Shown: positions 1 to 64,000 of the stretch, piece by piece
Position numbering within the stretch: position 1 is the stretch's first letter
Layout: every line of letters starts with the position of its first letter
Source of the DNA: Mucilaginibacter saanensis
GTDB taxonomy: Bacteria; Bacteroidota; Bacteroidia; Sphingobacteriales; Sphingobacteriaceae
Assembly (NCBI RefSeq): GCF_014200575.1
Contig: NZ_JACHBZ010000004.1
Span: forward strand, 1 to 64,000
Length of the DNA stretch: 64,000 nt
Direction: 5' to 3'
Made by a program: the position numbers and the translations under genes
Notes under the pieces: model-generated
Told to the model about the DNA's origin: nothing
Database searches by the model: none
Seen by the model: only the letters and a program-made list of their open reading frames with translations

Positions 1-2
1 AA

Positions 3-1097
3 AACGCTTTTACAGCTCTCGCTGCTATCGTTCGCCAGCTAATTGCCTGGTCACTTTGCCACGGAATCCCCTGGTCAACATCCCCGGAATATCAACTCAG
101 GCTTGCTGAGCACAAAAATTTCGATGCAGCCCGAGCGGAATTTGAAACCTGGGATGATTATTCAATCATTCAAATGGATAATCTCTTTATTCAAAATTAT
201 CGGCTTGACCCGGCAACCCTTTACGCAAGTAGAGATGAATATATCGCCGCCAACTTTTTAAAATCTCTGATTGCCGAATGGGCCAAAAAACAAAATGAGC
301 AACAGACGGTCATTGAGACATTGCCGGTACTCGTTATTCGAGATGTGCCATTTATCATCGATCCATACAAACGACAATTGATAAGGTTTAATGATCCTGA
401 AAAGATCATTTCATTTGATGAACTAAAATTTAATAATGGTTTTTATTTTTTTGATTTAGACACAATCGCCTTTAGACCGGCGATTGACCTTCGTGGCCCG
501 GAGGCGTTAGCGGATCGTATTTTTTCCGTCACTATACAAGCTACAATTATTGATGCCCCCTCTAAAATGCATAAAAGCATACAGGATGATATGAACAGGC
601 GAAGCCAGGCGCAAAGCTGGGGATTTTACTTAGGAGACAAAAAAGTTTCATTACGCTTGTCAGGCGTTTTGCCGCATATTGATCTGGCTGGTACGGATTT
701 CACCGTGGACTGGCGGTTAAGGCAAATGAGGGAGACAGAACAGCCCTGGAATAATATCAGCTTTGACGATTTTGAAATGGACGATAATGGTGATAAATAC
801 TTGTGCTTTTTTAATACGCAAACACATGAACTTTATATGCCACCGGAAGACTTAACGGAGTTACCTGAGCATATCGTGGTTCTTGAAATACCCAATGAAC
901 TCGATCTTGATCCCATTGCTGTGGCTCGGGAATATGGATCAGATCTCTATGAACTGCTAATAGAACATCCCATAGCCGAAAATTTAACCGCTAAAGTTAG
1001 TCCATTGTCGGAAACGGGATTACCCGCAATGGTTGAGAATAATATTCGTATTCAGCAAAATTCAACGAACGAGAAGCAAAATAGGAGAGGCCGATAG
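3..1097 (+). CDS. Partial CDS (5' end outside window), unknown protein of the integrated element
   Basis: The frame is open from base 3 without a stop, so the gene starts left of the window; 364 codons are visible. The first ATG (174) is probably internal, because the codons before it read like protein (for example IPWSTSPEYQLRLAEH). I do not recognise a domain. The visible part has a mixed alpha/beta look, an acidic stretch (FDDFEMDDNGD) and a short basic tail ending NRRGR. It lies on the element side of the integrase with the same orientation as the two small genes that follow, so it is probably element cargo or a mobilisation accessory protein; that is inference from context. The stop is followed by a 139 bp gap with no clear terminator. 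Confidence 0.6.
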   Translation, partial: NAFTALAAIVRQLIAWSLCHGIPWSTSPEYQLRLAEHKNFDAARAEFETWDDYSIIQMDNLFIQNYRLDPATLYASRDEYIAANFLKSLIAEWAKKQNEQQTVIETLPVLVIRDVPFIIDPYKRQLIRFNDPEKIISFDELKFNNGFYFFDLDTIAFRPAIDLRGPEALADRIFSVTIQATIIDAPSKMHKSIQDDMNRRSQAQSWGFYLGDKKVSLRLSGVLPHIDLAGTDFTVDWRLRQMRETEQPWNNISFDDFEMDDNGDKYLCFFNTQTHELYMPPEDLTELPEHIVVLEIPNELDLDPIAVAREYGSDLYELLIEHPIAENLTAKVSPLSETGLPAMVENNIRIQQNSTNEKQNRRGR

Positions 1098-1236
1098 AAA
1101 AATCGGTCATATCTTTTTTGTCGGGCTTGAACGCATTATCCCCTAAAATGGAGCTGTCATTCTCCCTTATAATTAATTTCCCTTGCGCTATCTGCAAGCG
1201 TCTTTAGCTCCAACCTTTATCAATTCATACAATCTC

Positions 1237-1500
1237 ATGGCTATAGAAATCATAACTAAGGATGACCTTGAAGCATTCAGGAAAAACTTATTGCTTGATA
1301 TCAGGCTATTGTTATCCGAAAAACAACAAGATAATAAGGAATGGCTGAGATGTGCAGACGTTCGTAAAATGCTAAAAATCTCGACCGGAACAGTACAAAA
1401 TTTAAGGATCAGCGGCAAGCTTAAATCCCAAAAAGTAGGAGGGATCCACTATTACAAACTCACTGACGTTGAAAATATGATCAGTGGCAAAATCAAATAA
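1237..1500 (+). CDS. Small helix-turn-helix protein (excisionase/MerR-like HTH_17 type)
   Basis: This 87-residue protein has an N-terminal helix (MAIEIITKDDLEAF) and a winged HTH from about residue 35 (EWLRCADVRKMLKIS...) whose recognition region runs TVQNLRISGKLKSQKVGGIHYY. Bacteroidota integrative elements usually carry such a protein close to the integrase, where it serves as an excisionase or directionality factor. An in-frame ATG at 1183 would add 18 residues that look non-coding; the start at 1237 matches the usual MxIEIITKxDL beginning of the family. It ends 2 bp before the next gene, so the two are probably co-transcribed. The excision role is inferred from family and position. Confidence 0.75.
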   Translation: MAIEIITKDDLEAFRKNLLLDIRLLLSEKQQDNKEWLRCADVRKMLKISTGTVQNLRISGKLKSQKVGGIHYYKLTDVENMISGKIK

Positions 1501-1502
1501 TT

Positions 1503-1799
1503 ATGTCGGAACTCTTAATTTTATCAAAACTGCAGGATGACATAGCCGATGACCCAAGGGTAACGGTATGGCATATCAGCCTATATACCTCCATTTTAAA
1601 CATATGGCAGCAGAGTGGCTTTGAAAAGCAAATCAAAGTCACCAGGAAAATTCTAATGGCCAAGGCCCATTTTGCCAGTACTAGTACTTATCACAAGTGT
1701 CTAAATAAGCTAATAGAATTGGGCTACATCAGCTACAGCCCAACCTATAACTGTTATAAAGGCAGTAGAATCGAAATCTTACTGGCGGATCAAGAATGA
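1503..1799 (+). CDS. Small conserved accessory protein of Bacteroidota integrative elements
   Basis: This is a 98-residue protein with predicted helices and a probable winged-helix pattern: KVTRKILMAKAHF, then STSTYHKCLNKLIELGYISYSP, then a short beta wing NCYKGSRIEILL. Proteins of this kind sit between the HTH protein and the integrase in many Bacteroidota elements, but I know no proven function. It starts 2 bp after the HTH gene. Its last 10 bp overlap the 3' end of the convergent integrase gene, so the two share a junction without room for a terminator. A role in DNA binding or replication control is only a guess from the fold-like pattern. Confidence 0.65.
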   Translation: MSELLILSKLQDDIADDPRVTVWHISLYTSILNIWQQSGFEKQIKVTRKILMAKAHFASTSTYHKCLNKLIELGYISYSPTYNCYKGSRIEILLADQE

Positions 1800-3037
1800 T
1801 CCGCCAGTCCTTTCCCCTTTTTTTTCACCAAGCTCTTTTCCAGCTGGAGCATATCCTTACTGACCTTATAGTCCTGTGTTTTCGCATAATGCTGTGTTTG
1901 CTTAATGGATGCATGGCCAAGCATCTTTGATACTGATTCAATCGGCACGCCATTATTGAGCGTCACCGTAGTGGCGAAGGTATGCCTGGCGATGTGAAAC
2001 GTGAGTTCCGTCTTTACGCCGCACAGATCAGCGATCTCTTTCAGGTAAGCATTCATCTTTTGATTGGTTAACACCGGCAAAACCATTCCTGAAGCGGCAC
2101 ATTTTGGATGTTCCCTGTAATTGGAAATGATTTTCCTGGCCTGGCCCAGCAATGGCAAATTCGATGGCGAGTTTGTTTTTTGCCGCTTTATAAATATCCA
2201 CTCCTTATTGTCAACACCTTTTTTAATGTCTGATCTCCTCAGATTTCTTACGTCTGCGTAAGCGAGGCCTGTGTAGCAACTAAACACGAACACATCCCTG
2301 ACAATATCCAGTCTTTCCGAAATAAACTTCCTTTCTATTATTCTTATAAGTTCCGCCTCCGTTAGTGCCACCCTTTCAACCGGTTTTTTAGTCAGCTTGA
2401 AGTTGGCAAATGGGTCTGCGGGTAGCCACCTGTTTTTTACACATATCAAAACAACTTTTTTAAAGTTGGCCAGGTACTTCATCGTTGTATTGTGGTTGCA
2501 TTTCCGTACAGTTTTTAACCAGAACGCATACTGTGAGATAAATTCGTGGTCTAGCTCTTTGATCGGTTTATCATCTGCTTTATACATCCATTTGATGAAA
2601 GCGCGGGTATGTTCCAGAGAAACATGATAACGGTCAATGGTACCGGCAGCAAAATCAACTCCTTCCAGTGCCTTCATCTGATCATTATGCTGCTGGAATA
2701 TTTCCAGAATCTTTTTCGGTTTTTCGATATTGCCGGTTAAGATATCTTTGATAGCCAGGGCCGAAATGGCGCTGTCAGAATAGTTCAGCATTCGTTTTAC
2801 ATGGAATACGTGCTGCTCAAAGGAATCAAGAAACTGGTTTAATTCCTTTGAAGCCTCTTTAGTCCCGGTTGCACGGCCCGCATGAGCATTCCACCTCGAT
2901 TGTTCACACCTGCGCTTGGTGGAAAGCTCGACCGCCTTGCCGTCAACAGTGATTTTCACATAGATGAACCTGTTGTCTTCTTCTTTGTTTTTGGGTTGCT
3001 TTAAAAAGAACAATAGCCCAAACGTTTTTTCTAACAT
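1790..3037 (-). CDS. Tyrosine integrase of the CTnDOT type
   Basis: This is a site-specific recombinase of 415 residues. An N-terminal arm-binding domain (about 1-95, GLLFFLKQPKNKE...) is followed by a SAM-like core-binding domain (about 105-205) and a catalytic domain. Visible catalytic residues are His348 and Arg351 (HIARHTFATT), His375 (MLGHAS) and nucleophile Tyr384 (QTQHYAKT). The position of the first catalytic Arg reads CYTGLAYADV, with Ala where most relatives have Arg, as in IntDOT-like enzymes. I chose the start at 3037 (MLEKTFGLLF), which matches family beginnings; an ATG at 3061 would add eight residues. The gene starts about 260 bp from the 3' end of tRNA-Ser, the classic arrangement of an element inserted at a tRNA gene. 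Confidence 0.92.
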   Translation of the reverse strand: MLEKTFGLLFFLKQPKNKEEDNRFIYVKITVDGKAVELSTKRRCEQSRWNAHAGRATGTKEASKELNQFLDSFEQHVFHVKRMLNYSDSAISALAIKDILTGNIEKPKKILEIFQQHNDQMKALEGVDFAAGTIDRYHVSLEHTRAFIKWMYKADDKPIKELDHEFISQYAFWLKTVRKCNHNTTMKYLANFKKVVLICVKNRWLPADPFANFKLTKKPVERVALTEAELIRIIERKFISERLDIVRDVFVFSCYTGLAYADVRNLRRSDIKKGVDNKEWIFIKRQKTNSPSNLPLLGQARKIISNYREHPKCAASGMVLPVLTNQKMNAYLKEIADLCGVKTELTFHIARHTFATTVTLNNGVPIESVSKMLGHASIKQTQHYAKTQDYKVSKDMLQLEKSLVKKKGKGLADHS

Positions 3038-3133
3038 AAAACATAAATAAAAGTTAAACAAAATTACGTTTCAGCCATTCTCTCCACAAGATGCGCGTGT
3101 CGCGAACATGCTGTAGTTCAAATGGTTACAAGC

Positions 3134-3187
3134 CATTCGTAGCGTCTTTTTGTTTTTTAGAACGATTTTGAAAAGACGCTACGAATG
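3134..3187. repeat. Perfect 17-bp inverted repeat between integrase and tRNA
   Basis: The arms 3134-3150 (CATTCGTAGCGTCTTTT) and 3171-3187 are exact reverse complements around a 20-base spacer. The repeat lies upstream of the integrase start and downstream of the tRNA-Ser terminator, so it is not placed as a terminator for either gene. Possible roles are an integrase or excisionase arm site, or a regulatory hairpin in the integrase leader. Confidence 0.8.
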
Positions 3188-3240
3188 ACGCAATAGAGTT
3201 TTGCGATTATTTGCGAGTTTTGGTAGGTATGTAAAAGAAA

Positions 3241-3270
3241 AAACCCCTTAATTTCACAATTAAGGGGTTT
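3241..3270 (-). terminator. Rho-independent terminator of tRNA-Ser
   Basis: A perfect 13-bp stem (3241-3253 with 3258-3270) encloses the tetraloop TCAC. Read on the minus strand it is followed by a T-rich run, and it lies 26 bp beyond the 3' end of tRNA-Ser. Confidence 0.85.
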
Positions 3271-3295
3271 TTTTGACTTTTGTTAATGTAATCAG

Positions 3296-3382
3296 CGGAG
3301 AGCTAGGGATTCGAACCCCAGGAACCTTTCACAGTTCAACAGTTTTCAAGACTGCCGCAATCGACCACTCTGCCAGCTCTCC
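3296..3382 (-). tRNA. tRNA-Ser (anticodon TGA)
   Basis: The 87-base minus-strand sequence folds as a class II tRNA. The acceptor stem pairs GGAGAGC with GCTCTCC and the discriminator base is G. The D arm contains GGCAGAGTGG, the anticodon arm reads CAGTCTTGAAAACTG with anticodon TGA, a long variable arm follows, and the T arm reads GGGTTCGAATCCC. CCA is not encoded. The 3' end faces the integrase, which marks this tRNA as the probable attachment gene of the element on the left. Confidence 0.96.
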
Positions 3383-3387
3383 GGGCA

Positions 3388-3418
3388 CAAAAGTACAAAT
3401 CTGAACCGGATTGACAAA
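3388..3418 (-). promoter_or_regulatory. Promoter of tRNA-Ser
   Basis: On the minus strand a -33 element TTTG (3415-3418) and a -7 element TACTTTTG (3388-3395, a full match to TAnnTTTG) are separated by 19 bases. The -7 element ends five bases before the mature tRNA 5' end. Confidence 0.8.
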
Positions 3419-3480
3419 TCTGTTTATCGTTTTTTTTCAATTATTTAATATTGGGAAATAAGCGTTTGAAAGTCAGTTAT

Positions 3481-4461
3481 TTAATTTTTTGAAATGTCTG
3501 ATTTTTTGCCTCTGAAGCTGTTATAACGAGGTTTTACTATCCTGATATTGCGTTTTGAGAGCTCAATACTGGCATTTAATTCGAAACCGATGAGCAAAAT
3601 CAGCGAGTTTAGGTACATCCAAAGCATCACTACGATCAAAGTGCCTATGGAGCCATAAACTTTATTGTATGATGAAAAGTTGTTGATGTAATAAGAGAAA
3701 CCCAATGAGGTTAACACGGCCAGACCTGTTGCTAAAATAGATCCCGGATTGATAAACTTCCACTTTTTTTTATGTGCCGGGCCATACCGGTATAAAAAGG
3801 ATACGGTTACAAAAAATATGATAATGATAACTATCCACCGGAGCAAAAAGATAGGGTAGATCCAAAAATGACTGGTGCTGTCCAGGTGTTGTCTGATAGA
3901 GCTTATTAAGGCCTGTGCAGCAATCATGATGCCGATAGCTATAAAAAGGGCAAGACTGATTGCTACGGTAAGCAACAGGGCCGTTAAACGCCGTTTTAAC
4001 CAACTGCGCCTGTCAGTTATCAACGATGATTTATTAAAGGCTTTCATGAGGTTGGTTACCCCGTTGGTGGCAAAATAGATGGTTGACAGGAAACCGAAGG
4101 ATAGCAACTTACCGTTTTGGTTCTTGATTATATCAATTATAGTATCCCTGAATGCGAGGTAAGCATTGGTGGGCATAATAGTTGCCAGGATACGCAATAG
4201 CTCCCGCTGAAAGTTGTGTATAGGAACATAAGGGATCAGTGTAAACAAAAATATAGTTGCCGGGAACAAGGCCAGCATAAAGCTATAAGCTAATGAGGAT
4301 GCCCGGTTAACCAAAGAACTGTTGGTGATCTCCTTGATAAAAAAGTCAATAACGGTATACAAAGGCAGCGGACGAAAGCCCGGCAGTATAATGTATTTTG
4401 TCCATTCAATAAGGTATCGGTAAAAAGCAAACCGGAGAAAAAAATGATGCAGCCATTTCAT
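3481..4461 (-). CDS. YihY/BrkB family membrane protein
   Basis: This 326-residue inner-membrane protein belongs to the YihY/BrkB family (once misnamed RNase BN). Several hydrophobic segments are visible, including SSLAYSFMLALFPATIFLFTL, LLTVAISLALFIAIGIMI, WIYPIFLLRWIVIIIIFF and LIVVMLWMYLNSLILLIGF. The family motif around SLAYSFMLALFP (about residue 57-68) and the C-terminal MLWMYLNSLILLIGFELNA are both present. Length is normal for the family. The tail is basic (KRNIRIVKPRYNSFRGKK), as expected for a cytoplasmic end. Its transport role is not settled in the literature. It is separated by 11 bp from the thioesterase gene upstream and may be the last gene of the mltG operon. Confidence 0.88.
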   Translation of the reverse strand: MKWLHHFFLRFAFYRYLIEWTKYIILPGFRPLPLYTVIDFFIKEITNSSLVNRASSLAYSFMLALFPATIFLFTLIPYVPIHNFQRELLRILATIMPTNAYLAFRDTIIDIIKNQNGKLLSFGFLSTIYFATNGVTNLMKAFNKSSLITDRRSWLKRRLTALLLTVAISLALFIAIGIMIAAQALISSIRQHLDSTSHFWIYPIFLLRWIVIIIIFFVTVSFLYRYGPAHKKKWKFINPGSILATGLAVLTSLGFSYYINNFSSYNKVYGSIGTLIVVMLWMYLNSLILLIGFELNASIELSKRNIRIVKPRYNSFRGKKSDISKN

Positions 4462-4472
4462 TTAGGCCAAAT

Positions 4473-4880
4473 TTACTCAAAAAAGGGTGTTAATTTATTA
4501 ATGAAATCCTGAGGGGGCAGGCAAGGGCGGTTTGTTTGCATGTTGAAGAATACCAGCAGCGTTTCGCCCTGGTTAATCAGTTCACCTTTTTCGTTACTTA
4601 GTTCGTACCTGAAATGGATGCGTATGCCCGGCATTTTATCCATGATCACCTTAACACTGATCTGCTCATCATATAACGCCGGTTTCAGGTATTTGCACTT
4701 TAATTCCAACACGGGCATCATAATGCCTGATTGCTCCATGCCGCTATAGGTTAAACCCAGGCTGCGGAGCATCTCTACACGGCCAACTTCATAAAACTCG
4801 GCATAGTTGCCGTAATACATATAGCCCATCTGGTCGGTTTCGCCGTACCTGACACGTATTTTAGTACTATGCTCAAACAT
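4473..4880 (-). CDS. YbgC/FadM-type acyl-CoA thioesterase
   Basis: This 135-residue single hotdog-fold protein has the YbgC-type active-site region YGETDQMGYMYYGNYAEFYEVGR, with Asp16 in the catalytic position. Such enzymes hydrolyse short or medium acyl-CoA esters in the cytoplasm, and the natural substrate cannot be read from sequence. Its start codon overlaps the stop codon of mltG by one base (TAATG), which indicates translational coupling. A second thioesterase of the same length and fold is encoded at 10113-10520. The two share family motifs but are clearly divergent. Confidence 0.87.
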   Translation of the reverse strand: MFEHSTKIRVRYGETDQMGYMYYGNYAEFYEVGRVEMLRSLGLTYSGMEQSGIMMPVLELKCKYLKPALYDEQISVKVIMDKMPGIRIHFRYELSNEKGELINQGETLLVFFNMQTNRPCLPPQDFINKLTPFFE

Positions 4881-5935
4881 TAGCGCTTAATGTTTCGCTC
4901 ATTAAGAGCTTGATGAAATTTACGCGCGTTCACCAAATGGTCGGCCACGTTGGTGGCAAAGGCATGATAGCCCGAAAAATCGGCCTTGGCACACATATAA
5001 AGATAATCGTTTTTCTGATAGTTCAATACCGCTTTTACCGCGTTAACCGATGGCATCATGATAGGGCCCGGAGGTAAGCCCTTGTGCAAATAAGTATTGT
5101 ATGGCGAATTGTATGACAGGTATTTGGTTAATACTCGTTTAATAGTAAAATCATTCAGGGCGAAGATAACGGTAGGGTCGGCATCTAATGTCATGCCCTT
5201 TTTTAGTCTGTTTAAATACAAACCTGCAACTGCTGGCATTTCATCATCATGCAAGGCTTCTGCATCAACTATAGAGGCTAATATGGATACTTGCGGCAGC
5301 GTAAGGTTAAGCGCTGCGGCTTGCTGTTTACGTTCCGGAGTCCAGAATTTTTCATAGTTGGCATACATCCTTTTAAAGAATTTATCGGGCGATGTATTCC
5401 AGTATAGCTGGTAGGAGTTAGGCATAAACATGGCGTACACATTATCAGTAGTAAAACCATATTGGGCTACATAACTGGCAGAGTCAAGCAGGTTAATGAT
5501 AGCGGTTGAATCGGGTTCAATTTTTTTGGATACAAAACCTGCAAATTGTTCTTTCTGCCTTAAGCCATGAAACTCCAGTTTTACAGGCTCCTGCGTACCA
5601 GAAGCCAGCATGTTGATAAATTTGCGGTTACCCATGCCCTTATGCAGGCGGTATTTACCAGGTTTTACGCGCCTTGCGTAGTTCATGTTGGTGGCCGCCC
5701 AGTTAAATGTTACGGTATCCTTAACAATATCCTGTTCCTGTATGGTTTTCAGCACGTCGCCATAAGTGGCACCAGTATGTATATATAGATATTCCTGTTT
5801 GTCGGTTACATTGGGGCCAAAGTATTTTAAATAATAGTTTACTGCTGTAAAGCCCAATAAAACAATAGTAATGAGCACCAGGGCTATGATGAATTTTTTT
5901 AATATACCCTTTGACGGTGCCTTTTCTTCAGTCAT
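4880..5935 (-). CDS. mltG: Endolytic murein transglycosylase MltG
   Basis: MltG cleaves nascent glycan strands in the periplasm and is thought to end peptidoglycan polymerisation. The 351-residue protein has a short cytoplasmic N-terminus, one membrane helix (about residues 13-34, FIIALVLITIVLLGFTAV), a LysM-like region and the YceG domain. The catalytic glutamate is Glu226 in SILASIVDAEALHDD. The later family motif LNRLKKGMTLDADPTVIFAL is intact. It sits in a minus-strand run with the rhodanese and PASTA genes upstream and the thioesterase downstream, and ddl lies divergently beyond them, so the block is largely cell-wall directed. Confidence 0.93.
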   Translation of the reverse strand: MTEEKAPSKGILKKFIIALVLITIVLLGFTAVNYYLKYFGPNVTDKQEYLYIHTGATYGDVLKTIQEQDIVKDTVTFNWAATNMNYARRVKPGKYRLHKGMGNRKFINMLASGTQEPVKLEFHGLRQKEQFAGFVSKKIEPDSTAIINLLDSASYVAQYGFTTDNVYAMFMPNSYQLYWNTSPDKFFKRMYANYEKFWTPERKQQAAALNLTLPQVSILASIVDAEALHDDEMPAVAGLYLNRLKKGMTLDADPTVIFALNDFTIKRVLTKYLSYNSPYNTYLHKGLPPGPIMMPSVNAVKAVLNYQKNDYLYMCAKADFSGYHAFATNVADHLVNARKFHQALNERNIKR

Positions 5936-5956
5936 AATAAATAGAATGTTTAATGA

Positions 5957-6259
5957 TTATTTTAGTTTTTGGAGTGCAAGTAATCCGCCGATTAAGTTTT
6001 TAACATCTTTATAACCATATTGCTGCAATATAGTTTGCGCTGTTTTGCTCCGTAAACCTGCCTTGCAGATAACGATTATCTCATCTGTTTTGTTGTAACC
6101 CAGCTCATTTATGCTTTGCTCCAGTTTAGATAATGGAATATTGCGGCCGCCTATATTATAGGTATGGTATTCCATGGCTTCACGTACATCAATCAGGTTT
6201 ATCTGCTCTGCCTGGTTTAAGCGGGTAAGCAGTTCAGTTGCATTAATTTGCTGGGACAT
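5957..6259 (-). CDS. Single-domain rhodanese (sulfurtransferase)
   Basis: This 100-residue cytoplasmic protein is a single rhodanese domain. The N-terminal LIDVREAMEYHTYNIGGRNIPL is the usual rhodanese CH2A region, and the active-site loop is CKAGLR with Cys65 as the persulfide-carrying residue. The six-residue loop fits sulfur rather than phosphate chemistry. The gene start overlaps the end of the PASTA gene by 17 bases, so the two are co-transcribed and probably translationally coupled. A link between sulfur relay and cell-wall genes is not obvious, and the physiological acceptor is unknown. Confidence 0.9.
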   Translation of the reverse strand: MSQQINATELLTRLNQAEQINLIDVREAMEYHTYNIGGRNIPLSKLEQSINELGYNKTDEIIVICKAGLRSKTAQTILQQYGYKDVKNLIGGLLALQKLK

Positions 6260-7031
6260 CTGCTTTTTTACCTTGTGTAACGGTAACGTTAATACGGGTG
6301 CCGATGCTTGTTTTGCTTAACGAGTCGGTTTTCATTGGGTATTGTGCGGTTACCACCACGTTGGTCGAGTCGGTAATGCTACCTTGGTAGGTAATAATAC
6401 CGATGGTTAAGCCCGATCCTTTGATGGCAAACCGTGCAGCATCCAGGTCAAGGTTTATCAATTCTGGTATGTCTACTTCACTTGCGCCTTCACCATCGCC
6501 CAAAACAAGGTCAATACGTGAGCCTTTAGGTATTTTGGTGCCGGCTTTAATAACCTGGCCGCCAAAGCGCACTTCCAGAATACGGTCGCGGGCAATATCT
6601 GAGCGGTAGGTGGTATCACCAATTTTTAAGCCGTAGTTTGATAGTGTGGCAACAGCCTCACGGTAACTGGCTTGTTCCAGATCAGGTAACGAAATGTTGG
6701 GCGCCAGTAGCGTAACCATAGTTAAATAAATAACACGGCCCTCTTTTACGTTGGTTCCGGCATCCGGGTCCTGCTCAACAATGGTTCCGGGAACAACGTC
6801 CTGCACATAAACGGAGTCAATTTTGTATCCAAAGCCCTGCTCTTTCAGCAGCTCCATGGCCTTGTCAACAGATTGTCCTTTTAGTTTGGGAACCGGTATG
6901 CCTGAGCCGTGATGGGTATAATATCCAAGACTATAAAAGGCTATTAAAACAACAACTATTACCGTAACAATAGCCATTATAATGTTATTCCGAAATGATT
7001 TTGTTTTTAAGTAAGCCCCAAATTTGCTCAT
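6243..7031 (-). CDS. Membrane-anchored PASTA-domain protein
   Basis: The 262-residue protein has a short cytoplasmic N-terminus, one membrane helix (about residues 16-33, IIMAIVTVIVVVLIAFYS) and three periplasmic PASTA domains at about 47-112, 114-182 and 186-257. Each begins with a motif like VPKLKGQSVDKAMELLKEQG and contains the DPDAGTxVKEG-type turn. PASTA domains elsewhere bind muropeptides or beta-lactams, often on Ser/Thr kinases or class A PBPs. Here there is no kinase domain and no kinase or PBP neighbour, so it is a stand-alone sensor or scaffold. It is the first gene of the run PASTA, rhodanese, mltG, thioesterase, and lies divergent to ddl. Confidence 0.9.
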   Translation of the reverse strand: MSKFGAYLKTKSFRNNIIMAIVTVIVVVLIAFYSLGYYTHHGSGIPVPKLKGQSVDKAMELLKEQGFGYKIDSVYVQDVVPGTIVEQDPDAGTNVKEGRVIYLTMVTLLAPNISLPDLEQASYREAVATLSNYGLKIGDTTYRSDIARDRILEVRFGGQVIKAGTKIPKGSRIDLVLGDGEGASEVDIPELINLDLDAARFAIKGSGLTIGIITYQGSITDSTNVVVTAQYPMKTDSLSKTSIGTRINVTVTQGKKADVPAN

Positions 7032-7080
7032 CAGTATATGTAAAGATAATTACAGTCAAATAAGTATCAAACATACTGAT

Positions 7081-7225
7081 AATTTCGGATTTCAGAATTT
7101 CCATTTCGGAATTTTGATCATCCGCTTCACTTATTAATTAGTTTTATCCTTAACTTCGAAATCGAAAACAAGCGGCTTTTATGAGCGGCAAAAAACAGAA
7201 ATACTAAATCCAAAACTGAATATCC
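7081..7225. repeat. Iterated-word intergenic block (word ATTTCGGA), with degenerate inverted arm
   Basis: Between the divergent PASTA and ddl genes the word ATTTCGGA occurs at 7082-7089 and 7103-7110, with related words between them. A weakly similar inverted stretch (words ATCCGAC, AATCC, ACTGAATATCC on the plus strand) lies at about 7205-7231, next to the ddl start. The pairing is imperfect. Confidence 0.45.
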
Positions 7226-7235
7226 GACATCCCAA

Positions 7236-8216
7236 ATGCAAAAAAATATAGCCCTTTTGGCCGGTGGTTATACCGGCGAATATGAAGTGTCCATCAACAG
7301 CGCTAAAAATATTGCCGATCATTTATCTGCCGATAAATATAAAGTTTACACCATCCTGATCAACCATGACAGGTGGTTCTACGAATCGGCCGGCGGGCAG
7401 ATTGATGTTGATAAAAACGATTTTACGGTAACTTTAGAAGGCGAAAAAATAAAATTCGATTTTGCTTTCCTGACCATACATGGCACCCCGGGCGAAGATG
7501 GTAAGCTGCAAGGATATTTTGATATGCTGGGCATACCTTATAATACCTGCGATACCACAACCTCGGCCATTACCATGAATAAGGCTTTTGCCAAGGCTAT
7601 TGTAAATGGTATTCACGGTTTGCATACTGCACATTCCATGCGCTTATTTGAGCGGGATATGCATGATGTGGCTATTATTTCTGCTACGTTGAAGTTCCCG
7701 CTGTTCATAAAACCCAATAATGGTGGCAGCAGCGTGGGTATGAGCAAGGTTTATAATGTTGCCGGTTTGCCCGATGCGCTGAAAAAAGCATTCCATGAGG
7801 ATAAAGAGATCCTGGTAGAAGAATTTATAAAAGGTCGCGAGTTTAGTATAGGTATTGCCCGTTTGCATGGTAAAATCACCGTTTTGCCAGCCTCGGAAAT
7901 TATTACCACCAAAGACTTTTTTGATTACGAAGCTAAATATACCACTGGCGTAACCGACGAGGTAACCCCGGCCGATCTTTCGGCAGCGCAAAATGAACAG
8001 ATTGCTGCTATTGTTACCGAGATTTATGTGCGCTTTAATTGTAAGGGCATGGTGCGGGTTGATTTTATTTTACTGGAAAATACCAACGAGTTTTATTTTA
8101 TTGAGGTTAACACCACTCCGGGGCAATCGGTTCATAGCTTAATACCGCAGCAGGTAAGGGCCGCCGGCATGGATCTGGGCGAATTTTACGGAGCATTAAT
8201 TGAAGGAGCCATATAA
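7236..8216 (+). CDS. ddl: D-alanine--D-alanine ligase
   Basis: Ddl joins two D-Ala with ATP to make the terminal dipeptide of peptidoglycan precursors. The 326-residue protein has the N-terminal ALLAGGYTGEYEVSINSAKN (substrate and ATP-grasp N-lobe), the loop HGTPGEDGKLQGYFDMLGIPY, the ATP-binding segment PLFIKPNNGGSSVGMSKV, and the metal-binding end FYFIEVNTTPGQSVHSLIPQQ, where Glu and Asn bind magnesium. Length is close to typical DdlB. It is transcribed alone, away from the PASTA/mltG run, and ends with a compact terminator at 8267. The start is the only ATG that leaves the N-terminal motif complete. Confidence 0.95.
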   Translation: MQKNIALLAGGYTGEYEVSINSAKNIADHLSADKYKVYTILINHDRWFYESAGGQIDVDKNDFTVTLEGEKIKFDFAFLTIHGTPGEDGKLQGYFDMLGIPYNTCDTTTSAITMNKAFAKAIVNGIHGLHTAHSMRLFERDMHDVAIISATLKFPLFIKPNNGGSSVGMSKVYNVAGLPDALKKAFHEDKEILVEEFIKGREFSIGIARLHGKITVLPASEIITTKDFFDYEAKYTTGVTDEVTPADLSAAQNEQIAAIVTEIYVRFNCKGMVRVDFILLENTNEFYFIEVNTTPGQSVHSLIPQQVRAAGMDLGEFYGALIEGAI

Positions 8217-8252
8217 TTCCGGAGTCCGGATGTTTAATTTCGGATTGATCGG
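8214..8252. repeat. Short iterated-word block (TCCGGA / TTTCGGA)
   Basis: Directly at and after the ddl stop the words TTCCGGA, GTCCGGA and TTTCGGA follow one another within 35 bases. The word resembles the ATTTCGGA of the block on the other side of ddl, so ddl is bracketed by related word blocks. Confidence 0.4.
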
Positions 8253-8266
8253 TTTAAATTAACTGT

Positions 8267-8292
8267 AAAGACGCATGGTATGCGTCTTTTTT
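8267..8292 (+). terminator. Terminator of ddl
   Basis: A 10-bp stem (AAAGACGCAT at 8267-8276 with 8280-8289) closes a 3-base loop and runs into six T residues. Confidence 0.75.
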
Positions 8293-8345
8293 CGTTTTAG
8301 TGTTTTATATGTAACAATAGCAATCCTTTCATTATCCAATAACCA

Positions 8346-8981
8346 ATGCTGCAATTTATAAAATTCAAAAAACTGTACGGTGGTTTCCCTGCGCTAAAGG
8401 TTGATGGGTTATCTATCAATCCCGGGATATATTGGATAAAGGGGGTAAATGGTTCGGGGAAAAGCACCTTGCTTAAATCTATAGCAGGCATCCTGTCGTT
8501 TGAGGGCGATATTTTGCTCGATGATAGTATCAGCATTAAAAAACAACCGGTAATCTACCGCAAGCTGGTAAACTTTGCCGAAGCTGAACCGGTATTTCCG
8601 GAATTTTTAACCGGTACAGAAATGATAGCCCTGTTTGCCCAGGCCAAAGATGCACCCGCAGGGCAGGAGCAACATTATATGGAAAGCATGCAGATGCAGA
8701 GTTATGTAAACCGACCGGTTGGTACGTACTCCAGTGGGATGCTCAAAAAACTGTCGCTGGTACTGGCGTTTATGGGCAGGCCAAAGCTTATTTTGCTGGA
8801 TGAACCACTGATCACCATTGATACCGTATCCTTGAAAATATTGAACACCTGGATAGCCGAACGACACCTGCAGGACGGAACAAGTTTTCTCCTGTCATCA
8901 CATCAGGCCCTGGAACACGCCGAGCTACCTGCAGCGCATGAGTTACTGGTTGAAGAACAAACCCTGAAATTTATTTCCTGA
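8346..8981 (+). CDS. ABC transporter ATP-binding protein
   Basis: This 211-residue nucleotide-binding subunit has a Walker A motif GVNGSGKST at residues 33-41 and a Walker B LILLDEPL. The signature reads TYSSGMLKKLSLV rather than the canonical LSGGQ; SxGM signatures are common in the CcmA-like branch of exporters. The switch His appears in LLSSHQ. The gene overlaps the following permease gene by one base (TGATG), so the two form a unit, most likely an exporter with one ATPase and one membrane subunit. The substrate cannot be inferred. Length is short but complete for this type. Confidence 0.9.
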   Translation: MLQFIKFKKLYGGFPALKVDGLSINPGIYWIKGVNGSGKSTLLKSIAGILSFEGDILLDDSISIKKQPVIYRKLVNFAEAEPVFPEFLTGTEMIALFAQAKDAPAGQEQHYMESMQMQSYVNRPVGTYSSGMLKKLSLVLAFMGRPKLILLDEPLITIDTVSLKILNTWIAERHLQDGTSFLLSSHQALEHAELPAAHELLVEEQTLKFIS

Positions 8982-10090
8982 TGCGGCAGCCACTTACCAA
9001 TATATTAATAAAGGTGTTTGCCTATAGCTTTTATCAGGTACATGCTGCTATACTGTTTTTTATATTTTTTATAATGGTAGGTTGTGTTCCCGGCAATATG
9101 CTGATTGGTTATCATCAATCATTAATGCTGGCCATGACCAGCAGCACTGTTATGCTTGCTTTGGTTTTGGCCGGCTGGCTTTTATATTTTTTAAAAAGCT
9201 GGCATTATGTTACCGGGCAGTTTTTGGCTCCCGATAAGCAGTTTTTATTTTACAGCAGTAACGCTTTGAGCCGATCAAAGCAACTGGCCAGCTGGTGTTG
9301 TGCGCAGGTTGTTATCATGTTGCCTGTTATCATTTATGCTTTATTGGCTGTTGCGGTAGGGATAAGTCATCATTATTATATACTGCCTTTGGTGATCCTG
9401 GTATTCTTAGCGGGTACCATCTGGTGCAGCTCAGTTTTATACGTGCATATACTAAACCGCCTGGTTGATGGTAGTAAACAATCTGTATTTTTGAGGTTAA
9501 CTGGCAACTGGCGTAAGCCTTATTTTAGCCTGTATATCTATCACGTGTTCGACAAGCTTAAAATACCTTACTTTATTACCAAGGGGCTATCGTGGTTAAT
9601 TGTAACCGGTGTGTTTTACCTGTTTGCTGATGTAAAAACCGACCAGCGGCTGGCAGGTATAGCTATACTGGCGGTAATTACTGCGCATGTGGTGCTGATT
9701 TTTGAGGAGCGCCGTTTTGAGGAAACCCGGCTAAGTTTTTCGCGCAACTTGCCTTATAGCCGATTCAGGATATTTGTAAATTTTATAGGCGTTTACTTTG
9801 TCTTATTGCTGCCAGAGGCTGTATGGCTTTTCAGTAGGTTTAATCCGCTCATGGCTATGGAGTTGTTGGCGGCTGGTTTAAGCACGGCGCTGCTTTTTCA
9901 CAGCTTGTTGTACTGGTTTGGCCTGAATATGGAAAAATATATTCAATGGATACTCGGTTTATTTATGGTGCTGTTCTGGATAATTATGTTCCATTTGCTT
10001 TGGGTGCTGATACCGCTTAACCTGGTAATTGCCTACTTGTTTTTCTATACCAATTATTACTCGTACGAGGGGTTGGTGAGTAAGGAATAA
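8981..10090 (+). CDS. ABC transporter membrane subunit (probable)
   Basis: The 369-residue protein has about ten hydrophobic segments spread over the whole length, for example AAILFFIFFIMVGCV, MLALVLAGWLLYFL, VVIMLPVIIYALLAVAVG and WILGLFMVLFWIIMFHLLWV. I see no conserved catalytic motif. The one-base overlap with the ATPase gene is the main support for a permease role. The protein looks like a lineage-specific exporter subunit rather than a well-studied family. It ends 22 bp before the convergent thioesterase stop, with no clear terminator between them. Confidence 0.72.
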   Translation: MRQPLTNILIKVFAYSFYQVHAAILFFIFFIMVGCVPGNMLIGYHQSLMLAMTSSTVMLALVLAGWLLYFLKSWHYVTGQFLAPDKQFLFYSSNALSRSKQLASWCCAQVVIMLPVIIYALLAVAVGISHHYYILPLVILVFLAGTIWCSSVLYVHILNRLVDGSKQSVFLRLTGNWRKPYFSLYIYHVFDKLKIPYFITKGLSWLIVTGVFYLFADVKTDQRLAGIAILAVITAHVVLIFEERRFEETRLSFSRNLPYSRFRIFVNFIGVYFVLLLPEAVWLFSRFNPLMAMELLAAGLSTALLFHSLLYWFGLNMEKYIQWILGLFMVLFWIIMFHLLWVLIPLNLVIAYLFFYTNYYSYEGLVSKE

Positions 10091-10112
10091 TGGTAAAATA
10101 TGGACACAATAA

Positions 10113-10520
10113 CTAAATTAAATACTGATCAATTACATCCTGCGGTATTTTTGCACCGCGACCGGTAGCCATATCAATCATCACGTAATCAAAATAGCCG
10201 TCACAGCAAATTTTGTTGGTGGCTTTGTTGGTGATGGCAAATTTTACGCGGCAGCCTTTATCATCAATGCTCTCTATACCTGTTTTTACAATAAAATAGT
10301 CGCCCATGGTTAAGGCGCGTTTATAGTCAACATGGGCTACGCGTACTACCCAGCCAAAGCCCCGCTCCATGAATTTTTCCATAGCCATACCATAGCAGCG
10401 CTCCATCTGGTCGTACCGGGCGGCCAGTACATAATCAAAATATTTGCTGTTATGCACATGCTGAAACATATCAATATCATCAGGGCGTACACGGAACTCG
10501 GTTTCAAAGGTAGAATACAT
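10113..10520 (-). CDS. Hotdog-fold acyl-CoA thioesterase
   Basis: This 135-residue single-domain hotdog protein has the FadM/YbgC-like active-site region RPDDIDMFQHVHNSKYFDYV. The catalytic Asp is in DDIDMFQHVHN, and the VHNSKY motif is typical of 4HBT thioesterases. It is transcribed alone on the minus strand, convergent with the ABC permease. The physiological acyl-CoA is unknown. It differs from the first thioesterase (4473-4880) in the active-site motif, so the two probably act on different substrates. Confidence 0.86.
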   Translation of the reverse strand: MYSTFETEFRVRPDDIDMFQHVHNSKYFDYVLAARYDQMERCYGMAMEKFMERGFGWVVRVAHVDYKRALTMGDYFIVKTGIESIDDKGCRVKFAITNKATNKICCDGYFDYVMIDMATGRGAKIPQDVIDQYLI

Positions 10521-10526
10521 AGTAGG

Positions 10527-10560
10527 TCAAAAATCAAAAGTAAAAATTCAAAAACTAAAA
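10527..10560. repeat. Iterated-word block (TCAAAA / TAAAAA)
   Basis: Just upstream of the thioesterase start the words TCAAAAA, TCAAAAG, TAAAAAT, TCAAAAAC and TAAAAC follow in tandem. The block is short and A-rich, so chance similarity is possible; it is listed because it has the same build as other blocks in the window. Confidence 0.35.
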
Positions 10561-10651
10561 CGCTGTCTGTTTATAAATTATAAAAAAAAGTATAATATTT
10601 TTACCACTGGTTTTTCACCTGCAGCTCAGCAAATTCATTTGAATTTTTGCC

Positions 10652-10681
10652 TTTGAAGTTTAACTTAATTCACTATCTTTG
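10652..10681 (+). promoter_or_regulatory. Promoter of rpsO
   Basis: A -33 TTTG (10652-10655) is followed after 18 bases by the -7 element TATCTTTG (10674-10681), a full TAnnTTTG match. This predicts a leader of about 40 bases before the rpsO ATG at 10726. Confidence 0.82.
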
Positions 10682-10725
10682 CACCTCAATTAATTAATCA
10701 TTCACGCTTTAATATTATTCAAGTA

Positions 10726-11004
10726 ATGTATTTAGGTAAAGAGGCGAAAGCAGAGATTTTCGCAAAACACGGTAAAGGTGCTACAGATACAGGTTCTGCA
10801 GAAGGACAAGTAGCATTATTCACCACCCGTATTGCACATTTAACTGGCCATTTGAAAAAAAACAAACATGATTTTTCAACCCAGTTATCACTTCAGAAAT
10901 TAGTAGGTAAACGTCGTGCATTGCTGGCTTACTTATACAAAAAAGACATTGAAAGATACCGTGCTATCATCAAAGCTTTACAGCTTAGGGATATCATTAA
11001 GTAA
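10726..11004 (+). CDS. rpsO: 30S ribosomal protein S15
   Basis: S15 binds 16S rRNA at the platform and helps assemble the small subunit. The 92-residue protein contains the S15 core: TGSAEGQVALFTTRIAHLTGHLKKNKHDFSTQLSLQKLVGKRRALLAYL, with the RNA-contacting HLKKNKHDF region. The last residues LQLRDIIK are those expected for the Bacteroidota form. It has its own strong promoter and terminator. The gene is followed by pnp in the same direction, an order seen widely in bacteria, but the terminator between them suggests they can be expressed separately. Confidence 0.97.
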   Translation: MYLGKEAKAEIFAKHGKGATDTGSAEGQVALFTTRIAHLTGHLKKNKHDFSTQLSLQKLVGKRRALLAYLYKKDIERYRAIIKALQLRDIIK

Positions 11005-11022
11005 TTCTCTCCTTTTTTATTT

Positions 11023-11056
11023 AAAAGCCATCCTGATTAAAGAGGATGGCTTTTTT
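11023..11056 (+). terminator. Terminator of rpsO
   Basis: The arm AAAAGCCATCCT (11023-11034) pairs with 11043-11054 over an 8-base loop and runs into six T residues. Confidence 0.9.
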
Positions 11057-11216
11057 ACTTTAAACATCATAAGTTAAGTTACCCGTAACGAAACAACCAA
11101 ACTTACCATAGCCTCCGTGCCGATAAAAAGGCACTTACCTGATTGAAAAACAAATATTCACACACATAAAACCGATGCGCTCCGAAAGATGAAAAGTGCA
11201 TCACAAACAAAACAAG

Positions 11217-13352
11217 ATGAGTTTAAACGTAATTAAAAAGGTTATTGATTTAGGTGACGGCCGCACCATTGAGATCGAAACCGGTAAACTGGCCAAACAA
11301 GCCGATGGCTCTGTGGTAATTAAAATGGGTGACACCATGTTACTGGCTACCGTAGTATCATCGCCAGATGCGAAAGAGGGAGTTGATTTTTTACCCCTTT
11401 CTGTTGACTATCAGGAAAAATACGCTGCCACTGGTCGTATACCAGGTGGTTTTTTACGCCGTGAGGCTCGTTTATCAGACTATGAGGTTTTAATCTCGCG
11501 TTTGGTTGACCGCGCTTTACGCCCAATGTTCCCGGAAGATTATCATGCTGATACACAAGTGATGATCTCCTTAATATCAGCTGATAAAGATATTATGCCT
11601 GATTGCCTTGCCGGTTTGGCAGCATCAGCAGCCTTATCGGTTTCTGATATTCCTTTTAACGGTCCTATCTCTGAAGTACGTGTTGCTAAAGTTGATGGCC
11701 AGTTAATAATCAACCCAACCTTAAGTCAGTTACAGAATGCAACTTTAGAGTTTATTGTTGCCGGTAGCGAGCATGACATTAACATGGTTGAGGGTGAGTC
11801 AAAAGAAATTCAGGAAGCTGAATTGGTTGAAGCCATTAAATTTGCACACACTGCTATTAAATTACAGTGTTTAGCTCAAAAAGAGTTAACCATTGAAGTT
11901 GGTAAAACCGAAAAACGTGTTTACAGTCATGAGCATAGCAACGAGGATTTGAAAAAAGCTATCTACGCTGCTACTTATGATCAGGTTTATGCTATTGCAT
12001 CTTCTGCTTCAGGAAAAGACGAGCGTTCAGCTAAATTCAAAGAAGTTCGTGATACTTATATCGCTACTTTAGGTGAGATAGATGACGTTACCAAATTCTT
12101 AGCAAAAAAATACTACCACGATGTAGAGTATGATGCTATACGTAACCTTGTATTAGACGAAGGTAAACGTTTAGATGGCCGTACAACTACACAGATACGC
12201 CCAATATGGAGCGAAGTTGGTTATTTACCATCTGCTCACGGTTCTGCCGTATTTACCCGTGGCGAAACGCAATCATTAACCACCGTTACCTTAGGTGCTA
12301 AGGACGATGAGCAAATGATTGATGGAGCGTTCATCAATGGCTACCAAAAATTCCTGTTACACTACAATTTTCCTGGTTTCTCAACTGGCGAGGTTCGTCC
12401 AAACAGGGGTGCTGGCCGTCGTGAAATTGGTCATGGTAACCTGGCTATGCGTTCATTAAAACAAGTATTGCCATCTGAGGATGAAAATCCTTACACTATC
12501 CGTATCGTATCTGATATATTGGAGTCAAACGGTTCATCGTCAATGGCTACCGTTTGTGCTGGTACATTAGCGCTGATGGATGCTGGTATCAAAATCAAAT
12601 CGCCGGTATCAGGTATCGCGATGGGATTGATCACCAACGAAATGGGTACTAAATATGCTATCCTTTCTGACATCTTAGGTGATGAAGATCACTTAGGTGA
12701 TATGGACTTTAAAGTAACCGGTACTGAAAAAGGTATTGTTGCTGTTCAGATGGATTTAAAGATCAACGGTCTGTCATACGAAGTGTTAACTAACGCTTTG
12801 AACCAGGCTAAAGATGGTCGTTTACATATCCTTGGCGAAATGGCTAAAACCATTACCCAGCCACGTGAGGATTACAAACCACACGCTCCGCGTATTGTTA
12901 CCATTAAAATTGATAAAGAATTTATTGGAGCAGTTATCGGGCCCGGTGGTAAAATCATCCAGGAAATGCAGCGCGAAACAGGTGCAACCATTTCTATCGA
13001 AGAAAAAGACAACCAGGGTATTGTTCAGATATTTGCCGATAACAAGGCTTCTATTGACCAGGCTTTAACCCGTATCCGCAATATCGCTTCTAAACCAGAA
13101 GTTGGCGAAATTTACGAAGGTAAAGTAAAATCAATTATGCCATTTGGTGCATTTGTTGAAATTATGCCAGGTAAAGATGGTTTATTACACATCTCTGAAA
13201 TAGACCACCGCCGCATTGAAAAAATGGACGGTATATTTGAAGTAGGTGATGAAGTAAGAGTGAAATTGCTTGATGTTGACAAGCAAGGAAAGCTGAAACT
13301 GTCGCGTAAGGCATTATTGCCGAGGCCAGAGTCGCCAAAAGCTGAAAATTAA
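11217..13352 (+). CDS. pnp: Polyribonucleotide nucleotidyltransferase (PNPase)
   Basis: PNPase degrades RNA 3' to 5' with phosphate, releasing nucleoside diphosphates, and can also add tails. The 711-residue protein has two RNase PH domains (about 10-145 and 325-460) linked by the all-alpha domain, then a KH domain (about 565-620, [23 protein letters not shown]) and an S1 domain (about 630-700, [23 protein letters not shown]...LLHISEI). The active-site region of the second core domain includes [21 protein letters not shown] chose the start at 11217 (MSLNVIKKV); an ATG seven codons upstream adds a low-quality extension. A strong hairpin terminator follows. Confidence 0.97.
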
Positions 13353-13365
13353 TCTATAAATACCT

Positions 13366-13398
13366 ATAGCAAAACCCTCGAAATGAGGGTTTTGCTAT
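13366..13398 (+). terminator. Terminator of pnp
   Basis: A perfect 14-bp stem (13366-13379 with 13385-13398) closes the loop GAAAT. The T run after it is short, but the stem itself ends in GGGTTTTGC. Confidence 0.78.
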
Positions 13399-13525
13399 TT
13401 AAGCTGTTTTGTTTTGAGGTTTTTTGAAAAAAATCAAAACAAAAGTTATCTGTTTAAACTTTATTATAGTTAATAGTTAATAGATAGTTGATAAAACCAT
13501 AAAGTTCGATCCTGTTTGATAAAAA

Positions 13526-13798
13526 ATGACTCCTTCTACCAATGATCCTTTAGATTTTCTCAGCAATAATTCGCATGGGATACAGTCGGGTGCGCAAACC
13601 GATTTGGTCCAGCTTTTGTTATATGAGATTATCAGAGTTAAAGAGCTTATTGTGTATTATAATTCCATTCCAAATGGAGGGGGGCAACTTGGCTCATCAA
13701 TTTTGAATGAGCTGGTATCTGAAGCTTACAGTTCCCTGGTAAACTATGATACCATACTGATGAAAAAATACTACGATTTACTGCTCAATTGCGATTAG
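13526..13798 (+). CDS. Hypothetical protein, 90 residues
   Basis: I do not recognise a family. The protein is small and neutral to acidic, with one helical stretch (TDLVQLLLYEIIRVKELIVYYNSI), a Gly-rich turn (NGGGQLGSSI) and a second helix (LNELVSEAYSSLVNYDTILMKKYYDLLLN). No signal peptide or membrane segment is seen. Codon use resembles its neighbours, and the gap of about 170 bases after the pnp terminator leaves room for its own promoter. It is probably a real gene of the lineage, but this rests only on protein-like composition. Confidence 0.5.
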   Translation: MTPSTNDPLDFLSNNSHGIQSGAQTDLVQLLLYEIIRVKELIVYYNSIPNGGGQLGSSILNELVSEAYSSLVNYDTILMKKYYDLLLNCD

Positions 13799-13865
13799 GC
13801 TCCCCAGGCCTCTGAGGGAAAGGCTTCCCAAATTATATTTCTTTTATTATTCAATCCAAAACTTA

Positions 13866-13960
13866 CTGTCATTCTGAACGGAGTGAAGAATCTGTTGTGC
13901 TATTTTTTCTGAACCTTGGTCGTTCAAAGATTTACGAAGTTTTTAAAACTTCCGCAAATC
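13866..13960. repeat. REP-like hairpin element, divergent copy
   Basis: The left hairpin starts TGTCATTCTGAA and closes with GAAGAAT (13866-13891; ATTCT pairs with AGAAT). About 37 bases further, 13929-13943 and 13945-13960 form a long near-perfect hairpin (words GATTTACG and CCGCAAATC). The block is a divergent member of the family described at 17128, 33229, 53973 and 59236. Confidence 0.6.
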
Positions 13961-14022
13961 TAACTTCGGCAGGAATGTTTGTCGTCTTAAAATCTTAAAA
14001 AACTTTACACTAATTTTATGAA

Positions 14023-14047
14023 TACTCCCTTTAGGGGGCAGGGGGAT
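14023..14047. repeat. Dispersed GC-rich repeat (TCCCTTTAGGGGGCAGGGGG)
   Basis: The G-rich word TTAGGGGGCAGGGGG next to CTCCC occurs here directly before rpe. The same word, inverted, occurs at 47080-47104 inside the cupin gene. It is a dispersed intergenic repeat by its two copies in this window. Confidence 0.5.
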
Positions 14048-14050
14048 TGT

Positions 14051-14058
14051 TATATTTG
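14051..14058 (+). promoter_or_regulatory. -7 element of rpe, three bases before the start codon
   Basis: TATATTTG (14051-14058) is a full TAnnTTTG match and ends three bases before ATG 14062. A weak -33 (TTTAG, 14030-14034) lies about 17 bases upstream. The geometry predicts a leaderless mRNA. Confidence 0.6.
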
Positions 14059-14061
14059 CAC

Positions 14062-14730
14062 ATGAATCATTTAATAGCACCTTCAATTTTAGCTGCCGAT
14101 TTTGCTAATCTGCAACGCGATCTGGAAATGATTAATACGAGCGATGCGGATTGGGTACATGTTGATATTATGGACGGCATGTTTGTGCCTAACATATCCT
14201 TCGGCTTTCCGGTTGTAAGTGCCACAAAAAAACATGCAACAAAACCGCTTGACGTACATTTAATGATAGTTGAGCCCGACCGCTACCTGAAAGCATTTAA
14301 AGATGCTGGTGCCGATGGTTTAACTGTGCATTATGAGGCTTGCCCGCACCTGCACCGTACCATACAGGCTATTAAAGAATTGGGTTGCAGGGCAGGGGTG
14401 GCGCTTAACCCGCATACACCTGTGGCACTGCTTGACGATATTATTGCCGATCTGGATATGGTGCTGATCATGTCAGTAAACCCCGGGTTTGGCGGACAAA
14501 AATTTATTCAGAACACCTACAAAAAACTAAACGATATTAAGGAGCTGAGCCAGCGCAAAAATCCCGGCTTATTGATTGAAGTTGACGGCGGAGTTGACCA
14601 GAGTAACGTTGAAAAATTACTCCAAGCTGGTGCAAATGTGCTGGTTGCGGGCAATTCGGTATTCTCGTCGGCCAACCAACTGGCTGCCATAAGTAACCTT
14701 AAATATCCCGAAAAGTTATTACAATCATAA
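14062..14730 (+). CDS. rpe: Ribulose-phosphate 3-epimerase
   Basis: Rpe interconverts ribulose 5-phosphate and xylulose 5-phosphate in the pentose phosphate pathway. The 222-residue TIM barrel has IAPSILAADFANL at the N-terminus with the substrate Ser, the metal-binding VHVDIMDGMFVPNISFG (His, Asp), DVHLMI (His), the second catalytic Asp in LLIEVDGGVD, and the phosphate-binding VLVAGNSVFSS. The start at 14062 (MNHLIAPSIL) is the one that fits the family; an upstream in-frame ATG (14047) lies inside the -7 region. The promoter lies immediately at the start codon. Confidence 0.96.
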   Translation: MNHLIAPSILAADFANLQRDLEMINTSDADWVHVDIMDGMFVPNISFGFPVVSATKKHATKPLDVHLMIVEPDRYLKAFKDAGADGLTVHYEACPHLHRTIQAIKELGCRAGVALNPHTPVALLDDIIADLDMVLIMSVNPGFGGQKFIQNTYKKLNDIKELSQRKNPGLLIEVDGGVDQSNVEKLLQAGANVLVAGNSVFSSANQLAAISNLKYPEKLLQS

Positions 14731-14914
14731 TAAACAACCCCAACTAAAAAGGAATTATTTAAAATTTGCAATCAAAGGGCCTTTTGTTGATTAATTGATT
14801 ATTTTTTCAAAAAATGTAAATAATGTCTATATATTTTGTCAAATTAATTAACTTCGGCCCAACTAAATACAAAGTTCCTAATCGTGTATTCAGAACCTAC
14901 AATTCGTTAATTAT

Positions 14915-15982
14915 ATGAAACATAATTTTGGTGCCGGACCGGGCATTTTACCTCAGGAAGTTTTAAAACAAGCTGCTGAGGCGGTAATTGATTTTAATGG
15001 TACAGGATTGTCATTATTGGAGATCTCACACCGTTCAAAAGAATTTGAGGCAGTTTTGGATGAAGCTGTTCAATTAGTGAAAGAATTATTCAGCGTTCCT
15101 GAAGGTTATTCGGTATTGTTTTTACAAGGCGGCGCCAGCACCCAGTTTGCTTTAGCTCCTTATAACCTGTTACCTTCGGGTGGCAAAGCGGCATACCTTG
15201 AAACTGGTGTGTGGGCTAATAAAGCTTTAAAAGAAGCTAAATATTTTGGAGAGGTTGAAGTTATTGCATCATCAAAAGAAAGCAACTTTACTTATATCCC
15301 TAAGGATTATACTATACCTGCTGATGCTGCTTATTTCCACATCACTTCAAACAATACCATTTATGGTACGCAGTTACAGGAGTTCCCTAAGTCGCCAATA
15401 CCGGTGGTTTGCGATATGTCATCAGACATATTCAGCCGCAAGGTCAATGTTGCCGATTTTGGTTTAATATACGCCGGTGCTCAGAAAAATATGGGCCCTG
15501 CCGGTGTAACGCTGGTAATTGTTAAGGATGATATTTTAGGCAAAGTTGATCGTAAGATCCCGGCTATGTTTAACTATCAAACACAAATTGAAGGTGGTTC
15601 AATGTACAATACGCCTCCTTGTTTTGCTATATACGTATCTATGCTTACCCTTAGGTGGTTAAAAGCTAAAGGTGGCGTTGCAGCTATTGAGCAGGAAAAC
15701 ATTACCAAAGCCAATGCACTTTACAATGCCATTGAAAGCAATCCTTTCTTTAAAGGTGTTTGTGCTGTTGAAGACCGCTCTCACATGAATGTTTGTTTTG
15801 TAATGGAAAATCCTGAACTGGAAAAACCATTCCTGAAACTGTGTGACGAAAGAGGTATTGTTGGCGTTAAAGGCCACAGAAGCGTTGGTGGTTTCCGTGC
15901 ATCAATTTACAATGCATTGCCATTAAGCAGCGTACTTGCACTAATTGATGTAATGCAGGAATTTGCCGATAGCAATAAATAA
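14915..15982 (+). CDS. serC: Phosphoserine aminotransferase
   Basis: SerC transaminates 3-phosphohydroxypyruvate with glutamate to phosphoserine, the second step of serine synthesis, and also acts in pyridoxal phosphate synthesis in some bacteria. The 355-residue protein has [13 protein letters not shown] at the N-terminus, the cofactor loop QGGASTQFA, and the PLP lysine Lys191 in [13 protein letters not shown]. The C-terminal region [17 protein letters not shown] is intact. It is followed after 112 bp by the phosphoglycerate dehydrogenase gene in the same direction, so steps one and two of the pathway are adjacent. No serB is seen in the window. Confidence 0.96.
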
Positions 15983-16094
15983 TCTTTTCCTGCTGAAGGA
16001 AGTATAAAAATAAATTAATAACCTCCGGTATCTTTAAAGGATGAGTTTTATTGCTCGCCCTTTAATGGGCCGGCGGGCTTAAACTATAATTAAG

Positions 16095-17045
16095 ATGATC
16101 AAGATATTAGCTAATGATGGTATAGACCCAATTGGAAAGCAGCTTTTAGAAGATGCCGGATTTGTTGTTGATACCAATAATATTCCACAGGATGAACTTC
16201 CTGAAAAATTGCAAAACTACGATGCCATTACAGTTCGTAGTGCTACTAAAGTGCGTAAAGCATTAATTGATGCCTGCCCTAACTTAAAAGTAATTGGCCG
16301 TGGCGGTGTTGGTATGGATAACATTGACGTAGAATACGCCAGGGAAAAAGGTTTAAGTGTTTATAACACTCCAGCTTCTTCATCATTATCAGTAGCCGAA
16401 CTGGTGTTTGCCAGCTTATTTGGTTCAGTACGTTTCTTGCATGACAGTAACCGCAAAATGCCGGTTGATGGCGGTACTAAGTTCAATGATCTGAAAAAAG
16501 CTTATGCTAAAGGTATTGAGCTGCGCGGTAAAACATTAGGTATTGTAGGTTTTGGTCGTATTGGTCGCGAGGTGGCAAAAATTGCTATCGGCGTAGGTAT
16601 GGACGTTTTGGCTTATGATCTTTTTGAATTTAACCCTGAGGTTGATGTTGTTTTAGGTGGTGGTACTACCGTTAAAGTAACAGTAAAAAAAGCTACGCTT
16701 GATGAGGTTATCAAACAGTCTGATTTTATTACCCTGCATACACCATTTATTGACAAAGCCCTTTTAGGCGCCGAAGAATTGGCTCAAACTAAAAAAGGTG
16801 TTGGCCTGGTGAATATATCACGCGGTGGTTTAATTGACGAGTTAGCTTTAGTTGATGCATTAAACAGCGGCCAGGTTTCATTTGCTGCACTTGATGTTTT
16901 CGATAACGAGCCAACCCCTCGCGAAGAAATATTAAAACACCCTAAAATTTCCCTTACCCCGCACATTGGCGCTGCCACTAACGAGGCTCAGGAACGTATA
17001 GGTGTTGAGCTTGCCAACCTGATCATTGATCACTTTAAAAAATAA
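16095..17045 (+). CDS. serA: D-3-phosphoglycerate dehydrogenase (short form)
   Basis: SerA oxidises 3-phosphoglycerate with NAD to start serine synthesis. The 316-residue protein is the short type without ACT or intervening domain. Seen are the substrate loop [31 protein letters not shown], the Rossmann motif [13 protein letters not shown], the catalytic Arg in [11 protein letters not shown], and the Glu/His region [26 protein letters not shown]. Because it lacks an ACT domain, it is not expected to be inhibited by serine in the usual allosteric way. Its place directly after serC supports the serine-pathway role over other 2-hydroxyacid dehydrogenases. Confidence 0.93.
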
Positions 17046-17048
17046 ATA

Positions 17049-17096
17049 AGCACGAATTGCACTAATTTTTGCGAATTACACGAATGGCACGGATCT
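17049..17096. repeat. Iterated-word block (CACGAATT)
   Basis: After the serA stop the words GCACGAATT, GCACTAATT, GCGAATTAC, ACGAATGGC and ACGGAT follow in tandem. The last words form one arm of the serA terminator hairpin. Confidence 0.45.
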
Positions 17097-17117
17097 AAAA
17101 GATCCGTGCCATTTTGT
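17083..17117 (+). terminator. Terminator of serA
   Basis: AATGGCACGGATCT (17083-17096) pairs perfectly with 17100-17113 over a 3-base loop, and is followed by a T-rich tail (TTGTTTT). Confidence 0.8.
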
Positions 17118-17127
17118 TTTAATAAAA

Positions 17128-17210
17128 GTCATGCTGAACTTGTTTCAGCACCCCTCATGCTAATGTGTAAAGTATACAGATATGGAATGCCGAAATAAAT
17201 TCGGTATGAC
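17128..17210. repeat. REP-like paired-hairpin element
   Basis: The left hairpin is TGCTGAACTTGTTTCAGCA (17132-17150, 7-bp stem) preceded by GTCA, and the right hairpin is TGCCGAAATAAATTCGGTA (17188-17206) followed by TGAC. The two ends face each other as inverted arms. The element fills the gap between the convergent serA and MBL genes. Confidence 0.75.
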
Positions 17211-17218
17211 AAAGAGTT

Positions 17219-18613
17219 TTATAGTGTGTAACTGATATCTTTCTCAGGCATCGTAACGGTATAGCCGTGTTGTTCCAGGTCATTGGCCAGGAGTTGCATG
17301 CTTTCAGTTTCGCCATGTACCAGGAATACATTCTTTAGTTTTGATTTGTCCTGTTGTTTTACGTTCTCCAGGAGATCATTATGATCGCCGTGAGCGCTTA
17401 GCACGTCTGTTTGCTTAATAGTGGCGTAAACGGCCAGTTCGCGGTCTTTAATGTGCACTATGGAATCGCCACGCAGTAGGCGGTGCCCTAAAGTACCTTT
17501 GGCGCAGTAGCCTATAAAAAGAATGGTGCAGTAATAATTTTGAATATTATAGAAAAGGTGATCCTGGATGCGGCCACCCTCCAGCATACCGGCCGATGAG
17601 ATGATAATACAGGGCTCATAGTAATTAGAGATCTGCCGGCTGTCTTTTAAATTCTCAACGTAGGTAAGGTTATCAAACTCAAACTCATCACCTTTGTCTT
17701 TATAAAAATCCTGTGCTTCCTGGTTCACCAGGTTATGATATTTTCTGAAAATACCTGTTGCCATGGTAGCCATAGGGCTATCAACAAATACCTTAACCTG
17801 TGGTAACAGGCCTTCGCTGAATATTTTATTTAAGGAATAAACCAATGATTGCGTACGCCCGATACTGAATGCCGGGATAATCAACCGGCCTTGTTCCCTT
17901 ACGCAAGCCTTATCAATAACCTCTATCAGCGTTTGCTCTACTGATTTATCTTTGGTGTGATACCTGCCACCGTAGGTTGACTCTGAAACCAGGTAATCAA
18001 CAGGCGGTAATGTTTGCGGATCATCCAGAACAGGGTAATTTTTACGACCAATATCGCCCGTAAAAGCAATTGATTTTTCTTCGCCGTTATCGTTAATTTT
18101 CAGTACCGCTGCTGCTGCTCCCAACAAGTGCCCAACCGGGATAAAAGTAAGCTCAATATTGCCATTAATACGGAATGGCCTGTTAAAGCCAATGGTAACA
18201 AAGCGATCAACCGTGTCCATTACATGCTTTTGCAGGTATAGCGGTTGCGCGCCCGTATTAAATTTACCCTTGCCGCGTTTATGACCACCCTTGTGCGATT
18301 TGTGCATGAAAATACTAACCGAGTCAAGTAATAATAGTTCGGTTAGGTCGGCAGTGGGCGGGGTGCATAATATTTGCCCGTTAAAGCCAAGCCTGATCAG
18401 TGTAGGTAGATTGCCGGAATGGTCAATATGGGCATGGGTTAGTATCACCACATCAATTTCGCCGGGATTAAAAGGAAAGTTCTCGTTAGCTTGTATGTTG
18501 CGGTCTTTCTCGTAATCCAACCCGCAATCTACTAAAATCTTATATCGGTCAACCTCCAGTAAATGCATACTACCGGTTACCTGCCGGGCTGCCCCGTGTA
18601 TAGTTAATTTCAT
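17219..18613 (-). CDS. MBL-fold beta-CASP RNA-processing exonuclease-like protein
   Basis: This 464-residue cytoplasmic protein has the metallo-beta-lactamase metal motif HAHIDHSG (His60, His62, Asp64, His65), a second metal His in PVGHLLGAA, Asp in FTGDIGRKNYP, and the beta-CASP motifs (LIIPAFSIGRTQSLVY; GMLEGGRIQDHL; YCAKGTLGHRLLRG). The C-terminal RNA-specificity domain ends with LSAHGDHNDLLE and VFLVHGE. The family processes RNA like CPSF73-type and archaeal enzymes; it is distinct from RNase J by length and domain order. It is transcribed alone, and the natural RNA target is not known from sequence. Confidence 0.9.
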   Translation of the reverse strand: MKLTIHGAARQVTGSMHLLEVDRYKILVDCGLDYEKDRNIQANENFPFNPGEIDVVILTHAHIDHSGNLPTLIRLGFNGQILCTPPTADLTELLLLDSVSIFMHKSHKGGHKRGKGKFNTGAQPLYLQKHVMDTVDRFVTIGFNRPFRINGNIELTFIPVGHLLGAAAAVLKINDNGEEKSIAFTGDIGRKNYPVLDDPQTLPPVDYLVSESTYGGRYHTKDKSVEQTLIEVIDKACVREQGRLIIPAFSIGRTQSLVYSLNKIFSEGLLPQVKVFVDSPMATMATGIFRKYHNLVNQEAQDFYKDKGDEFEFDNLTYVENLKDSRQISNYYEPCIIISSAGMLEGGRIQDHLFYNIQNYYCTILFIGYCAKGTLGHRLLRGDSIVHIKDRELAVYATIKQTDVLSAHGDHNDLLENVKQQDKSKLKNVFLVHGETESMQLLANDLEQHGYTVTMPEKDISYTL

Positions 18614-18616
18614 TAT

Positions 18617-18687
18617 TTACGTTGTACGCTTCTTAAGTTGTACGTGTTACGTTGTACGTTTTACGTTAGTTTATACGTATTACGTTT
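18617..18687. repeat. Iterated-word block (TACGTTGTACGT)
   Basis: Upstream of the MBL gene the words TTACGTTGTACG, AAGTTGTACGTG, TTACGTTGTACGTT, TTACGTTAG, ATACGTAT and TACGTTTG follow in tandem. The word contains the self-complementary ACGT, so the block can also fold. I see no separate facing arm before the ABC gene. Confidence 0.65.
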
Positions 18688-18772
18688 GTGGTGTAATATA
18701 ATAATTAGTAAAGGCTGTTTGATGGTTTTTATCGCATTACTTCAAAAGTATAACGGAAACCTGCGCGCTTTA

Positions 18773-20605
18773 TTAACTGTTTTGTGCATCAAATTGTAAC
18801 TGGTTCAAATAGCGGTACAAGCCTTGCTCATTGCTGATTAGTTCCAGATGGCTGCCGCTTTCAATGATCTCACCTTTTTCAAGCACAATGATCTTATCGG
18901 CCTCGCGGATGGTTGAAAGGCGGTGTGCAATAATAATAGAGGTACGGTCCTTCATCAACTCTTCCAGCGCTTCCTGAACCAGGCGTTCTGATTCCGAATC
19001 TAACGACGAGGTAGCCTCGTCCAGTATTAATATAGAAGGGTTTTTGAGTAGGGCACGGGCTATGGCTATACGCTGGCGCTGACCGCCTGATAGTTTAACC
19101 CCCCGCTCGCCCACAATGGTTTCATAAGCTTCCGGGAACGAGGTAATGAACTGGTGCGCATTGGCGCGTTTAGCCGCCTGTATAATATCTTCTTTAGATG
19201 CACCCAACCGGCCGTATGATATGTTTTCCAGTATCGAGCCCCCAAACAGCATAACATCTTGCGGAACTATAGCCACCTGGTTGCGGATGTCAGTAATAGA
19301 AAAATCAGACGCGGCGTGTCCATCAAACAAAATGGTACCGTTTTGAGGGTGATAAAACTGCAAGATCAGGGAGGCCATGGTCGATTTCCCTGAACCGCTT
19401 GGGCCAACAATAGCCACACGTTGCCCGGCAGCCGCATCAAAGGAAATTCCCTTTAAAACGGTAAGCTCGGCGCGTGATGGGTAGGCAAATACCACATTGT
19501 CAAAAGCAATATCGCCTTTGATATGCTGATCAATTTTGTTGTTGCTTTCCACCATGGAGATATCTTCGCCCTCTTCGGCCAAAATTTCCAATACGCGTTC
19601 ACTTGCACCAACGGCCTTTTGCAAATTGGCATACAGATCAGGGAAAGTACCCATAGCTGCACCCACAAATATGGAGTACATGATAAAGGTGGTTAAATCG
19701 CCCACTAAAATTTCGTGGTTGCTTACCAATACCGATCCGTACCATATTACGCCCACAAATGTGCCAAACAAACAAAACACAATGAATGAAGCAAATATCC
19801 CGCGGAATTTGGCTCCTTTTACGGCAATATCTACTACGCTGCGTAAAATTTTATCATAACGGGTGGCTTCATAAGCCTCGTTAACAAATGCCTTAACGTT
19901 GGCAATACCTTGCAGGGTTTCTTCTACAATGGTGTTTGATTCGGCCAGTTTATCCTGTGCCTGGCGTGATAGCTTGCGTATATACCTCCCAAAAAATACG
20001 GCAAATGCTACCAGAAAGGGGAGTATGGCCAATAAGGCCAGCGTTAATTTAATAGATACAACAGCCAGCAAAATAACACTGCCCACCATAATAACCAGCT
20101 GCCTTATAATTTCGGCAAAGGTGGTGGTTAGGGTATCCTGTATCTGCGACAAGTCTGCCGATATGCGGCTGTTCAGTTCACCAACACGTCGGTTGGCAAA
20201 AAAGTTCATGGGTAGGGTAATCAGCTTAAAGTAAGTATCACGACGGATATCGGCCAGTGATTTCTCCGCTACCTGTACAAACCAAACCACCCTGAAAAAG
20301 GATACAAACGCCTGGCCAAATAATAATAAAAAGCCGGCCAGGGCAATGGCGTTTAAGCTGTGCGGTAAATATTTATTAGGGTAAGTGCCCTGTGCCGCAT
20401 CAATTAAAGCACCCAGTATTTTGGGGAATGAAAGACCTACAATGCTCGATATAAATAAAAATATCAGTCCTGCTATAAATTTGCCCCGGTAAGGTTTGAT
20501 GTAATTAAGCAGCTTACGTATATTTTGTATGCTCTGCTTGTTTATTTTTGCTTTAGGTAATTCCGTTTCAGCCTTAGCGCCACTATTCAGTCGTCCTCTT
20601 GCCAT
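18773..20605 (-). CDS. MsbA-like ABC exporter (fused membrane and ATPase domains)
   Basis: The 610-residue protein has a six-helix membrane domain (about residues 35-330) and a nucleotide-binding domain (about 360-600). The ATPase motifs are Walker A GPSGSGKST, Q-loop VAIVPQDVMLF, signature LSGGQRQRIAIARAL, Walker B ILILDEATSSLD and switch His in IIIAHRLSTI. It is a homodimer-type half transporter of the lipid/multidrug branch (MsbA or BmrA-like). The substrate is unknown; an MsbA role in lipid A export is possible but cannot be shown here, as the neighbours give no help. The 159 bp behind it hold the TACGT word block. Confidence 0.92.
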   Translation of the reverse strand: MARGRLNSGAKAETELPKAKINKQSIQNIRKLLNYIKPYRGKFIAGLIFLFISSIVGLSFPKILGALIDAAQGTYPNKYLPHSLNAIALAGFLLLFGQAFVSFFRVVWFVQVAEKSLADIRRDTYFKLITLPMNFFANRRVGELNSRISADLSQIQDTLTTTFAEIIRQLVIMVGSVILLAVVSIKLTLALLAILPFLVAFAVFFGRYIRKLSRQAQDKLAESNTIVEETLQGIANVKAFVNEAYEATRYDKILRSVVDIAVKGAKFRGIFASFIVFCLFGTFVGVIWYGSVLVSNHEILVGDLTTFIMYSIFVGAAMGTFPDLYANLQKAVGASERVLEILAEEGEDISMVESNNKIDQHIKGDIAFDNVVFAYPSRAELTVLKGISFDAAAGQRVAIVGPSGSGKSTMASLILQFYHPQNGTILFDGHAASDFSITDIRNQVAIVPQDVMLFGGSILENISYGRLGASKEDIIQAAKRANAHQFITSFPEAYETIVGERGVKLSGGQRQRIAIARALLKNPSILILDEATSSLDSESERLVQEALEELMKDRTSIIIAHRLSTIREADKIIVLEKGEIIESGSHLELISNEQGLYRYLNQLQFDAQNS

Positions 20606-20634
20606 TTATGCTTTTAATAGTTATGGGCGCAAAA

Positions 20635-21168
20635 TTACACCTTAACTTTGCTTTTTTTGTTTATCAGAAATAAAATTGACGCAAACATGAGAACAATTAT
20701 CAAAATATAAATACGTTGACCGTTTTCTTTTTGTTCAATTGCCTTTTGTGCGTCGGCTTTTAGCAGCACATTTTGCTGCCTCAACTTGTTAATTGTACTC
20801 ATGTAACCCAGGTTGATGCTCTCGGCTTCCTTAGAGTGATTTTGGATCTGCCTTTGTTGAAAGGCCCTGTATTCCAGCAGTATTTTCAGTTCCTTGTAAA
20901 TATTGTCGTCGGTTTTAACAATATCCATCAAAATATCATTTGACCGGCGTATGTCGCTTTTGGTTTGCAACCCAAATATGCCGGTATGTTCATTTAAGCT
21001 CTGGCTATACTGCCCAAATCTTAGTTTACGCCCGTCAAGCATGCTGTTTATTTTTTTGCGCTGAAGCTGGTAAGCTACAGAGTCGGCACTAATTTGGGTG
21101 TTAGTTTGCGCGTATGCTACACCTGTACCCATTAAACAACATAAACAAAGCAGAAGGATTTTTTTCAT
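20635..21168 (-). CDS. Secreted/membrane-anchored coiled-coil hypothetical protein
   Basis: The 177-residue protein begins with a signal peptide (KKILLLCLCCLMGTGVAYAQ, cleavage near residue 20) and ends in a membrane helix (IYILIIVLMFASILFLI) followed by a short basic tail. The middle is helical and polar (KTDDNIYKELKILLEYRAFQQRQIQNHSKEAE) and could form a coiled coil, so most of it would be periplasmic and held by the C-terminal helix. I do not recognise a family. It lies between the SAM hydrolase gene (11 bp upstream) and the ABC exporter, and is probably co-transcribed with the former. Confidence 0.6.
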   Translation of the reverse strand: MKKILLLCLCCLMGTGVAYAQTNTQISADSVAYQLQRKKINSMLDGRKLRFGQYSQSLNEHTGIFGLQTKSDIRRSNDILMDIVKTDDNIYKELKILLEYRAFQQRQIQNHSKEAESINLGYMSTINKLRQQNVLLKADAQKAIEQKENGQRIYILIIVLMFASILFLINKKSKVKV

Positions 21169-21178
21169 GTACTAAAAC

Positions 21179-21955
21179 TTACTGAAACTCAATAATTACC
21201 TTATCGTTAAGGTTTAAACCTAATAAACCGCTTGCGTTACCTTTATTGATAGCAATTTCCAGGTGGTCGCTAATGCCAAAAAGACAAAGTTTTTCGCCAA
21301 CAGGCACCTCGTTGTAATGCCAGCTTAAGTGGTTAATCGTTTCGTTGCGTTTAAAGTTTAACACAAAACGCCGGCCCTGCTGTACACTGTTAAAAAACTC
21401 CTTGGTGATGTTGGTGATGACGTTTTGAAATGAGTCGATATAAATTACCACACCTTTGATCAGGTTTTTTTCAATAACAGGCTGCAAATTCATTTTGTTT
21501 TCGATTTCATGAACGGGCAGGCCAATTTCATTAAGCTTGCCGCCCTGTGCCAGATGACAGGCAGCCTTAACAAATATGTCAGCCAGCGGAAAATGCAAAA
21601 ATTTAAGATCCTGCATAATGTTGATCTCCACAATCTCTTCGGGCTCAGTATCAAACATCAGCGAAAAAATACCGTTATCGGCACCTACGAAGTAATGTTT
21701 TTTGTATCTTACAGCAAGGTATTTAGTATGGTCATTATAAACCGTATCAATCCCAATAAGATGTACCGTATCTTCAGGGAAGTAATAGAAACTATTTTTT
21801 AATATAAACGCAGCCTGTTGCACGTTAAAGGCCGCCACACTGTTGGTAATATCAACAATATTCACTGTGGGCAACGATTTATAGATACTGCCTTTTAATG
21901 CAGCCTGGTAAATGTCTTTATCGCCCAAATCAGTAGTTAATGTTATTATTGCCAT
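21179..21955 (-). CDS. SAM hydroxide adenosyltransferase (SAM hydrolase, DUF62 family)
   Basis: Members of this family hydrolyse S-adenosylmethionine to adenosine and methionine, and are related to fluorinase and chlorinase. The 258-residue protein has the N-terminal ITLTTDLGDKDIYQAALKG with the substrate Asp, the FVGADNGIFS segment, and the C-terminal YIDSFQNVITNI. The family's Asp-Arg-His set cannot be fully assigned by eye, so hydrolase rather than halogenase is the default reading. It starts about 100 bp from the divergent phoH gene. The biological purpose of SAM turnover in these bacteria is open. Confidence 0.88.
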   Translation of the reverse strand: MAIITLTTDLGDKDIYQAALKGSIYKSLPTVNIVDITNSVAAFNVQQAAFILKNSFYYFPEDTVHLIGIDTVYNDHTKYLAVRYKKHYFVGADNGIFSLMFDTEPEEIVEINIMQDLKFLHFPLADIFVKAACHLAQGGKLNEIGLPVHEIENKMNLQPVIEKNLIKGVVIYIDSFQNVITNITKEFFNSVQQGRRFVLNFKRNETINHLSWHYNEVPVGEKLCLFGISDHLEIAINKGNASGLLGLNLNDKVIIEFQ

Positions 21956-22056
21956 TAATTTTATAATATTTATTGCTAATCTTGTAGTAGCATTTGAAGC
22001 TACAAATATTCAATTTTTAATTCATAAAAATCTGTAACTAAAAAATCAAATTAGTA

Positions 22057-23016
22057 TTGAACGAACTAAAGTTATCAATTGAAAACGTAAATCCGGCAGT
22101 ATTGTGGGGGCCTAATAATGATCATTTTGAGATCATTAAGAAACAATATCCTAAGCTTAAAATAGTTGCACGTGGCAGCGAAGTTAAAATTTTAGGTGAT
22201 GATCACGAACTGAATATTTTTCAGGAAAAATTCGATCATCTGCTGCAACATGTAGAAAAGTTCGAAAACCTGAACATTACTGACCTTGAACGAATACTGG
22301 GTTCAAAAGCTAATTCGGCACCATCAACAGATCAGGTAACTGATAAGTTTGCCAGCGGCGAAGTGATAGTTTTTGGGCCAAACGGCGTAATGGTTAAGGC
22401 ACGTACAGCCAACCAGCGCAAAATGGTTGACAGTATTAATAAAAGCGATATACTTTTTGCCATAGGGCCCGCAGGTACCGGTAAAACCTATACTGCCGTG
22501 GCTTTAGCCGTACGGGCATTAAAAAACAAGGAAATTAAGCGTATTATTTTAACACGGCCCGCTGTAGAGGCAGGGGAGAACCTTGGCTTTTTACCCGGCG
22601 ACCTTAAGGAAAAGATTGATCCGTACCTGAGGCCCTTGTATGATGCGCTTGATGATATGATACCGGCTGAGAAATTAAAATTTTACCTGGAGAACCGTAC
22701 CATTGAGATAGCACCACTGGCATTTATGCGTGGCCGTACGCTTGATAACTGTTTTGTGATATTGGACGAAGCCCAAAATGCTACCGATATGCAGCTTAAA
22801 ATGTTCCTGACGCGTATGGGGCCATCGGCTAAGTTTATAGTTACCGGCGACGTTACACAGATTGACCTGCCCAAGAAACAACAATCAGGCTTACACACGG
22901 CACTGCGTATATTAACCGATATTAAGGGAATTGAAATAGTTTACCTGAGCGGTGAGGACGTAGTACGTCATAAACTGGTACGCAAGATACTTGAAGCATA
23001 CGGAGATATACAATAA
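22057..23016 (+). CDS. phoH: PhoH family ATPase
   Basis: PhoH-like proteins are cytoplasmic P-loop NTPases linked to RNA metabolism, often near ybeY. The 319-residue protein has an N-terminal KH-like region (about 1-90), Walker A GPAGTGKTYTA, the motifs LTRPAVEAGENLGFLPGD and MRGRTLDNCFVILDEAQNAT (Walker B), and the sensor VTGDVTQIDLP. The reading frame has no ATG before residue 112; an upstream in-frame stop (22039) forces a TTG start at 22057, which gives the family N-terminus MNELKLSIENVNP. It is divergent from the SAM hydrolase, and a 34-bp inverted repeat separates it from purC. Confidence 0.93.
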   Translation: MNELKLSIENVNPAVLWGPNNDHFEIIKKQYPKLKIVARGSEVKILGDDHELNIFQEKFDHLLQHVEKFENLNITDLERILGSKANSAPSTDQVTDKFASGEVIVFGPNGVMVKARTANQRKMVDSINKSDILFAIGPAGTGKTYTAVALAVRALKNKEIKRIILTRPAVEAGENLGFLPGDLKEKIDPYLRPLYDALDDMIPAEKLKFYLENRTIEIAPLAFMRGRTLDNCFVILDEAQNATDMQLKMFLTRMGPSAKFIVTGDVTQIDLPKKQQSGLHTALRILTDIKGIEIVYLSGEDVVRHKLVRKILEAYGDIQ

Positions 23017-23018
23017 GG

Positions 23019-23141
23019 TTTTAGTATCAAGTAGTTAGTATCAAGTATCAAGATTTTTGATCACAATACTAAATATTTGTAGCGGGCACTAAACGCCGGG
23101 CGATGTACTTGCTACTTGATACTAACTACTTGATACTAAAA
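23019..23141. repeat. 34-bp inverted repeat made of the word AGTATCAAGT
   Basis: The arms 23019-23052 and 23108-23141 are reverse complements with one mismatch in 34 bases. Each arm repeats the word AGTATCAAG three times. The 55-base centre holds no ORF. The structure fills the phoH-purC gap almost exactly: it starts two bases after the phoH stop and ends four bases before the purC start. Confidence 0.92.
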
Positions 23142-23145
23142 AACA

Positions 23146-24090
23146 ATGAACGCAATAAAAGAAACACATTTTAACTTCCCCGGCCAAACCAATTATTACA
23201 AAGGCAAGGTACGTGATGTTTATACAATAGATAATAAATACCTGGCCATGGTGGTTACCGACCGCATTTCGGCCTTTGACGTGGTATTGCCTGAGCCTAT
23301 CCCTTATAAGGGGCAGGTGCTTAACCAAATTGCAGCCCGGTTTTTAGAGGCCACTGCCGATATTGTACCTAACTGGGTAATATCCGTTCCTGACCCAAGT
23401 GTTACAATCGGTCGCATTTGTGAGCCTTTTAAGGTAGAGATGGTGATACGCGGTTATTTAGCGGGCCATGCCTGGCGCGAATATAGTGCCGGTAAAAGAG
23501 TAGTTTGCGGCGAAAGCATACCTGAGGGTTTAAAGGAAAATGATATACTGCCTGAGCCTATTATTACACCTACCACCAAAGCATCGGTAGGGCATGACGA
23601 GGACATATCAAAGGCTGAGATCCTGAAACAGGGTATCGTATCGGCCGATGATTATGCACAATTGGAAACCTATACCAAGGCTTTATTCAAACGCGGCACC
23701 GAAATTGCCGCTAAACAAGGCCTGATCCTGGTTGATACCAAGTATGAATTTGGCAAGGTTGACGGTCAGATATATTTGATTGACGAGATACACACCCCTG
23801 ATTCTTCCAGGTACTTTTATAAAGAAGGTTATGAAGAGCGTCAGCAAAATAATGAGCCGCAAAAACAGCTCTCCAAGGAGTTTGTCAGAAGATGGCTTAT
23901 TGAAAACGGTTTTCAAGGTAAAGATGGCCAGGTTGTACCCGTTATGACGGAGGAGATTGTAAAGTCAATATCTGAACGCTATATTGAGTTGTATGAACAG
24001 ATCATTGGCGAAAAATTTGTAAAACCAGCTAACGACAGCGTGTTAAACAGGGTTGAAGCCGGTATTAAAGCGGCGCTTGTAAATTTGTAA
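23146..24090 (+). CDS. purC: Phosphoribosylaminoimidazole-succinocarboxamide synthase
   Basis: PurC joins aspartate to CAIR with ATP in purine synthesis. At 314 residues it is the long, yeast-like form rather than the 240-residue E. coli form. Visible motifs are [45 protein letters not shown] at the N-terminus, [12 protein letters not shown], and [11 protein letters not shown] followed by [15 protein letters not shown], which contain the family signatures. It is followed by a STAS protein after 54 bp and then RNase Z, all on the plus strand. No other purine gene lies nearby, so the gene is not in a pur operon here. Confidence 0.96.
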
Positions 24091-24144
24091 ATTTTTAATT
24101 ACACGTAAAATAATCTTATCTTAGCTATCTAATAATTAACAAGA

Positions 24145-24522
24145 ATGAAATTTACTGTCGATAAACACGAGAAATATATTTTAGTGAAGCTTAATGAGTC
24201 AAAACTAAACTCATTGGTTACACCTCAATTAAAGTCCGAGTTGATATTGATCAATGCAGAAGGTCAGAGAAATATAATTCTTGATCTTTCACAGGTAAAA
24301 TTTGCAGATTCTTCAGGTTTAAGCAGCTTATTAGTAGGGCACCGTTTATGTAAAAACGCTACCGGATTATTTATACTGGCAGGTTTAAATGATGCTGTTG
24401 CCCGTTTAGTTACCATTTCGCAATTGGATAATGTGCTGAACATTGTTCCTACAGCCGAGGAGGGCATCGATCTTATTTTTATGGAAGAGATTGAAAAAGA
24501 ACTAAAAAAAGAAGTACGATAG
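24145..24522 (+). CDS. STAS-domain anti-sigma factor antagonist-like protein
   Basis: The 125-residue cytoplasmic protein is one STAS domain (about 1-105) with an acidic/basic tail (MEEIEKELKKEVR). The phospho-acceptor region reads FADSSGLSSLL; Ser56 corresponds to the serine phosphorylated in SpoIIAA by its anti-sigma kinase. No kinase or phosphatase partner is nearby. In Bacteroidota such proteins occur as single genes upstream of RNase Z; their sigma or signalling partner is unknown. The gene lies 54 bp after purC and 22 bp before rnz and is probably co-transcribed with rnz. Confidence 0.85.
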   Translation: MKFTVDKHEKYILVKLNESKLNSLVTPQLKSELILINAEGQRNIILDLSQVKFADSSGLSSLLVGHRLCKNATGLFILAGLNDAVARLVTISQLDNVLNIVPTAEEGIDLIFMEEIEKELKKEVR

Positions 24523-24544
24523 GCCATATAACTGTTTACCCTGT

Positions 24545-25459
24545 ATGAAATTTGAGGTAACAATACTTGGGAGCAGTTCGGCAACACCCATTTTTAACAG
24601 AAATCCCACAGCACAGGCGCTCAATATTAATGAGCACCTGTACTTAATTGATTGCGGCGAAGGCACTCAGCAGCAAATGCTGCGTTTTGATATTAAAGCC
24701 AGCCGCATTGATTATATATTTATCAGTCATCTTCACGGCGATCATTATCTGGGGCTGGTTGGCTTGTTGTCATCCATGCACCTGAACGGGCGTAAAAAAG
24801 CACTCTATCTTTTTGGTCCGCCGCACTTAAAAGAGATTATTGACCTGCAACTGAAATATTCAGAAACAACACTACAGTTTCCGTTGGAGTTTAAAGTTAC
24901 CGACGCTAAAAAAGCCGAAGTGATTGTAAACAACAACGATATCATTATTGAAACTATACCGCTTGATCATCGGATTGATTGTACCGGGTTTATTTTCAGG
25001 GAAAAAAAACGCTTGCGTAAGCTGCTCAAAGAAAAGCTGGAACAATTGAATATCCCGGTAGAGTATTATACTGCGTTAAAGAAAGGGAACGATTATACCG
25101 CTAATAATGGTGTGGTATATAAAAATGATACGCTGACTATTGACTCTGATGCACCCAAAGCTTATGCCTATTGTTCCGACACCTTGTACAACGAACAATA
25201 TTTTAGCCAGATAAGTAATGTTACCTTGCTTTATCATGAGGCTACATTTTTAAATGATATGTTGGACAGGGCAAAGGATACACATCACACCACGGCGTTA
25301 CAAGCGGCAGATGTGGCTTTAAGAACCCATGCAAAACGACTGCTGATAGGTCATTTTTCGGCCAGGTATAAAACATTAAATGAACTGCTTGAGGAAGCAA
25401 GGAGCATTTTTCCGGCAACAGAACTGGCTATTGAGGGGAAAACATTCGTTATAGAGTAA
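24545..25459 (+). CDS. rnz: Ribonuclease Z
   Basis: RNase Z removes the 3' trailer of tRNA precursors; trailer cutting matters here since the tRNA-Ser in this window lacks an encoded CCA. The 304-residue protein has the zinc motif HLHGDH (62-67), the N-terminal LGSSSATPIFNRNPTAQ, the DHRIDCTGF region with metal His, the CSDT motif, and the C-terminal HTTALQAADVALRTHAKRLLIGHFSARY, which carries the AxDVA-type and HxSxRY motifs of the tRNase Z family. Length is normal for the short form. It ends with a strong bidirectional hairpin facing the MlaD gene. Confidence 0.95.
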   Translation: MKFEVTILGSSSATPIFNRNPTAQALNINEHLYLIDCGEGTQQQMLRFDIKASRIDYIFISHLHGDHYLGLVGLLSSMHLNGRKKALYLFGPPHLKEIIDLQLKYSETTLQFPLEFKVTDAKKAEVIVNNNDIIIETIPLDHRIDCTGFIFREKKRLRKLLKEKLEQLNIPVEYYTALKKGNDYTANNGVVYKNDTLTIDSDAPKAYAYCSDTLYNEQYFSQISNVTLLYHEATFLNDMLDRAKDTHHTTALQAADVALRTHAKRLLIGHFSARYKTLNELLEEARSIFPATELAIEGKTFVIE

Positions 25460-25468
25460 AGGAAACAA

Positions 25469-25515
25469 AGCAAGGATTCTGGGAGCAAGGAAAAAGGACA
25501 ATAGGAAGTTATAAT
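25469..25515. repeat. Iterated-word block (AGCAAGGA) with a facing inverted copy
   Basis: The word AGCAAGGA occurs at 25469-25476 and 25484-25491 right after rnz. On the other side of the hairpin terminator, at about 25566-25595, related words lie in inverted form (TTGCTTGTTCTTC, CTTTGCTCT). The pairing is degenerate. Confidence 0.45.
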
Positions 25516-25522
25516 AAAACAT

Positions 25523-25554
25523 AAAAAGGCCAACGATTATCGTTGGCCTTTTTA
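25523..25554 (+). terminator. Bidirectional terminator between rnz and the MlaD gene
   Basis: AAAAAGGCCAACGA (25523-25536) pairs perfectly with 25540-25553 over a 3-base loop, with A and T runs on either side, so it can stop both convergent transcripts. Confidence 0.88.
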
Positions 25555-25602
25555 TGTTTTATCTTCTTTATTGCTTGTTCTTCAAATCTTTGCTCTAAAC
25601 GC

Positions 25603-26547
25603 TTAGTCTTTTTTACCACCAAAAACTGAGAAGCTTACATAGCGTTTAGGATGGGCCTTTAAATCAATAAACAGGTTGTTCAGGTTATTAGAGGCATCGG
25701 TCAGGTTTTTATACATCTTATCGTCGTTAAGCAATAAGCCTAATGAACCCTGGCTGTTATTGATCTTACTGATGGTAGCCTGCAAATCGGCCATGGCCTT
25801 ATTAGCATTGTCAAGCGTTTGTTTGATGTTTGAGTTGGCAATATCGTTGCTCACCTTTTCAAAGTTGGCGCTCATGCCGTTAATATGAGCCGTACTGCTT
25901 TTTAAACTGCCAGATACAACCTCGGCATTGGTCAGTATACCATTGATGTGGCCTGATTGTGCAGCCACCAGGTTATCAATCTTTTTGGTGGTTCCCTCTA
26001 ATGTTTGCAAAGAGTTGGCAATGCTCATAAAGCTGCGGTCAACATTTTTTTGAAAGTTGGGGTTCAGTATTTTATTGATAGCGCCCAGTGATGAATCCAT
26101 TTTTGAAATCAGCATCTCAGCTTTTTTCTGTATAGGTTGTAAGCTTTCGGCCAGGCTGCCCTGTATATCGGCTCTTAAGGTGTCCTGATCTTCCGCAGGT
26201 ACTTTGCTGTTCCCTAATTCAAAAACTATGGCCTTACTGCCCAAAAGATCGGTACTTTGCAGTTTTGCCAGCGTATTATTAGGTACTACATAGGAGGGAG
26301 CAATTTTAAACTCTACAATAGTGCGGCCATCAGATTGCAGTTTCATGTTTGATACACGGCCTATCTGAAAGCCGTTAACCAACACCGGTTTTGATATGGA
26401 AAGCCCTTCAACACTGTTGTAAACAGCGTAAAAATTATTGGAGCCCGAAAAAACATCGTTGCCGCGCAAAAAGCTATATCCCAGTATCAGTACCGTAATT
26501 GTTATGGCTGTAAGTGCACCTATTTTTGTTTCGTTTGAAATTTTCAT
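25603..26547 (-). CDS. MlaD/MCE-domain lipid-transport protein
   Basis: The 314-residue protein has one N-terminal membrane helix (about 8-26, IGALTAITITVLILGYSFL), a single MCE domain (about 36-115, FYAVYNSVEGLSISKPVLVNGFQIGRVS...LLGSKAIVFELG), and a long helical C-terminal part rich in Asn and Ser (LQTLEGTTKKIDNLVA...NANKAMADLQATISKINNSQGSLGLLLNDDKMYKNL). Such proteins form hexameric rings that carry phospholipids between membranes. No mlaE/mlaF genes lie beside it; in Bacteroidota those often sit elsewhere. The amidase gene lies 91 bp upstream on the same strand. Its role is assigned from the domain only. Confidence 0.9.
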   Translation of the reverse strand: MKISNETKIGALTAITITVLILGYSFLRGNDVFSGSNNFYAVYNSVEGLSISKPVLVNGFQIGRVSNMKLQSDGRTIVEFKIAPSYVVPNNTLAKLQSTDLLGSKAIVFELGNSKVPAEDQDTLRADIQGSLAESLQPIQKKAEMLISKMDSSLGAINKILNPNFQKNVDRSFMSIANSLQTLEGTTKKIDNLVAAQSGHINGILTNAEVVSGSLKSSTAHINGMSANFEKVSNDIANSNIKQTLDNANKAMADLQATISKINNSQGSLGLLLNDDKMYKNLTDASNNLNNLFIDLKAHPKRYVSFSVFGGKKD

Positions 26548-26638
26548 TAAGTAGTATGTTATGAGTTCAAATAGTTTGCAGTATTTACTGATGCTGCATG
26601 TATAATACGTTTTATAACTATATAAAGTTTGGTGCTAA

Positions 26639-27577
26639 TTATTGTGCCACTTGCTCAACCGCGTTTTTGTAACTTGTTAAAGCCCGAACAATTGAATTTA
26701 CAATTTCGTTTTGTCCATCTTCTGAATTTAAATAAGCCTCATCAGCAGGGTTGTTAATATACCCGGTTTCAACCAGTACAGATGGCATTGAACTATGGCA
26801 TAACACATAAATTCCCTGTTCTCTTATCCCTTCACTCGGGCGGCCGTCAGTGTCAACAAATTCTCTGTTAATAAGGTTTGCCAGATTTATACTTTGTTGC
26901 CTGAATTTTCTTTTATATTCATTAGTTAAAATAATAGTTACCGGATCATTAGGATCCAAAGCGCCGCCATCTAATTCAGAGTCGCCTTCAATCTGGTTGT
27001 TTTTGATGGCGTTCTCCTCTTCTTTAGTACGGTGCAACCCATAAACCAGTAGCAATACGCCCTTACCTGAACGGTCAGGAACCAAAGATGTTTTATAAAC
27101 CGGTTTATGATGTTTGGTTCCCACTCTTCTTGATACGCGTCTATCAGATAAAGAATTACAGTGGATGGAAATAAAAATGTTTCCTTTGTTCTCATTAGCT
27201 ATTTCGGCACGCCTTTCAAATGATACATCGTCTTCGGTACTGCGTGTCAATACCGCCTTTACTCCTGTAATATCTTTTTCTACCGCTTTTTGCAATTTTA
27301 ACGCAATAGCAAGCGTTACATTCCTTTCAGAAGAATATTCGCCTGATGCGCCGTGTGAATAATGACCTACAGTACTGGAAGGTTTGCCGCCATGGCCCGG
27401 ATCAATAATAATGGTTTTGATCTTAAAACCAGTGTTGTTTATAACTGTATCTTTTTTTAAGTTATTTATAGTAGTATCTTTTTTTATGAAACCATAAGAT
27501 GTAACCGGAAAAAATGAAAGGAATGTAAGTAATACCGATAAACTATAAATCAATCTTTTCAATGCCCTATTTTTCAT
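26639..27577 (-). CDS. N-acetylmuramoyl-L-alanine amidase (Amidase_3)
   Basis: This periplasmic zinc amidase cuts the bond between muramic acid and L-Ala, usually during cell separation. The 312-residue protein has a signal peptide (about 1-29), a short Thr/Asn-rich linker, and the Amidase_3 domain from about 53. Zinc ligands are His62 (IDPGHGGK), Glu84 (YSSERN) and His139 (ISIHCNS); the catalytic Glu is in VETGYINN. There is no LysM or SPOR domain. It starts 52 bp from the divergent lptD start, and the MCE gene follows it on the same strand, so the three genes are all envelope-directed. Confidence 0.95.
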   Translation of the reverse strand: MKNRALKRLIYSLSVLLTFLSFFPVTSYGFIKKDTTINNLKKDTVINNTGFKIKTIIIDPGHGGKPSSTVGHYSHGASGEYSSERNVTLAIALKLQKAVEKDITGVKAVLTRSTEDDVSFERRAEIANENKGNIFISIHCNSLSDRRVSRRVGTKHHKPVYKTSLVPDRSGKGVLLLVYGLHRTKEEENAIKNNQIEGDSELDGGALDPNDPVTIILTNEYKRKFRQQSINLANLINREFVDTDGRPSEGIREQGIYVLCHSSMPSVLVETGYINNPADEAYLNSEDGQNEIVNSIVRALTSYKNAVEQVAQ

Positions 27578-27629
27578 TATTTTTGAACGCTGTTAACTTT
27601 ATCTGCAAAAATACTATTCATAATCAATT

Positions 27630-30356
27630 TTGAAATTCACAACCTTTTTTTTTCTGATTGCAATTGTTTTAACGGTAAATGTACTTGCTGCCGAAAGCAA
27701 AGGTACACATAAGGCCTATAGCAGCAAGTCAGTTGCAGATACTATTATAAAACTTGATACCATTAAGGATAAAAAACTCCTTAAAGGTAAAAAAAATGGG
27801 CGCGTTACCACACCCAAAAATGGCAAAACTGTTGCTGATACCTCCAAAAAAGACAATGGTGGCCTGCAATCAGAGGTAAAGGCCGTTGCCGAAGACTCTA
27901 CACGGAATGACTTTAAGAATGATATTTTATATCTGTACGGCCGCGCACGGGTAACCTATGGGGATTTTGAACTTGATGCCGACTATATTAAGGTTGACCA
28001 GAAAAATCACGTGATATTTGCACGCGGAAGTATTGACCCGCGTACCCACCGTTATATTGGGCGGCCTATCTCCAAGCAAAAAAATGATAAACCTGTATCG
28101 TCCGATTCCCTGTTGTTTAATTACGAAACAAAAAAGGGAAAGTTGTATAACCCCGCATCTGAGCAGGATGGTAACTTTATATCAGGCGGGCAGGCAAAAA
28201 AACTGAATGAAACAGAGGTAGCCTATCGCAATGTAATTTTCAGTACCTGCGATCTGCCTTATCCTGATACACACTTTGGTATTGTGATAACCCGCGGAAT
28301 TGGCGAAAAGAACAGGATCATATCGGGCCCGGCCTACCTTGAAATTGAGGGTGTGCCCTTGCCTTTAGCCATACCATTTGGCTTTTTCCCTAAGCCAAAC
28401 CAGCGTACATCGGGGGTAATATTACCTACTTTTGGCGAGGATCAGCAGCTGGGATTTAAATTATCAGGCTTTGGTTATTATCTTGGGCTAAGTGATTATG
28501 CCGACCTTACCACTACCGCTACTGTATATTCAAAAGGATCATACGAGTTAAACAGTGTAATGCGGTATTTAAAACGTTATAAATATACCGGTAACCTTGC
28601 CCTGAGCTTTGGCTCGCATAATTACGGCTTGCCCGGCGATCCCTCAGTAAAGGATATTCATATCGACTGGACACACTCCCAGGATGCCAATGCTAATCCG
28701 GGCTCTACCTTTAGCGCATCGGTAAATGCCGGTACGTCAGGGTTCTTCAAAAACAATCCTTCCATATCTAACTATAACGTTAATAATATAGCGCAGAGTA
28801 GCTTGCGTTCAAGTATATCATACGGTAAAACATGGGCGGGTACACCGTTTAACCTGAGCATCGGACTTTCCCATAGCCAGGATATTGCGCGTAAAACCAT
28901 TACTTTGGAGTTGCCGACCATTGCTTTTGGTATGTCGTCAATAAATCCGTTTGACTCAAAGGATAGGGTTGGCGAACAAAAATGGTATCAGAAAATTACG
29001 GTTAGCTATAACATGACCGCTACCAACAAGGTAAATGACGTGCCCGAGTCTGAATTGTTTAAAAGCGAAACATTATCAAAACGTTTGCAAAATGGTTTTC
29101 AGCACCAGATACCGGTGAGTTTGGGTTTAAATGTGCTTAAATATTTTCAGTTTAACAGTAGCGTGAATTATACTGAGCGTTGGTATTTTCAAAGCATCAA
29201 CAAACGGTTTGAGCGTGGTAGTATTAACAACAGTGATCAGTTAATTACCGATACCATTGCCGGTTTTAAACGCGCAGGCGAATATAGCTTAAGTACAGGT
29301 TTATCAACAAAGCTGTACGGTACCATAAATTTTAAACACGGAAATTTAAAGGCTATAAGGCACGTGGCCACGCCATCAATCAGCTTTGGTTATCGTCCGG
29401 ATTTTTCTGATCCAAGCTATGGGTATTATAAAACAGCCGTAAGTAATGCTACGGTACCTTACCCTTATTCATATCAAAAGTATTCCATATTTGATGGAGC
29501 GGTTTACGGAGGACCTTCGCCGGGCAAGCAAGCCGGACTTAACTTTAGTTTAGACAATACTATCGAAGCTAAAATGAAAGCCAAAAGTACCGATACCTCT
29601 GGTACAGACAGGAAGGTAACCATTTTACAAGGTTTGTCATTCTCCACCTTTTATAACTTCGCGGCCGATTCCATGAAGCTTTCGCCTATTACGTTCTCGG
29701 GTCACACGGCCATTTTTAATCAACGGCTTAATATCAGTTTCCAGGGTAGTTTTAATCCTTATGTAACCGTAATCCGGGATTCTATTCAGAATAATAGTAT
29801 TCAAAAATACGCTACCCAGATTAACCGGTTTAGTTGGCAGGATGGTAAATTCCCTCAGCTATCCAACATTGGTATATCCATGAGCGGGAGTTTAAATGCC
29901 ACAAAAGCCCATGCACCGGCAACACCAGGGGTAAACACATTGCAAAACATTACTCCGCAGCAGTCCCAGCGGCTTGCCCTGGTAAACAGCGACCCTAATG
30001 CTTATGTTGACTTTAATGTTCCGTGGAATATATCATTTAACTACAGTTACAGTTATAGCAATTCACTCAATACGGTTTCAACCAGTAATACAGTACAAAT
30101 TAGCGGCGATTTAAACATTACGCAAAAGTGGAAGGTGCAATACTCCACCAACTACGATATTAAGGCAGGTAAACTGGGTAGTGCAACCTCATTTTCAATT
30201 TACCGGGATTTGCATTGTTGGGATCTTTCTGTTCAATGGATACCTTTTGGGTACTTAAAATCGTACAACGTAACGCTTAAGGTTAAATCAACCATTTTAC
30301 AGGATTTAAAACTGAGCAAGAGAAACGATTACACTAATAACGGAACCTTTTACTAA
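27630..30356 (+). CDS. lptD: LPS-assembly protein LptD-like outer-membrane protein
   Basis: LptD forms the outer-membrane barrel that inserts LPS. The 908-residue protein has a signal peptide (KFTTFFFLIAIVLTVNVLAA), a lysine/threonine-rich linker, an OstA-like jelly-roll region (about 85-200, LYGRARVTYGDFELDADYIKVD...ARGSID) and a long C-terminal beta-barrel with many alternating strands. An in-frame stop at 27621 and the lack of an ATG leave TTG at 27630 as the start. The C-terminus ends in NGTFY, with a terminal aromatic. Unlike E. coli LptD, no conserved cysteine pairs are seen. cinA begins 5 bases after its stop. Confidence 0.85.
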   Translation: MKFTTFFFLIAIVLTVNVLAAESKGTHKAYSSKSVADTIIKLDTIKDKKLLKGKKNGRVTTPKNGKTVADTSKKDNGGLQSEVKAVAEDSTRNDFKNDILYLYGRARVTYGDFELDADYIKVDQKNHVIFARGSIDPRTHRYIGRPISKQKNDKPVSSDSLLFNYETKKGKLYNPASEQDGNFISGGQAKKLNETEVAYRNVIFSTCDLPYPDTHFGIVITRGIGEKNRIISGPAYLEIEGVPLPLAIPFGFFPKPNQRTSGVILPTFGEDQQLGFKLSGFGYYLGLSDYADLTTTATVYSKGSYELNSVMRYLKRYKYTGNLALSFGSHNYGLPGDPSVKDIHIDWTHSQDANANPGSTFSASVNAGTSGFFKNNPSISNYNVNNIAQSSLRSSISYGKTWAGTPFNLSIGLSHSQDIARKTITLELPTIAFGMSSINPFDSKDRVGEQKWYQKITVSYNMTATNKVNDVPESELFKSETLSKRLQNGFQHQIPVSLGLNVLKYFQFNSSVNYTERWYFQSINKRFERGSINNSDQLITDTIAGFKRAGEYSLSTGLSTKLYGTINFKHGNLKAIRHVATPSISFGYRPDFSDPSYGYYKTAVSNATVPYPYSYQKYSIFDGAVYGGPSPGKQAGLNFSLDNTIEAKMKAKSTDTSGTDRKVTILQGLSFSTFYNFAADSMKLSPITFSGHTAIFNQRLNISFQGSFNPYVTVIRDSIQNNSIQKYATQINRFSWQDGKFPQLSNIGISMSGSLNATKAHAPATPGVNTLQNITPQQSQRLALVNSDPNAYVDFNVPWNISFNYSYSYSNSLNTVSTSNTVQISGDLNITQKWKVQYSTNYDIKAGKLGSATSFSIYRDLHCWDLSVQWIPFGYLKSYNVTLKVKSTILQDLKLSKRNDYTNNGTFY

Positions 30357-30361
30357 TTAAA

Positions 30362-31597
30362 ATGCTGGCAGAAATTATAACCATAGGTGATGAAATATTG
30401 ATAGGCCAAATTGTTGATACCAATTCGGCCTGGATGGCTGTTGAGCTTAATAAAATAGGTATACGTGTTAAGCAGATATCGTCGGTATCTGACGATAGGG
30501 AGCATATTTTAAAAGCACTGGCTGAGGCTGCCGGCCGGGCCACTATAGTTTTTATTACCGGTGGTTTGGGGCCCACCAAAGATGATATTACCAAAAAAAC
30601 ATTGGCCGAATATTTTGGAGTTGGCCTTGTTGAAAATAAGGAAGCGCTGGAAAATGTTGAACATATTTTTGCCCGCTATAATCGCCCTTTGCTTGAAGTT
30701 AACAGGCTGCAGGCTCATGTGCCGGCAAATTGCGAAATAATATTAAATCATAACGGAACTGCACCGGGGATGTGGTTTAACTATAACGGAGTTATTTATA
30801 TTTCGATGCCGGGTGTACCTTTTGAAATGATGTACATGATGGAGGGCGAGGTACTGCCTAAAATAAAGGCTGCATTAAAGCTTCCGTCCATTGTTCACAA
30901 AAATATTTTAACGGTAGGTGAGGGCGAGTCATTTTTGGCAGAACGTATTGCTGACATTGAAAATGAGTTGCCTGAGTTTATCAAGCTGGCCTATTTACCT
31001 AAACTGGGGCAGGTACGTTTGCGCCTGAGTGCCTTTGGCGATGACGAGGCATTGTTACACCAAAAGGTTGATGAATTTGCAACCCGGATAATTGAACGCG
31101 TACGCAATGTGTTTGTAATTGATGAGGATATTGCCCTTGAACAGGCCATCCTCAACAAAATGGCTGCCCGCGGGCTTACGCTTTCGGTTGCGGAAAGCTG
31201 TACCGGTGGCTACCTGTCGCATTTGTTTACGCAGCATGCCGGTTCATCAAAGGTGTTTTTGGGCGGCGGTATAACTTATGCTTATGAGCTAAAGGAAAGC
31301 CTTTTAGGTGTAAAGCATGAAACTTTGGAGCAATTTGGGGCTGTAAGTGAGCAAACCGTAACAGAAATGGTAGATGGAGCGTTAAAAAACTTCAAATCTG
31401 ATTTTGCCATTGCCATAACCGGTATAGCCGGCCCTGATGGGGGTACAGCAGACAAACCCGTTGGTACTGTGTGGATTGCAGCGACGGGTGGCGGAAAAAA
31501 GTTAATCAAAAAATATACATTTGGTAATAAGCGCAGGCAAAATATTGAGCGGAGCGCGGTAACGGCCCTGTCAATGTTGAATACTTTACTCACATAA
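30362..31597 (+). CDS. cinA: CinA/PncC family protein
   Basis: The 411-residue protein has an N-terminal molybdopterin-binding-like domain (about 1-170; EIITIGDEILIGQIVDTNSAWMA, FITGGLGPTKDDITK) and a C-terminal nicotinamide-nucleotide amidase domain (about 255-410; SVAESCTGGYLSHLFT, with the nucleophile region AESCTGG, and AITGIAGPDGGTADKPVGTVWIA). Family members combine ADP-ribose pyrophosphatase and NMN deamidase activities for NAD salvage; in some firmicutes CinA is competence-linked. The full two-domain length is kept. It is tightly packed after lptD (5 bp) and most likely shares its transcript. Confidence 0.93.
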   Translation: MLAEIITIGDEILIGQIVDTNSAWMAVELNKIGIRVKQISSVSDDREHILKALAEAAGRATIVFITGGLGPTKDDITKKTLAEYFGVGLVENKEALENVEHIFARYNRPLLEVNRLQAHVPANCEIILNHNGTAPGMWFNYNGVIYISMPGVPFEMMYMMEGEVLPKIKAALKLPSIVHKNILTVGEGESFLAERIADIENELPEFIKLAYLPKLGQVRLRLSAFGDDEALLHQKVDEFATRIIERVRNVFVIDEDIALEQAILNKMAARGLTLSVAESCTGGYLSHLFTQHAGSSKVFLGGGITYAYELKESLLGVKHETLEQFGAVSEQTVTEMVDGALKNFKSDFAIAITGIAGPDGGTADKPVGTVWIAATGGGKKLIKKYTFGNKRRQNIERSAVTALSMLNTLLT

Positions 31598-31598
31598 A

Positions 31599-31629
31599 TT
31601 GCAGGTACAGATCGAAATTCATAATTTTG
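31599..31629 (+). promoter_or_regulatory. Probable promoter of the E2 gene
   Basis: A -7 element TAATTTTG (31622-31629, full TAnnTTTG match) follows a weak -33 (TTGC, 31599-31602) by 19 bases and predicts a leader of about 17 bases. Confidence 0.5.
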
Positions 31630-31649
31630 AACAGAAACTATAATTCCGT

Positions 31650-33131
31650 ATGGCCAAATACCAACTATTATTGCCAAAAATGGGTGAGAGTGTTGCAGAA
31701 GCAACTATAATTAAATGGACAAAAAATCCAGGAGATCATATAGATGCCGATGAAGCAGTGATGGAAATTGCAACCGATAAGGTTGATTCTGATGTTCCAT
31801 CTCCGGTAGCTGGTAAATTAGTTGAGCAGCTTTACCAGGAGAATGATGTGGTTCAGGTAGGTTCAGTAATAGCAATTATTGAAACTGAAGAAAGTGATTC
31901 GGCCGTATCTGAAACAGCAGCTGCTCCATCAACCGTAAAAGAAGAACCCGTACATCAGGAAGAATCAACACCTGATCAGCATATAAATTCGTCAGTTGCA
32001 ACTAACCCGGAGGAACAATCACAGGCACAATCCGAGCCTGCGTCTGTACCTGGTTTAGATCAATTGAATCAAAGAACTGCAAGCCTGGGCGCTGAGGTAT
32101 TTAAAAGCGAAAGCCGGTTTTATTCGCCTCTGGTAAGAAACATAGCAAACCAGGAAGGTATAACCGCAGCTGAGCTGGACAGTATACCCGGGAACGGCTC
32201 AGATGGAAGGTTAACTAAGGACGATCTTTTAAACTATCTGCAAAATAAACAACAACCGGTAACTGCAGCAAAAGGCGCAGAGTCCTCTCCTAAGGCACAG
32301 GCCCCGATTGTTGAACCTGTAAGACCAACGGCAGTTCAACCTGTTGCAGCTCTTGAGCCTGTAAAAACGGAAACTCCAAAAGCTGTTGAAAGTAAACCAG
32401 CCCCGGCGGCATCTGTATCTGGTGTTGACGAGATTATTGAAATGGACAGGATGCGCCGCTTAATTGCTGATCACATGGTGATGAGCAAACAAACATCACC
32501 TCATGTTACGTCATTTGTGGAGGCCGATGTAACTAATCTGGTATTATGGCGCGAAAAGATTAAGAATAGCTTTGAAAAACGCGAAGGCGAAAAAATAACC
32601 TTTACACCAATATTTATTGAAGCGGTAGTAAAAGCTATTAAAGATTACCCAATGATCAACGTTACCGTTAACGGTACGCAGATCATCAAAAAGGCTGCTA
32701 TCAATATCAGTATGGCTACTGCCCTGCCAAGTGGTAACCTGATAGTGCCCGTAATTAAAAAAGCCGATGAACTAAATCTGCTGGGCATAACCAAGTCTGT
32801 AAACGATTTGGCTAACAGGGCCCGCAACGGTAAGCTGTTGCCTGATGATGTAAGGGACGGTACTTTTACCATTACTAATGTAGGCTCGTTTGGTAACGTA
32901 ATGGGTACGCCTATTATAAACCAACCGCAGGTAGCTATTTTAGCAGTAGGTGCCATCAAGAAAAAGCCCGCTGTAATTGAAACTAAGGAAGGTGATATGA
33001 TTGCCATACGTCACATGATGTTCCTGTCGTTATCTTATGATCACCGTGTGGTAGATGGTGCATTGGGAGGTTCATTTGTAAGGCGTGTTGCCGATTACCT
33101 GGAACAATGGGATCCAAACAGAGCGATATAA
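31650..33131 (+). CDS. Dihydrolipoamide acyltransferase (E2 of a 2-oxo acid dehydrogenase)
   Basis: E2 carries the acyl group on lipoate and passes it to CoA. The 493-residue protein has one N-terminal lipoyl domain with Lys44 in EIATDKVDSDVPSP, a Gln/Ser-rich linker, a peripheral-subunit-binding domain (about 152-190, FYSPLVRNIANQEGITAAELDSI), a Pro/Ala/Lys linker, and the catalytic core (about 255-490). The active-site motif is SLSYDHRVVDGALGG with His465 and Asp469. The domain layout fits branched-chain or 2-oxoglutarate E2; I cannot separate these by eye. No E1 or E3 lies nearby. A very strong terminator follows. Confidence 0.92.
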   Translation: MAKYQLLLPKMGESVAEATIIKWTKNPGDHIDADEAVMEIATDKVDSDVPSPVAGKLVEQLYQENDVVQVGSVIAIIETEESDSAVSETAAAPSTVKEEPVHQEESTPDQHINSSVATNPEEQSQAQSEPASVPGLDQLNQRTASLGAEVFKSESRFYSPLVRNIANQEGITAAELDSIPGNGSDGRLTKDDLLNYLQNKQQPVTAAKGAESSPKAQAPIVEPVRPTAVQPVAALEPVKTETPKAVESKPAPAASVSGVDEIIEMDRMRRLIADHMVMSKQTSPHVTSFVEADVTNLVLWREKIKNSFEKREGEKITFTPIFIEAVVKAIKDYPMINVTVNGTQIIKKAAINISMATALPSGNLIVPVIKKADELNLLGITKSVNDLANRARNGKLLPDDVRDGTFTITNVGSFGNVMGTPIINQPQVAILAVGAIKKKPAVIETKEGDMIAIRHMMFLSLSYDHRVVDGALGGSFVRRVADYLEQWDPNRAI

Positions 33132-33150
33132 TTATTGTTCAACTGATATA

Positions 33151-33187
33151 AAACAGCAAAGCCGGGCATTGCCCGGCTTTGCTGTTT
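33151..33187 (+). terminator. Terminator of the E2 gene
   Basis: A perfect 17-bp stem (33151-33167 with 33171-33187, AAACAGCAAAGCCGGGC) closes a 3-base loop and ends in TTTT. Confidence 0.92.
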
Positions 33188-33228
33188 TACTGTATTTTAT
33201 TGCAATCACGCGTATTTATTAGGTTACC

Positions 33229-33324
33229 TGTCATCCTGAACTTGTTTCAGGATCCCTCAGAACAGGTGATCGCCATACATCAATATATTGCTCGTGGGGT
33301 TGCCGAAACAAGTCCGGCATGACA
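33229..33324. repeat. REP-like paired-hairpin element
   Basis: The left hairpin is ATCCTGAA-CTTGT-TTCAGGAT (33233-33253) preceded by TGTC, and the right hairpin is TGCCGAAACAAGTCCGGCA (33301-33319) followed by TGACA. The stem bases differ from the 17128 copy by paired changes that keep the pairing. Confidence 0.8.
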
Positions 33325-33443
33325 TCAAAATAAGGAGGCTTCACTCAACTCTCTCCAAAGGAAAGTGATCTCGTGAAAATATTTTAAAGTCTTCCCTTTT
33401 TTGGCAGACTTAGAGGAGTTCCTCCTCGCAATAAAATATACCT

Positions 33444-36254
33444 CTATTTGACCAGCCCGAAACCCCAATCCTTGCCTTTATCTACTGCGGGTACTCCGTT
33501 GGCCATCCACACAGGCATAGGTGCACCTTTTAAAAAGTGATCAAAAAATTGCTGTTCGCGTATGGTAATATCTTTACGGTTTTGGCGCAGTACCAGGTTA
33601 TGCGCCTCGCCATTGTATTGCAGCAACCAAACGGGTTTGCCCAGCCGGCGCAGCGCAGTAAACATTTCAATGCCCTGGTACCACGGTACGGCGCCATCGG
33701 CATCATTACTCATGATCATTACCGGGGTTTTTACTTTGGGAAGTTGAAACAGCGGCGAGTTTTCAATATACAATTCGGGTTTTTCCCATAAAGTAGCACC
33801 TATGCGGCTTTGGCTCTTTTCGTACTGAAACTGCCTGTTTAAACCGGTTTCCCACCGTATGCCACCGTATGCCGATGTCATATTGGCCACTGGGGCACCT
33901 GCCCACGCGGCAGTATACATATTGGTTTGGGTAATCAGATATGCAACCTGGTAGCCTCCCCAGCTTTGGCCTTGCAGACCTATATGGGCAGCATCAACCC
34001 AGGGGTTTTTCTTCAATGATTCTACCCCTGAGTTAATAAAGTCTACAGCCGAAGCTCCCGGGTGGCCGGTTGTGTAACTAATGTCAGGCGCAAATACGAG
34101 GTAACCATTGCTCACAAAAAATGAAATAGGCAGGCGCGATGGAGTGGGGGCAGGAGGTATATAGTTATAAAGACCGTCAGACAGCTTTTCGTAAAAATAT
34201 ACAATCATGGGGTATTTCTTATTCGGGTCAAAATCTTCCGGTTTGTATAAAATGCCTTGTGATTTATAGCCTTTGGGAGTTGTCCATTGTACAAGTGCCG
34301 CTGTGCCCCAATTATAATTAGCCTGCTGTGGGTTAATGTCGCTTAGCTTGGTTTCCTTTTTTAAATCGGTTGATACGTACAGATCTGGTGGCAGTTCATA
34401 ATTTGATTTGGTGTAAATGTAAGTATTGGAATTTTTGGCCTTTTGCAGTTCATGATAGCTCATTTTAGCCATGCATACCTTTTCAGGATATTCCAAACTC
34501 TCCGGGTATTTGGTAAAATATCCCCATTGTTTGTTGGTTTCGTTCTGAGCCTGCAACCACATCACTTGCTTTGCCGGAATAAACTTTTGCTCCGGATCAG
34601 TAGCATTGTAACGGATAACCAGTTTGTTTTTGCGGCCGATGCTATTCGTAAAGTTGCTAACCATACCCGTAGCCGGATCAATGCTCCATATATCATAACG
34701 GTCATATATCAACACCGTTTTATCTCCCTGCACCCAGCCCGCCATGCCATACTCTGAAGCATAATCTGGCACATCGTTCAGTTCGTCGCCCATTTTGGTG
34801 TTAATACCACTGGTTAAATTGCTCCTTTTGCCGTTGGCAATGGTATAGCTATACCAGTTTTGCTTTTCCTGGTCAAACCAGATCACGTATTTACCATCCG
34901 GCGAGATACGGTACTTTGCCCTTGTGCTGGTATTAATAAGGCGCTTGTTGCCGCTTTTAGTATCAATTAAAATGGCTTGTTGTTTGATGGCGCCTTCCCA
35001 CTGGGCCTGCACACGGGCGCCGGTATCAATAACACCTAAAACATATCGTGCATCCTTATTATTAGCTACCTGCACGTCCTGTATCACTTTGTTGGCTAAC
35101 TGTAAGGGCCGGGCATTGTCGTCATTAGGTTTTATAACAGCAAGATAGCTGCGTTTTAACTCGTTTTGCAGGTTTTTGAGTTGTTGCGGTTGCAGGTAAT
35201 CATCTTTATAGGTCCATATATCCAGCTTGGCTACCTCAAAATCCACAATGGTGGTGTCGGCGGGTTTAGGTATAGGGGCTGTACCAAAAAAAAGATTGTT
35301 GCCGCTTTTACTAAAGTAAACCTTGCCGTCGCCACTCACTGCCCATTGCTCGGGTATACCGTTAAAGCCAGCCGCCGCTATAATATGAGCACTATCCAGC
35401 GTATTGTTATAGTAATATAGTTTAAACGGCTTAACCAGTGCTTTTTCCGGATTTTTTTCGGCAGTGAAAGCCAATTGCCGCCCGTCATCATCAATAGAGA
35501 TATTACGATAATTACCCCGGCCTGTACTAACGGACTTTACCGTATTGTTCTCAATATCATACACATACATGCCCGATTGTACATCTTTTTGTTTCAGCGG
35601 CGCGGTAACGGCAAAAGTCAGTAATTTGCCGTTTTTACTTAACTGGTAGTCCGTAACGTATTTAAATGTGCGGCTGGTTTTACCTGTTAGTTTGCTTATC
35701 GTAAGGTCGGCACCGTCATGTGTGGGCGGGGCTATGGCGTTGCTAACTGCTTTTTTCGAGGTATCATTAGGTAATGGCTTTTTTAAGGTATCGGCAGCGG
35801 CAAGATAGGCTATGATACTTGCGTTTGCAGCCAGTTTAAACGATCGGATGGCTGGTATTTTGGTTACAGATTGTGTACCAAGCGAAATAACACCCAGGGT
35901 ATCTTTAGGGAAATCGGCTTGTTTTTTCTTTTTGATTTTTGCCTCGCGGGTGGCTTTGTAAAAGGGTCTTATCATGAAAGTTACAAACCGCGAATCATTA
36001 CTGAAGCAGGCGGTATCAGCCCGGGCAATTTTTATTTTAGTGTTGTTTTTTGCATTAACGATCACCAGTTCAGCATCACCCTGCTGCGGACTTATCACGT
36101 AAGCTATCCATTTACCATCATTACTAATGTGTTGGTTGGTAACGCTTTGCCAGCCATCAAAAACCGAATGGTCTAAGGGTTTTTTACTGATATTTTGAGC
36201 AAAGGAGTTAAAGCAGACCGTTAATAAACTAATAAGCAGTAATGATTTACGCAT
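33444..36254 (-). CDS. S9 family (prolyl oligopeptidase-like) secreted peptidase
   Basis: The 936-residue protein has a signal peptide (about 1-19, KSLLLISLLTVCFNSFA), a long N-terminal beta-propeller-like region with WD-type repeats, and a C-terminal alpha/beta hydrolase domain from about 690. The catalytic triad is Ser764 (GQSWGG), Asp853 (NDADGAVPW) and His885 (NGEAHNL). Such enzymes act in the periplasm or outside the cell on short peptides; many Bacteroidota carry several. It is transcribed alone, flanked by a REP-like element on its 3' side. The exact peptidase type (DPP-like or acylaminoacyl) cannot be told. Confidence 0.92.
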   Translation of the reverse strand: MRKSLLLISLLTVCFNSFAQNISKKPLDHSVFDGWQSVTNQHISNDGKWIAYVISPQQGDAELVIVNAKNNTKIKIARADTACFSNDSRFVTFMIRPFYKATREAKIKKKKQADFPKDTLGVISLGTQSVTKIPAIRSFKLAANASIIAYLAAADTLKKPLPNDTSKKAVSNAIAPPTHDGADLTISKLTGKTSRTFKYVTDYQLSKNGKLLTFAVTAPLKQKDVQSGMYVYDIENNTVKSVSTGRGNYRNISIDDDGRQLAFTAEKNPEKALVKPFKLYYYNNTLDSAHIIAAAGFNGIPEQWAVSGDGKVYFSKSGNNLFFGTAPIPKPADTTIVDFEVAKLDIWTYKDDYLQPQQLKNLQNELKRSYLAVIKPNDDNARPLQLANKVIQDVQVANNKDARYVLGVIDTGARVQAQWEGAIKQQAILIDTKSGNKRLINTSTRAKYRISPDGKYVIWFDQEKQNWYSYTIANGKRSNLTSGINTKMGDELNDVPDYASEYGMAGWVQGDKTVLIYDRYDIWSIDPATGMVSNFTNSIGRKNKLVIRYNATDPEQKFIPAKQVMWLQAQNETNKQWGYFTKYPESLEYPEKVCMAKMSYHELQKAKNSNTYIYTKSNYELPPDLYVSTDLKKETKLSDINPQQANYNWGTAALVQWTTPKGYKSQGILYKPEDFDPNKKYPMIVYFYEKLSDGLYNYIPPAPTPSRLPISFFVSNGYLVFAPDISYTTGHPGASAVDFINSGVESLKKNPWVDAAHIGLQGQSWGGYQVAYLITQTNMYTAAWAGAPVANMTSAYGGIRWETGLNRQFQYEKSQSRIGATLWEKPELYIENSPLFQLPKVKTPVMIMSNDADGAVPWYQGIEMFTALRRLGKPVWLLQYNGEAHNLVLRQNRKDITIREQQFFDHFLKGAPMPVWMANGVPAVDKGKDWGFGLVK

Positions 36255-36359
36255 ATTTAAACTTAAGTAAGAGTTAAATATGCTAAAAAGCGGGCGCTTA
36301 TGAAAGTTTAGCCACGGGAAAGTTACAATAGGAGAGGGAAATAAGTTTAATCCTTAAAC

Positions 36360-37736
36360 TTATATCATGGCCTTATTTAAGGATTTAATGGCTTCCTTAA
36401 AATCTTCACGGGCTATCAGGAACTGGATATTCACCTTACGCAGGGCAAAACCACAGCTTTTAATATTGATGCCTTTTTGAGCCAGGGCGGTTGCTGACTT
36501 AGCCAGCAAACCAGGCTGATCCATATTGGAGCCTATAAGACAAACCATAGCCATTTTTTCGACAGTTACTTTTTCATAGTCATTCTCGAGCTCCTGGATT
36601 AGTTTTTTATTAAAATCCTTGTCCCATATCACTATAGAAATACTGTTGGCGCTGGTTGCCTTAAAAGTATAGCTTACGCCAAATTTGTAGAATAGCTGCA
36701 TGATATGAAAATCGGTACCTACGTTGCCTACCATTGATGGGTCATAAATATCAATCATCATTACTTTTTCGGTACCTGTTATTATCTCAACCCGTTTTTT
36801 GTTGCAAATGTATTCGCGGGTTATCAGTGTCCCGGGATGCTCCGGCTGAAAGGTGTTTTTAATACGGAGGTCAATATCATTTATTTCCAGCGGTTTTGAT
36901 GCTTTTGGGTGTATGGCTTCCATACCTACATCAGCCAGCTGATCGGCCACATCATAGTTGGTATTACCTACCGGGAAACAATTGTCAACTCCAACCAGTT
37001 CAGGATCGGCAGTACACAGGTGATATTCTTTGTGAATAATGGCTTCCTGTGGTTTTACCGCCACGGCAATTTTACTAAAGGTTACTTCAGAGTAGCCGCG
37101 GTCAAACTCGCGCATAATACCTTCGGTACCTTTGGCATAGCCGGTTACTATGGTAATGGTGTTTTCAAAATCAATATGCTGCAGATCCTTTTTAATACGC
37201 TGGTCAATAGTGAACGAACGGTGATCATGAAATCCACTCAAATCAACAAAGGTTGCGTTGATACCCATGCTTTGCAGGATATTGGCAAATACAAAGCCTG
37301 AGTGGGTTTCGCCAATGGAGGCCAGTATTTCCCTGGCAGCCAGTAAAATGCCATCCTTGCTTACATAGCCGGATGCCAGAATATTGGCCATGTTTTCAAG
37401 ATAGGTTTGTGCATCGTTGATGCGTTGCTCAATAAAGGTATCTGCTTCTGCAACGTTCAGGCCCAGGCTCTCGTAGCTTTTATTGATCTGTTTAAGCTTG
37501 GTAATAAGGGCCTGTAACGGCTTATGAAAGTCCTTATAACTGGCCAAGCGGTGATAAACACCAGGCGCGCCGGTTTTCTTATTTTCAAGCAGTAAGTTGG
37601 TTACTCCTGAAAAAGCCGATACCACGAAAATACGATTGTATAATTGCTGTCCGGTACGTTCAAATAGGATGATGTTTTTGATTACATCATTTAAGGCGGT
37701 CATGGAAGTGCCGCCGATTTTTTCGACTGTTAACAT
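36360..37736 (-). CDS. Aspartate kinase
   Basis: Aspartate kinase phosphorylates aspartate at the head of the lysine/threonine/methionine pathway. The 458-residue protein has the N-terminal KIGGTSM motif (usual KFGGTSV), a kinase core with FDRGYSEVTFSKIAVAV and a long insert, and two ACT domains near residues 310-375 and 390-455. It is a monofunctional form without a homoserine dehydrogenase. I see no feedback residues that would tell lysine from threonine control. The gene is 189 bp from proC on the same strand with a terminator between them, so it is probably expressed alone. Some relatives sit in ectoine clusters, but no ectoine gene is near. Confidence 0.92.
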   Translation of the reverse strand: MLTVEKIGGTSMTALNDVIKNIILFERTGQQLYNRIFVVSAFSGVTNLLLENKKTGAPGVYHRLASYKDFHKPLQALITKLKQINKSYESLGLNVAEADTFIEQRINDAQTYLENMANILASGYVSKDGILLAAREILASIGETHSGFVFANILQSMGINATFVDLSGFHDHRSFTIDQRIKKDLQHIDFENTITIVTGYAKGTEGIMREFDRGYSEVTFSKIAVAVKPQEAIIHKEYHLCTADPELVGVDNCFPVGNTNYDVADQLADVGMEAIHPKASKPLEINDIDLRIKNTFQPEHPGTLITREYICNKKRVEIITGTEKVMMIDIYDPSMVGNVGTDFHIMQLFYKFGVSYTFKATSANSISIVIWDKDFNKKLIQELENDYEKVTVEKMAMVCLIGSNMDQPGLLAKSATALAQKGINIKSCGFALRKVNIQFLIAREDFKEAIKSLNKAMI

Positions 37737-37865
37737 TTTAAAAAATAAACGCTTAACGCGTAAGTGCCAAAGTTATGCCATTTGTAAAATAATGGTTCTT
37801 TATTGATGATGGCGCTTTTTTGTTGATTGATTATTAGGGTTTTATAGTTGGTGCGTATTTAAAAG

Positions 37866-37890
37866 AAGGCATATCATAATGATATGCCTT
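37866..37890 (-). terminator. Terminator of proC/argB
   Basis: AAGGCATATCA (37866-37876) pairs with 37880-37890 over a 3-base loop; on the minus strand a run of T follows. It lies 36 bp beyond the proC stop. Confidence 0.8.
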
Positions 37891-37925
37891 TCTCAGAATA
37901 ATATCGTTATTGGTTGATATTAGGA

Positions 37926-38744
37926 TTACTCGGCCTTTTTATAAAGGTCGCCTGCTTTTTCGGCCGAGAGCTTAATGCCCTTGATCATGGCAGAGCTAAA
38001 GCCATGGTGCTCCATTTCATTTAAGCCTGCAATGGTACAACCGCTTGGCGAGGTAACTTTATCAATTTCCTGCTCAGGGTGCGACGAAAGCTGTAAGAGG
38101 AGGTCGGCGGCGCCTTTGGCCGTTTGTGCGGCCATTTTTAACGCGTCATGTGCATGAAAGCCAATCTCGGTACCCCCTTGTGAGGCTGCGCGAATAGAGC
38201 GCAGGAAAAAGGCAATACCGCAGGCGCAAAGCGCAGTGGCCGATGTCATCAATTCCTCATTGATCTGTATGCTTACGCCTACGGTATCAAAAAGTGATTT
38301 AACCAGGTTGATGTTTTTATTGGTACCGGTATCCGTAGCAATACAAGTCATGGACTGGCCAATAGCTATAGCGGTGTTAGGCATGGCCCTTACTACCTGT
38401 ACGTTTAAATCAAGTTGCTGGCGTATATCTGCGCAGCTAACGCCTGATATAACAGAAATTAAAAGCTGTTTTTCGGCCTTAATGGTGGGCCTTATCTCGT
38501 CTAACAGTTTATTGAGCTGTTGTGGTAATACGGCCAAAACAACAATGTCGGCTTTTCTTACCGCTTTAATGTTGTTATCGGTGGTATTGTAGCCCTCTTG
38601 CGAATATTCTGCAAGGGCTGTTATGTTTCTGCGTGTAAGTGTAATTTGCTGGGGCTTGCAAATACCTGCTTTAACCAACCCTTTGGCTAATGACAGCCCT
38701 ATGTTACCAGAGCCTAAAATGGCTAAATGCTGTGATGAATTCAT
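37926..38744 (-). CDS. proC: Pyrroline-5-carboxylate reductase
   Basis: ProC reduces pyrroline-5-carboxylate to proline. The 272-residue protein has the Rossmann motif HLAILGSGNIGLSLAKGLVKAG at the N-terminus, VRAMPNTAIAIGQSMT in the middle, and a C-terminal domain with GTEIGFHAHDALKMAAQTAKGAADLL and the loop VTSPSGCTIAGLNEMEHHG, which matches the proC signature. Its start overlaps the argB stop by four bases (ATGA), so the two are translationally coupled. The pairing makes sense because proline and arginine both start from glutamate, but proA and proB are not in the window. Confidence 0.94.
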   Translation of the reverse strand: MNSSQHLAILGSGNIGLSLAKGLVKAGICKPQQITLTRRNITALAEYSQEGYNTTDNNIKAVRKADIVVLAVLPQQLNKLLDEIRPTIKAEKQLLISVISGVSCADIRQQLDLNVQVVRAMPNTAIAIGQSMTCIATDTGTNKNINLVKSLFDTVGVSIQINEELMTSATALCACGIAFFLRSIRAASQGGTEIGFHAHDALKMAAQTAKGAADLLLQLSSHPEQEIDKVTSPSGCTIAGLNEMEHHGFSSAMIKGIKLSAEKAGDLYKKAE

Positions 38745-39586
38745 GCGTTTTTACTTAAACGTGTTCCAAATGGTTTATTATCCTTTAATTGTCCCAGATC
38801 GTCAGACTTGCCAATGATCACTGCCTTTACACCACATGAAATTGCGGTAAAAGCATTATCTAATTTGGGCAGCATACCGCTGTGTATAATTTTCTGAACT
38901 TTTAATTCTTCGTAGTGTACAGGATTAATTTCCCTGATCAATGAGTCTTCATCATCAATGTCCTGCAGCACACCCTTTTTCTCAAAACAATAAATAAGCG
39001 TGGTATCATACAGTGATGATAACGACACTGCCAGCGCCGATGCAATAGTATCGGCATTGGTATTTAACAGCTGGCCTTCGCCATCGTGCGTTAAGGCACA
39101 AAAAACAGGGGTAAAGCCGGCTTCCATTAAACGGCTTATGTTGCCGGGGTTAATGGAATGTTCGTCAATATCTCCCACAAAGCCATAGTCAATAGTTTTT
39201 ACCGGGCGTTTTTTAGCACGAATAAAATTGCCGTCGGCACCGGTAAGGCCTATCGCATTGTTACCAAAACGTTGCAGCTGGGCAACTATGTTCTTGTTAA
39301 TGAGGCCACCATATACCATGGTAACCACCCTTAATGTTTCAATATCCGTAATCCGGCGGCCGTCAACCAGTTTAGCTTCAATGCCTAACTCTTCGGCTAT
39401 CTGGGTTGCAACCTTGCCGCCGCCGTGTACCAATATTTTAAAACCATCCAGCCCTTCAAAATCTTTCAGAAAATGATACAGATTTTCAGAGTTATCAATA
39501 ACATTTCCGCCTATTTTTATTACATACAAGCTTTTATTTTTCGATAATGGAGCGGATTTTGTTGAAACCGTATCAATTTTATTCAT
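38741..39586 (-). CDS. argB: Acetylglutamate (or N-acylglutamate) kinase
   Basis: ArgB phosphorylates the N-acylated glutamate, the second step of arginine synthesis. The 281-residue protein is a full amino-acid kinase domain: VIKIGGNVIDN at the N-terminus, ILVHGGGKVATQIAEELGI, the nucleotide-binding AIGLTGADGNF, and NTNADTIASALAVSLSSLYDTTLIYCFEKKGVL. About 22 extra residues precede the core. If the carbamoyltransferase of this cluster uses succinylornithine (see 43200), the kinase may act on N-succinylglutamate; that is inference. It is separated from the main arg run by ndh, the antiporter gene and a PaiB gene. Confidence 0.93.
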   Translation of the reverse strand: MNKIDTVSTKSAPLSKNKSLYVIKIGGNVIDNSENLYHFLKDFEGLDGFKILVHGGGKVATQIAEELGIEAKLVDGRRITDIETLRVVTMVYGGLINKNIVAQLQRFGNNAIGLTGADGNFIRAKKRPVKTIDYGFVGDIDEHSINPGNISRLMEAGFTPVFCALTHDGEGQLLNTNADTIASALAVSLSSLYDTTLIYCFEKKGVLQDIDDEDSLIREINPVHYEELKVQKIIHSGMLPKLDNAFTAISCGVKAVIIGKSDDLGQLKDNKPFGTRLSKNA

Positions 39587-39789
39587 TCTTAACAGTAATA
39601 TAACTATGCTTATGCTAAATTTCTATCAAACTAAACATAAATCTGTTAAAAATATGAAATTATCATGTATTTTATTCAAAAAATGTTAAAAAATGATTAA
39701 ATGTATTATCTCAGCAACTTTACATTTTGATTATGAAATAATTAGTATAATTGAAATTTTAAGGCATTAAACTTGCAGTAAAATTTTTT

Positions 39790-41088
39790 ATGGATCAAAA
39801 AAAAGGTACTAAGCCACGTGTGGTAATTATTGGCGGAGGATTTGGCGGGTTGCAATTAGCTAAGAATCTGAAAAATGCACCTGTTGATGTGCTTTTGCTG
39901 GATAAACATAACTATCATACTTTTCAGCCATTACTTTACCAGGTTGCATCCGGCGGTATAGCTGCCGATTCTATTGGGTTTCCAATACGCCGGATATTTA
40001 CCAAACAGGAAAATTTCAGGTTTGCACTGGCCTCGGTAGAGCGGGTTAATCCTGAAAATAATACGCTAACGACCAATATAGGCACCATTTATTTTGATTA
40101 CCTGATTATTGCCACCGGATCAAATACCAATTTTTTCGGGAATCAGGAAATCGAGCATTTTGCTATGCCCATGAAAAATATTCCGGAAGCGCTTAACCTG
40201 CGCAGCCTGATCCTGCAAAATTTGGAAATGTCCCTGGTATCCAAAGATCCGGAAGAAAAGGCGGCCTTGATGACCTTTGTAGTGGTGGGCGGCGGCCCAA
40301 CGGGTGTTGAACTTTCGGGTGCCCTTGCCGAAATGCGGCAGCTGATACTCATGAAAGATTACCATGGGCTGCGGAAACATAACATGAAGGTTTACCTGGT
40401 TGAAGGTAAATCTGAATTGCTGGCGGCTATGTCGCCGGGGGCATCTGCTAAGGCAAAAAAGTTTTTGGAGGATATGGATGTAACTATTTATAACAGTGTA
40501 CACGTGCAAAGTTATGATGGGACTGTACTTAAAATTGATGACGGTACCACCATATTAACCCGCAATGTATTATGGGCTGCGGGAGTAAAGGGGGAAGTGC
40601 CGGAGGGGGTGCCTGTAACTTCGATCACTAAAGGTAACAGGATACAAACCGATGAGATTAGCAGGGTAAACGGATATCCTAATATTTTTGCTATAGGCGA
40701 TGTAGCCGCCATGATAACACCTGACACACCAAACGGGCATCCCGGCGTGGCACAAACGGCCATGCAGCAGGGCAAGTGCCTGGCTAAAAATCTTGTCCAT
40801 CTCATTAAGGGCGAACCTACGGCGCCGTTTAAATATAAAGACAAAGGTTCATTGGCTACCATTGGCCGTAATAAGGCTGTGGCCGATTTGGGGAAGATAC
40901 ATTTTCAGGGATTTTTTGCCTGGGTTTTATGGGGCGTTGTGCATATTATGTCGCTCGCAGGCTTTACCAACAAGGGCATTATCTTTTTTAGCTGGGCCAT
41001 AAGTTACTTTACCAAAAACAGTGATAACCGCCTTATTGTACGCTATTTTGATACCAAAACGCGGATGACTGATCCTGAATCGAGATAA
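39790..41088 (+). CDS. ndh: Type II NADH dehydrogenase (NDH-2)-like oxidoreductase
   Basis: NDH-2 passes electrons from NADH to quinone without pumping protons. The 432-residue protein has the FAD motif VVIIGGGFGGLQLAKNL near residue 11-27, the NADH-binding motif FVVVGGGPTGVELSGALAEM, and the second FAD contact IFAIGDVAAM. The C-terminal part (GFFAWVLWGVVHIMSLAGF and IIFFSWAISYF) is hydrophobic and probably anchors it to the membrane. No CxxC redox pair is seen. It precedes the antiporter gene by 61 bp; both are membrane energy genes and could be co-transcribed. Confidence 0.9.
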   Translation: MDQKKGTKPRVVIIGGGFGGLQLAKNLKNAPVDVLLLDKHNYHTFQPLLYQVASGGIAADSIGFPIRRIFTKQENFRFALASVERVNPENNTLTTNIGTIYFDYLIIATGSNTNFFGNQEIEHFAMPMKNIPEALNLRSLILQNLEMSLVSKDPEEKAALMTFVVVGGGPTGVELSGALAEMRQLILMKDYHGLRKHNMKVYLVEGKSELLAAMSPGASAKAKKFLEDMDVTIYNSVHVQSYDGTVLKIDDGTTILTRNVLWAAGVKGEVPEGVPVTSITKGNRIQTDEISRVNGYPNIFAIGDVAAMITPDTPNGHPGVAQTAMQQGKCLAKNLVHLIKGEPTAPFKYKDKGSLATIGRNKAVADLGKIHFQGFFAWVLWGVVHIMSLAGFTNKGIIFFSWAISYFTKNSDNRLIVRYFDTKTRMTDPESR

Positions 41089-41149
41089 AAAGATTGGGTT
41101 TTGTGAAACATTGATTAGCTTATTTTATTTACTAATAAGCTAAACGTGT

Positions 41150-42394
41150 ATGGATCTGTTTATTATCATTGCTTTATTGGTTATTGTAAGCGCTGTATTT
41201 TCATACATCAACGCGCGTTTTGTTAAACTTCCTGGTACTATTGGGATTGTTTTAATAGCAACAGTATCATCGGTCATTATATTAGTTATTGACCGGTCAG
41301 ATCCGGCCTCGGCAAGATACCTCACCACATTGGCCAAGAATATTGATTTTTCAAAGGCGGTGCTCAATATTATGCTGGGGTTCCTGCTGTTTTCGAGCTC
41401 ATTTAACCTGGATGGTAAAAGACTTAAGAAAGAAATGCGTCCGGTTTTTGTATTAAGCACGTTCGGCGTTATCCTGTCAACTGCCATTTTTGGTTCCCTG
41501 TTGTATTTCCTGGCCCCGTTTTTTCATATCCACATGCCCCTGATCTATTGCCTGTTGTTTGGCGCACTGGTATCTCCAACTGATCCGGTGGCGGTATCGG
41601 CTATTATAAAAAACTCTAAGCTGCCTGCCCATCTGGAAACCATTATATCGGGCGAGTCGCTTTTTAACGATGCGATAGGACTTATACTATTTGTTATTAT
41701 ACTAGAGATAACCCGGGTAGGTGAGGAGAACATAGAACTATCAAAAGTAGGGGTGCTGATAGTAAAAGAGGTTTTGGGCGGTATTTTTGCCGGTGCGTTT
41801 TTAGGTTACCTGGCCCAACGACTCATGAAGTCGGTCAAAGATTTTCAAACTATTGTTTTAATATCGCTGGCATTGGTTATGGGCCTATCTGTAATAGCAA
41901 CTATATTTGATTTTTCGATACCATTGGCTGTTGTAACGGCCGGTTTATTTGCCGGGAGCCACTCCATTAATCAGGACAACAAAGAAAGATCGCACGAAGC
42001 GCTGGAGAAATTCTGGCAATTGGTTGATGAAATGCTGAATACCATTTTATTTGTAATGATAGGTATACAACTGGTTAACCTGCCCTTTGTAAATAATTAT
42101 TGGGTTACCGGAGGTATCTCCATTGTGATGATTTTAATTGCACGCTGGCTAAGTATTATGTTGCCGCTTACTTTTTTACGGCGGTCGTTAAAGGTGAATT
42201 ATAGCAACATTAATGTGATGACCTGGGCAGGGTTGCGGGGAGGTATTTCTATAGCATTGGCGCTTACGCTACCTGATACACCATACCGGCATCTGATACT
42301 ATCGGGCAGTTATTTTATTGTTATATTTTCGGTAATAGTACAGGGATTAACCCTTAACAGCATGATTAACCGGGCGTCAAAATCTATCGGGTAG
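41150..42394 (+). CDS. Sodium/proton antiporter (CPA1 family)
   Basis: The 414-residue protein has about 12 membrane segments over its full length. The CPA1 motifs LVSPTDPVAVSAIIK and SGESLFNDAIGLILFVIILEI are present; the Asp in FNDAIG is the likely cation-binding residue. The later GLRGGISIALALTLP motif is also typical of NhaP-type proteins. It lacks a long cytoplasmic C-terminal tail. It is expected to exchange sodium (or potassium) for protons across the inner membrane. Its 3' end overlaps the convergent PaiB-like gene by 11 bases. Confidence 0.91.
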   Translation: MDLFIIIALLVIVSAVFSYINARFVKLPGTIGIVLIATVSSVIILVIDRSDPASARYLTTLAKNIDFSKAVLNIMLGFLLFSSSFNLDGKRLKKEMRPVFVLSTFGVILSTAIFGSLLYFLAPFFHIHMPLIYCLLFGALVSPTDPVAVSAIIKNSKLPAHLETIISGESLFNDAIGLILFVIILEITRVGEENIELSKVGVLIVKEVLGGIFAGAFLGYLAQRLMKSVKDFQTIVLISLALVMGLSVIATIFDFSIPLAVVTAGLFAGSHSINQDNKERSHEALEKFWQLVDEMLNTILFVMIGIQLVNLPFVNNYWVTGGISIVMILIARWLSIMLPLTFLRRSLKVNYSNINVMTWAGLRGGISIALALTLPDTPYRHLILSGSYFIVIFSVIVQGLTLNSMINRASKSIG

Positions 42395-43001
42395 GTTTTG
42401 TTGCTGCCATGTACTGGGCTATTTCGCTCTCTGTGGTATCTTTACTTTGGCTCAAGGTATTTATAATGTTTTCTTGTTCCTGAGCAGTGCGGTTCTGACT
42501 AAGTTTCTTTTTGGCCTGCAACTCATCTACCGTAATTTCAAAAGCAACAATGCCTTTCATGAGCTTTTGCCGGTAGTCGTCGGGCAGGCTGTTCCATTGC
42601 TGCAGGTAATCGGTTTCAAAAGTATTGATGGTATGGGCCAACAGATCGGCAGTTTTTTGGCCCTCATCAATTAATACGGCTTCACCATAAGCATGTACCG
42701 CCAGGTAATTCCAGGTAGGTACATTGGTTACTTTTTCGTAATTGGTGGGGGAGATATAGGCGTGGGGTTCTGTAAATATCACCAGCACACTTTTACCTAT
42801 AATTTGAGCGGCCTGCGGGTTGGCTTTAGCAAAATGTGACAGCAGGATAAGCTTACCATCGCGCTGTTCTATTAAAAACGGCAGGTGGGTGGCAACAGGC
42901 ACATCATCAACCGAAGTAACTATAGCGGCAAAACTATAGCGCTGCATAAAGCTGATCGCTTCCTGCTCATTATCGAATTTGTTGAATGATGGTATGTACA
43001 T
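42384..43001 (-). CDS. PaiB-type FMN-binding protein
   Basis: The 205-residue protein belongs to the PaiB family of FMN-binding split-barrel proteins, annotated as negative transcriptional regulators after Bacillus PaiB. The N-terminus MYIPSFNKFDNEQEAISFMQRYSFA, the middle VATHLPFLIEQRDGKLILLSHFAKANPQ and VPTWNYLAVHAYG are the conserved parts. In Bacteroidota the regulator role is unproven, and a flavin-dependent detoxifying role is equally possible. It is transcribed alone toward the antiporter gene and lies between the two parts of the arginine cluster. Confidence 0.9.
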   Translation of the reverse strand: MYIPSFNKFDNEQEAISFMQRYSFAAIVTSVDDVPVATHLPFLIEQRDGKLILLSHFAKANPQAAQIIGKSVLVIFTEPHAYISPTNYEKVTNVPTWNYLAVHAYGEAVLIDEGQKTADLLAHTINTFETDYLQQWNSLPDDYRQKLMKGIVAFEITVDELQAKKKLSQNRTAQEQENIINTLSQSKDTTESEIAQYMAATKPTR

Positions 43002-43136
43002 GATGCTAACTATTCAAGACTATAATGTTCAGGAAACAATCAGTAAACTCAGACCTTGATATTTAGGCTAAAGCCATTTGTTTTCTTTAATTATCCGCCC
43101 CATAAATGGGACGGCAATGAATGAAAATATTTTATA

Positions 43137-43182
43137 AAAACCCTTGTAACTGTTGCCTGAAGCTAAACGTTGCAAGGGTTTT
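43137..43182 (-). terminator. Terminator of the arg cluster
   Basis: AAAACCCTTGTAAC (43137-43150) pairs with 43169-43182 with one mismatch; on the minus strand TTTTTATAAAAT follows. It lies just beyond the argF' stop. Confidence 0.75.
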
Positions 43183-43199
43183 ACGCATACATTTACCTA

Positions 43200-44147
43200 T
43201 TATAAGCTTTCCAGCATTTGTTTTAATACCGCTTGTGCAGCCCAAACGCGGTTGCCTGCCTCATGTATCACGATGGAATTGCTGCCGTCCAGTATCTCGT
43301 CTGACAGTTCCAGGTTACGGCGAACTGGAAGGCAATGCATTACTTTGGCATCGTCGGTTAGTTTCAGCTTTTGGTTGGTCAGCATCCATTCCTCGTTTTT
43401 ACCGAGTATATTACCGTAAGGTTCATAAGCCGACCAGTTTTTTACATAGATAAAATCGGCTCCCGCCAAGGCTTCATCCTGATCATAAGCAATATTTGCG
43501 CCCTGTGTAAAATCGGCACAAAGCTCATAACCTTTTGGTTGTACTATAGTAAAATCAACGTCGGCTTTACACATCCACTCAGAAAACGAGTTAGGTACGG
43601 CCTGCGGTAATGGTTTTATATGCGGTGCCCAGGTTAATACAACCTTAGGGCGCGCTGTGTTTTTTAGTTCCTGTATAGTTACCAGGTCGGCCAGACTTTG
43701 CAAAGGGTGGCGGGTAGCCGATTCCAGGCTTACTACCGGTACTTTGCAAAATTCAACAAACTTGTTAAATATCATTTCGCTATAATCCTCTTCCCGGTTC
43801 CGTAATCCGGGGAACGACCGTACACCAATAATATCAGCGTATTGCCCCATAACGCCTGCGGCCTCGCGAATGTGCTCTACTGTACTGCCATCCATGATCA
43901 CGCCATCGCGCAGCTCTAATGCCCATCCTTCCTTGTCTATATTAAGCACCATCACATTCATGCCCAGGTTAAGGGCCGCTTTCTGTGTGCTCATGCGGGT
44001 ACGCAAACTCGGATTCAGGAATATCAGTGCCAGGGTTTTATTTTTGCCCAGTTCCTGGTGTGCGTATGGATTTTGTTTAAGGTCCAATGCTTCTTTTACA
44101 AGCGCATTGATATCAGTAACATCATTTACAGAAGAAAATAGTTTCAT
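43200..44147 (-). CDS. argF': N-acylornithine carbamoyltransferase (N-succinyl type predicted)
   Basis: This enzyme carbamoylates an N-acylated ornithine instead of free ornithine. The 315-residue protein has the carbamoyl-phosphate motif NPSLRTRMST, the loop LRDGVIMDGSTVEHI, the motif ATRHPLQSLADL, and the C-terminal HCLPVRRNLELSDE. Residue 90 is Val. In known enzymes this position is Glu in X. campestris acetylornithine carbamoyltransferase and Pro in B. fragilis succinylornithine carbamoyltransferase, and mutating the Glu to Pro, Ser or Val was reported to switch preference to succinyl (from memory). Val here therefore predicts succinylornithine as substrate. It is the last gene of the run and has a terminator behind it. 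Confidence 0.92.
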   Translation of the reverse strand: MKLFSSVNDVTDINALVKEALDLKQNPYAHQELGKNKTLALIFLNPSLRTRMSTQKAALNLGMNVMVLNIDKEGWALELRDGVIMDGSTVEHIREAAGVMGQYADIIGVRSFPGLRNREEDYSEMIFNKFVEFCKVPVVSLESATRHPLQSLADLVTIQELKNTARPKVVLTWAPHIKPLPQAVPNSFSEWMCKADVDFTIVQPKGYELCADFTQGANIAYDQDEALAGADFIYVKNWSAYEPYGNILGKNEEWMLTNQKLKLTDDAKVMHCLPVRRNLELSDEILDGSNSIVIHEAGNRVWAAQAVLKQMLESL

Positions 44148-44170
44148 TAGCCCGGATATTTAATAACGAA

Positions 44171-45304
44171 TTATTGGTTTAATACATTTACAAAAGCCTC
44201 TAAAAATCTATCGGCATGTGCTTTGGTTAAATTAAGTGCAGGTAATAGCCTTACTACGTTTGGTTTAGCCTCGCCCGTGAAAATATGGTGTTTAAATAAC
44301 AGCTCCTTACGCACGTTTGATAGCTCTTCCGGTAGTTCAATACCTATCATCAGGCCCCGGCCCCTTACTTCTTTAACCTGCTCCAGCTTTTTAAGCTCTT
44401 TAATTAAATACTCGCCAATAGCGGCGGCATTTTGCATCAGGTTGTCCTGCTCCATCACTTCTAAAACAGCCAAACCAGCGGCGCAGGCTAAATGGTTACC
44501 ACCAAAAGTAGTGCCCAGCATGCCATAGGCAGGCTGTATTTTAGGTGCTATAATGATGCCACCAACCGGGAAACCATTACCCATACCTTTGGCCATGCTG
44601 TATATATCGGCATTAACAGCGGCAAAATCCTGCGAGAAAAATTTACCGGTACGCCCATAACCACATTGTACAGAATCGGCAATGAAAACGGCATTATGCT
44701 CATCACACAATGAACGGATCTTTTGCAGAAAGCTTTGTGGCGCAACCTGAATACCACCAACACCTTGTATACCTTCAATAATTACGGATGATATTTCATG
44801 GCCCTGATTAACGAAAGTTTGCGCTAAAGCAGCTTCATCGGCCCATGGTAAAAATATTACATTGTCGGTTTCATTGATCGGGGCAACAATTTTAGGGTTG
44901 TCGGTAACGGCAACGGCCAAAGATGTACGGCCGTGAAACGCTTTGGTAAAAGCAATCACTTTCTTTTTGCCATTGTAAAACGAGGCCAGTTTTAAGGCGT
45001 TCTCATTAGCTTCGGCACCAGAGTTGCACATAAAAAGCTGGTAATCATCCTTACCCGATACTTTACCTAATTTTTGAGCCAGTTCTTTTTGAATCGGAAT
45101 TTCGATAGAGTTAGAGTAAAAACCCAGCTGATGCAACTGATCTTCTAACCGTTTTACATAATGCGGGTGAGTATGACCGATAGAAATTACCGCATGACCG
45201 CCATACATATCCAGGTATTCGGTATCATGGTTATCATAAACCAGGCTGCCCTGGCCTCTTACTATATTTATTGGGTTAACAGGATATACGTCAAATAAAT
45301 TCAT
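44171..45304 (-). CDS. argD: Acetylornithine aminotransferase-like PLP enzyme
   Basis: This class III aminotransferase makes N-acylornithine from the semialdehyde with glutamate in the arginine pathway. The 377-residue protein has LFDVYPVNPINIVRGQGSLVYD, the PLP-binding CNSGAEANENALKLA, AFHGRTSLAVAVTDN, the Asp in FIADSVQCGYGRTGKFF, and the PLP Lys in DIYSMAKGMGNGFPVGGI. The start at 45304 (MNLFDVYPV) is chosen because a 9-residue upstream extension falls into the word-repeat arm. It follows the four-helix-bundle ORF by 43 bp and precedes argF' by 23 bp. Confidence 0.93.
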   Translation of the reverse strand: MNLFDVYPVNPINIVRGQGSLVYDNHDTEYLDMYGGHAVISIGHTHPHYVKRLEDQLHQLGFYSNSIEIPIQKELAQKLGKVSGKDDYQLFMCNSGAEANENALKLASFYNGKKKVIAFTKAFHGRTSLAVAVTDNPKIVAPINETDNVIFLPWADEAALAQTFVNQGHEISSVIIEGIQGVGGIQVAPQSFLQKIRSLCDEHNAVFIADSVQCGYGRTGKFFSQDFAAVNADIYSMAKGMGNGFPVGGIIIAPKIQPAYGMLGTTFGGNHLACAAGLAVLEVMEQDNLMQNAAAIGEYLIKELKKLEQVKEVRGRGLMIGIELPEELSNVRKELLFKHHIFTGEAKPNVVRLLPALNLTKAHADRFLEAFVNVLNQ

Positions 45305-45319
45305 ATTATTTAAGCTTAA

Positions 45320-45343
45320 AGCTGAAAGCAAAAGGCAAAAAGC
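45320..45343. repeat. Left inverted arm of the four-helix-bundle cassette
   Basis: This 24-base arm (word AGCTGAAAGC, then AAAAGGCAAAAAGC) pairs with 45735-45758 at 20 of 24 positions. It lies four bases beyond the stop of the four-helix-bundle ORF and 15 bases before the argD start codon. Confidence 0.82.
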
Positions 45344-45347
45344 TTTT

Positions 45348-45704
45348 TTACTTTCTTAATGTTTTAATCAGGCCGATCAACATGGCCTTTACTTCGTTAA
45401 GTATTTTATTTGTTTGCTGATATAGCTGTTCATCAATGTAGGATAAATCCTTACACATTAAACAGCAATACTCCAATTCATGTGCTGAACCTAACGCCTG
45501 ATCTAAAAAATGAGCAAAATCGCGTTCGGTGTTTCTACCGCATCCCTCAACAATATTGAGAGGGATTGAATAAGAACAACGTTTAGTTTGGCTTGTCAGA
45601 TCAAACTGTTCACTTTTAGGGAATTTAGGAAGTAGGGTTAAATAAACAAACATATTAAGTTCATGTGCTTTTTTCCATACTTCATATTTTTTATAATCCC
45701 TCAT
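45348..45704 (-). CDS. Four-helix-bundle protein (S23/bIVP-like)
   Basis: This 118-residue protein is of the family found in 23S rRNA intervening sequences and related to the Avd accessory protein of diversity-generating retroelements. Its motif string is clear: YKKYEVWKKAHELN, LPKFPKSEQFDLTSQTKRCSYSIPLNIVEGCGR, DFAHFLDQALGSAHELEYCCL. The four long amphipathic helices would form a basic, probably pentameric, nucleic-acid-binding bundle. It sits between argC and argD, where it has no known metabolic role, and is bracketed by inverted word-repeat arms 45320-45343 and 45735-45758. I infer that ORF and arms form one inserted unit. It lies far from any rRNA gene in this window. Confidence 0.9.
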   Translation of the reverse strand: MRDYKKYEVWKKAHELNMFVYLTLLPKFPKSEQFDLTSQTKRCSYSIPLNIVEGCGRNTERDFAHFLDQALGSAHELEYCCLMCKDLSYIDEQLYQQTNKILNEVKAMLIGLIKTLRK

Positions 45705-45734
45705 AAAATTAAGAGTAACCTATCTGCGCTTTTA

Positions 45735-45758
45735 GCTTTCGGCTTTGTGCTTTCAGCT
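45735..45758. repeat. Right inverted arm of the four-helix-bundle cassette
   Basis: This 24-base arm (GCTTTCGGCTTTGTGC, then TTTCAGCT) faces the arm at 45320-45343. It begins 31 bases upstream of the four-helix-bundle start codon and ends four bases before the argC stop codon. Confidence 0.82.
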
Positions 45759-45761
45759 AAA

Positions 45762-46760
45762 TTAAAATGCAGCTGCCTTCAGTCGCAGCCCGGCTCGTTC
45801 ATCCAGACCAAACAGCAGGTTCATATTCTGAACCGCATGGCCTGATGCTCCCTTCAATAAGTTATCTAATATGCTTATTATTAATAATTTGCCTTCGTGT
45901 TTGGTGACTTGTAAAAAACACTTATTGGTGTTTACAATCTGTTTCAGATCAATGTTACGATTGGTAACATGTGTAAACGGATGCCCCTCATAATAATCCT
46001 GATAAAGCTTCAGTGCTTCTTCAGCACTAAGATCGCTATCTGTGTATATGGAGGCTATAATACCACGCGTAAAATCACCGCGATAAGGAATAAAGTTTAT
46101 TGCCTGACTAAAGCTGGCCTGTAACTGGTTTAATGATTGACCAATCTCATTTAAATGCTGGTGATTAAATGCCTTATAAACAGAAAGGTTATCATTTCTC
46201 CAGGTAAAGTGTGAGGTGGGGGCCAAACTTTGTCCGGCACCGGTTGAGCCGGTTGTGGCTGCAACATGTACTTCGTTGTTCAGTAAGCCTTTGGCCGCAA
46301 GCGGCAATAAACCCAATTGCAGGCAGGTAGCAAAACAACCGGGGTTGGCAATGTTTTGGGCTGTTTTTATTTGTTCGCGGTTTAACTCAGGCAAGCCGTA
46401 AACAAAGTTTTTGTTGTTGAACTTTGCGTTTTTACTTAACCGGAAATCCTGGCTTAAATCTATTATCTTAATGTTGTCAGGAATTTCATTTGCCTCCAGG
46501 AATTTTTTTGCATCGCCGTGGCCCACGCATAAAAAAAGCACATCAATATCGTGAGATAATTTGCCTGTAAATTTAAGGTCGGTATCACCAAAAAGATCGG
46601 TATGCACCTCATAAATGTAATTGCCGGTATTGCTGTTGCTGTGCACAAAGGCAATATCCACATTGGGGTGATTGATGAGTATCCGCAGCATTTCGCCGCC
46701 GGTATAACCCGCGCCGCCAATAATGCCCGCTTTTATTTTATTTAACGTTGATCCTGTCAT
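45762..46760 (-). CDS. argC: N-acetyl-gamma-glutamyl-phosphate reductase
   Basis: ArgC reduces the acylglutamyl phosphate to the semialdehyde, the third arginine step. The 332-residue protein has the Rossmann motif IKAGIIGGAGYTGGEMLRIL, DLSQDFRLS, the catalytic Cys in NPGCFATCLQLGLLPL, and the substrate-binding SLAPTSHFTWRNDN. The start at 46760 (MTGSTLNKIKAG) fits the family; a 30-residue upstream extension would be read from inside the cupin gene. It overlaps the cupin 3' end by 23 bases and is followed by the four-helix-bundle insert. Confidence 0.94.
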   Translation of the reverse strand: MTGSTLNKIKAGIIGGAGYTGGEMLRILINHPNVDIAFVHSNSNTGNYIYEVHTDLFGDTDLKFTGKLSHDIDVLFLCVGHGDAKKFLEANEIPDNIKIIDLSQDFRLSKNAKFNNKNFVYGLPELNREQIKTAQNIANPGCFATCLQLGLLPLAAKGLLNNEVHVAATTGSTGAGQSLAPTSHFTWRNDNLSVYKAFNHQHLNEIGQSLNQLQASFSQAINFIPYRGDFTRGIIASIYTDSDLSAEEALKLYQDYYEGHPFTHVTNRNIDLKQIVNTNKCFLQVTKHEGKLLIISILDNLLKGASGHAVQNMNLLFGLDERAGLRLKAAAF

Positions 46761-47136
46761 TTTTTGTAGATGGGTAAGAATATAAAATAAACTCCAGGTC
46801 GGTCCGGTCGTTATTGCTGATAAAGTGTTTTTGGCCAGGCAAAATCTCAATGCCCTGCTCTGGCTTTAACTCCGTAGCCTTACCATCAATAGAGATGGTT
46901 GCCCGTCCTTTTAAAATGAAGAATAACTGGGTTGCTTTTTCATGATAATGTAGTTGCTCGGCAGTATCAGGAGGCATTAATTCCTGCTTAACAGATAAGG
47001 CTTCGGTATCAATAAAGGTCCACCCGTGGCAGTCATCGCCCCAGTTATAGTGATCAAGGCATTCTCCTTTAGAGAAAACCCCTCTGCCCCCTAATGGGGG
47101 AGTTGGAACGGTGTTTATATTTTCTTTATCTGCCAT
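46738..47136 (-). CDS. Cupin-domain protein with repeat-derived N-terminal insert
   Basis: The 132-residue protein is a single cupin barrel: metal-site motif LHYHEKATQLFFILKGRATISIDG, then PEQGIEILPGQKHFISNND. The family start (residues such as HYNWGDDCHGWTFI) is preceded here by an unusual peptide NTVPTPPLGGRGVFSKGE. The DNA that codes it (47063-47110) contains the GC-rich dispersed repeat word TTAGGGGGCAG also seen before rpe, so a repeat has been taken into the reading frame or the true start is later. There is no ATG between it and the cupin core. A role in the arginine run is unknown; the gene sits between argG (15 bp) and argC (23-base overlap). Confidence 0.85.
   Translation of the reverse strand: MADKENINTVPTPPLGGRGVFSKGECLDHYNWGDDCHGWTFIDTEALSVKQELMPPDTAEQLHYHEKATQLFFILKGRATISIDGKATELKPEQGIEILPGQKHFISNNDRTDLEFILYSYPSTKNDRINVK
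47063..47104. repeat. Dispersed GC-rich repeat inside the cupin gene
   Basis: The plus strand reads CTCCTTTAGAGAAAACCCC, then CTGCCCCCTAATGGGGGAG. The second part is the inverse of the word TTAGGGGGCAGGGGG at 14030-14045. Read on the minus strand it encodes PPLGGRGVFSKGE of the cupin N-terminus. Confidence 0.6.
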
Positions 47137-47151
47137 AATTAGTCTTGAGCA

Positions 47152-48366
47152 TTATTTGCTTCCATCTTCAGGAAGCTGTGGGCCATTAACCTTATGATAG
47201 ATCATGACCTGGTTACCAAATATTTTGGAGAAGCCTTTTACATCTTCACCACTCCAGGCATTGTTCATTTCGCCATAACTGCCAAATTTATTCGACATCA
47301 GATCATGGTCAGATTCAATACCCACTACCTGGAAACGATATGGATGTAGCTGTACAAATACCTTGCCGCTTACGTTTAGCTGCGTATCATTTAAAAACGC
47401 CTCAATGTTGCGCATAATAGGGTCGTGAAACTGACCTTCATGTAACCAGTTGCCATAAAAAGAAGATAACTGATCTTTCCATGATAGCTGCCATTTGGTT
47501 AATACGTGTTTCTCCAGTGTATGGTGCGCTTTGATGATCACCATCGGGGCCGCGGCCTCGAAACCTACACGGCCTTTAATACCGATAATGGTATCGCCCA
47601 CGTGAATATCACGACCGATGCCATAAGGTTGTGCCATGGCCTGTAACGCCTGTATGGCTTTGGTTGGATGATCGTATCTTTCATTATCGATACCTACCAA
47701 TTCGCCTTTTTCAAAAACAAGTTCAATGTCCTTTACCGCAGATTCGGTAACCTGGGTAGGCCAGGCCTCTTCCGGTAAACCTAAGTTGGAAGTAAGTGTT
47801 TCTTTACCGCCAACAGATGTACCCCAGATACCTTTGTTGATAGAGTACTTTGCTTTTTCAAAGTTCATTTCAACGCCGTGTTTTTTGAGGTAGTCAATTT
47901 CCTCTTCGCGGCTCAGTTTTAAATCGCGGATAGGGGTGATGATCTTTACTTCAGGTACAAGAATGTTAAAGATCATGTCAAAACGTACCTGGTCATTACC
48001 GGCACCGGTACTGCCGTGCGCTACAAATTCGGCACCTATTTCTTTGGCATAATTTGCAATAGCAGTAGCCTGGCTCACGCGTTCGGCACTTACTGACAGT
48101 GGATAGGTGTTGTTTTTTAAAACGTTACCATAAATCAAAAAGCGGACACATGTATTGTAAAAGTTAGTAGTTTCATCAACCACGTGGTGTGAGGTAACAC
48201 CCATTTTATAGGCGCGTTCTTCCACTCCTTTTAATTCTTCGTCGCTAAAACCGCCGGTATTTACAATAACGGAGTGTACTTCGTAACCAAGGTCCTGTGT
48301 TAAATATATACAGCAAAATGAGGTATCTAATCCTCCGCTATATGCTAATACTACTTTTTTCTTCAT
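47152..48366 (-). CDS. argG: Argininosuccinate synthase
   Basis: ArgG joins citrulline and aspartate with ATP. The 404-residue protein has the P-loop-like KKVVLAYSGGLDTSFCCIYL at the N-terminus, GSTGAGNDQVRFD, the aspartate/citrulline-binding segments SINKGIWGTSVGGKETLTSN and IGIKGRVGFEAAAPMVIIKAHHTLEKHVLT, and the C-terminal HDLMSNKFGSYGEMNNAWSGEDVKGFSKI. Length matches the bacterial form. If the pathway runs through N-succinyl-citrulline, a deacylase (argE-like) must supply free citrulline; none is in the window. It follows the GNAT gene, with an inverted word repeat in the 110-bp gap. Confidence 0.95.
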   Translation of the reverse strand: MKKKVVLAYSGGLDTSFCCIYLTQDLGYEVHSVIVNTGGFSDEELKGVEERAYKMGVTSHHVVDETTNFYNTCVRFLIYGNVLKNNTYPLSVSAERVSQATAIANYAKEIGAEFVAHGSTGAGNDQVRFDMIFNILVPEVKIITPIRDLKLSREEEIDYLKKHGVEMNFEKAKYSINKGIWGTSVGGKETLTSNLGLPEEAWPTQVTESAVKDIELVFEKGELVGIDNERYDHPTKAIQALQAMAQPYGIGRDIHVGDTIIGIKGRVGFEAAAPMVIIKAHHTLEKHVLTKWQLSWKDQLSSFYGNWLHEGQFHDPIMRNIEAFLNDTQLNVSGKVFVQLHPYRFQVVGIESDHDLMSNKFGSYGEMNNAWSGEDVKGFSKIFGNQVMIYHKVNGPQLPEDGSK

Positions 48367-48377
48367 CTTTTTTGAGC

Positions 48378-48480
48378 TTAAAGCTAAAAGCGGAAGGCTT
48401 AAAGCTTTTTTCTTTTCAATTTATGTGTACTTGTTTTATAAACTTATTTCTTGCTTTAGGCTTTTGGCCTTTAGCTTTAA
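48378..48480. repeat. Inverted word repeat (word TTAAAGCTAAAAGC) between GNAT gene and argG
   Basis: The arms 48378-48405 and 48453-48480 are reverse complements at 23 of 28 positions around a 47-base centre. The word (AAAGCTAAAAGC) is the same as in the arms of the four-helix-bundle cassette (AAAGCTGAAAGC). The right arm covers the stop codon of the GNAT gene. No ORF is present in the centre. Confidence 0.82.
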
Positions 48481-49124
48481 TCGTGATCCTGTCCGATGCG
48501 TTTTTTAATGGCATTTTCGATACGCTCAAGCAGGGTAGCCTTGTGTGTTATCCGTTTCATTTTTTCTTCGTCCTGTTTCAGTTTTTCAACCGGATCAAAC
48601 AGCATGGCGGTACACATGCAGTTTTTGCGTTCCTTGCTCATTAAAATGTCATAGTTAACGCAGCTTTTACAGCCGGCCCAAAAGTTTTCGTCCTGGGTAA
48701 GTTCAGAATAAGTTACCGGTTCATAGCCAATTTCTGAATTTATCTTCATTACGGCCAGTCCGGTAGTTAAACCAAAAATTTTGGCGTTGGGATATTTGGT
48801 TCTGGAAAGCTGGAAAATACGGTGTTTAATGGCTTTAGCCAATCCAGCTTTGCGAAACTGGGGGTTAACAATAAGGCCCGAATTAGCCACAAAATCGCCG
48901 TGGCTCCAGGTTTCAATATAGCAAAAACCGGCCCAGGTGCCGTCTTTATGTAAGGCAATAACAGCCTTGCCTTCCAGCATTTTATTAGCAACATATTCAG
49001 GCGAGCGTTGTGCAATGCCCGTACCCCGTGCTTTTGCCGATTCGGCCATTTCGTCACATATTTGGGCGGCATAATCTACATGCTGGGCTGTAGCTACCTT
49101 AATATCAAAATCTTGTATGGTCAT
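48477..49124 (-). CDS. GNAT acyltransferase, candidate N-acylglutamate synthase
   Basis: The 215-residue protein has a GNAT domain (about 8-160) with the acyl-CoA-binding region VNPQFRKAGLAKAIKHRIF, and a C-terminal part with two cysteine pairs (CKSC, CMC) that could bind a metal. It is the first gene of the arg run in a genus group that lacks a classical argA or argJ in this window. I infer that it makes the N-acylglutamate that starts the pathway; acetyl or succinyl donor is open. The C-terminal stretch (EEKMKRITHKATLLERIENAIKKRIG) is helical and basic. No clear TAnnTTTG promoter is visible upstream. Confidence 0.8.
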   Translation of the reverse strand: MTIQDFDIKVATAQHVDYAAQICDEMAESAKARGTGIAQRSPEYVANKMLEGKAVIALHKDGTWAGFCYIETWSHGDFVANSGLIVNPQFRKAGLAKAIKHRIFQLSRTKYPNAKIFGLTTGLAVMKINSEIGYEPVTYSELTQDENFWAGCKSCVNYDILMSKERKNCMCTAMLFDPVEKLKQDEEKMKRITHKATLLERIENAIKKRIGQDHD

Positions 49125-49425
49125 TGAAATAGATATTACCGTTAAATTAATTGGCTTAAGAGCCTTAATAATTAGATGGTTTTTTTAAAAAGAAGTTTAA
49201 AAACTTTCTTTTTTTAAGGGGTTCAGGAACAGAAATTAATTCAAACCCGAGGCATATAGGGCCTTCGTCGGGAAGGGCAGCATAAAAAAACAGTTGAAAC
49301 CAAAGCAGCGGCAGCCGGAGCAAATGTTGCTCTTATTGCAGGCTTATTTAAGCTTTGTTGATTCATTTTTTGAGGTATTACTGTGTTTTTAAATTTTGTG
49401 CAAAGTATCGCATTAATTTTTATTT

Positions 49426-49569
49426 ATGCAAGTAAAAAATCATTTAATGATGTTTAGTTTATATAACTCCCCTCATCACGGTAAATATTACATTAAAATT
49501 GTGCGCGATGGAGGTTTGGGCTGGCAGTACATGGCAATAAAAAAGCACAATAATTATACCGGTATGTAA
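49426..49569 (+). CDS. Possible small protein of 47 residues
   Basis: ATG at 49426 opens 47 codons to TAA at 49567. The product begins MQVKNHLMMFSLYNSPHHG and continues with KYYIKIVRDGGLGWQYMAIKK, which looks protein-like. Against it, its last ten codons lie in the terminator hairpin of the opposite-strand gene, and I see no promoter or family. It is listed as a weak candidate only. Confidence 0.25.
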   Translation: MQVKNHLMMFSLYNSPHHGKYYIKIVRDGGLGWQYMAIKKHNNYTGM

Positions 49570-49581
49570 ATTATTGTGCTT
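49543..49581 (-). terminator. Terminator of the secreted hypothetical gene
   Basis: AAGCACAATAATT (49543-49555) pairs perfectly with 49569-49581. On the minus strand six T residues follow. The stop codon of the gene (49607) lies 26 bases upstream. Confidence 0.85.
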
Positions 49582-49606
49582 AAAAAGAGGACAGATGCAG
49601 GGGCAG

Positions 49607-50038
49607 TTATTTTTTTTCTTCAAACTTATCTATGGTTAACCTGATCTTTTTATCGGGCATTTGGGCGCTTTCGGCTACAAAACGGATCTTTCCGTCTTTT
49701 CCCTCTATGGTAAATATGTAGTCCTTTTCGCCGTTGCCGCTTTCTTCACTAAGTGAGGTGTTGATAATGCTTTTACCATCTTTAAAAGCAGTTGCCCAGT
49801 TGCATGTGTTTGATTTGATCACTCCGGTAAGTGTTTGTTTCCCGTTTTCAATGGTAACGGAAACTTTTGACTGGTTTATTTCAACTACAGTTTGTTCATC
49901 TGCGGCCCGGTCTACATTGCCTTTGTCGTCAAGGTATTCTGTTTTTGAGGAGGTGAGCGTGAAACTTTTGTCGCACTGGGCAAAGCATACGGTACTGCCG
50001 GCTAACAGCAGAAACAATGCAATAATGGTTGATTTCAT
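49607..50038 (-). CDS. Secreted hypothetical protein, 143 residues
   Basis: The protein starts at 50038 with a signal peptide (KSTIIALFLLLAGSTVCFAQ); an in-frame ATG 14 codons upstream gives an unlikely N-terminus. The mature part is rich in beta strands (KTEYLDDKGNVDRAADEQTVVEINQSKVSVTIENGKQTLTG) with two cysteines (CDKS, SNTCNW) that could form a disulfide. I do not recognise a family, although the pattern recalls small lipocalin-like or calycin secreted proteins of Bacteroidota. It is transcribed alone and ends with a clear terminator. Confidence 0.7.
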   Translation of the reverse strand: MKSTIIALFLLLAGSTVCFAQCDKSFTLTSSKTEYLDDKGNVDRAADEQTVVEINQSKVSVTIENGKQTLTGVIKSNTCNWATAFKDGKSIINTSLSEESGNGEKDYIFTIEGKDGKIRFVAESAQMPDKKIRLTIDKFEEKK

Positions 50039-50190
50039 GGTTTTGTATCTATTTGGTTTAAAATTGAAATAAAGATACATGTTTTATATAGTATTATGCA
50101 ATACATAGTTCTATATAAGTAAAAATACTTTCCATTAACGTATTGATATACATTAGTATGCTATTTAATGGAATAATGGGAGATACCTGA

Positions 50191-51147
50191 TCAGTCCTTC
50201 GTTATGATGTCATTGATGATCATATCAGCATGGATACGGGAGTTTTCAATAAACCACAGATGGGTATCCAGCCCGCCACATACTACACCAGCCAGGTACA
50301 AGCCGGGTAGGTTGGTTTCCATAGTTTCAGGATTATATTGCGGAACAAATTTATCTTCAGAAAGAATAATACCCAGCTTTTTCAAAAAGTTGAAGTTGGG
50401 CTTATAACCCGTCATGGCCATTACATAATCATTAGGAATGGTAATGATACCCTCCGGGGTTTTAATATCCACTTCGCGCTCACGTACGGCGTCAAGGTTG
50501 GAGTTAAAATGCGCTTTAATACTCCCTTCCTTTATCCGGTTGATAATGTCAGGGCGCACCCAGTATTTTACCCGGTTGCTAACTTCGGCACCACGGATCA
50601 CGAGGGTAACCTCGGCGCCTTTGCGGTAAGTTTCCAGGGCCACGTCAATGGCCGAATTACTTGAACCCACAACCACCACTTTTTGCAGGGTATAAAAATG
50701 CGGGTCCTGGTAATAATGTTTTACTTTTGGCAGCTCTTCGCCCGGAATATCCAGGTTAACGGCAATGTCATAAAAACCGGTAGAAAGTATTACTCTTTTG
50801 GCCTGGTAGGTAGCTTTGCTGGTTGTAATTGTATAGATGCCGTTTTCGCTCTTAACGTTGGTAACCTCCTCAAATAAATTCAAAGGCAGATTATTGGATA
50901 GGGCAACTCTGCGGTAATATTCCAGGGCATCATTACGGGTAGGCTTGTTATGCACGGTAACAAAGGGTACGCCACCGATCTCCAATTTTTCGGACGTGGA
51001 GAAAAACGTCATGGTTGATGGGTAGTTATACAAGGAGTTAACCAGGCATCCTTTTTCAACTATTACAAAACTTAAACCGGCTTTTTGAGCAGCAAGACCG
51101 CAAGCTAAACCAATTGGGCCGCCACCTATAATGAGTATATCGAGCAT
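50191..51147 (-). CDS. ypdA: YpdA family (putative bacillithiol disulfide reductase)
   Basis: The 318-residue flavoprotein has the FAD motif DILIIGGGPIGLACGLAAQ, the family stretch NYPSTMTFFSTSEKLEIGGVPF, and the NADPH motif KVVVVGSSNSAIDVALETYRKGAEVTLVIRG. It lacks the CxxC pair of thioredoxin reductase, as YpdA does. YpdA uses NADPH to reduce oxidised bacillithiol. Whether this organism makes bacillithiol cannot be told here, since no bsh gene is in the window. A -7-like element TATCTTCG (51152-51159) lies four bases before the start codon. The SRP RNA gene lies upstream on the same strand. Confidence 0.88.
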   Translation of the reverse strand: MLDILIIGGGPIGLACGLAAQKAGLSFVIVEKGCLVNSLYNYPSTMTFFSTSEKLEIGGVPFVTVHNKPTRNDALEYYRRVALSNNLPLNLFEEVTNVKSENGIYTITTSKATYQAKRVILSTGFYDIAVNLDIPGEELPKVKHYYQDPHFYTLQKVVVVGSSNSAIDVALETYRKGAEVTLVIRGAEVSNRVKYWVRPDIINRIKEGSIKAHFNSNLDAVREREVDIKTPEGIITIPNDYVMAMTGYKPNFNFLKKLGIILSEDKFVPQYNPETMETNLPGLYLAGVVCGGLDTHLWFIENSRIHADMIINDIITKD

Positions 51148-51271
51148 TGTGCGAAGATAGGCAGTTTAGGGAGAAGTAATATCGTTTGAATGTCGAACAT
51201 CGAATTAATTTTCATCATCCGATAGGGGGGATTTAGTGTTCGATATTGCCCTTTTGGAAAAATCAGGGCAT

Positions 51272-51378
51272 AAAAAAGGGTAAGCTACTTTTATCGCGCC
51301 GCTCAACTCTCTACCCTTGCTGTGTTCCCACCCTGGGGGAGTTCAAGAGGAGCTGGCCGTAAAAGACTTACCCCGGCG
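51272..51378 (-). ncRNA. ffs: Signal recognition particle RNA (4.5S/small type)
   Basis: The minus strand contains the conserved apical part CAGGGTGGGAACACAGCAAG with flanking complementary strands CTTACCCC and GGGTAAG that close the hairpin. The length of about 100 bases fits the small bacterial SRP RNA that pairs with Ffh for membrane targeting. The 3' end runs into six T residues (51272-51277), which act as terminator. The 5' and 3' ends are placed from the closing stem and are uncertain by a few bases. Confidence 0.9.
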
Positions 51379-51386
51379 CAAATATA
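51379..51386 (-). promoter_or_regulatory. -7 element of the SRP RNA gene
   Basis: On the minus strand TATATTTG (51379-51386) is a full TAnnTTTG match directly before the RNA 5' end. No good -33 element is visible at the expected distance. Confidence 0.65.
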
Positions 51387-51485
51387 GAAAAAGGTTTGTT
51401 TATGGTTAATAAATTGTTAAAAAAGTTAATAGGCTATCATTTAGGGCATTAAGTTGATAATGGCTTAAATTTGGTGAAATATGCA

Positions 51486-52058
51486 TCAGCATGAACCTGC
51501 TTTTTTTGCAAATGGCAGCTTAATATATTCCTTATAATGGTTAAATGTGTGTCCGCTTTCCTTTTCTAACACGGTTAAACCCTCGGCTTTAAAGGAGTCG
51601 CGGTATTCAATTTTTTGAAAATATGGCCATAGCGTATCAAAAAGTTCAGTCGGTATTTTTCTGGCAACGGTAATATGGGGGCTTATTTTTTTGTTTGTTC
51701 TTAACGCCTGCTTAATGCTGTTGAACCAATGGGCTGTTTCTTCGTCCAGTTGCACGGCTGCATAAATAGTTCTGAAGTTTGGCCCATGGGTAAAAAAATC
51801 AAAACCGCAGATGTTTAATTCACGTACCGGTATTGCTCCAATTTTTAAGCCGATAAGTTCATAAAACGATTTCAGTGTTAATGGCTTTTTGGTATCTGAA
51901 TCAATTTTATCCCTGATAATGTCAAATGAAATATGCGCCCTGGCGTACATGCCCGGAAAATTTCCGATGTGTTTGCTTGATGAGCGCTTCAATAAATTGA
52001 TCTTTTTATCTATATGCTCCGGAGCCGGAATAATGGTGAGGTAATCTTTGTAATCCAT
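51486..52058 (-). CDS. 2H phosphoesterase superfamily protein (2'-5' RNA ligase-like), copy A
   Basis: The 190-residue protein has both HxS/T motifs of the 2H superfamily: HIS at 42-44 (RAHISFD) and HIT at 128-130 (SPHITVAR), spaced as in 2'-5' RNA ligase and CPDase-type enzymes. These two histidines would act on cyclic phosphate or 2'-5' linkages; the natural substrate is unknown. It follows a related gene (52064-52693) by 5 bp, and both begin with similar N-termini (MDYKDYLTII and MYEDYLMLL), so they arose by tandem duplication. Confidence 0.85.
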   Translation of the reverse strand: MDYKDYLTIIPAPEHIDKKINLLKRSSSKHIGNFPGMYARAHISFDIIRDKIDSDTKKPLTLKSFYELIGLKIGAIPVRELNICGFDFFTHGPNFRTIYAAVQLDEETAHWFNSIKQALRTNKKISPHITVARKIPTELFDTLWPYFQKIEYRDSFKAEGLTVLEKESGHTFNHYKEYIKLPFAKKAGSC

Positions 52059-52063
52059 AATAA

Positions 52064-52693
52064 TTAAAAAAGATTGGTTTGGTTTTGAAGGTAATTTTCT
52101 ATTGATACCTGTTTATCAATAATAGCTTCTGCCATATTGATCATCCCCTTGCTGCTTTTAAACTCAAAGGTTTTAAAAGGTATCCATTGGGGCGATGGTG
52201 CAAACGTTTCGCGTTTAAGCATCTTTATTTCTTTGATCCAGAATGGTTCAACCAGTTTTTTGTGCCTGAAATTTGGCCAGAGCAAATTAAAATGCTCCGC
52301 CGGTATATCTCTTACAACTGTAATATGGGGTACCAGGGATTTCCGGATGTTCAGGTTTTTCTTTAACAGGGTAAACCATTCGTCTACCGCGGGTGTAATC
52401 CGGATATGTGCATAAATGGTCATTTTGCTATGCAGGTGGCTAAAATATTTAAATCCGTCTAAATGCAGTAAAACCGGAGGCATGGTATTCAGGTTTTTCT
52501 CCAGCAGGCCAAAGTTGGTTTCGGGCATCATTGGCCGTTGGCGTTCCCGATGCTGAACGGAAATATGAGCAGGGGAATCCATACTTTTATAATTGCCTAT
52601 AAGCTTTGCCGATGCTTTTTTGTAACGTGCAATTTCATACTTAACTCCTTCGGGAGGCGAGAGCAGCATTAAATAATCTTCGTACATGTTCAT
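52064..52693 (-). CDS. 2H phosphoesterase superfamily protein, copy B
   Basis: The 209-residue paralogue of the previous protein has HIS at 43-45 (SPAHISVQHR) and HIT at 123-125 (LVPHITVVRD), so both catalytic histidines are kept. Identity with copy A is low outside the motifs, which suggests an old duplication with divergence. It carries about 19 more residues at the C-terminus (INMAEAIIDKQVSIENYLQNQ). A second ATG at 52687 would also match the start of copy A. It is divergent from dinB with 74 bp between them. Confidence 0.84.
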   Translation of the reverse strand: MNMYEDYLMLLSPPEGVKYEIARYKKASAKLIGNYKSMDSPAHISVQHRERQRPMMPETNFGLLEKNLNTMPPVLLHLDGFKYFSHLHSKMTIYAHIRITPAVDEWFTLLKKNLNIRKSLVPHITVVRDIPAEHFNLLWPNFRHKKLVEPFWIKEIKMLKRETFAPSPQWIPFKTFEFKSSKGMINMAEAIIDKQVSIENYLQNQTNLF

Positions 52694-52756
52694 GACAGGA
52701 GGGGTTTTAATAGAACAAAAATGCTAATATTTTTAGTAAAATACTAATTTTATTTT

Positions 52757-52764
52757 CATATTTG
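52757..52764 (+). promoter_or_regulatory. -7 element of dinB, three bases before the start codon
   Basis: CATATTTG (52757-52764) matches TAnnTTTG at all but the first defined base and ends three bases before ATG 52768, the same geometry as for rpe. A TTTAG word lies about 20 bases upstream (52732-52736). Confidence 0.5.
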
Positions 52765-52767
52765 TGC

Positions 52768-53952
52768 ATGGATGCTAAGCGGCATATTGTACACATTGAT
52801 CTTGATTCGTTCTTTGTATCGGTTGAGCGTAAATTTAACCCCAGCCTGATTGGCAAAGCAGTGATTATAGGTGGCTCGGCCGAAAGGGGGGTGGTGGCCT
52901 CCTGCAGTTATGAGGCACGTAAATATGGCGTACACTCGGCTATGCCCACCCGGCAGGCCCTAAAGCTTTGCCCTCATGCAATTCTGGTACATGGTACGCA
53001 TGGCCGGTATTCCGAAGCATCACGCGAGGTAACGCAGATCATCCATGATTCGGTACCGCTTTATCAAAAAACATCGGTTGATGAGTTTTATATTGATCTT
53101 ACCGGGATGGAGCGTTTTTATGATTGCTACCAGATGGCTTCAAACCTGCGTCAGAAAATTATCCGCGAAACCGGACTGCCGATTTCGTTTGGTATGGCCT
53201 CTGGCAAAACAGTAGCTAAAATGGCCACAAACCAAGCTAAACCCAACGGGCAGTTATATATTAAGCACGGCCAGGAACTTGAGTTTTTAGCACCTTTACC
53301 CATCGGTAAAATTCCCGGACTTGGCGAAAGTACCTGCCAAAAGCTGTATCAATACGGTATTGAAAAAATTGGTGATCTCCAGAAAACTAATGTCCGTTTT
53401 TTGGAAGCGGTTTTTGGTAAGGCAGGCAAGTATCTGTGGGAAAGAGCCCGGGGGATTGATGATAGTGAGATAGTGCCGTATGCCGACCGTAAATCCATTT
53501 CAACAGAACACACTTTTACCAATAATATAAACGACCAGCGCACGCTTGAAACCATACTGGTATCCATGACGGAGGAACTTGCAGCCAAATTGCGGAAGGA
53601 GAATAAGCTATCGTCATGCATGGCCATTAAAATACGTTATGCCAATTTTGAAACGCATACCCAGCAGCAAAAAATAGCGCTTACCGCCGCCGAGCATATA
53701 TTGATACCGGGCGTAAAGAACCTGCTAAAAATAGCGTGGAACAGGCATCGCCCCATTCGGTTAATTGGGGTACGGCTTAGCAATTTATGTACCGGCAGCT
53801 ACCAGATCAATCTATTTGAAGACAATGAAGAGCGTATCAGGCTGTACCAGGCTATGGATAAAATTAACTTTAAGTTTGGCGATAAAACCGTTTGCCGAGC
53901 CGCTGGGATGGAGATAGGTACCCGGAATTTTAATCCGTTTTTAAAGGGATGA
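52768..53952 (+). CDS. dinB: DNA polymerase IV
   Basis: This Y-family translesion polymerase has 394 residues. Catalytic metal ligands are Asp11 (HIDLDSFFVS), Asp105 and Glu106 (SVDEFYIDL). The thumb HhH region GKIPGLGESTCQKLYQYGI and the little-finger domain are present. Residues 346-350 read QINLF, a beta-clamp-binding motif, with about 44 further residues after it, so the clamp motif is not at the extreme C-terminus. ATG 52768 is preferred over a TTG two codons upstream. It is divergent from the 2H pair, and a REP-like element follows it. Confidence 0.94.
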   Translation: MDAKRHIVHIDLDSFFVSVERKFNPSLIGKAVIIGGSAERGVVASCSYEARKYGVHSAMPTRQALKLCPHAILVHGTHGRYSEASREVTQIIHDSVPLYQKTSVDEFYIDLTGMERFYDCYQMASNLRQKIIRETGLPISFGMASGKTVAKMATNQAKPNGQLYIKHGQELEFLAPLPIGKIPGLGESTCQKLYQYGIEKIGDLQKTNVRFLEAVFGKAGKYLWERARGIDDSEIVPYADRKSISTEHTFTNNINDQRTLETILVSMTEELAAKLRKENKLSSCMAIKIRYANFETHTQQQKIALTAAEHILIPGVKNLLKIAWNRHRPIRLIGVRLSNLCTGSYQINLFEDNEERIRLYQAMDKINFKFGDKTVCRAAGMEIGTRNFNPFLKG

Positions 53953-53972
53953 TGATTGAACCACGTATCCCT

Positions 53973-54052
53973 GTCGTGCTGAACGTAGTGAAGCATCTAT
54001 TGGTCAAGACGAAAGGTTTTTGAATAGATCCTTCGTCCCCTCAGCATTGACA
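53973..54052. repeat. REP-like paired-hairpin element
   Basis: The left hairpin reads TGCTGAACGTAGTGAAGCA (53977-53995), and the right part reads CTTCGTCCCCTCAGCA then TTGACA (54031-54052). Between them ATCTATT and AATAGAT (53995-54029) can also pair. The element lies between the convergent dinB and GNAT genes. Confidence 0.65.
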
Positions 54053-54077
54053 AATAAAATAGGTTACTTCAATAGTG

Positions 54078-54605
54078 TTAAATCAATTCCCTCTTCATGA
54101 GCAGGTCGGCTTGTATGTCGCTGCCCAACATAAATGTGTGATTACTGAATACTTTAAATCCATGCTGTTCATAAAATTTTTGAGCCTTTTTATTGTGTTC
54201 CCAAACACCCAGCCAAACATACTGGAGTTTTTTATCCAGGGCCTGCTGCAAGGCAAAGTCAAGTAAATGGTGCCCTATCTTTTTACCATGATGTTCGGCC
54301 AAAACATAAATTCGTTCCACTTCAAGGGCGTTACTATCCTGAAATTCGGTTTGTGCAGTATTATAATTTAGTTTGAGGTAACCTGTTATTTGCCCGTTAA
54401 CCATAGCAAAGTAAAAAGCGGAATCAGGGTTATGAAGCTCCGATCCTATTTTTTGCTCAGTAAAAGCCACTGAAGCATAGGCCTCCATATCGGCCGTACT
54501 ATTGAGCGGTGCCCAAAAATCAAAAAAGGTTTTTTTGCTGAAACGGAGTAATATATCAGCATCAGCTGTTGTCACTTTTTCAATGGTAACTGCGTTATCT
54601 GTCAT
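54078..54605 (-). CDS. GNAT family N-acetyltransferase
   Basis: The 175-residue protein is one GNAT domain. The acetyl-CoA motif is VERIYVLAEHHGKKIGHHLLDFAL (about 95-118), followed by the usual C-terminal WLGVWEHNKKAQKFYEQHGFK. This layout resembles spermidine/aminoglycoside-like small-molecule transferases such as the PaiA type. The substrate is unknown. A PaiB-like gene lies 11 kb away (42384), which may be chance. The gene sits 24 bp after the four-helix membrane protein and may be part of the same minus-strand transcript as the sigma factor. Confidence 0.88.
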   Translation of the reverse strand: MTDNAVTIEKVTTADADILLRFSKKTFFDFWAPLNSTADMEAYASVAFTEQKIGSELHNPDSAFYFAMVNGQITGYLKLNYNTAQTEFQDSNALEVERIYVLAEHHGKKIGHHLLDFALQQALDKKLQYVWLGVWEHNKKAQKFYEQHGFKVFSNHTFMLGSDIQADLLMKRELI

Positions 54606-54629
54606 GAAGTTAAAATTGCGTTAGGCTAC

Positions 54630-55220
54630 TCAGTCAAATTGCTCTTTGAGGCGTACCAGTCTATCAATCATCAGGTTAAGCTTTTCTTCCTCGTTTTTAA
54701 ACATCCGGGGCTTGAGGTAAAATGTGGTAAATAAGAACCAGATAATGGTGGAGCCGTAAGTGACTAATTTAAACGGGAGCGAAGCGGTTTCCAATACCTC
54801 AATAAAGTATAAGGCTAAACCTGCGCTAATGAGTAGTATATATGTATAATAGAACCAGCCTATTACTTTTGTTCTGTTTTTTTGGTAGGCCTTAAGGCTT
54901 TCGAGGTACTCGGATGGGTTAAGGGTGGCATCGCGCTTGCTTAATATATGGTAGTGCCTTACAATGAGCGAGAGGTACATGAGCATAGTGACCAGTACTA
55001 TCAGTATACCCACCGTGGTAACCCATGATTTAAAGGCCAGGAAAAAGGTAATAATAAATGCAAATACCGCTATTACCACCATGGCCACAATTGTCCAGTA
55101 TAACTTAGTAGTTATGCTGCGAATCCCCTTCTTTACCTGCTTCAGCACCTCATCCACTGAAAGCTGATCTGGTTTTGGCTGTCCCTGCCAAACCGACATC
55201 AAATGATCAAAGTCTTTCAT
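54630..55220 (-). CDS. Membrane protein co-encoded with an ECF sigma factor
   Basis: The 196-residue protein has four hydrophobic segments in two pairs (LYWTIVAMVVIAVFAFIITF with WVTTVGILIVLVTMLMYLSL, and VIGWFYYTYILLISAGLALY with LVTYGSTIIWFLFTTFYL). The first 40 residues are cytoplasmic and contain a short helix with a conserved-looking Trp (HLMSVWQGQ). There is no zinc-binding anti-sigma motif (HxxxCxxC). Its start overlaps the sigma gene by 14 bases, so it is the direct partner candidate. An anti-sigma role is inferred from context, not from sequence. Confidence 0.72.
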   Translation of the reverse strand: MKDFDHLMSVWQGQPKPDQLSVDEVLKQVKKGIRSITTKLYWTIVAMVVIAVFAFIITFFLAFKSWVTTVGILIVLVTMLMYLSLIVRHYHILSKRDATLNPSEYLESLKAYQKNRTKVIGWFYYTYILLISAGLALYFIEVLETASLPFKLVTYGSTIIWFLFTTFYLKPRMFKNEEEKLNLMIDRLVRLKEQFD

Positions 55221-55704
55221 ACTGGTTATATAATTCTGTTAATTTTTGTTTTATTCTGTAAATTTTCACCCTCAGGTTCCCTTCCGATATGCCCGAAATT
55301 TCAGCTATTTCGGGATAAGGTACTTCATCAAGTACCATAGTTATTATTATTCTTTCAGTTTCTTCCAGCTTTGATATACATTTATACAGCAAAGCAACCT
55401 TCTCGTTTTTGTCCGATAGTTCTTCTCTTTTCGTTTCGGCTATTTGCGGGGTAAGCTCGTCTTTAGCCTGTCGTTTTTCTGATCGTAGGTAAGTTAAACA
55501 AGTATTTACGGCAATACGGTATATCCAGGTTGATATCATTGCCTGGTTCCGGAATTTGTCTAAATTTTGCCAAACTTTTAAAAAGGTTTCCTGTAAAAGG
55601 TCGTTCGCGGCATCATCATCGCCGGTGTAACCGTAGCATAAATGGAATATCTTTTTCGAATTAGCTTCATATATTTGCTTGAAGGCTGCTTCTTTGTTGG
55701 CCAC
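55207..55704 (-). CDS. ECF-type RNA polymerase sigma factor
   Basis: The 165-residue protein has sigma region 2 (about 8-78, QIYEANSKKIFHLCYGYTGDDDAANDLLQETFLKVWQNLDKF, with the DDDAANDLLQETFLKVW core) and region 4 (about 108-160, CISKLEETERIIITMVL, then EISGISEGNLRVKIYRIKQKL). It directs RNA polymerase to an unknown regulon. The reading frame starts with GTG at 55704; no ATG is available before region 2. It is followed by the membrane protein with a 14-base overlap and preceded by the helical protein at 55750. Confidence 0.92.
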   Translation of the reverse strand: MANKEAAFKQIYEANSKKIFHLCYGYTGDDDAANDLLQETFLKVWQNLDKFRNQAMISTWIYRIAVNTCLTYLRSEKRQAKDELTPQIAETKREELSDKNEKVALLYKCISKLEETERIIITMVLDEVPYPEIAEISGISEGNLRVKIYRIKQKLTELYNQYERL

Positions 55705-55749
55705 TGTGTTAATAGGTTTTTTAATTTAGATTGCAGTTGCGTCTATATG

Positions 55750-56277
55750 TTACAACAGGTAATCAGTCTTTTTAAACCACGATAGTTTTTTTTCTGCGTT
55801 ATCCAGTAGCGTATTATAACTGCCGGCATAGTCAAACTGCAGATCCTCATGGAGCTTGTTTATTAAAGTACGTATCTTTTCTATCTGCCGTGTCAGTATC
55901 AGCCTGATAGGTTTATATGTGGTACGCCTGTCGGCATATTCCAGGTAATTATCGCAAAAATTAATCAGCAATTCAATTTCAGCCTCCTTTGATCCGGCAA
56001 ATTTGGTGTATTTGCTTATCAGCCTTAAAATTTTGCGCATCCCCTTTGCTGCATGATAGCTTAATGCCGATAGCTGACTAAACATAAAACCGGCCTCGGC
56101 CTTAACCTTTTCAATAAAGGCTGCCTCGTCATGAGCCTCAAATAACAAGTAGGCCAGCAGCTCTTTATTCTCTTTTTTATAGCGTGCCAAACGGAGCAAT
56201 AATTCAGTGAGCTGCTCCTGCGGCAGGTGCTGAATTTCTTTTTTTATGTGCTGTAATCCGTAGGTGGTAATGCTCAT
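55750..56277 (-). CDS. Hypothetical all-helical protein, 175 residues
   Basis: No family is recognised. The protein is nearly all helix and charged: TELLLRLARYKKENKELLAYLLFEAHDEAAFIEKVKAEAG, then KGMRKILRLISKYTKFAGSKEAEIELLINFCDNYLEY, then LTRQIEKIRTLINKLHEDL. There is no signal peptide or membrane segment, so it is probably cytoplasmic. It is the first gene of the minus-strand run ending in the GNAT gene and is 45 bp from the sigma-factor start, so a shared transcript is likely. Its relation to the sigma factor is unknown. Confidence 0.65.
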   Translation of the reverse strand: MSITTYGLQHIKKEIQHLPQEQLTELLLRLARYKKENKELLAYLLFEAHDEAAFIEKVKAEAGFMFSQLSALSYHAAKGMRKILRLISKYTKFAGSKEAEIELLINFCDNYLEYADRRTTYKPIRLILTRQIEKIRTLINKLHEDLQFDYAGSYNTLLDNAEKKLSWFKKTDYLL

Positions 56278-56340
56278 GTGTGTTTAAAAATTTTAGCAAA
56301 ATATTAAATAGTTGTAGTTTAGCACCCTGCAAACAGGTAT

Positions 56341-57711
56341 ATGCATAAAAGCAAACTAACCCTCTATATTTTTATAGCCCTTATATTAGGTGTAATTACA
56401 GGCTATATTTACAATGTTCGTGTAATTAACGCTATTAACGTAAACATCAACACTGCCGATGCTACTATAAAAGCTATAAACACCAAATTGGTTTTACTGA
56501 ATGATAGTACTACCGCCAATTATATAGCGCTTAAAGCTCAAAAAGTACAACAATTAAAGATCAGTAAAGATAATAATTCTATCCGCGAGGATAAACTGGA
56601 AGGCTTTACCATTTTAAGCGATATATTTTTACGCTTAATAAAAATGATAGTTGCACCGCTGGTTTTTACCACGCTGGTGGTGGGTGTAGCCAAGGTGGGA
56701 GATATTAAGGCCGTGGGGCGCATTGGCGGTAAAACCATGTTGTGGTTTTTAAGCGCAACGCTGGTGTCGTTATTATTGGGGATGCTGTTGGTAAACCTGT
56801 TTGAGCCGGGTAAAGCCATGCACCTGCCGCTGCCTGACAGTCATTTAAGTACCGGTATTAAAAAAACGGCTATATCATTAACCGATTTTATCGGGCACGT
56901 TTTTCCTCGGAGCTTTATTGAAGCAATGGCCAATAATGAAATATTGCAGATCGTGGTATTTTCCCTGTTTTTTGGGGTAGCTACTGCTGCCATTGGTGAA
57001 CAGGGTAAAATTGTGATCAAAGCTATGGATGCCATAGCCCACGTGATATTAAAAATAACAGGTTATGTAATGAAGGTTGCACCTTTAGCTGTTTTTGGAG
57101 CTATAACAGCAGTTATAGCCAAGCAGGGGCTGGGGGTACTGTCAACCTATGGTATTTTTATAAGCGAATTTTATTTTTCATTGGTGATGCTTTGGCTCAT
57201 CATGATTTTTGCCGGTTTTATCATTTTACGTAAACCGGTATTTAAATTGGTAGGCAGCATTAAAGATGCCATGCTGATAGCTTTTAGCACATCAACCAGC
57301 GAGGCCGCTTACCCCAAGGTATTAATTGAATTGGAAAACTTTGGCTGCAGTAACAAAATAGTAAGCTTTGTTTTGCCCTTGGGCTATTCTTTTAATTTGG
57401 ATGGTTCCATGATGTATATGACCTTTGCTTCGTTGTTTCTGGCGCAGTCATACGATATTCATTTATCCTTTGGGCATCAGCTGTCTATGCTGCTGGTATT
57501 AATGCTTACCAGCAAAGGTGTTGCGGGTGTTCCGCGGGCATCATTGGTGGTAATTGCAGCCACGTTATCTATGTTTAATATCCCCGAAGCCGGTTTGTTT
57601 TTGCTGATCGGGATTGACCCTCTGCTGGATATGGGGCGGTCGGCAACCAACGTTTTAGGTAATGCCATGGCAACAGCCGTGGTAAGTAAGTGGGAGGGAG
57701 AGCTGGAATAA
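56341..57711 (+). CDS. Dicarboxylate/amino-acid:cation symporter (DAACS)
   Basis: This inner-membrane sodium- or proton-coupled carrier has 456 residues, a GltPh/GltP-like layout with about eight membrane helices and two re-entrant loops. Motifs: hairpin HP1 AFSTSTSEAAYPKVLIE, helix VII NLDGSMMYMTFAS (usual NMDGT), HP2 SKGVAGVPRASLVVIAA, and helix VIII LDMGRSATNVLGNAMAT with the substrate-binding Arg in GRSATNV. About 65 residues after the first helix (NINTADATIKAINTKLVLLND) form an extra periplasmic segment. The substrate (glutamate, aspartate or C4-dicarboxylate) is not decided by eye. Confidence 0.93.
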   Translation: MHKSKLTLYIFIALILGVITGYIYNVRVINAINVNINTADATIKAINTKLVLLNDSTTANYIALKAQKVQQLKISKDNNSIREDKLEGFTILSDIFLRLIKMIVAPLVFTTLVVGVAKVGDIKAVGRIGGKTMLWFLSATLVSLLLGMLLVNLFEPGKAMHLPLPDSHLSTGIKKTAISLTDFIGHVFPRSFIEAMANNEILQIVVFSLFFGVATAAIGEQGKIVIKAMDAIAHVILKITGYVMKVAPLAVFGAITAVIAKQGLGVLSTYGIFISEFYFSLVMLWLIMIFAGFIILRKPVFKLVGSIKDAMLIAFSTSTSEAAYPKVLIELENFGCSNKIVSFVLPLGYSFNLDGSMMYMTFASLFLAQSYDIHLSFGHQLSMLLVLMLTSKGVAGVPRASLVVIAATLSMFNIPEAGLFLLIGIDPLLDMGRSATNVLGNAMATAVVSKWEGELE

Positions 57712-57718
57712 ATATCTG

Positions 57719-57783
57719 GTAATTCAATAAAGTAAAATTCAGTAATTCAATAACTCAATAGTTCAATAAATCAATAATTACCC
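57719..57783. repeat. Iterated-word block (TTCAATAA)
   Basis: Between the symporter and the next gene the words AATTCAATAA, AATTCAGTAATTCAATAA, CTCAATAG, TTCAATAA and ATCAATAATT follow in tandem. GGTAATT at the start and AATTACC at the end are inverted. Confidence 0.5.
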
Positions 57784-58290
57784 ATGACAGATCGTACCAA
57801 AAAAATATTTTTCGCACTTACTATTATATTGCCGTTTTTGCTGTACTGCTTTTATTATTACGGCATGATGATCAAAAATGCCCCTTATCGCTTTTCTGAT
57901 TTCGACTCGATGTCTTTCCAGTATGGTAATATAGATAGCCTGGTTAATAAATATGATTCAAAAACAGGTAACTATCAATATCTTGATAAAAAGGACTCCT
58001 TAGTGAAAATGCATTTGAGGCTAACGAGTGACGATTTGCTGTATTTGCACCATAAAGCGGCTGATTTAGGTTTCTGGGACTTTCCGAAAAATGAGCAGGC
58101 CGATAGTGTTCAGGGGAAAAAGAATAAATCGGTGCGGTATATTATCGAGTTTAAATACAAGAAAAAAAGCAAGCGGGTTGTATTTGACAGCGAGTATAAC
58201 GGCGATCCGAAATTGATTGATGCCAACAAAACACTGATTAAGGAAATTGAGCAAAGTTTACTGGCTGCCGAAGAAAGACAGAAAAAATAA
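57784..58290 (+). CDS. Membrane-anchored hypothetical protein, 168 residues
   Basis: The protein has one N-terminal membrane helix (about 8-28, FFALTIILPFLLYCFYYYGMM) and a soluble, charged remainder (KYDSKTGNYQYLDKKDSLVKMHLRLTSDDLLYLHHKA...). The KRVVFDSEYNGDPKLIDANKTLIKEIEQSLLAAEE end is helical. I do not recognise a family. It resembles small envelope proteins of Bacteroidota that carry a DUF-type beta domain. It ends 73 bp before rplU and has no visible terminator, so read-through is possible, although rplU has its own promoter. Confidence 0.68.
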   Translation: MTDRTKKIFFALTIILPFLLYCFYYYGMMIKNAPYRFSDFDSMSFQYGNIDSLVNKYDSKTGNYQYLDKKDSLVKMHLRLTSDDLLYLHHKAADLGFWDFPKNEQADSVQGKKNKSVRYIIEFKYKKKSKRVVFDSEYNGDPKLIDANKTLIKEIEQSLLAAEERQKK

Positions 58291-58300
58291 AAGCACGGGG

Positions 58301-58331
58301 TTGTTTATTAAATAATCAATCCCTATATTTG
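58301..58331 (+). promoter_or_regulatory. Promoter of rplU-rpmA
   Basis: The -7 element TATATTTG (58324-58331, full TAnnTTTG match) follows a weak -33 (TTGT, 58301-58304) by 19 bases and predicts a leader of about 30 bases. Confidence 0.75.
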
Positions 58332-58363
58332 CACCTCGAATTTTAAAACAATAATTAACAAAC

Positions 58364-58672
58364 ATGTACGCAATAGTAAGTATAGCCGGACAGCAATTTA
58401 AAGTTGCAAAAGACCAGCAGATCTTTGTACACAGATTACAGGGTGATGAAGGCGCTAGTATTGAATTTGACAGTGTATTGTTAGCAGAAAACGAAGGTAA
58501 ATTCAAATTAGGTTCTGATTTGAAAGGCGCTAAAGTTTCAGCTAAGATCGTGTCTCATTTAAAAGGTGATAAAGTGATCATTTTCAAAAAGAAAAGAAGA
58601 AAAGGTTACAAAAAGAAAAACGGTCACCGTCAGCAATTTACCAAGATCGAGATCACTGGTATTACATTATAA
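58364..58672 (+). CDS. rplU: 50S ribosomal protein L21
   Basis: L21 binds 23S rRNA near the exit side of the large subunit. The 102-residue protein has MYAIVSIAGQQFKVAKDQQIFVHRL at the N-terminus and the family signature KKKRRKGYKKKNGHRQQFTKIEITGI at the C-terminus, with strongly basic rRNA-binding residues. It has its own promoter upstream. rpmA follows 49 bases later in the same direction, the usual order for these two genes. Confidence 0.97.
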   Translation: MYAIVSIAGQQFKVAKDQQIFVHRLQGDEGASIEFDSVLLAENEGKFKLGSDLKGAKVSAKIVSHLKGDKVIIFKKKRRKGYKKKNGHRQQFTKIEITGITL

Positions 58673-58721
58673 TTAAAGTTTAAACCGAGCCGATTTAATC
58701 AGCTCATAAAAGATATTAACA

Positions 58722-59156
58722 ATGGCACACAAAAAAGGGGCCGGTAGTTCCAGAAACGGCCGCGAGTCGCATAGCAAACGTTTAGGTATCAAAATTTTCG
58801 GTGGTCAACCAGCTATTGCAGGTAACATCATCGTTCGTCAACGTGGTACCAAACACAACCCAGGCGTTAACGTAGGCATCGGCAGGGATCATACATTATT
58901 TGCATTAACTGACGGGCATGTAGTTTTCAGAAAGAAAGCTGACAACCGTTCATACGTTTCTGTAGTTCCGTTTGAAGTAGCACCAGTTGCTGAAGTTGCA
59001 GCACCTGCACCTAAAGTAAAGGCAGCTCCAAAAGCAGTAGAAGCAGCACCGGTTGCTGAAGTTGCTACTGAAGAAGCAGCTCCAAAAGCAAAAAAGGCAG
59101 CAGCTCCAAAAGCTAAGAAAGAAGCAGCAGACACTGAAGAAGCAGCAGCTGAGTAA
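58722..59156 (+). CDS. rpmA: 50S ribosomal protein L27 with an alanine-rich C-terminal extension
   Basis: L27 reaches the peptidyl-transferase centre. The normal domain fills residues 1-86 ([61 protein letters not shown]). There is no cleaved N-terminal propeptide of the Firmicutes kind. A further 58 residues follow, made of A, P, K, E and V in two loose repeats (APVAEVA and KAAPKA units). The extension is of low complexity and has no known function. It ends with a strong terminator. Confidence 0.95.
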
Positions 59157-59180
59157 TTAGCCCCAAGCTTTACAGATATT

Positions 59181-59217
59181 AAAAAGCCCCGGTCAATTTT
59201 GATCGGGGCTTTTTTTT
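59181..59217 (+). terminator. Terminator of rplU-rpmA
   Basis: AAAAAGCCCCGGTCA (59181-59195) pairs with 59201-59215 except for one base, followed by a long T run. Confidence 0.92.
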
Positions 59218-59235
59218 GTGAATTTAATTAGTGAA

Positions 59236-59319
59236 GCCTGACTTGCTTGTTCCAACATCTCATCAGCAGGCGGTTGGGGCATACCTGCTAATGAGATGCC
59301 GAAACAAGTTCGGCATGAC
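59236..59319. repeat. REP-like paired-hairpin element
   Basis: The right hairpin is TGCCGAAACAAGTTCGGCA (59297-59315, perfect 7-bp stem) followed by TGAC. The left end (59236-59256) is a decayed copy. Inside, ATCTCATCAGCAGG (59257-59270) and 59284-59297 are reverse complements with one mismatch, so the whole element can fold into one long stem. Confidence 0.75.
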
Positions 59320-59354
59320 TTGAAAAGTTGGAAAATTTTAAAAAGCGTATATAA

Positions 59355-60329
59355 TTAGTACTCCCTTACCAGCAAGCTATCGGCAAATAACCTTAAGTAC
59401 TGCCTGCGTTCTTCAAGTAAATTAATATCGTCGAGTGCTTTAAATGCCCGTTGGGCATAGGTTTGCATGGCTTTTTCGGAGTGTTGCCTTATCTGGAGCT
59501 GGTTATAAATGCCTGTTACAGCGGTTACCTTTTCGGTAGTATTAAACTGCGACAGGCTTAGCCAGTTGTTAAGTTCATCGGCTTGCTGTGCTTTGGCCAG
59601 TTCAAGGGCCTTAATAAGCAGGTAGGTTTTTTTGTTGGATATAATATCGCCGCCAACCTGTTTGCCAAATTTGTCGGGGTCGCCATACACATCCAATATA
59701 TCGTCTTGCAGTTGAAAAGCAATACCCAGGTTAACACCAAAATCATACAGCAATTGCGCATCTTTAGCTGCCGCACCACCAATAATACTGCCTATTTTTA
59801 AAGTACCGCCCAATAAAACCGCCGTTTTAAGACGAATCATGTTCAGGTATTCATCAATACTTACGTTATTGCGCTCCTCAAAGCTCATGTCAATCTGCTG
59901 GCCTTCGCATACTCCCGTGGCTGTTTCGTTAAAAACGTCCATCACACGGCGTAAAATGGCATCCTGCACCTTCATCATAAGTTTATTAGACTCAACCATC
60001 ATGGCGTCGCCCGATAAGATGGCCACGTTGGCGTTCCACTTTTCGTGTACGGTTACTTTACCTCGACGCAGCGGCGCTTTATCCATAATGTCGTCATGCA
60101 TCAGCGTAAAGTTATGGAACACTTCAATAGCCAGAGCAGGCTCAACAGCGTTTTCCACGTCGCCGCCAAAAAGATCGCAGGCCATTAATAACAAGGCGGG
60201 GCGCAAACGTTTGCCGCCCAGGGCCAGTATATAACTTATAGGTTCATATAATTCTGCAGGATATTTGGGGAAAGCAAGTTTATCAACCGCTTCATTTATC
60301 AATGCCTGCAAATCAGTAAGTTGTTTCAT
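59355..60329 (-). CDS. Polyprenyl diphosphate synthase
   Basis: The 324-residue trans-prenyltransferase adds isopentenyl units to an allylic diphosphate. The first aspartate-rich motif is DDIMD (residues 79-83, in LMHDDIMDKAPLRRG) and the second is DDILD (209-213, in FQLQDDILDVYGD). The residues just before the first motif (EVFHNFTLM) control chain length; the Phe/Thr there suggests farnesyl or geranylgeranyl rather than very long products, but this is not firm. It is 31 bp from the RNase R gene upstream on the same strand and likely shares its transcript. Confidence 0.92.
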   Translation of the reverse strand: MKQLTDLQALINEAVDKLAFPKYPAELYEPISYILALGGKRLRPALLLMACDLFGGDVENAVEPALAIEVFHNFTLMHDDIMDKAPLRRGKVTVHEKWNANVAILSGDAMMVESNKLMMKVQDAILRRVMDVFNETATGVCEGQQIDMSFEERNNVSIDEYLNMIRLKTAVLLGGTLKIGSIIGGAAAKDAQLLYDFGVNLGIAFQLQDDILDVYGDPDKFGKQVGGDIISNKKTYLLIKALELAKAQQADELNNWLSLSQFNTTEKVTAVTGIYNQLQIRQHSEKAMQTYAQRAFKALDDINLLEERRQYLRLFADSLLVREY

Positions 60330-60359
60330 AAATATATAAGGTAACAGGAGTAATTATAC

Positions 60360-62495
60360 TTAATCCTGTACTAATGAAAAATCAATTTGTTTTTTTGTGA
60401 GGTCAACATGTTTTACCCTGATGCTCACTTCGTCACCCAACTGGTAGATCTTCTTTTTACGCTGGCCAATGATAGCATAATTTTTCTCATCCAAAGTATA
60501 AAAATCATCAGATATGTCACGCAGCCTGATCATACCTTCGCACTTGTTTTCGATGATCTCAACATACATACCCCACTCGGTAACGCCCGATATGATACCG
60601 GTAAATATGTTACCCACCTGGTCTTTCAGGTACTCGGCCTGTTTGTATTTAACGGATGAACGTTCCGCATCGGCAGCCTTTTTTTCCATTTGCGAGCTGT
60701 GCGAACATAGTTTCTCATAATGCTCGGCATTGGCTGATTGGCCTCCGCTTAAATAATGAAACAGCAACCGGTGTACCATTACATCGGGATAACGACGGAT
60801 AGGCGAGGTAAAGTGTGTATAATGATCAAATGCCAAACCATAATGGCTGCTGGTTTTGGTGGTGTAAATGGCTTTGGCCATGGAGCGTATAGCCAAATGG
60901 GTAAGCACGTTCTGCTCTTTTTTGCCTTCCACATCTTCCATCAGGAAATTGAGCGATTTGGCCGTTTCCTTGTCTGATTTGGTGTTGATCTTATAGCCAA
61001 ACCTTGCCGCAAACTGTGCAAAATTAGCTAACGATTCCGGCTTGGGCGAATCATGCGTGCGGTATACAAAGGTGTATTTATGTTTACCCTTACCCATTTT
61101 GCTCACATGCTCTGCTACCTTGCGATTGGCTAAAAGCATAAAGTCCTCAATGAGTTTGTGGGCATCTTTGCGTTCCTTCACATAAACGCCGATAGGTTTG
61201 CCGTGGTCGTCCAGCTTAAATTTAACTTCGGTGGTTTCAAAACTAATAGCGCCGTTTTTAAACTTACGGTCGCGCAGTTTGTAGGCCAGCGCGTTTAGTT
61301 TTAATATCTCGTCAACAAAATCACCTTCTTTATTTTCAATTACTTCCTGCACTTCCTCATAGGTAAAGCGCCTGTCAGAGTAAATGATGGTTTTGCCATA
61401 CCATTCATTAATGATATAGGCATTTTCATCCAGTTCAAATACTGCCGAAAAGCAAAGCTTATCTTCTTTTGGTCGTAAAGAACAAAGGCCATTTGACAGG
61501 CGTTCAGGAAGCATCGGGATTACCCTGTCAACCAAATAAACGGAGGTAGCGCGCTCCAAAGCTTCTTTATCCAAAGCCGAATCGGGGATAATATAATGGG
61601 ATACATCGGCAATGTGTACACCCACTTCGTAGTTGCCATTATCTAATTGTTTGAATGATAGGGCATCGTCAAAGTCCTTGGCATCAAATGGGTCAATGGT
61701 AAAAGTGGTAACATCCCTGAAATCGCGCCTTTTGGCTATTTCTTCCTGGGTAATGATGTCTGAAATTTCTTCAGCATCGTGCTCCACTTCGGCTGGGAAC
61801 GATAGGGGGAAGCCATACTCTGCAAGAATGGCGTTCATTTCGGTATCGTTTTCGCCCTGGGCGCCCAGGATGTGTTTTATCCGGCCGATAGGGTTTTTAG
61901 CTTCGGCGGGCCAGTCGGTAATTTCGGCAACAGCCTTTATACCATTCTTGGCGCCATTGAGTTCGCTGATGGGGATAAAGATATCATGCATCATTTTGCG
62001 GTCGTCAGGAATAAAAAAGGCAAAGCGTTCTGATAGTTTTACAATGCCTGTAAATTCCATCTTGGCGCGTTGTAATATCTCAATTACCTCGCCCTCTTTG
62101 CGTTTACCCTTGCTTTTAGCATACACGTATACCTTAACCCTGTCGCCGTGTAACGCGTTGCGTAACTTACGGGGAGCAATAAAAATATCGCTTTCAAATT
62201 CGTCGTCGGTTATAATAAATGCCGAGCCGTCATTGGTGAGGTCAACTTTACCTTCAATAAAGGTTTTGAGTTCCAGCAGTTGAAATTTCCCCGGGGAAAG
62301 CTCTTTCATAACTGATTTTTTGGCCTCGTCTTTTAATATATCAAATATGATCTCGCGCGATTCCGGGTCGCGTACGTTTAATTTTGCAGAAACTTGTTTA
62401 TAGTTAAGTGGCGTATTGCCGTTTTGTTCAAATATGTCAAGCACCATTTGGGTGAGCACCTGAACTATAGAAGAATTGTTTTTCTTTTTAGACAT
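60360..62495 (-). CDS. rnr: Ribonuclease R
   Basis: RNase R is a processive 3'-5' exoribonuclease that degrades structured RNA. The 711-residue protein has an N-terminal helix-turn-helix region (about 5-65), cold-shock domains (about 65-220), the RNB catalytic domain (about 250-580; DVTTFTIDPFDAKDFDDALSF with the catalytic aspartates) and a C-terminal S1 domain (about 625-710). I set the start at ATG 62495 (MSKKKNNSSI); the alternative six codons upstream is TTG and gives a poorer N-terminus. The basic start KKKNN is typical. No trans-translation partner is nearby. Confidence 0.94.
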   Translation of the reverse strand: MSKKKNNSSIVQVLTQMVLDIFEQNGNTPLNYKQVSAKLNVRDPESREIIFDILKDEAKKSVMKELSPGKFQLLELKTFIEGKVDLTNDGSAFIITDDEFESDIFIAPRKLRNALHGDRVKVYVYAKSKGKRKEGEVIEILQRAKMEFTGIVKLSERFAFFIPDDRKMMHDIFIPISELNGAKNGIKAVAEITDWPAEAKNPIGRIKHILGAQGENDTEMNAILAEYGFPLSFPAEVEHDAEEISDIITQEEIAKRRDFRDVTTFTIDPFDAKDFDDALSFKQLDNGNYEVGVHIADVSHYIIPDSALDKEALERATSVYLVDRVIPMLPERLSNGLCSLRPKEDKLCFSAVFELDENAYIINEWYGKTIIYSDRRFTYEEVQEVIENKEGDFVDEILKLNALAYKLRDRKFKNGAISFETTEVKFKLDDHGKPIGVYVKERKDAHKLIEDFMLLANRKVAEHVSKMGKGKHKYTFVYRTHDSPKPESLANFAQFAARFGYKINTKSDKETAKSLNFLMEDVEGKKEQNVLTHLAIRSMAKAIYTTKTSSHYGLAFDHYTHFTSPIRRYPDVMVHRLLFHYLSGGQSANAEHYEKLCSHSSQMEKKAADAERSSVKYKQAEYLKDQVGNIFTGIISGVTEWGMYVEIIENKCEGMIRLRDISDDFYTLDEKNYAIIGQRKKKIYQLGDEVSIRVKHVDLTKKQIDFSLVQD

Positions 62496-62732
62496 ACATA
62501 AGTATTTGCTCAAAGATACGGAATTTCGACATTAGGCGATTGGGGATACGTGAAGCAGGGGGTGATTGCAGATTTTATTTATTTTATGTTTTGGAAGGCT
62601 CAACTCTAATTATCGACAGATTTTGATCGCTCAGGTTTTTTGACTTTATCACACAATAATTCTTTGGAGTTAATAATTTGTATTATATAAATAAATTATA
62701 TCTAACTTTATAATACACAGCCTATTACCGAT

Positions 62733-63560
62733 ATGTCAACATCTGCCAATAAAACTGTTTCATCTTTAAATTGGATTATTATAACCGGGGTGGGTTTTGT
62801 ATTGTTTGTGGCGGCTGCGGTAATACTCATGATCTTTAGCAATAAAGCCTCGAATTTAAGTCCACAGGTTTATTTTTTCCTCTTGGTTTTTGTTGCTTTA
62901 ATTGCATCCGGATTTTTATTTGGAGCTTTAAAGGCGCATGCCAAATATAGCGGCAATGTGTATAATGGTACTTTATCACTTGGCGGCCCAGCCGTTATCT
63001 TTTGCCTCATCATCTATTTTGGGTTAAAGCTTGCTCCAACAGCCGACTCATTCGACATCAAATTCATTGTTTTTGGTGATGAAACTAAAAACGAACTGGT
63101 AAGTGGGGGACTGCTTAAAGTACTGCTCAATAAACCCGATTCGGCAAGGATAGAAAATGGCGTTGTGATCTTTAACGAACTGCCCACCAATTTATTAGGT
63201 AAAAGTATTACTGCTATCCCTGCGGTGCCCGGTTATTACAGGCAAAGTCAGCAGGTAACTATTCCAGTTGATGGACGTACATCTATTGAGCTGCATCTTA
63301 AAAGGCAGGTTGATTCCTTAACCGTAAGCGGTTTGGTAGTAGATATGAAAGGGCAGCCGGTACCGGGTGTATTGATCGTACTATCTAACGGTCTTTATAA
63401 AACCAATGCCGATAAGTTAGGTAATTTTAGCTTCATTTTGCCTGTAAAGGATGGCACCGAACTCCCGGTAAGAGTTTACAGGGATAAAAAGTTACGTTTT
63501 AACGGTAATCAGATATTTTCTTCCAAGGTTCCGCTTACCCTTCAGCTTGATAAGTTATGA
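62733..63560 (+). CDS. Membrane protein with a C-terminal carboxypeptidase-regulatory-like domain
   Basis: The 275-residue protein has three hydrophobic segments in the first 105 residues (LNWIIITGVGFVLFVAAAVILMIF, VYFFLLVFVALIASGFLFGAL, GPAVIFCLIIYFGLKL) and a beta-rich extracytoplasmic part. Residues about 195-275 look like a CarboxypepD_reg-like (Ig-type) domain: VSGLVVDMKGQPVPGVLIVLSNGLYKTNADKLGNFSF. This domain is common in Bacteroidota as an adhesive or plug-type module. The following gene overlaps its stop by four bases (ATGA), so they act together. I do not recognise the whole protein. Confidence 0.7.
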   Translation: MSTSANKTVSSLNWIIITGVGFVLFVAAAVILMIFSNKASNLSPQVYFFLLVFVALIASGFLFGALKAHAKYSGNVYNGTLSLGGPAVIFCLIIYFGLKLAPTADSFDIKFIVFGDETKNELVSGGLLKVLLNKPDSARIENGVVIFNELPTNLLGKSITAIPAVPGYYRQSQQVTIPVDGRTSIELHLKRQVDSLTVSGLVVDMKGQPVPGVLIVLSNGLYKTNADKLGNFSFILPVKDGTELPVRVYRDKKLRFNGNQIFSSKVPLTLQLDKL

Positions 63561-64000
63561 AAGCGATCATCTGCATACTGAGTTTATGTATGGCCGGGTT
63601 TTGCAGCTATGGTCAAACTGTTGCTTTCAAAGGGTTGTTATTAAGCAACGGTGCATTAGTTAAAGACTACTCCATAACTGTAGACGGAAAACCTGCATTT
63701 GCAGATGGATTTGGTGCATTTACCACTGCCATAAGCAGCAGCGCCAGCCAAGTGAAAATAGTACCTTCAGATAAACGTTATATCGTAGTATATCCAACAG
63801 ACGGCTGGGTACCGGTACCTAAAGATCCATCGCTAACAATTCAGATAATACTGGAAGGCTTTCAATCAAACGGGCAGATCAAAAGCTACATGACATCATT
63901 ATCGCAATTAAAGGAGGCCGCAAAAAAAGGGCAATCCGAAACAAAAACCTTACAAAAAAGGATTGATTCCTTAGCTGCCAACCTTAAAAAGCTGGGTTAT
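63557..64000 (+). CDS. Partial CDS (3' end outside window), secreted coiled-coil protein
   Basis: ATG at 63557 overlaps the TGA of the previous gene, and the frame stays open to the window end (148 codons). The protein starts with a signal peptide (AIICILSLCMAGFCSYGQ), continues with a small beta domain (VAFKGLLLSNGALVKDYSITVDG), and then a charged helix (LSQLKEAAKKGQSETKTLQK) that begins a coiled coil. The first mature part recalls the previous protein's regulatory-like domain (both treat default or normal-state values). It is probably the periplasmic partner of the 62733 gene. The function is unknown. Confidence 0.7.
   Translation, partial: MKAIICILSLCMAGFCSYGQTVAFKGLLLSNGALVKDYSITVDGKPAFADGFGAFTTAISSSASQVKIVPSDKRYIVVYPTDGWVPVPKDPSLTIQIILEGFQSNGQIKSYMTSLSQLKEAAKKGQSETKTLQKRIDSLAANLKKLGY

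Follow-up and report, generated by a model that had tools for sequence, protein, structure and literature searches.

A four-helix-bundle gene between inverted heptad arrays in an arg operon, a probable copy of a widespread class of small IVS-like mobile elements

The arg operon in the window, by which we mean the whole 64,000-nucleotide stretch of DNA that was analysed, raises the question of what a small ORF between two inverted repeats is doing between argC and argD of this soil bacterium. On the minus strand the gene order is argC (45762-46772), a 118-aa ORF (45348-45704) and argD (44171-45304), all co-oriented, with Semialdhyde_dh domains in argC and Aminotran_3 in argD (Pfam). An earlier note on this DNA had described the ORF as S23/bIVP-like, with 24-base inverted arms (20 of 24 bases paired) that are built from a repeated word, adjoin the argC stop and end ahead of argD. 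These observations held, positions included, and the word can be refined to a degenerate array of period 7 (AAAGCNN). The element consists of the following features:

45348..45704, minus strand: four-helix-bundle (S23/IVP, PF05635) ORF of 118 aa (ORF call, Pfam, AlphaFold2 model)
45728..45758, minus strand: 5′ heptad arm in the sense of the ORF, adjoining the argC stop (pairing, period)
45311..45344, minus strand: 3′ heptad arm, inverted complement of the 5′ arm, directly ahead of argD (pairing, period, RNA fold)

The ORF matches PF05635 (23S_rRNA_IVP) at 118.8 bits, against a cut-off of 33.8. Its only other Pfam match is to bAvd (E 4e-4, below the family cut-off), and Pfam recognised neither a nuclease or recombinase domain nor a DDE, Y1 or serine transposase domain in it. 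The AlphaFold2 model (mean pLDDT 97.3) matches two solved relatives, PDB 2gsc (Xcc0516; TM 0.88) and 2rld (BT_0352), both of which have five chains per PDB entry, and it also resembles Avd (TM 0.85 to 8ub7, a DGR ribonucleoprotein; about 0.8 for 8ub7/4dwl). Polar residues E32, Q39, S46, N50, E53, S73 and E76 are invariant among 55 proteins, a set that leaves room for a putative catalytic role. The S23/IVP family is large, a single query having at least 7997 relatives at E 0.001, and is described as having no known function (PMC4990558). PF05635 has four matches in the whole genome, and on the window's contig it matches only 45348-45704. A known Rfam RNA is ruled out, with no match at E 1 in 43000-49500.

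The arms are degenerate heptad arrays of period 7, with about four heptads each and mostly of one polarity. In the window they are complementary at 84% over 25 nt (45320-45344 with 45734-45758), with weaker pairing extending to 76% over 42 nt (45302-45343 with 45728-45769), and the up/down pairing score of this locus (L002) is 34, above the maximum of 27 reached in 50 shuffles. The word noticed earlier, AGCTGAAAGC, is part of an array of repeated AAAGCNN that is present in both arms. Arms that beat all 50 shuffles flank 56 of 61 dereplicated full-length loci of the genus Mucilaginibacter (70 loci minus 4 with short ORFs, then 66 minus 5 near-duplicates), the exceptions being L029, L068, L084, L107 and L125, whereas control stretches of the same layout, placed at random within fetched loci, passed in 2/132, 4/120 and 1/125 cases (7/377 in total). 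The 61 loci do not represent the family at random, since the first 33 are the best Pfam match per genome and the rest come from arg loci.

Arms were picked by pairing and not by period, and their lag-7 identity is 0.70 and 0.72 compared with 0.30 in shuffles (55 arms per side). Constancy at the successive positions of the heptad is 0.97, 0.95, 0.92, 0.87, 0.79, 0.64 and 0.50 (44 arms), and within one element a heptad comprises four to five near-constant and two to three variable positions. The two arms match each other at 0.854 in register and at 0.73 after a slide of one heptad (49 elements); thus, the variable positions tend to pair too. Arms have a median length of about 4 heptads. The strand that comes in at the 5′ side is the AG-rich one in 46 of the 47 genus elements with heptad arms, and in 7/9 and 27/30 elements of the wider sets. 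A stricter, pairing-independent array detector (background, 50/3000 single windows) was positive on both sides in 30/61 genus elements and 3/30 loci of the phylum set. Only in 8 cases did the downstream arm of the locus itself rank first among the 61 candidate partners, because many genus loci have words in common.

Similar arms occur well beyond the genus. The arm test (50 shuffles) was passed by 15/30 loci from other Bacteroidota families and by 44/77 loci of a multi-phylum set, a sample (80 of 584 matches listed, minus 3 with short flanks) that includes Clostridia, Planctomycetota, Verrucomicrobia, Acidobacteriota, CPR, Chloroflexota, Proteobacteria and others; among the failures (15/30 and 33/77) short heptads are visible by eye in many. 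When the 120-nt flanks of the 77 multi-phylum loci were taken without selection, a period-7 array was present in 58%, compared with 3% of 70 control pairs, and other periods (4-6, 8-11) were found in 0 to 6.5%. Heptads can be seen by eye in five cyanobacterial plasmid loci, and a Nostoc plasmid locus has, by eye, a GGGGAGT-like word close to the GGGGA(C/T)T repeats of PMC4692102. Copies on Calothrix plasmids yielded no element boundary, because the flanking sequence is common to the copies as well. One four-helix-bundle query found 0 matches in 50,697 phage records, and on that search phage carriage is rejected. Relatives of the gene are framed by such arms in many phyla, often with a word of their own, and the whole has the look of a common type of small mobile element that has gone largely unnoticed. 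As a separate observation, a heptad-armed element in Anabaena sp. 90 (pANA02; L314) lies between cas6 and cas4 in a type I-D CRISPR operon.

Within the genus, the word appears to travel with the protein. Protein identity and arm similarity correlate with r 0.84 over 1275 pairs (51 elements, 10 of the 61 genus loci being left out for short arms or proteins; 0/500 permutations), and with r 0.76 over the 1047 pairs at different sites alone (0/500 permutations). Three words, AAAGC, AAAGG and AAAGT (assigned by the count of core matches in the arm), occur at the GNAT-argG and argC-argD gaps of the arg operon, and a tree of 25 proteins from both gaps, with strong support on only 5/22 inner branches, has 2 word changes, the minimum for three states, and 7 site changes. 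Two arg operons (L085, L121) contain two elements each, and the two differ in both protein type and word. In three genomes with 11-15 PF05635 matches, arms were present in 23/25 elements and most proteins have different words; this set omits 16 of the 41 listed matches (for 11 of them no locus was retrieved, and 5 are fragments or interrupted copies) and has three members (L021, L318, L326) that already belong to the genus set of 61. Inside single genomes the correlation is weak (r 0.29; 34/1000 permutations), because few copies of one genome are related. On these sequence comparisons, the heptad word is coupled to the protein clade within the genus.

The same words also occur without an ORF. 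In the window's genome, AAAGCNN arrays were found at 26 places (one mismatch allowed) and AGTATCA arrays at 39 (two allowed), with 0 hits for either reversed-pattern control. Inverted pairs make up 9 of the AAAGC and 21 of the AGTATCA places, all in the polarity of the four-helix-bundle elements, and single arms make up 17 and 18. One inverted pair per word is the four-helix-bundle element itself, with arms about 380 nt apart, and the remaining pairs are 113 nt or less apart. The places outside these elements are named ORF-less since the other two of the genome's four PF05635 matches overlap none of the places listed; 11 loci and the window's own two were read individually. The two in the window are:

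48373..48480, no strand assigned: ORF-less hairpin with the same AAAGC heptads as the element at argC-argD, between a GNAT gene and argG
23023..23138, no strand assigned: ORF-less inverted pair of AGTATCA heptads, the word of another four-helix-bundle element of this genome (G000:C16:27180-27606) and not that of the element at argC-argD

We read the hairpin at 48373..48480 as a non-autonomous derivative of the AAAGC element. The AGTATCA hairpin has a stop codon directly on one side of it and, directly on the other, the start of a gene that by eye looks like purC. Two more heptad-like arrays, of TACGTTN and ATAGTTA types, are present in the window at 18640-18668 and 13464-13494.

Across genomes, AGTATCA arrays were found in 21/22 genomes with the matching protein clade and in 28/78 without it (Fisher 3e-7, not corrected for kinship). 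The clade was defined by 59% identity or more, the remaining matches listed having 50% or less, and 4 of the 22 copies are partial or interrupted. One genome (G022) has 181 hits without the matching clade and another (G046) has the clade and no hits; the link between array and clade is therefore strong, not strict. Clade-less arrays are numerous in G022, G007, G079, G098 and G093 (40-181 hits each), and these may be orphaned ORF-less families or be kept up by another protein. No AGTATCA arrays were present in three close genomes examined. A looser pattern, AGTNNNN repeated five times, beat its reversed control in 17 of 22 genomes, lost in 4 and tied in 1, and is not leaned on because TGA-containing heptads match the control too.

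The argC-argD junction is not the same in all relatives. Among 98 argC-argD gaps (99 arg loci less one in which argD had no match), 21 have a full-length element, 60 have none detected, 5 have both arms without the ORF, 9 have a single arm or remnant, and 3 have another insert; the full-length class includes interrupted ORFs in at least L119 and L132, and the L078 remnant retains the end of the ORF. Presence differs in pairs with argC about 90% identical (L090/L099, L074/L085, L101/L112), while in two pairs with argC at 0.86 (L149/L154, L082/L102) both loci have elements but of unlike word and protein type, at identities of 0.69 and 0.65. To judge from these alignments, close species differ in whether they have the element, lack it, retain it in decayed form or have another in its stead. 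Its arms abut stop and start codons, and in a target-site comparison the gap sequence of element-less relatives does not align with the window's; neither a target duplication nor a clean-edged empty site came out of these comparisons. The earlier note's reading of ORF and arms as a single cassette is supported by this turnover and by the arms of family members in all the sets surveyed, and its suggestion of a small mobile cassette is supported by the non-orthologous elements at argC-argD in species whose argC is 86% identical and by the same-word places without a PF05635 match; neither of the two outcomes that the note named as refuting it was observed. From such comparisons we infer that the element has moved; many copies stay in place within the genus. 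Two further observations concern the same gaps. A 1.4-kb gene with an HPFDDGNGR motif, presumably Fic-like, fills the argC-argD gap instead in L141, L160 and L161. Unrelated palindromic families (TCATTGCGAGG..., GTCATGCTGAA..., CCCCCTAAAGGGGG, GTAGAGACGCAA...) are found in the argC-argD and GNAT-argG gaps of other Mucilaginibacter (L113, L130, L116, L104, L154 and others), and therefore the two gaps may be general hotspots for hairpin elements.

How the element comes to be at a given site could be explained otherwise, by a homing-like spread in which homologous recombination in the flanking genes carries the cassette from the gap of one species into the same gap of another and jumps are rare. 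The sites do recur (argC-argD, GNAT-argG and, by eye, further common gaps), and 5/6 ortholog pairs from other genomes occupy the same site in both species. L099 and L112, with elements at 0.87 and argC at 0.79, have in common the element and, by eye, the last ~20 bases of argC, their closest relatives lacking both, as such recombination would leave it. In L081/L082, on the other hand, the element (0.96) is more alike than argC (0.89) or argD (0.93), with an edge that is not sharp because identity remains high into argD. Also against homing, the 25-protein tree implies at least seven moves of a word/protein clade between the two arg operon sites, ORF-less places are dispersed, and L341 and L328 have related proteins and, by eye, the same word at different sites, L341 being a locus that failed the arm test. 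We consider homing-like spread unlikely on balance, if the best placed of the alternatives. Element identity exceeds argC identity in 41/210 pairs and does not in 169/210, which together with the same-site orthologs indicates that many copies are inherited in place or fast-evolving. An element at GNAT-argG is present in G038 and G052. In G041 and G097, which are closely related to them, that gap is without an element and argC-argD has one; in the tree, which did not include the G097 protein, the G041 protein groups with the G038 and G052 proteins.

The neighbours point to life in transcripts. Genes on both sides are co-directional with the ORF at 60/61 genus loci (a set enriched in arg loci), 26/30 loci of the phylum set and 54/74 of the multi-phylum set, as expected of an element living in transcripts, and the predicted RNA fold of the whole element has the arms paired (z -3.33). 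Since the Coxiella 23S IVS has the same parts, we propose an IVS-like element here: the window's element probably belongs to a class of small, IVS-like mobile elements that extends across the bacteria, each an S23/IVP gene between inverted arrays of about four degenerate heptads. In the mechanism that we envisage, the element lies in sense orientation in an operon gap, and its transcript would form a stem, roughly 28 bp long, that encloses the ORF. The S23/IVP protein would recognise its own heptad array, perhaps with one heptad per subunit of a ring, the target being the RNA stem, or a DNA cruciform, made by the arms. Through such recognition the protein would be able to mobilise both the element that encodes it and hairpins of that word that lack an ORF. 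Operons and rRNA would tolerate the insertion because RNase III would cut the element out of the RNA, as it is reported to do with the 23S rRNA IVS, and DNA cutting or copying might fall to a host enzyme.

Sense orientation within operon gaps, paired arms and same-site orthologs would equally suit a vertically inherited module for RNA processing or regulation, in which the protein binds an operon hairpin and controls its own and its neighbours' expression with no mobility. We regard this as improbable, since a full-length element occupies only 21/98 argC-argD gaps, non-orthologous replacement is seen between species with argC 86% identical, and ORF-less places are dispersed. Slightly less probable still is a relative of the retroelements, in which an Avd-like protein and an unlinked reverse transcriptase would reinsert the hairpin RNA; the fold match to Avd (8ub7) and the sub-threshold bAvd match favour it, and as possible chemistry it overlaps with the IVS-like reading that we prefer, but in the phylum sample a search for RVT_1 at E 0.001 found no match in 120/232 genomes bearing the four-helix-bundle gene, which rules out reverse transcriptase as an obligatory helper. 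Simple repeats made by slippage, accumulating in intergenic gaps with the ORF unrelated, are ruled out for practical purposes by the inverted placement around these ORFs against the control rates, the biased array polarity, the word-protein coupling and the two-site tree, even though, among the long repeats of many bacteria, those with a unit of seven are the most frequent class (PMC4679880 and PMC4692102).

A broader version of the IVS-like reading is attractive, and we hold it tentatively, at somewhat under an even chance: a distinct bacteria-wide mobile class whose sole protein would be a ring-forming four-helix bundle reading 7-nt units by a clade-specific code, with the heptamer repeats of cyanobacteria, xanthomonads and Beggiatoaceae, the Nostoc trnL intron and the 23S rRNA IVS as its cognate sites or copies. 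If the IVS-like reading is true, it would give the S23/IVP family a role, explain why heptamer repeats are over-represented in bacterial genomes, extend the rRNA IVS to mRNA operons, and offer many naturally different pairs of protein and 7-nt repeat for testing recognition.

Several known systems resemble the element in part. Heptamer repeats have been described as GGGANTN in Xanthomonas and GGGGA(C/T)T in Nostoc, the Xanthomonas arrays having mostly four units and including 70 convergent inverted pairs in X. campestris (PMC4692102), while TAACTGA repeats are degenerate 7-nt tandem units, mostly intergenic (PMC4679880). The window's arms are, like these repeats, degenerate 7-nt tandem units of mostly intergenic location. 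In the Nostoc trnL intron, P6b contains pairing heptads, and one motif class has repeatedly been replaced by another (PMC4476775). Terms for S23 have 0 matches in the accessible text of PMC4692102, PMC4679880 and PMC4476775, which to that extent link no S23 or four-helix protein to the heptamers.

With the Avd protein of diversity-generating retroelements the ORF product has in common the four-helix-bundle fold (4dwl, 8ub7); unlike DGR Avd, it has no adjacent reverse transcriptase, the window's contig being without an RVT_1 match and the genome's single match lying on contig C8. Systems of the REP/RAYT and MITE kind comprise a protein-coding copy plus many ORF-less palindromic copies of a shared sequence. 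A coding copy with multi-copy ORF-less derivatives is found here too, and the terminal inverted repeats are those expected of an insertion sequence or MITE; the differences are that no Y1 or DDE transposase domain is present and that the arms are degenerate heptad arrays.

The closest precedent is the 23S rRNA IVS. The earlier note knew of no described transposable unit made up only of such an ORF and such arms. Among the open-access papers listed, none reports in its title or abstract an S23/IVP ORF flanked by heptad arms outside rRNA, but the IVS is a nearer relative than the note allowed. In the Coxiella IVS, GACAGAT heptamers lie directly upstream of the S23 start, the terminal stem is 28 bp, RNase III cuts at the first heptamer, and heptamer number varies between strains (PMC4990558). 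The distribution of S23 IVSs is sporadic, and horizontal transfer has been proposed, with Leptospira also cited (PMC4990558). The link between heptad word and protein seen here does not appear in the accessible part of that paper. The window's element has in common with the 23S rRNA IVS an S23/PF05635 protein and complementary termini forming a stem around the ORF and, with that of Coxiella, heptamers beside the ORF. By anatomy, then, it is a 23S rRNA IVS, and it departs from one in location, lying between the protein genes argC and argD and not within rRNA.
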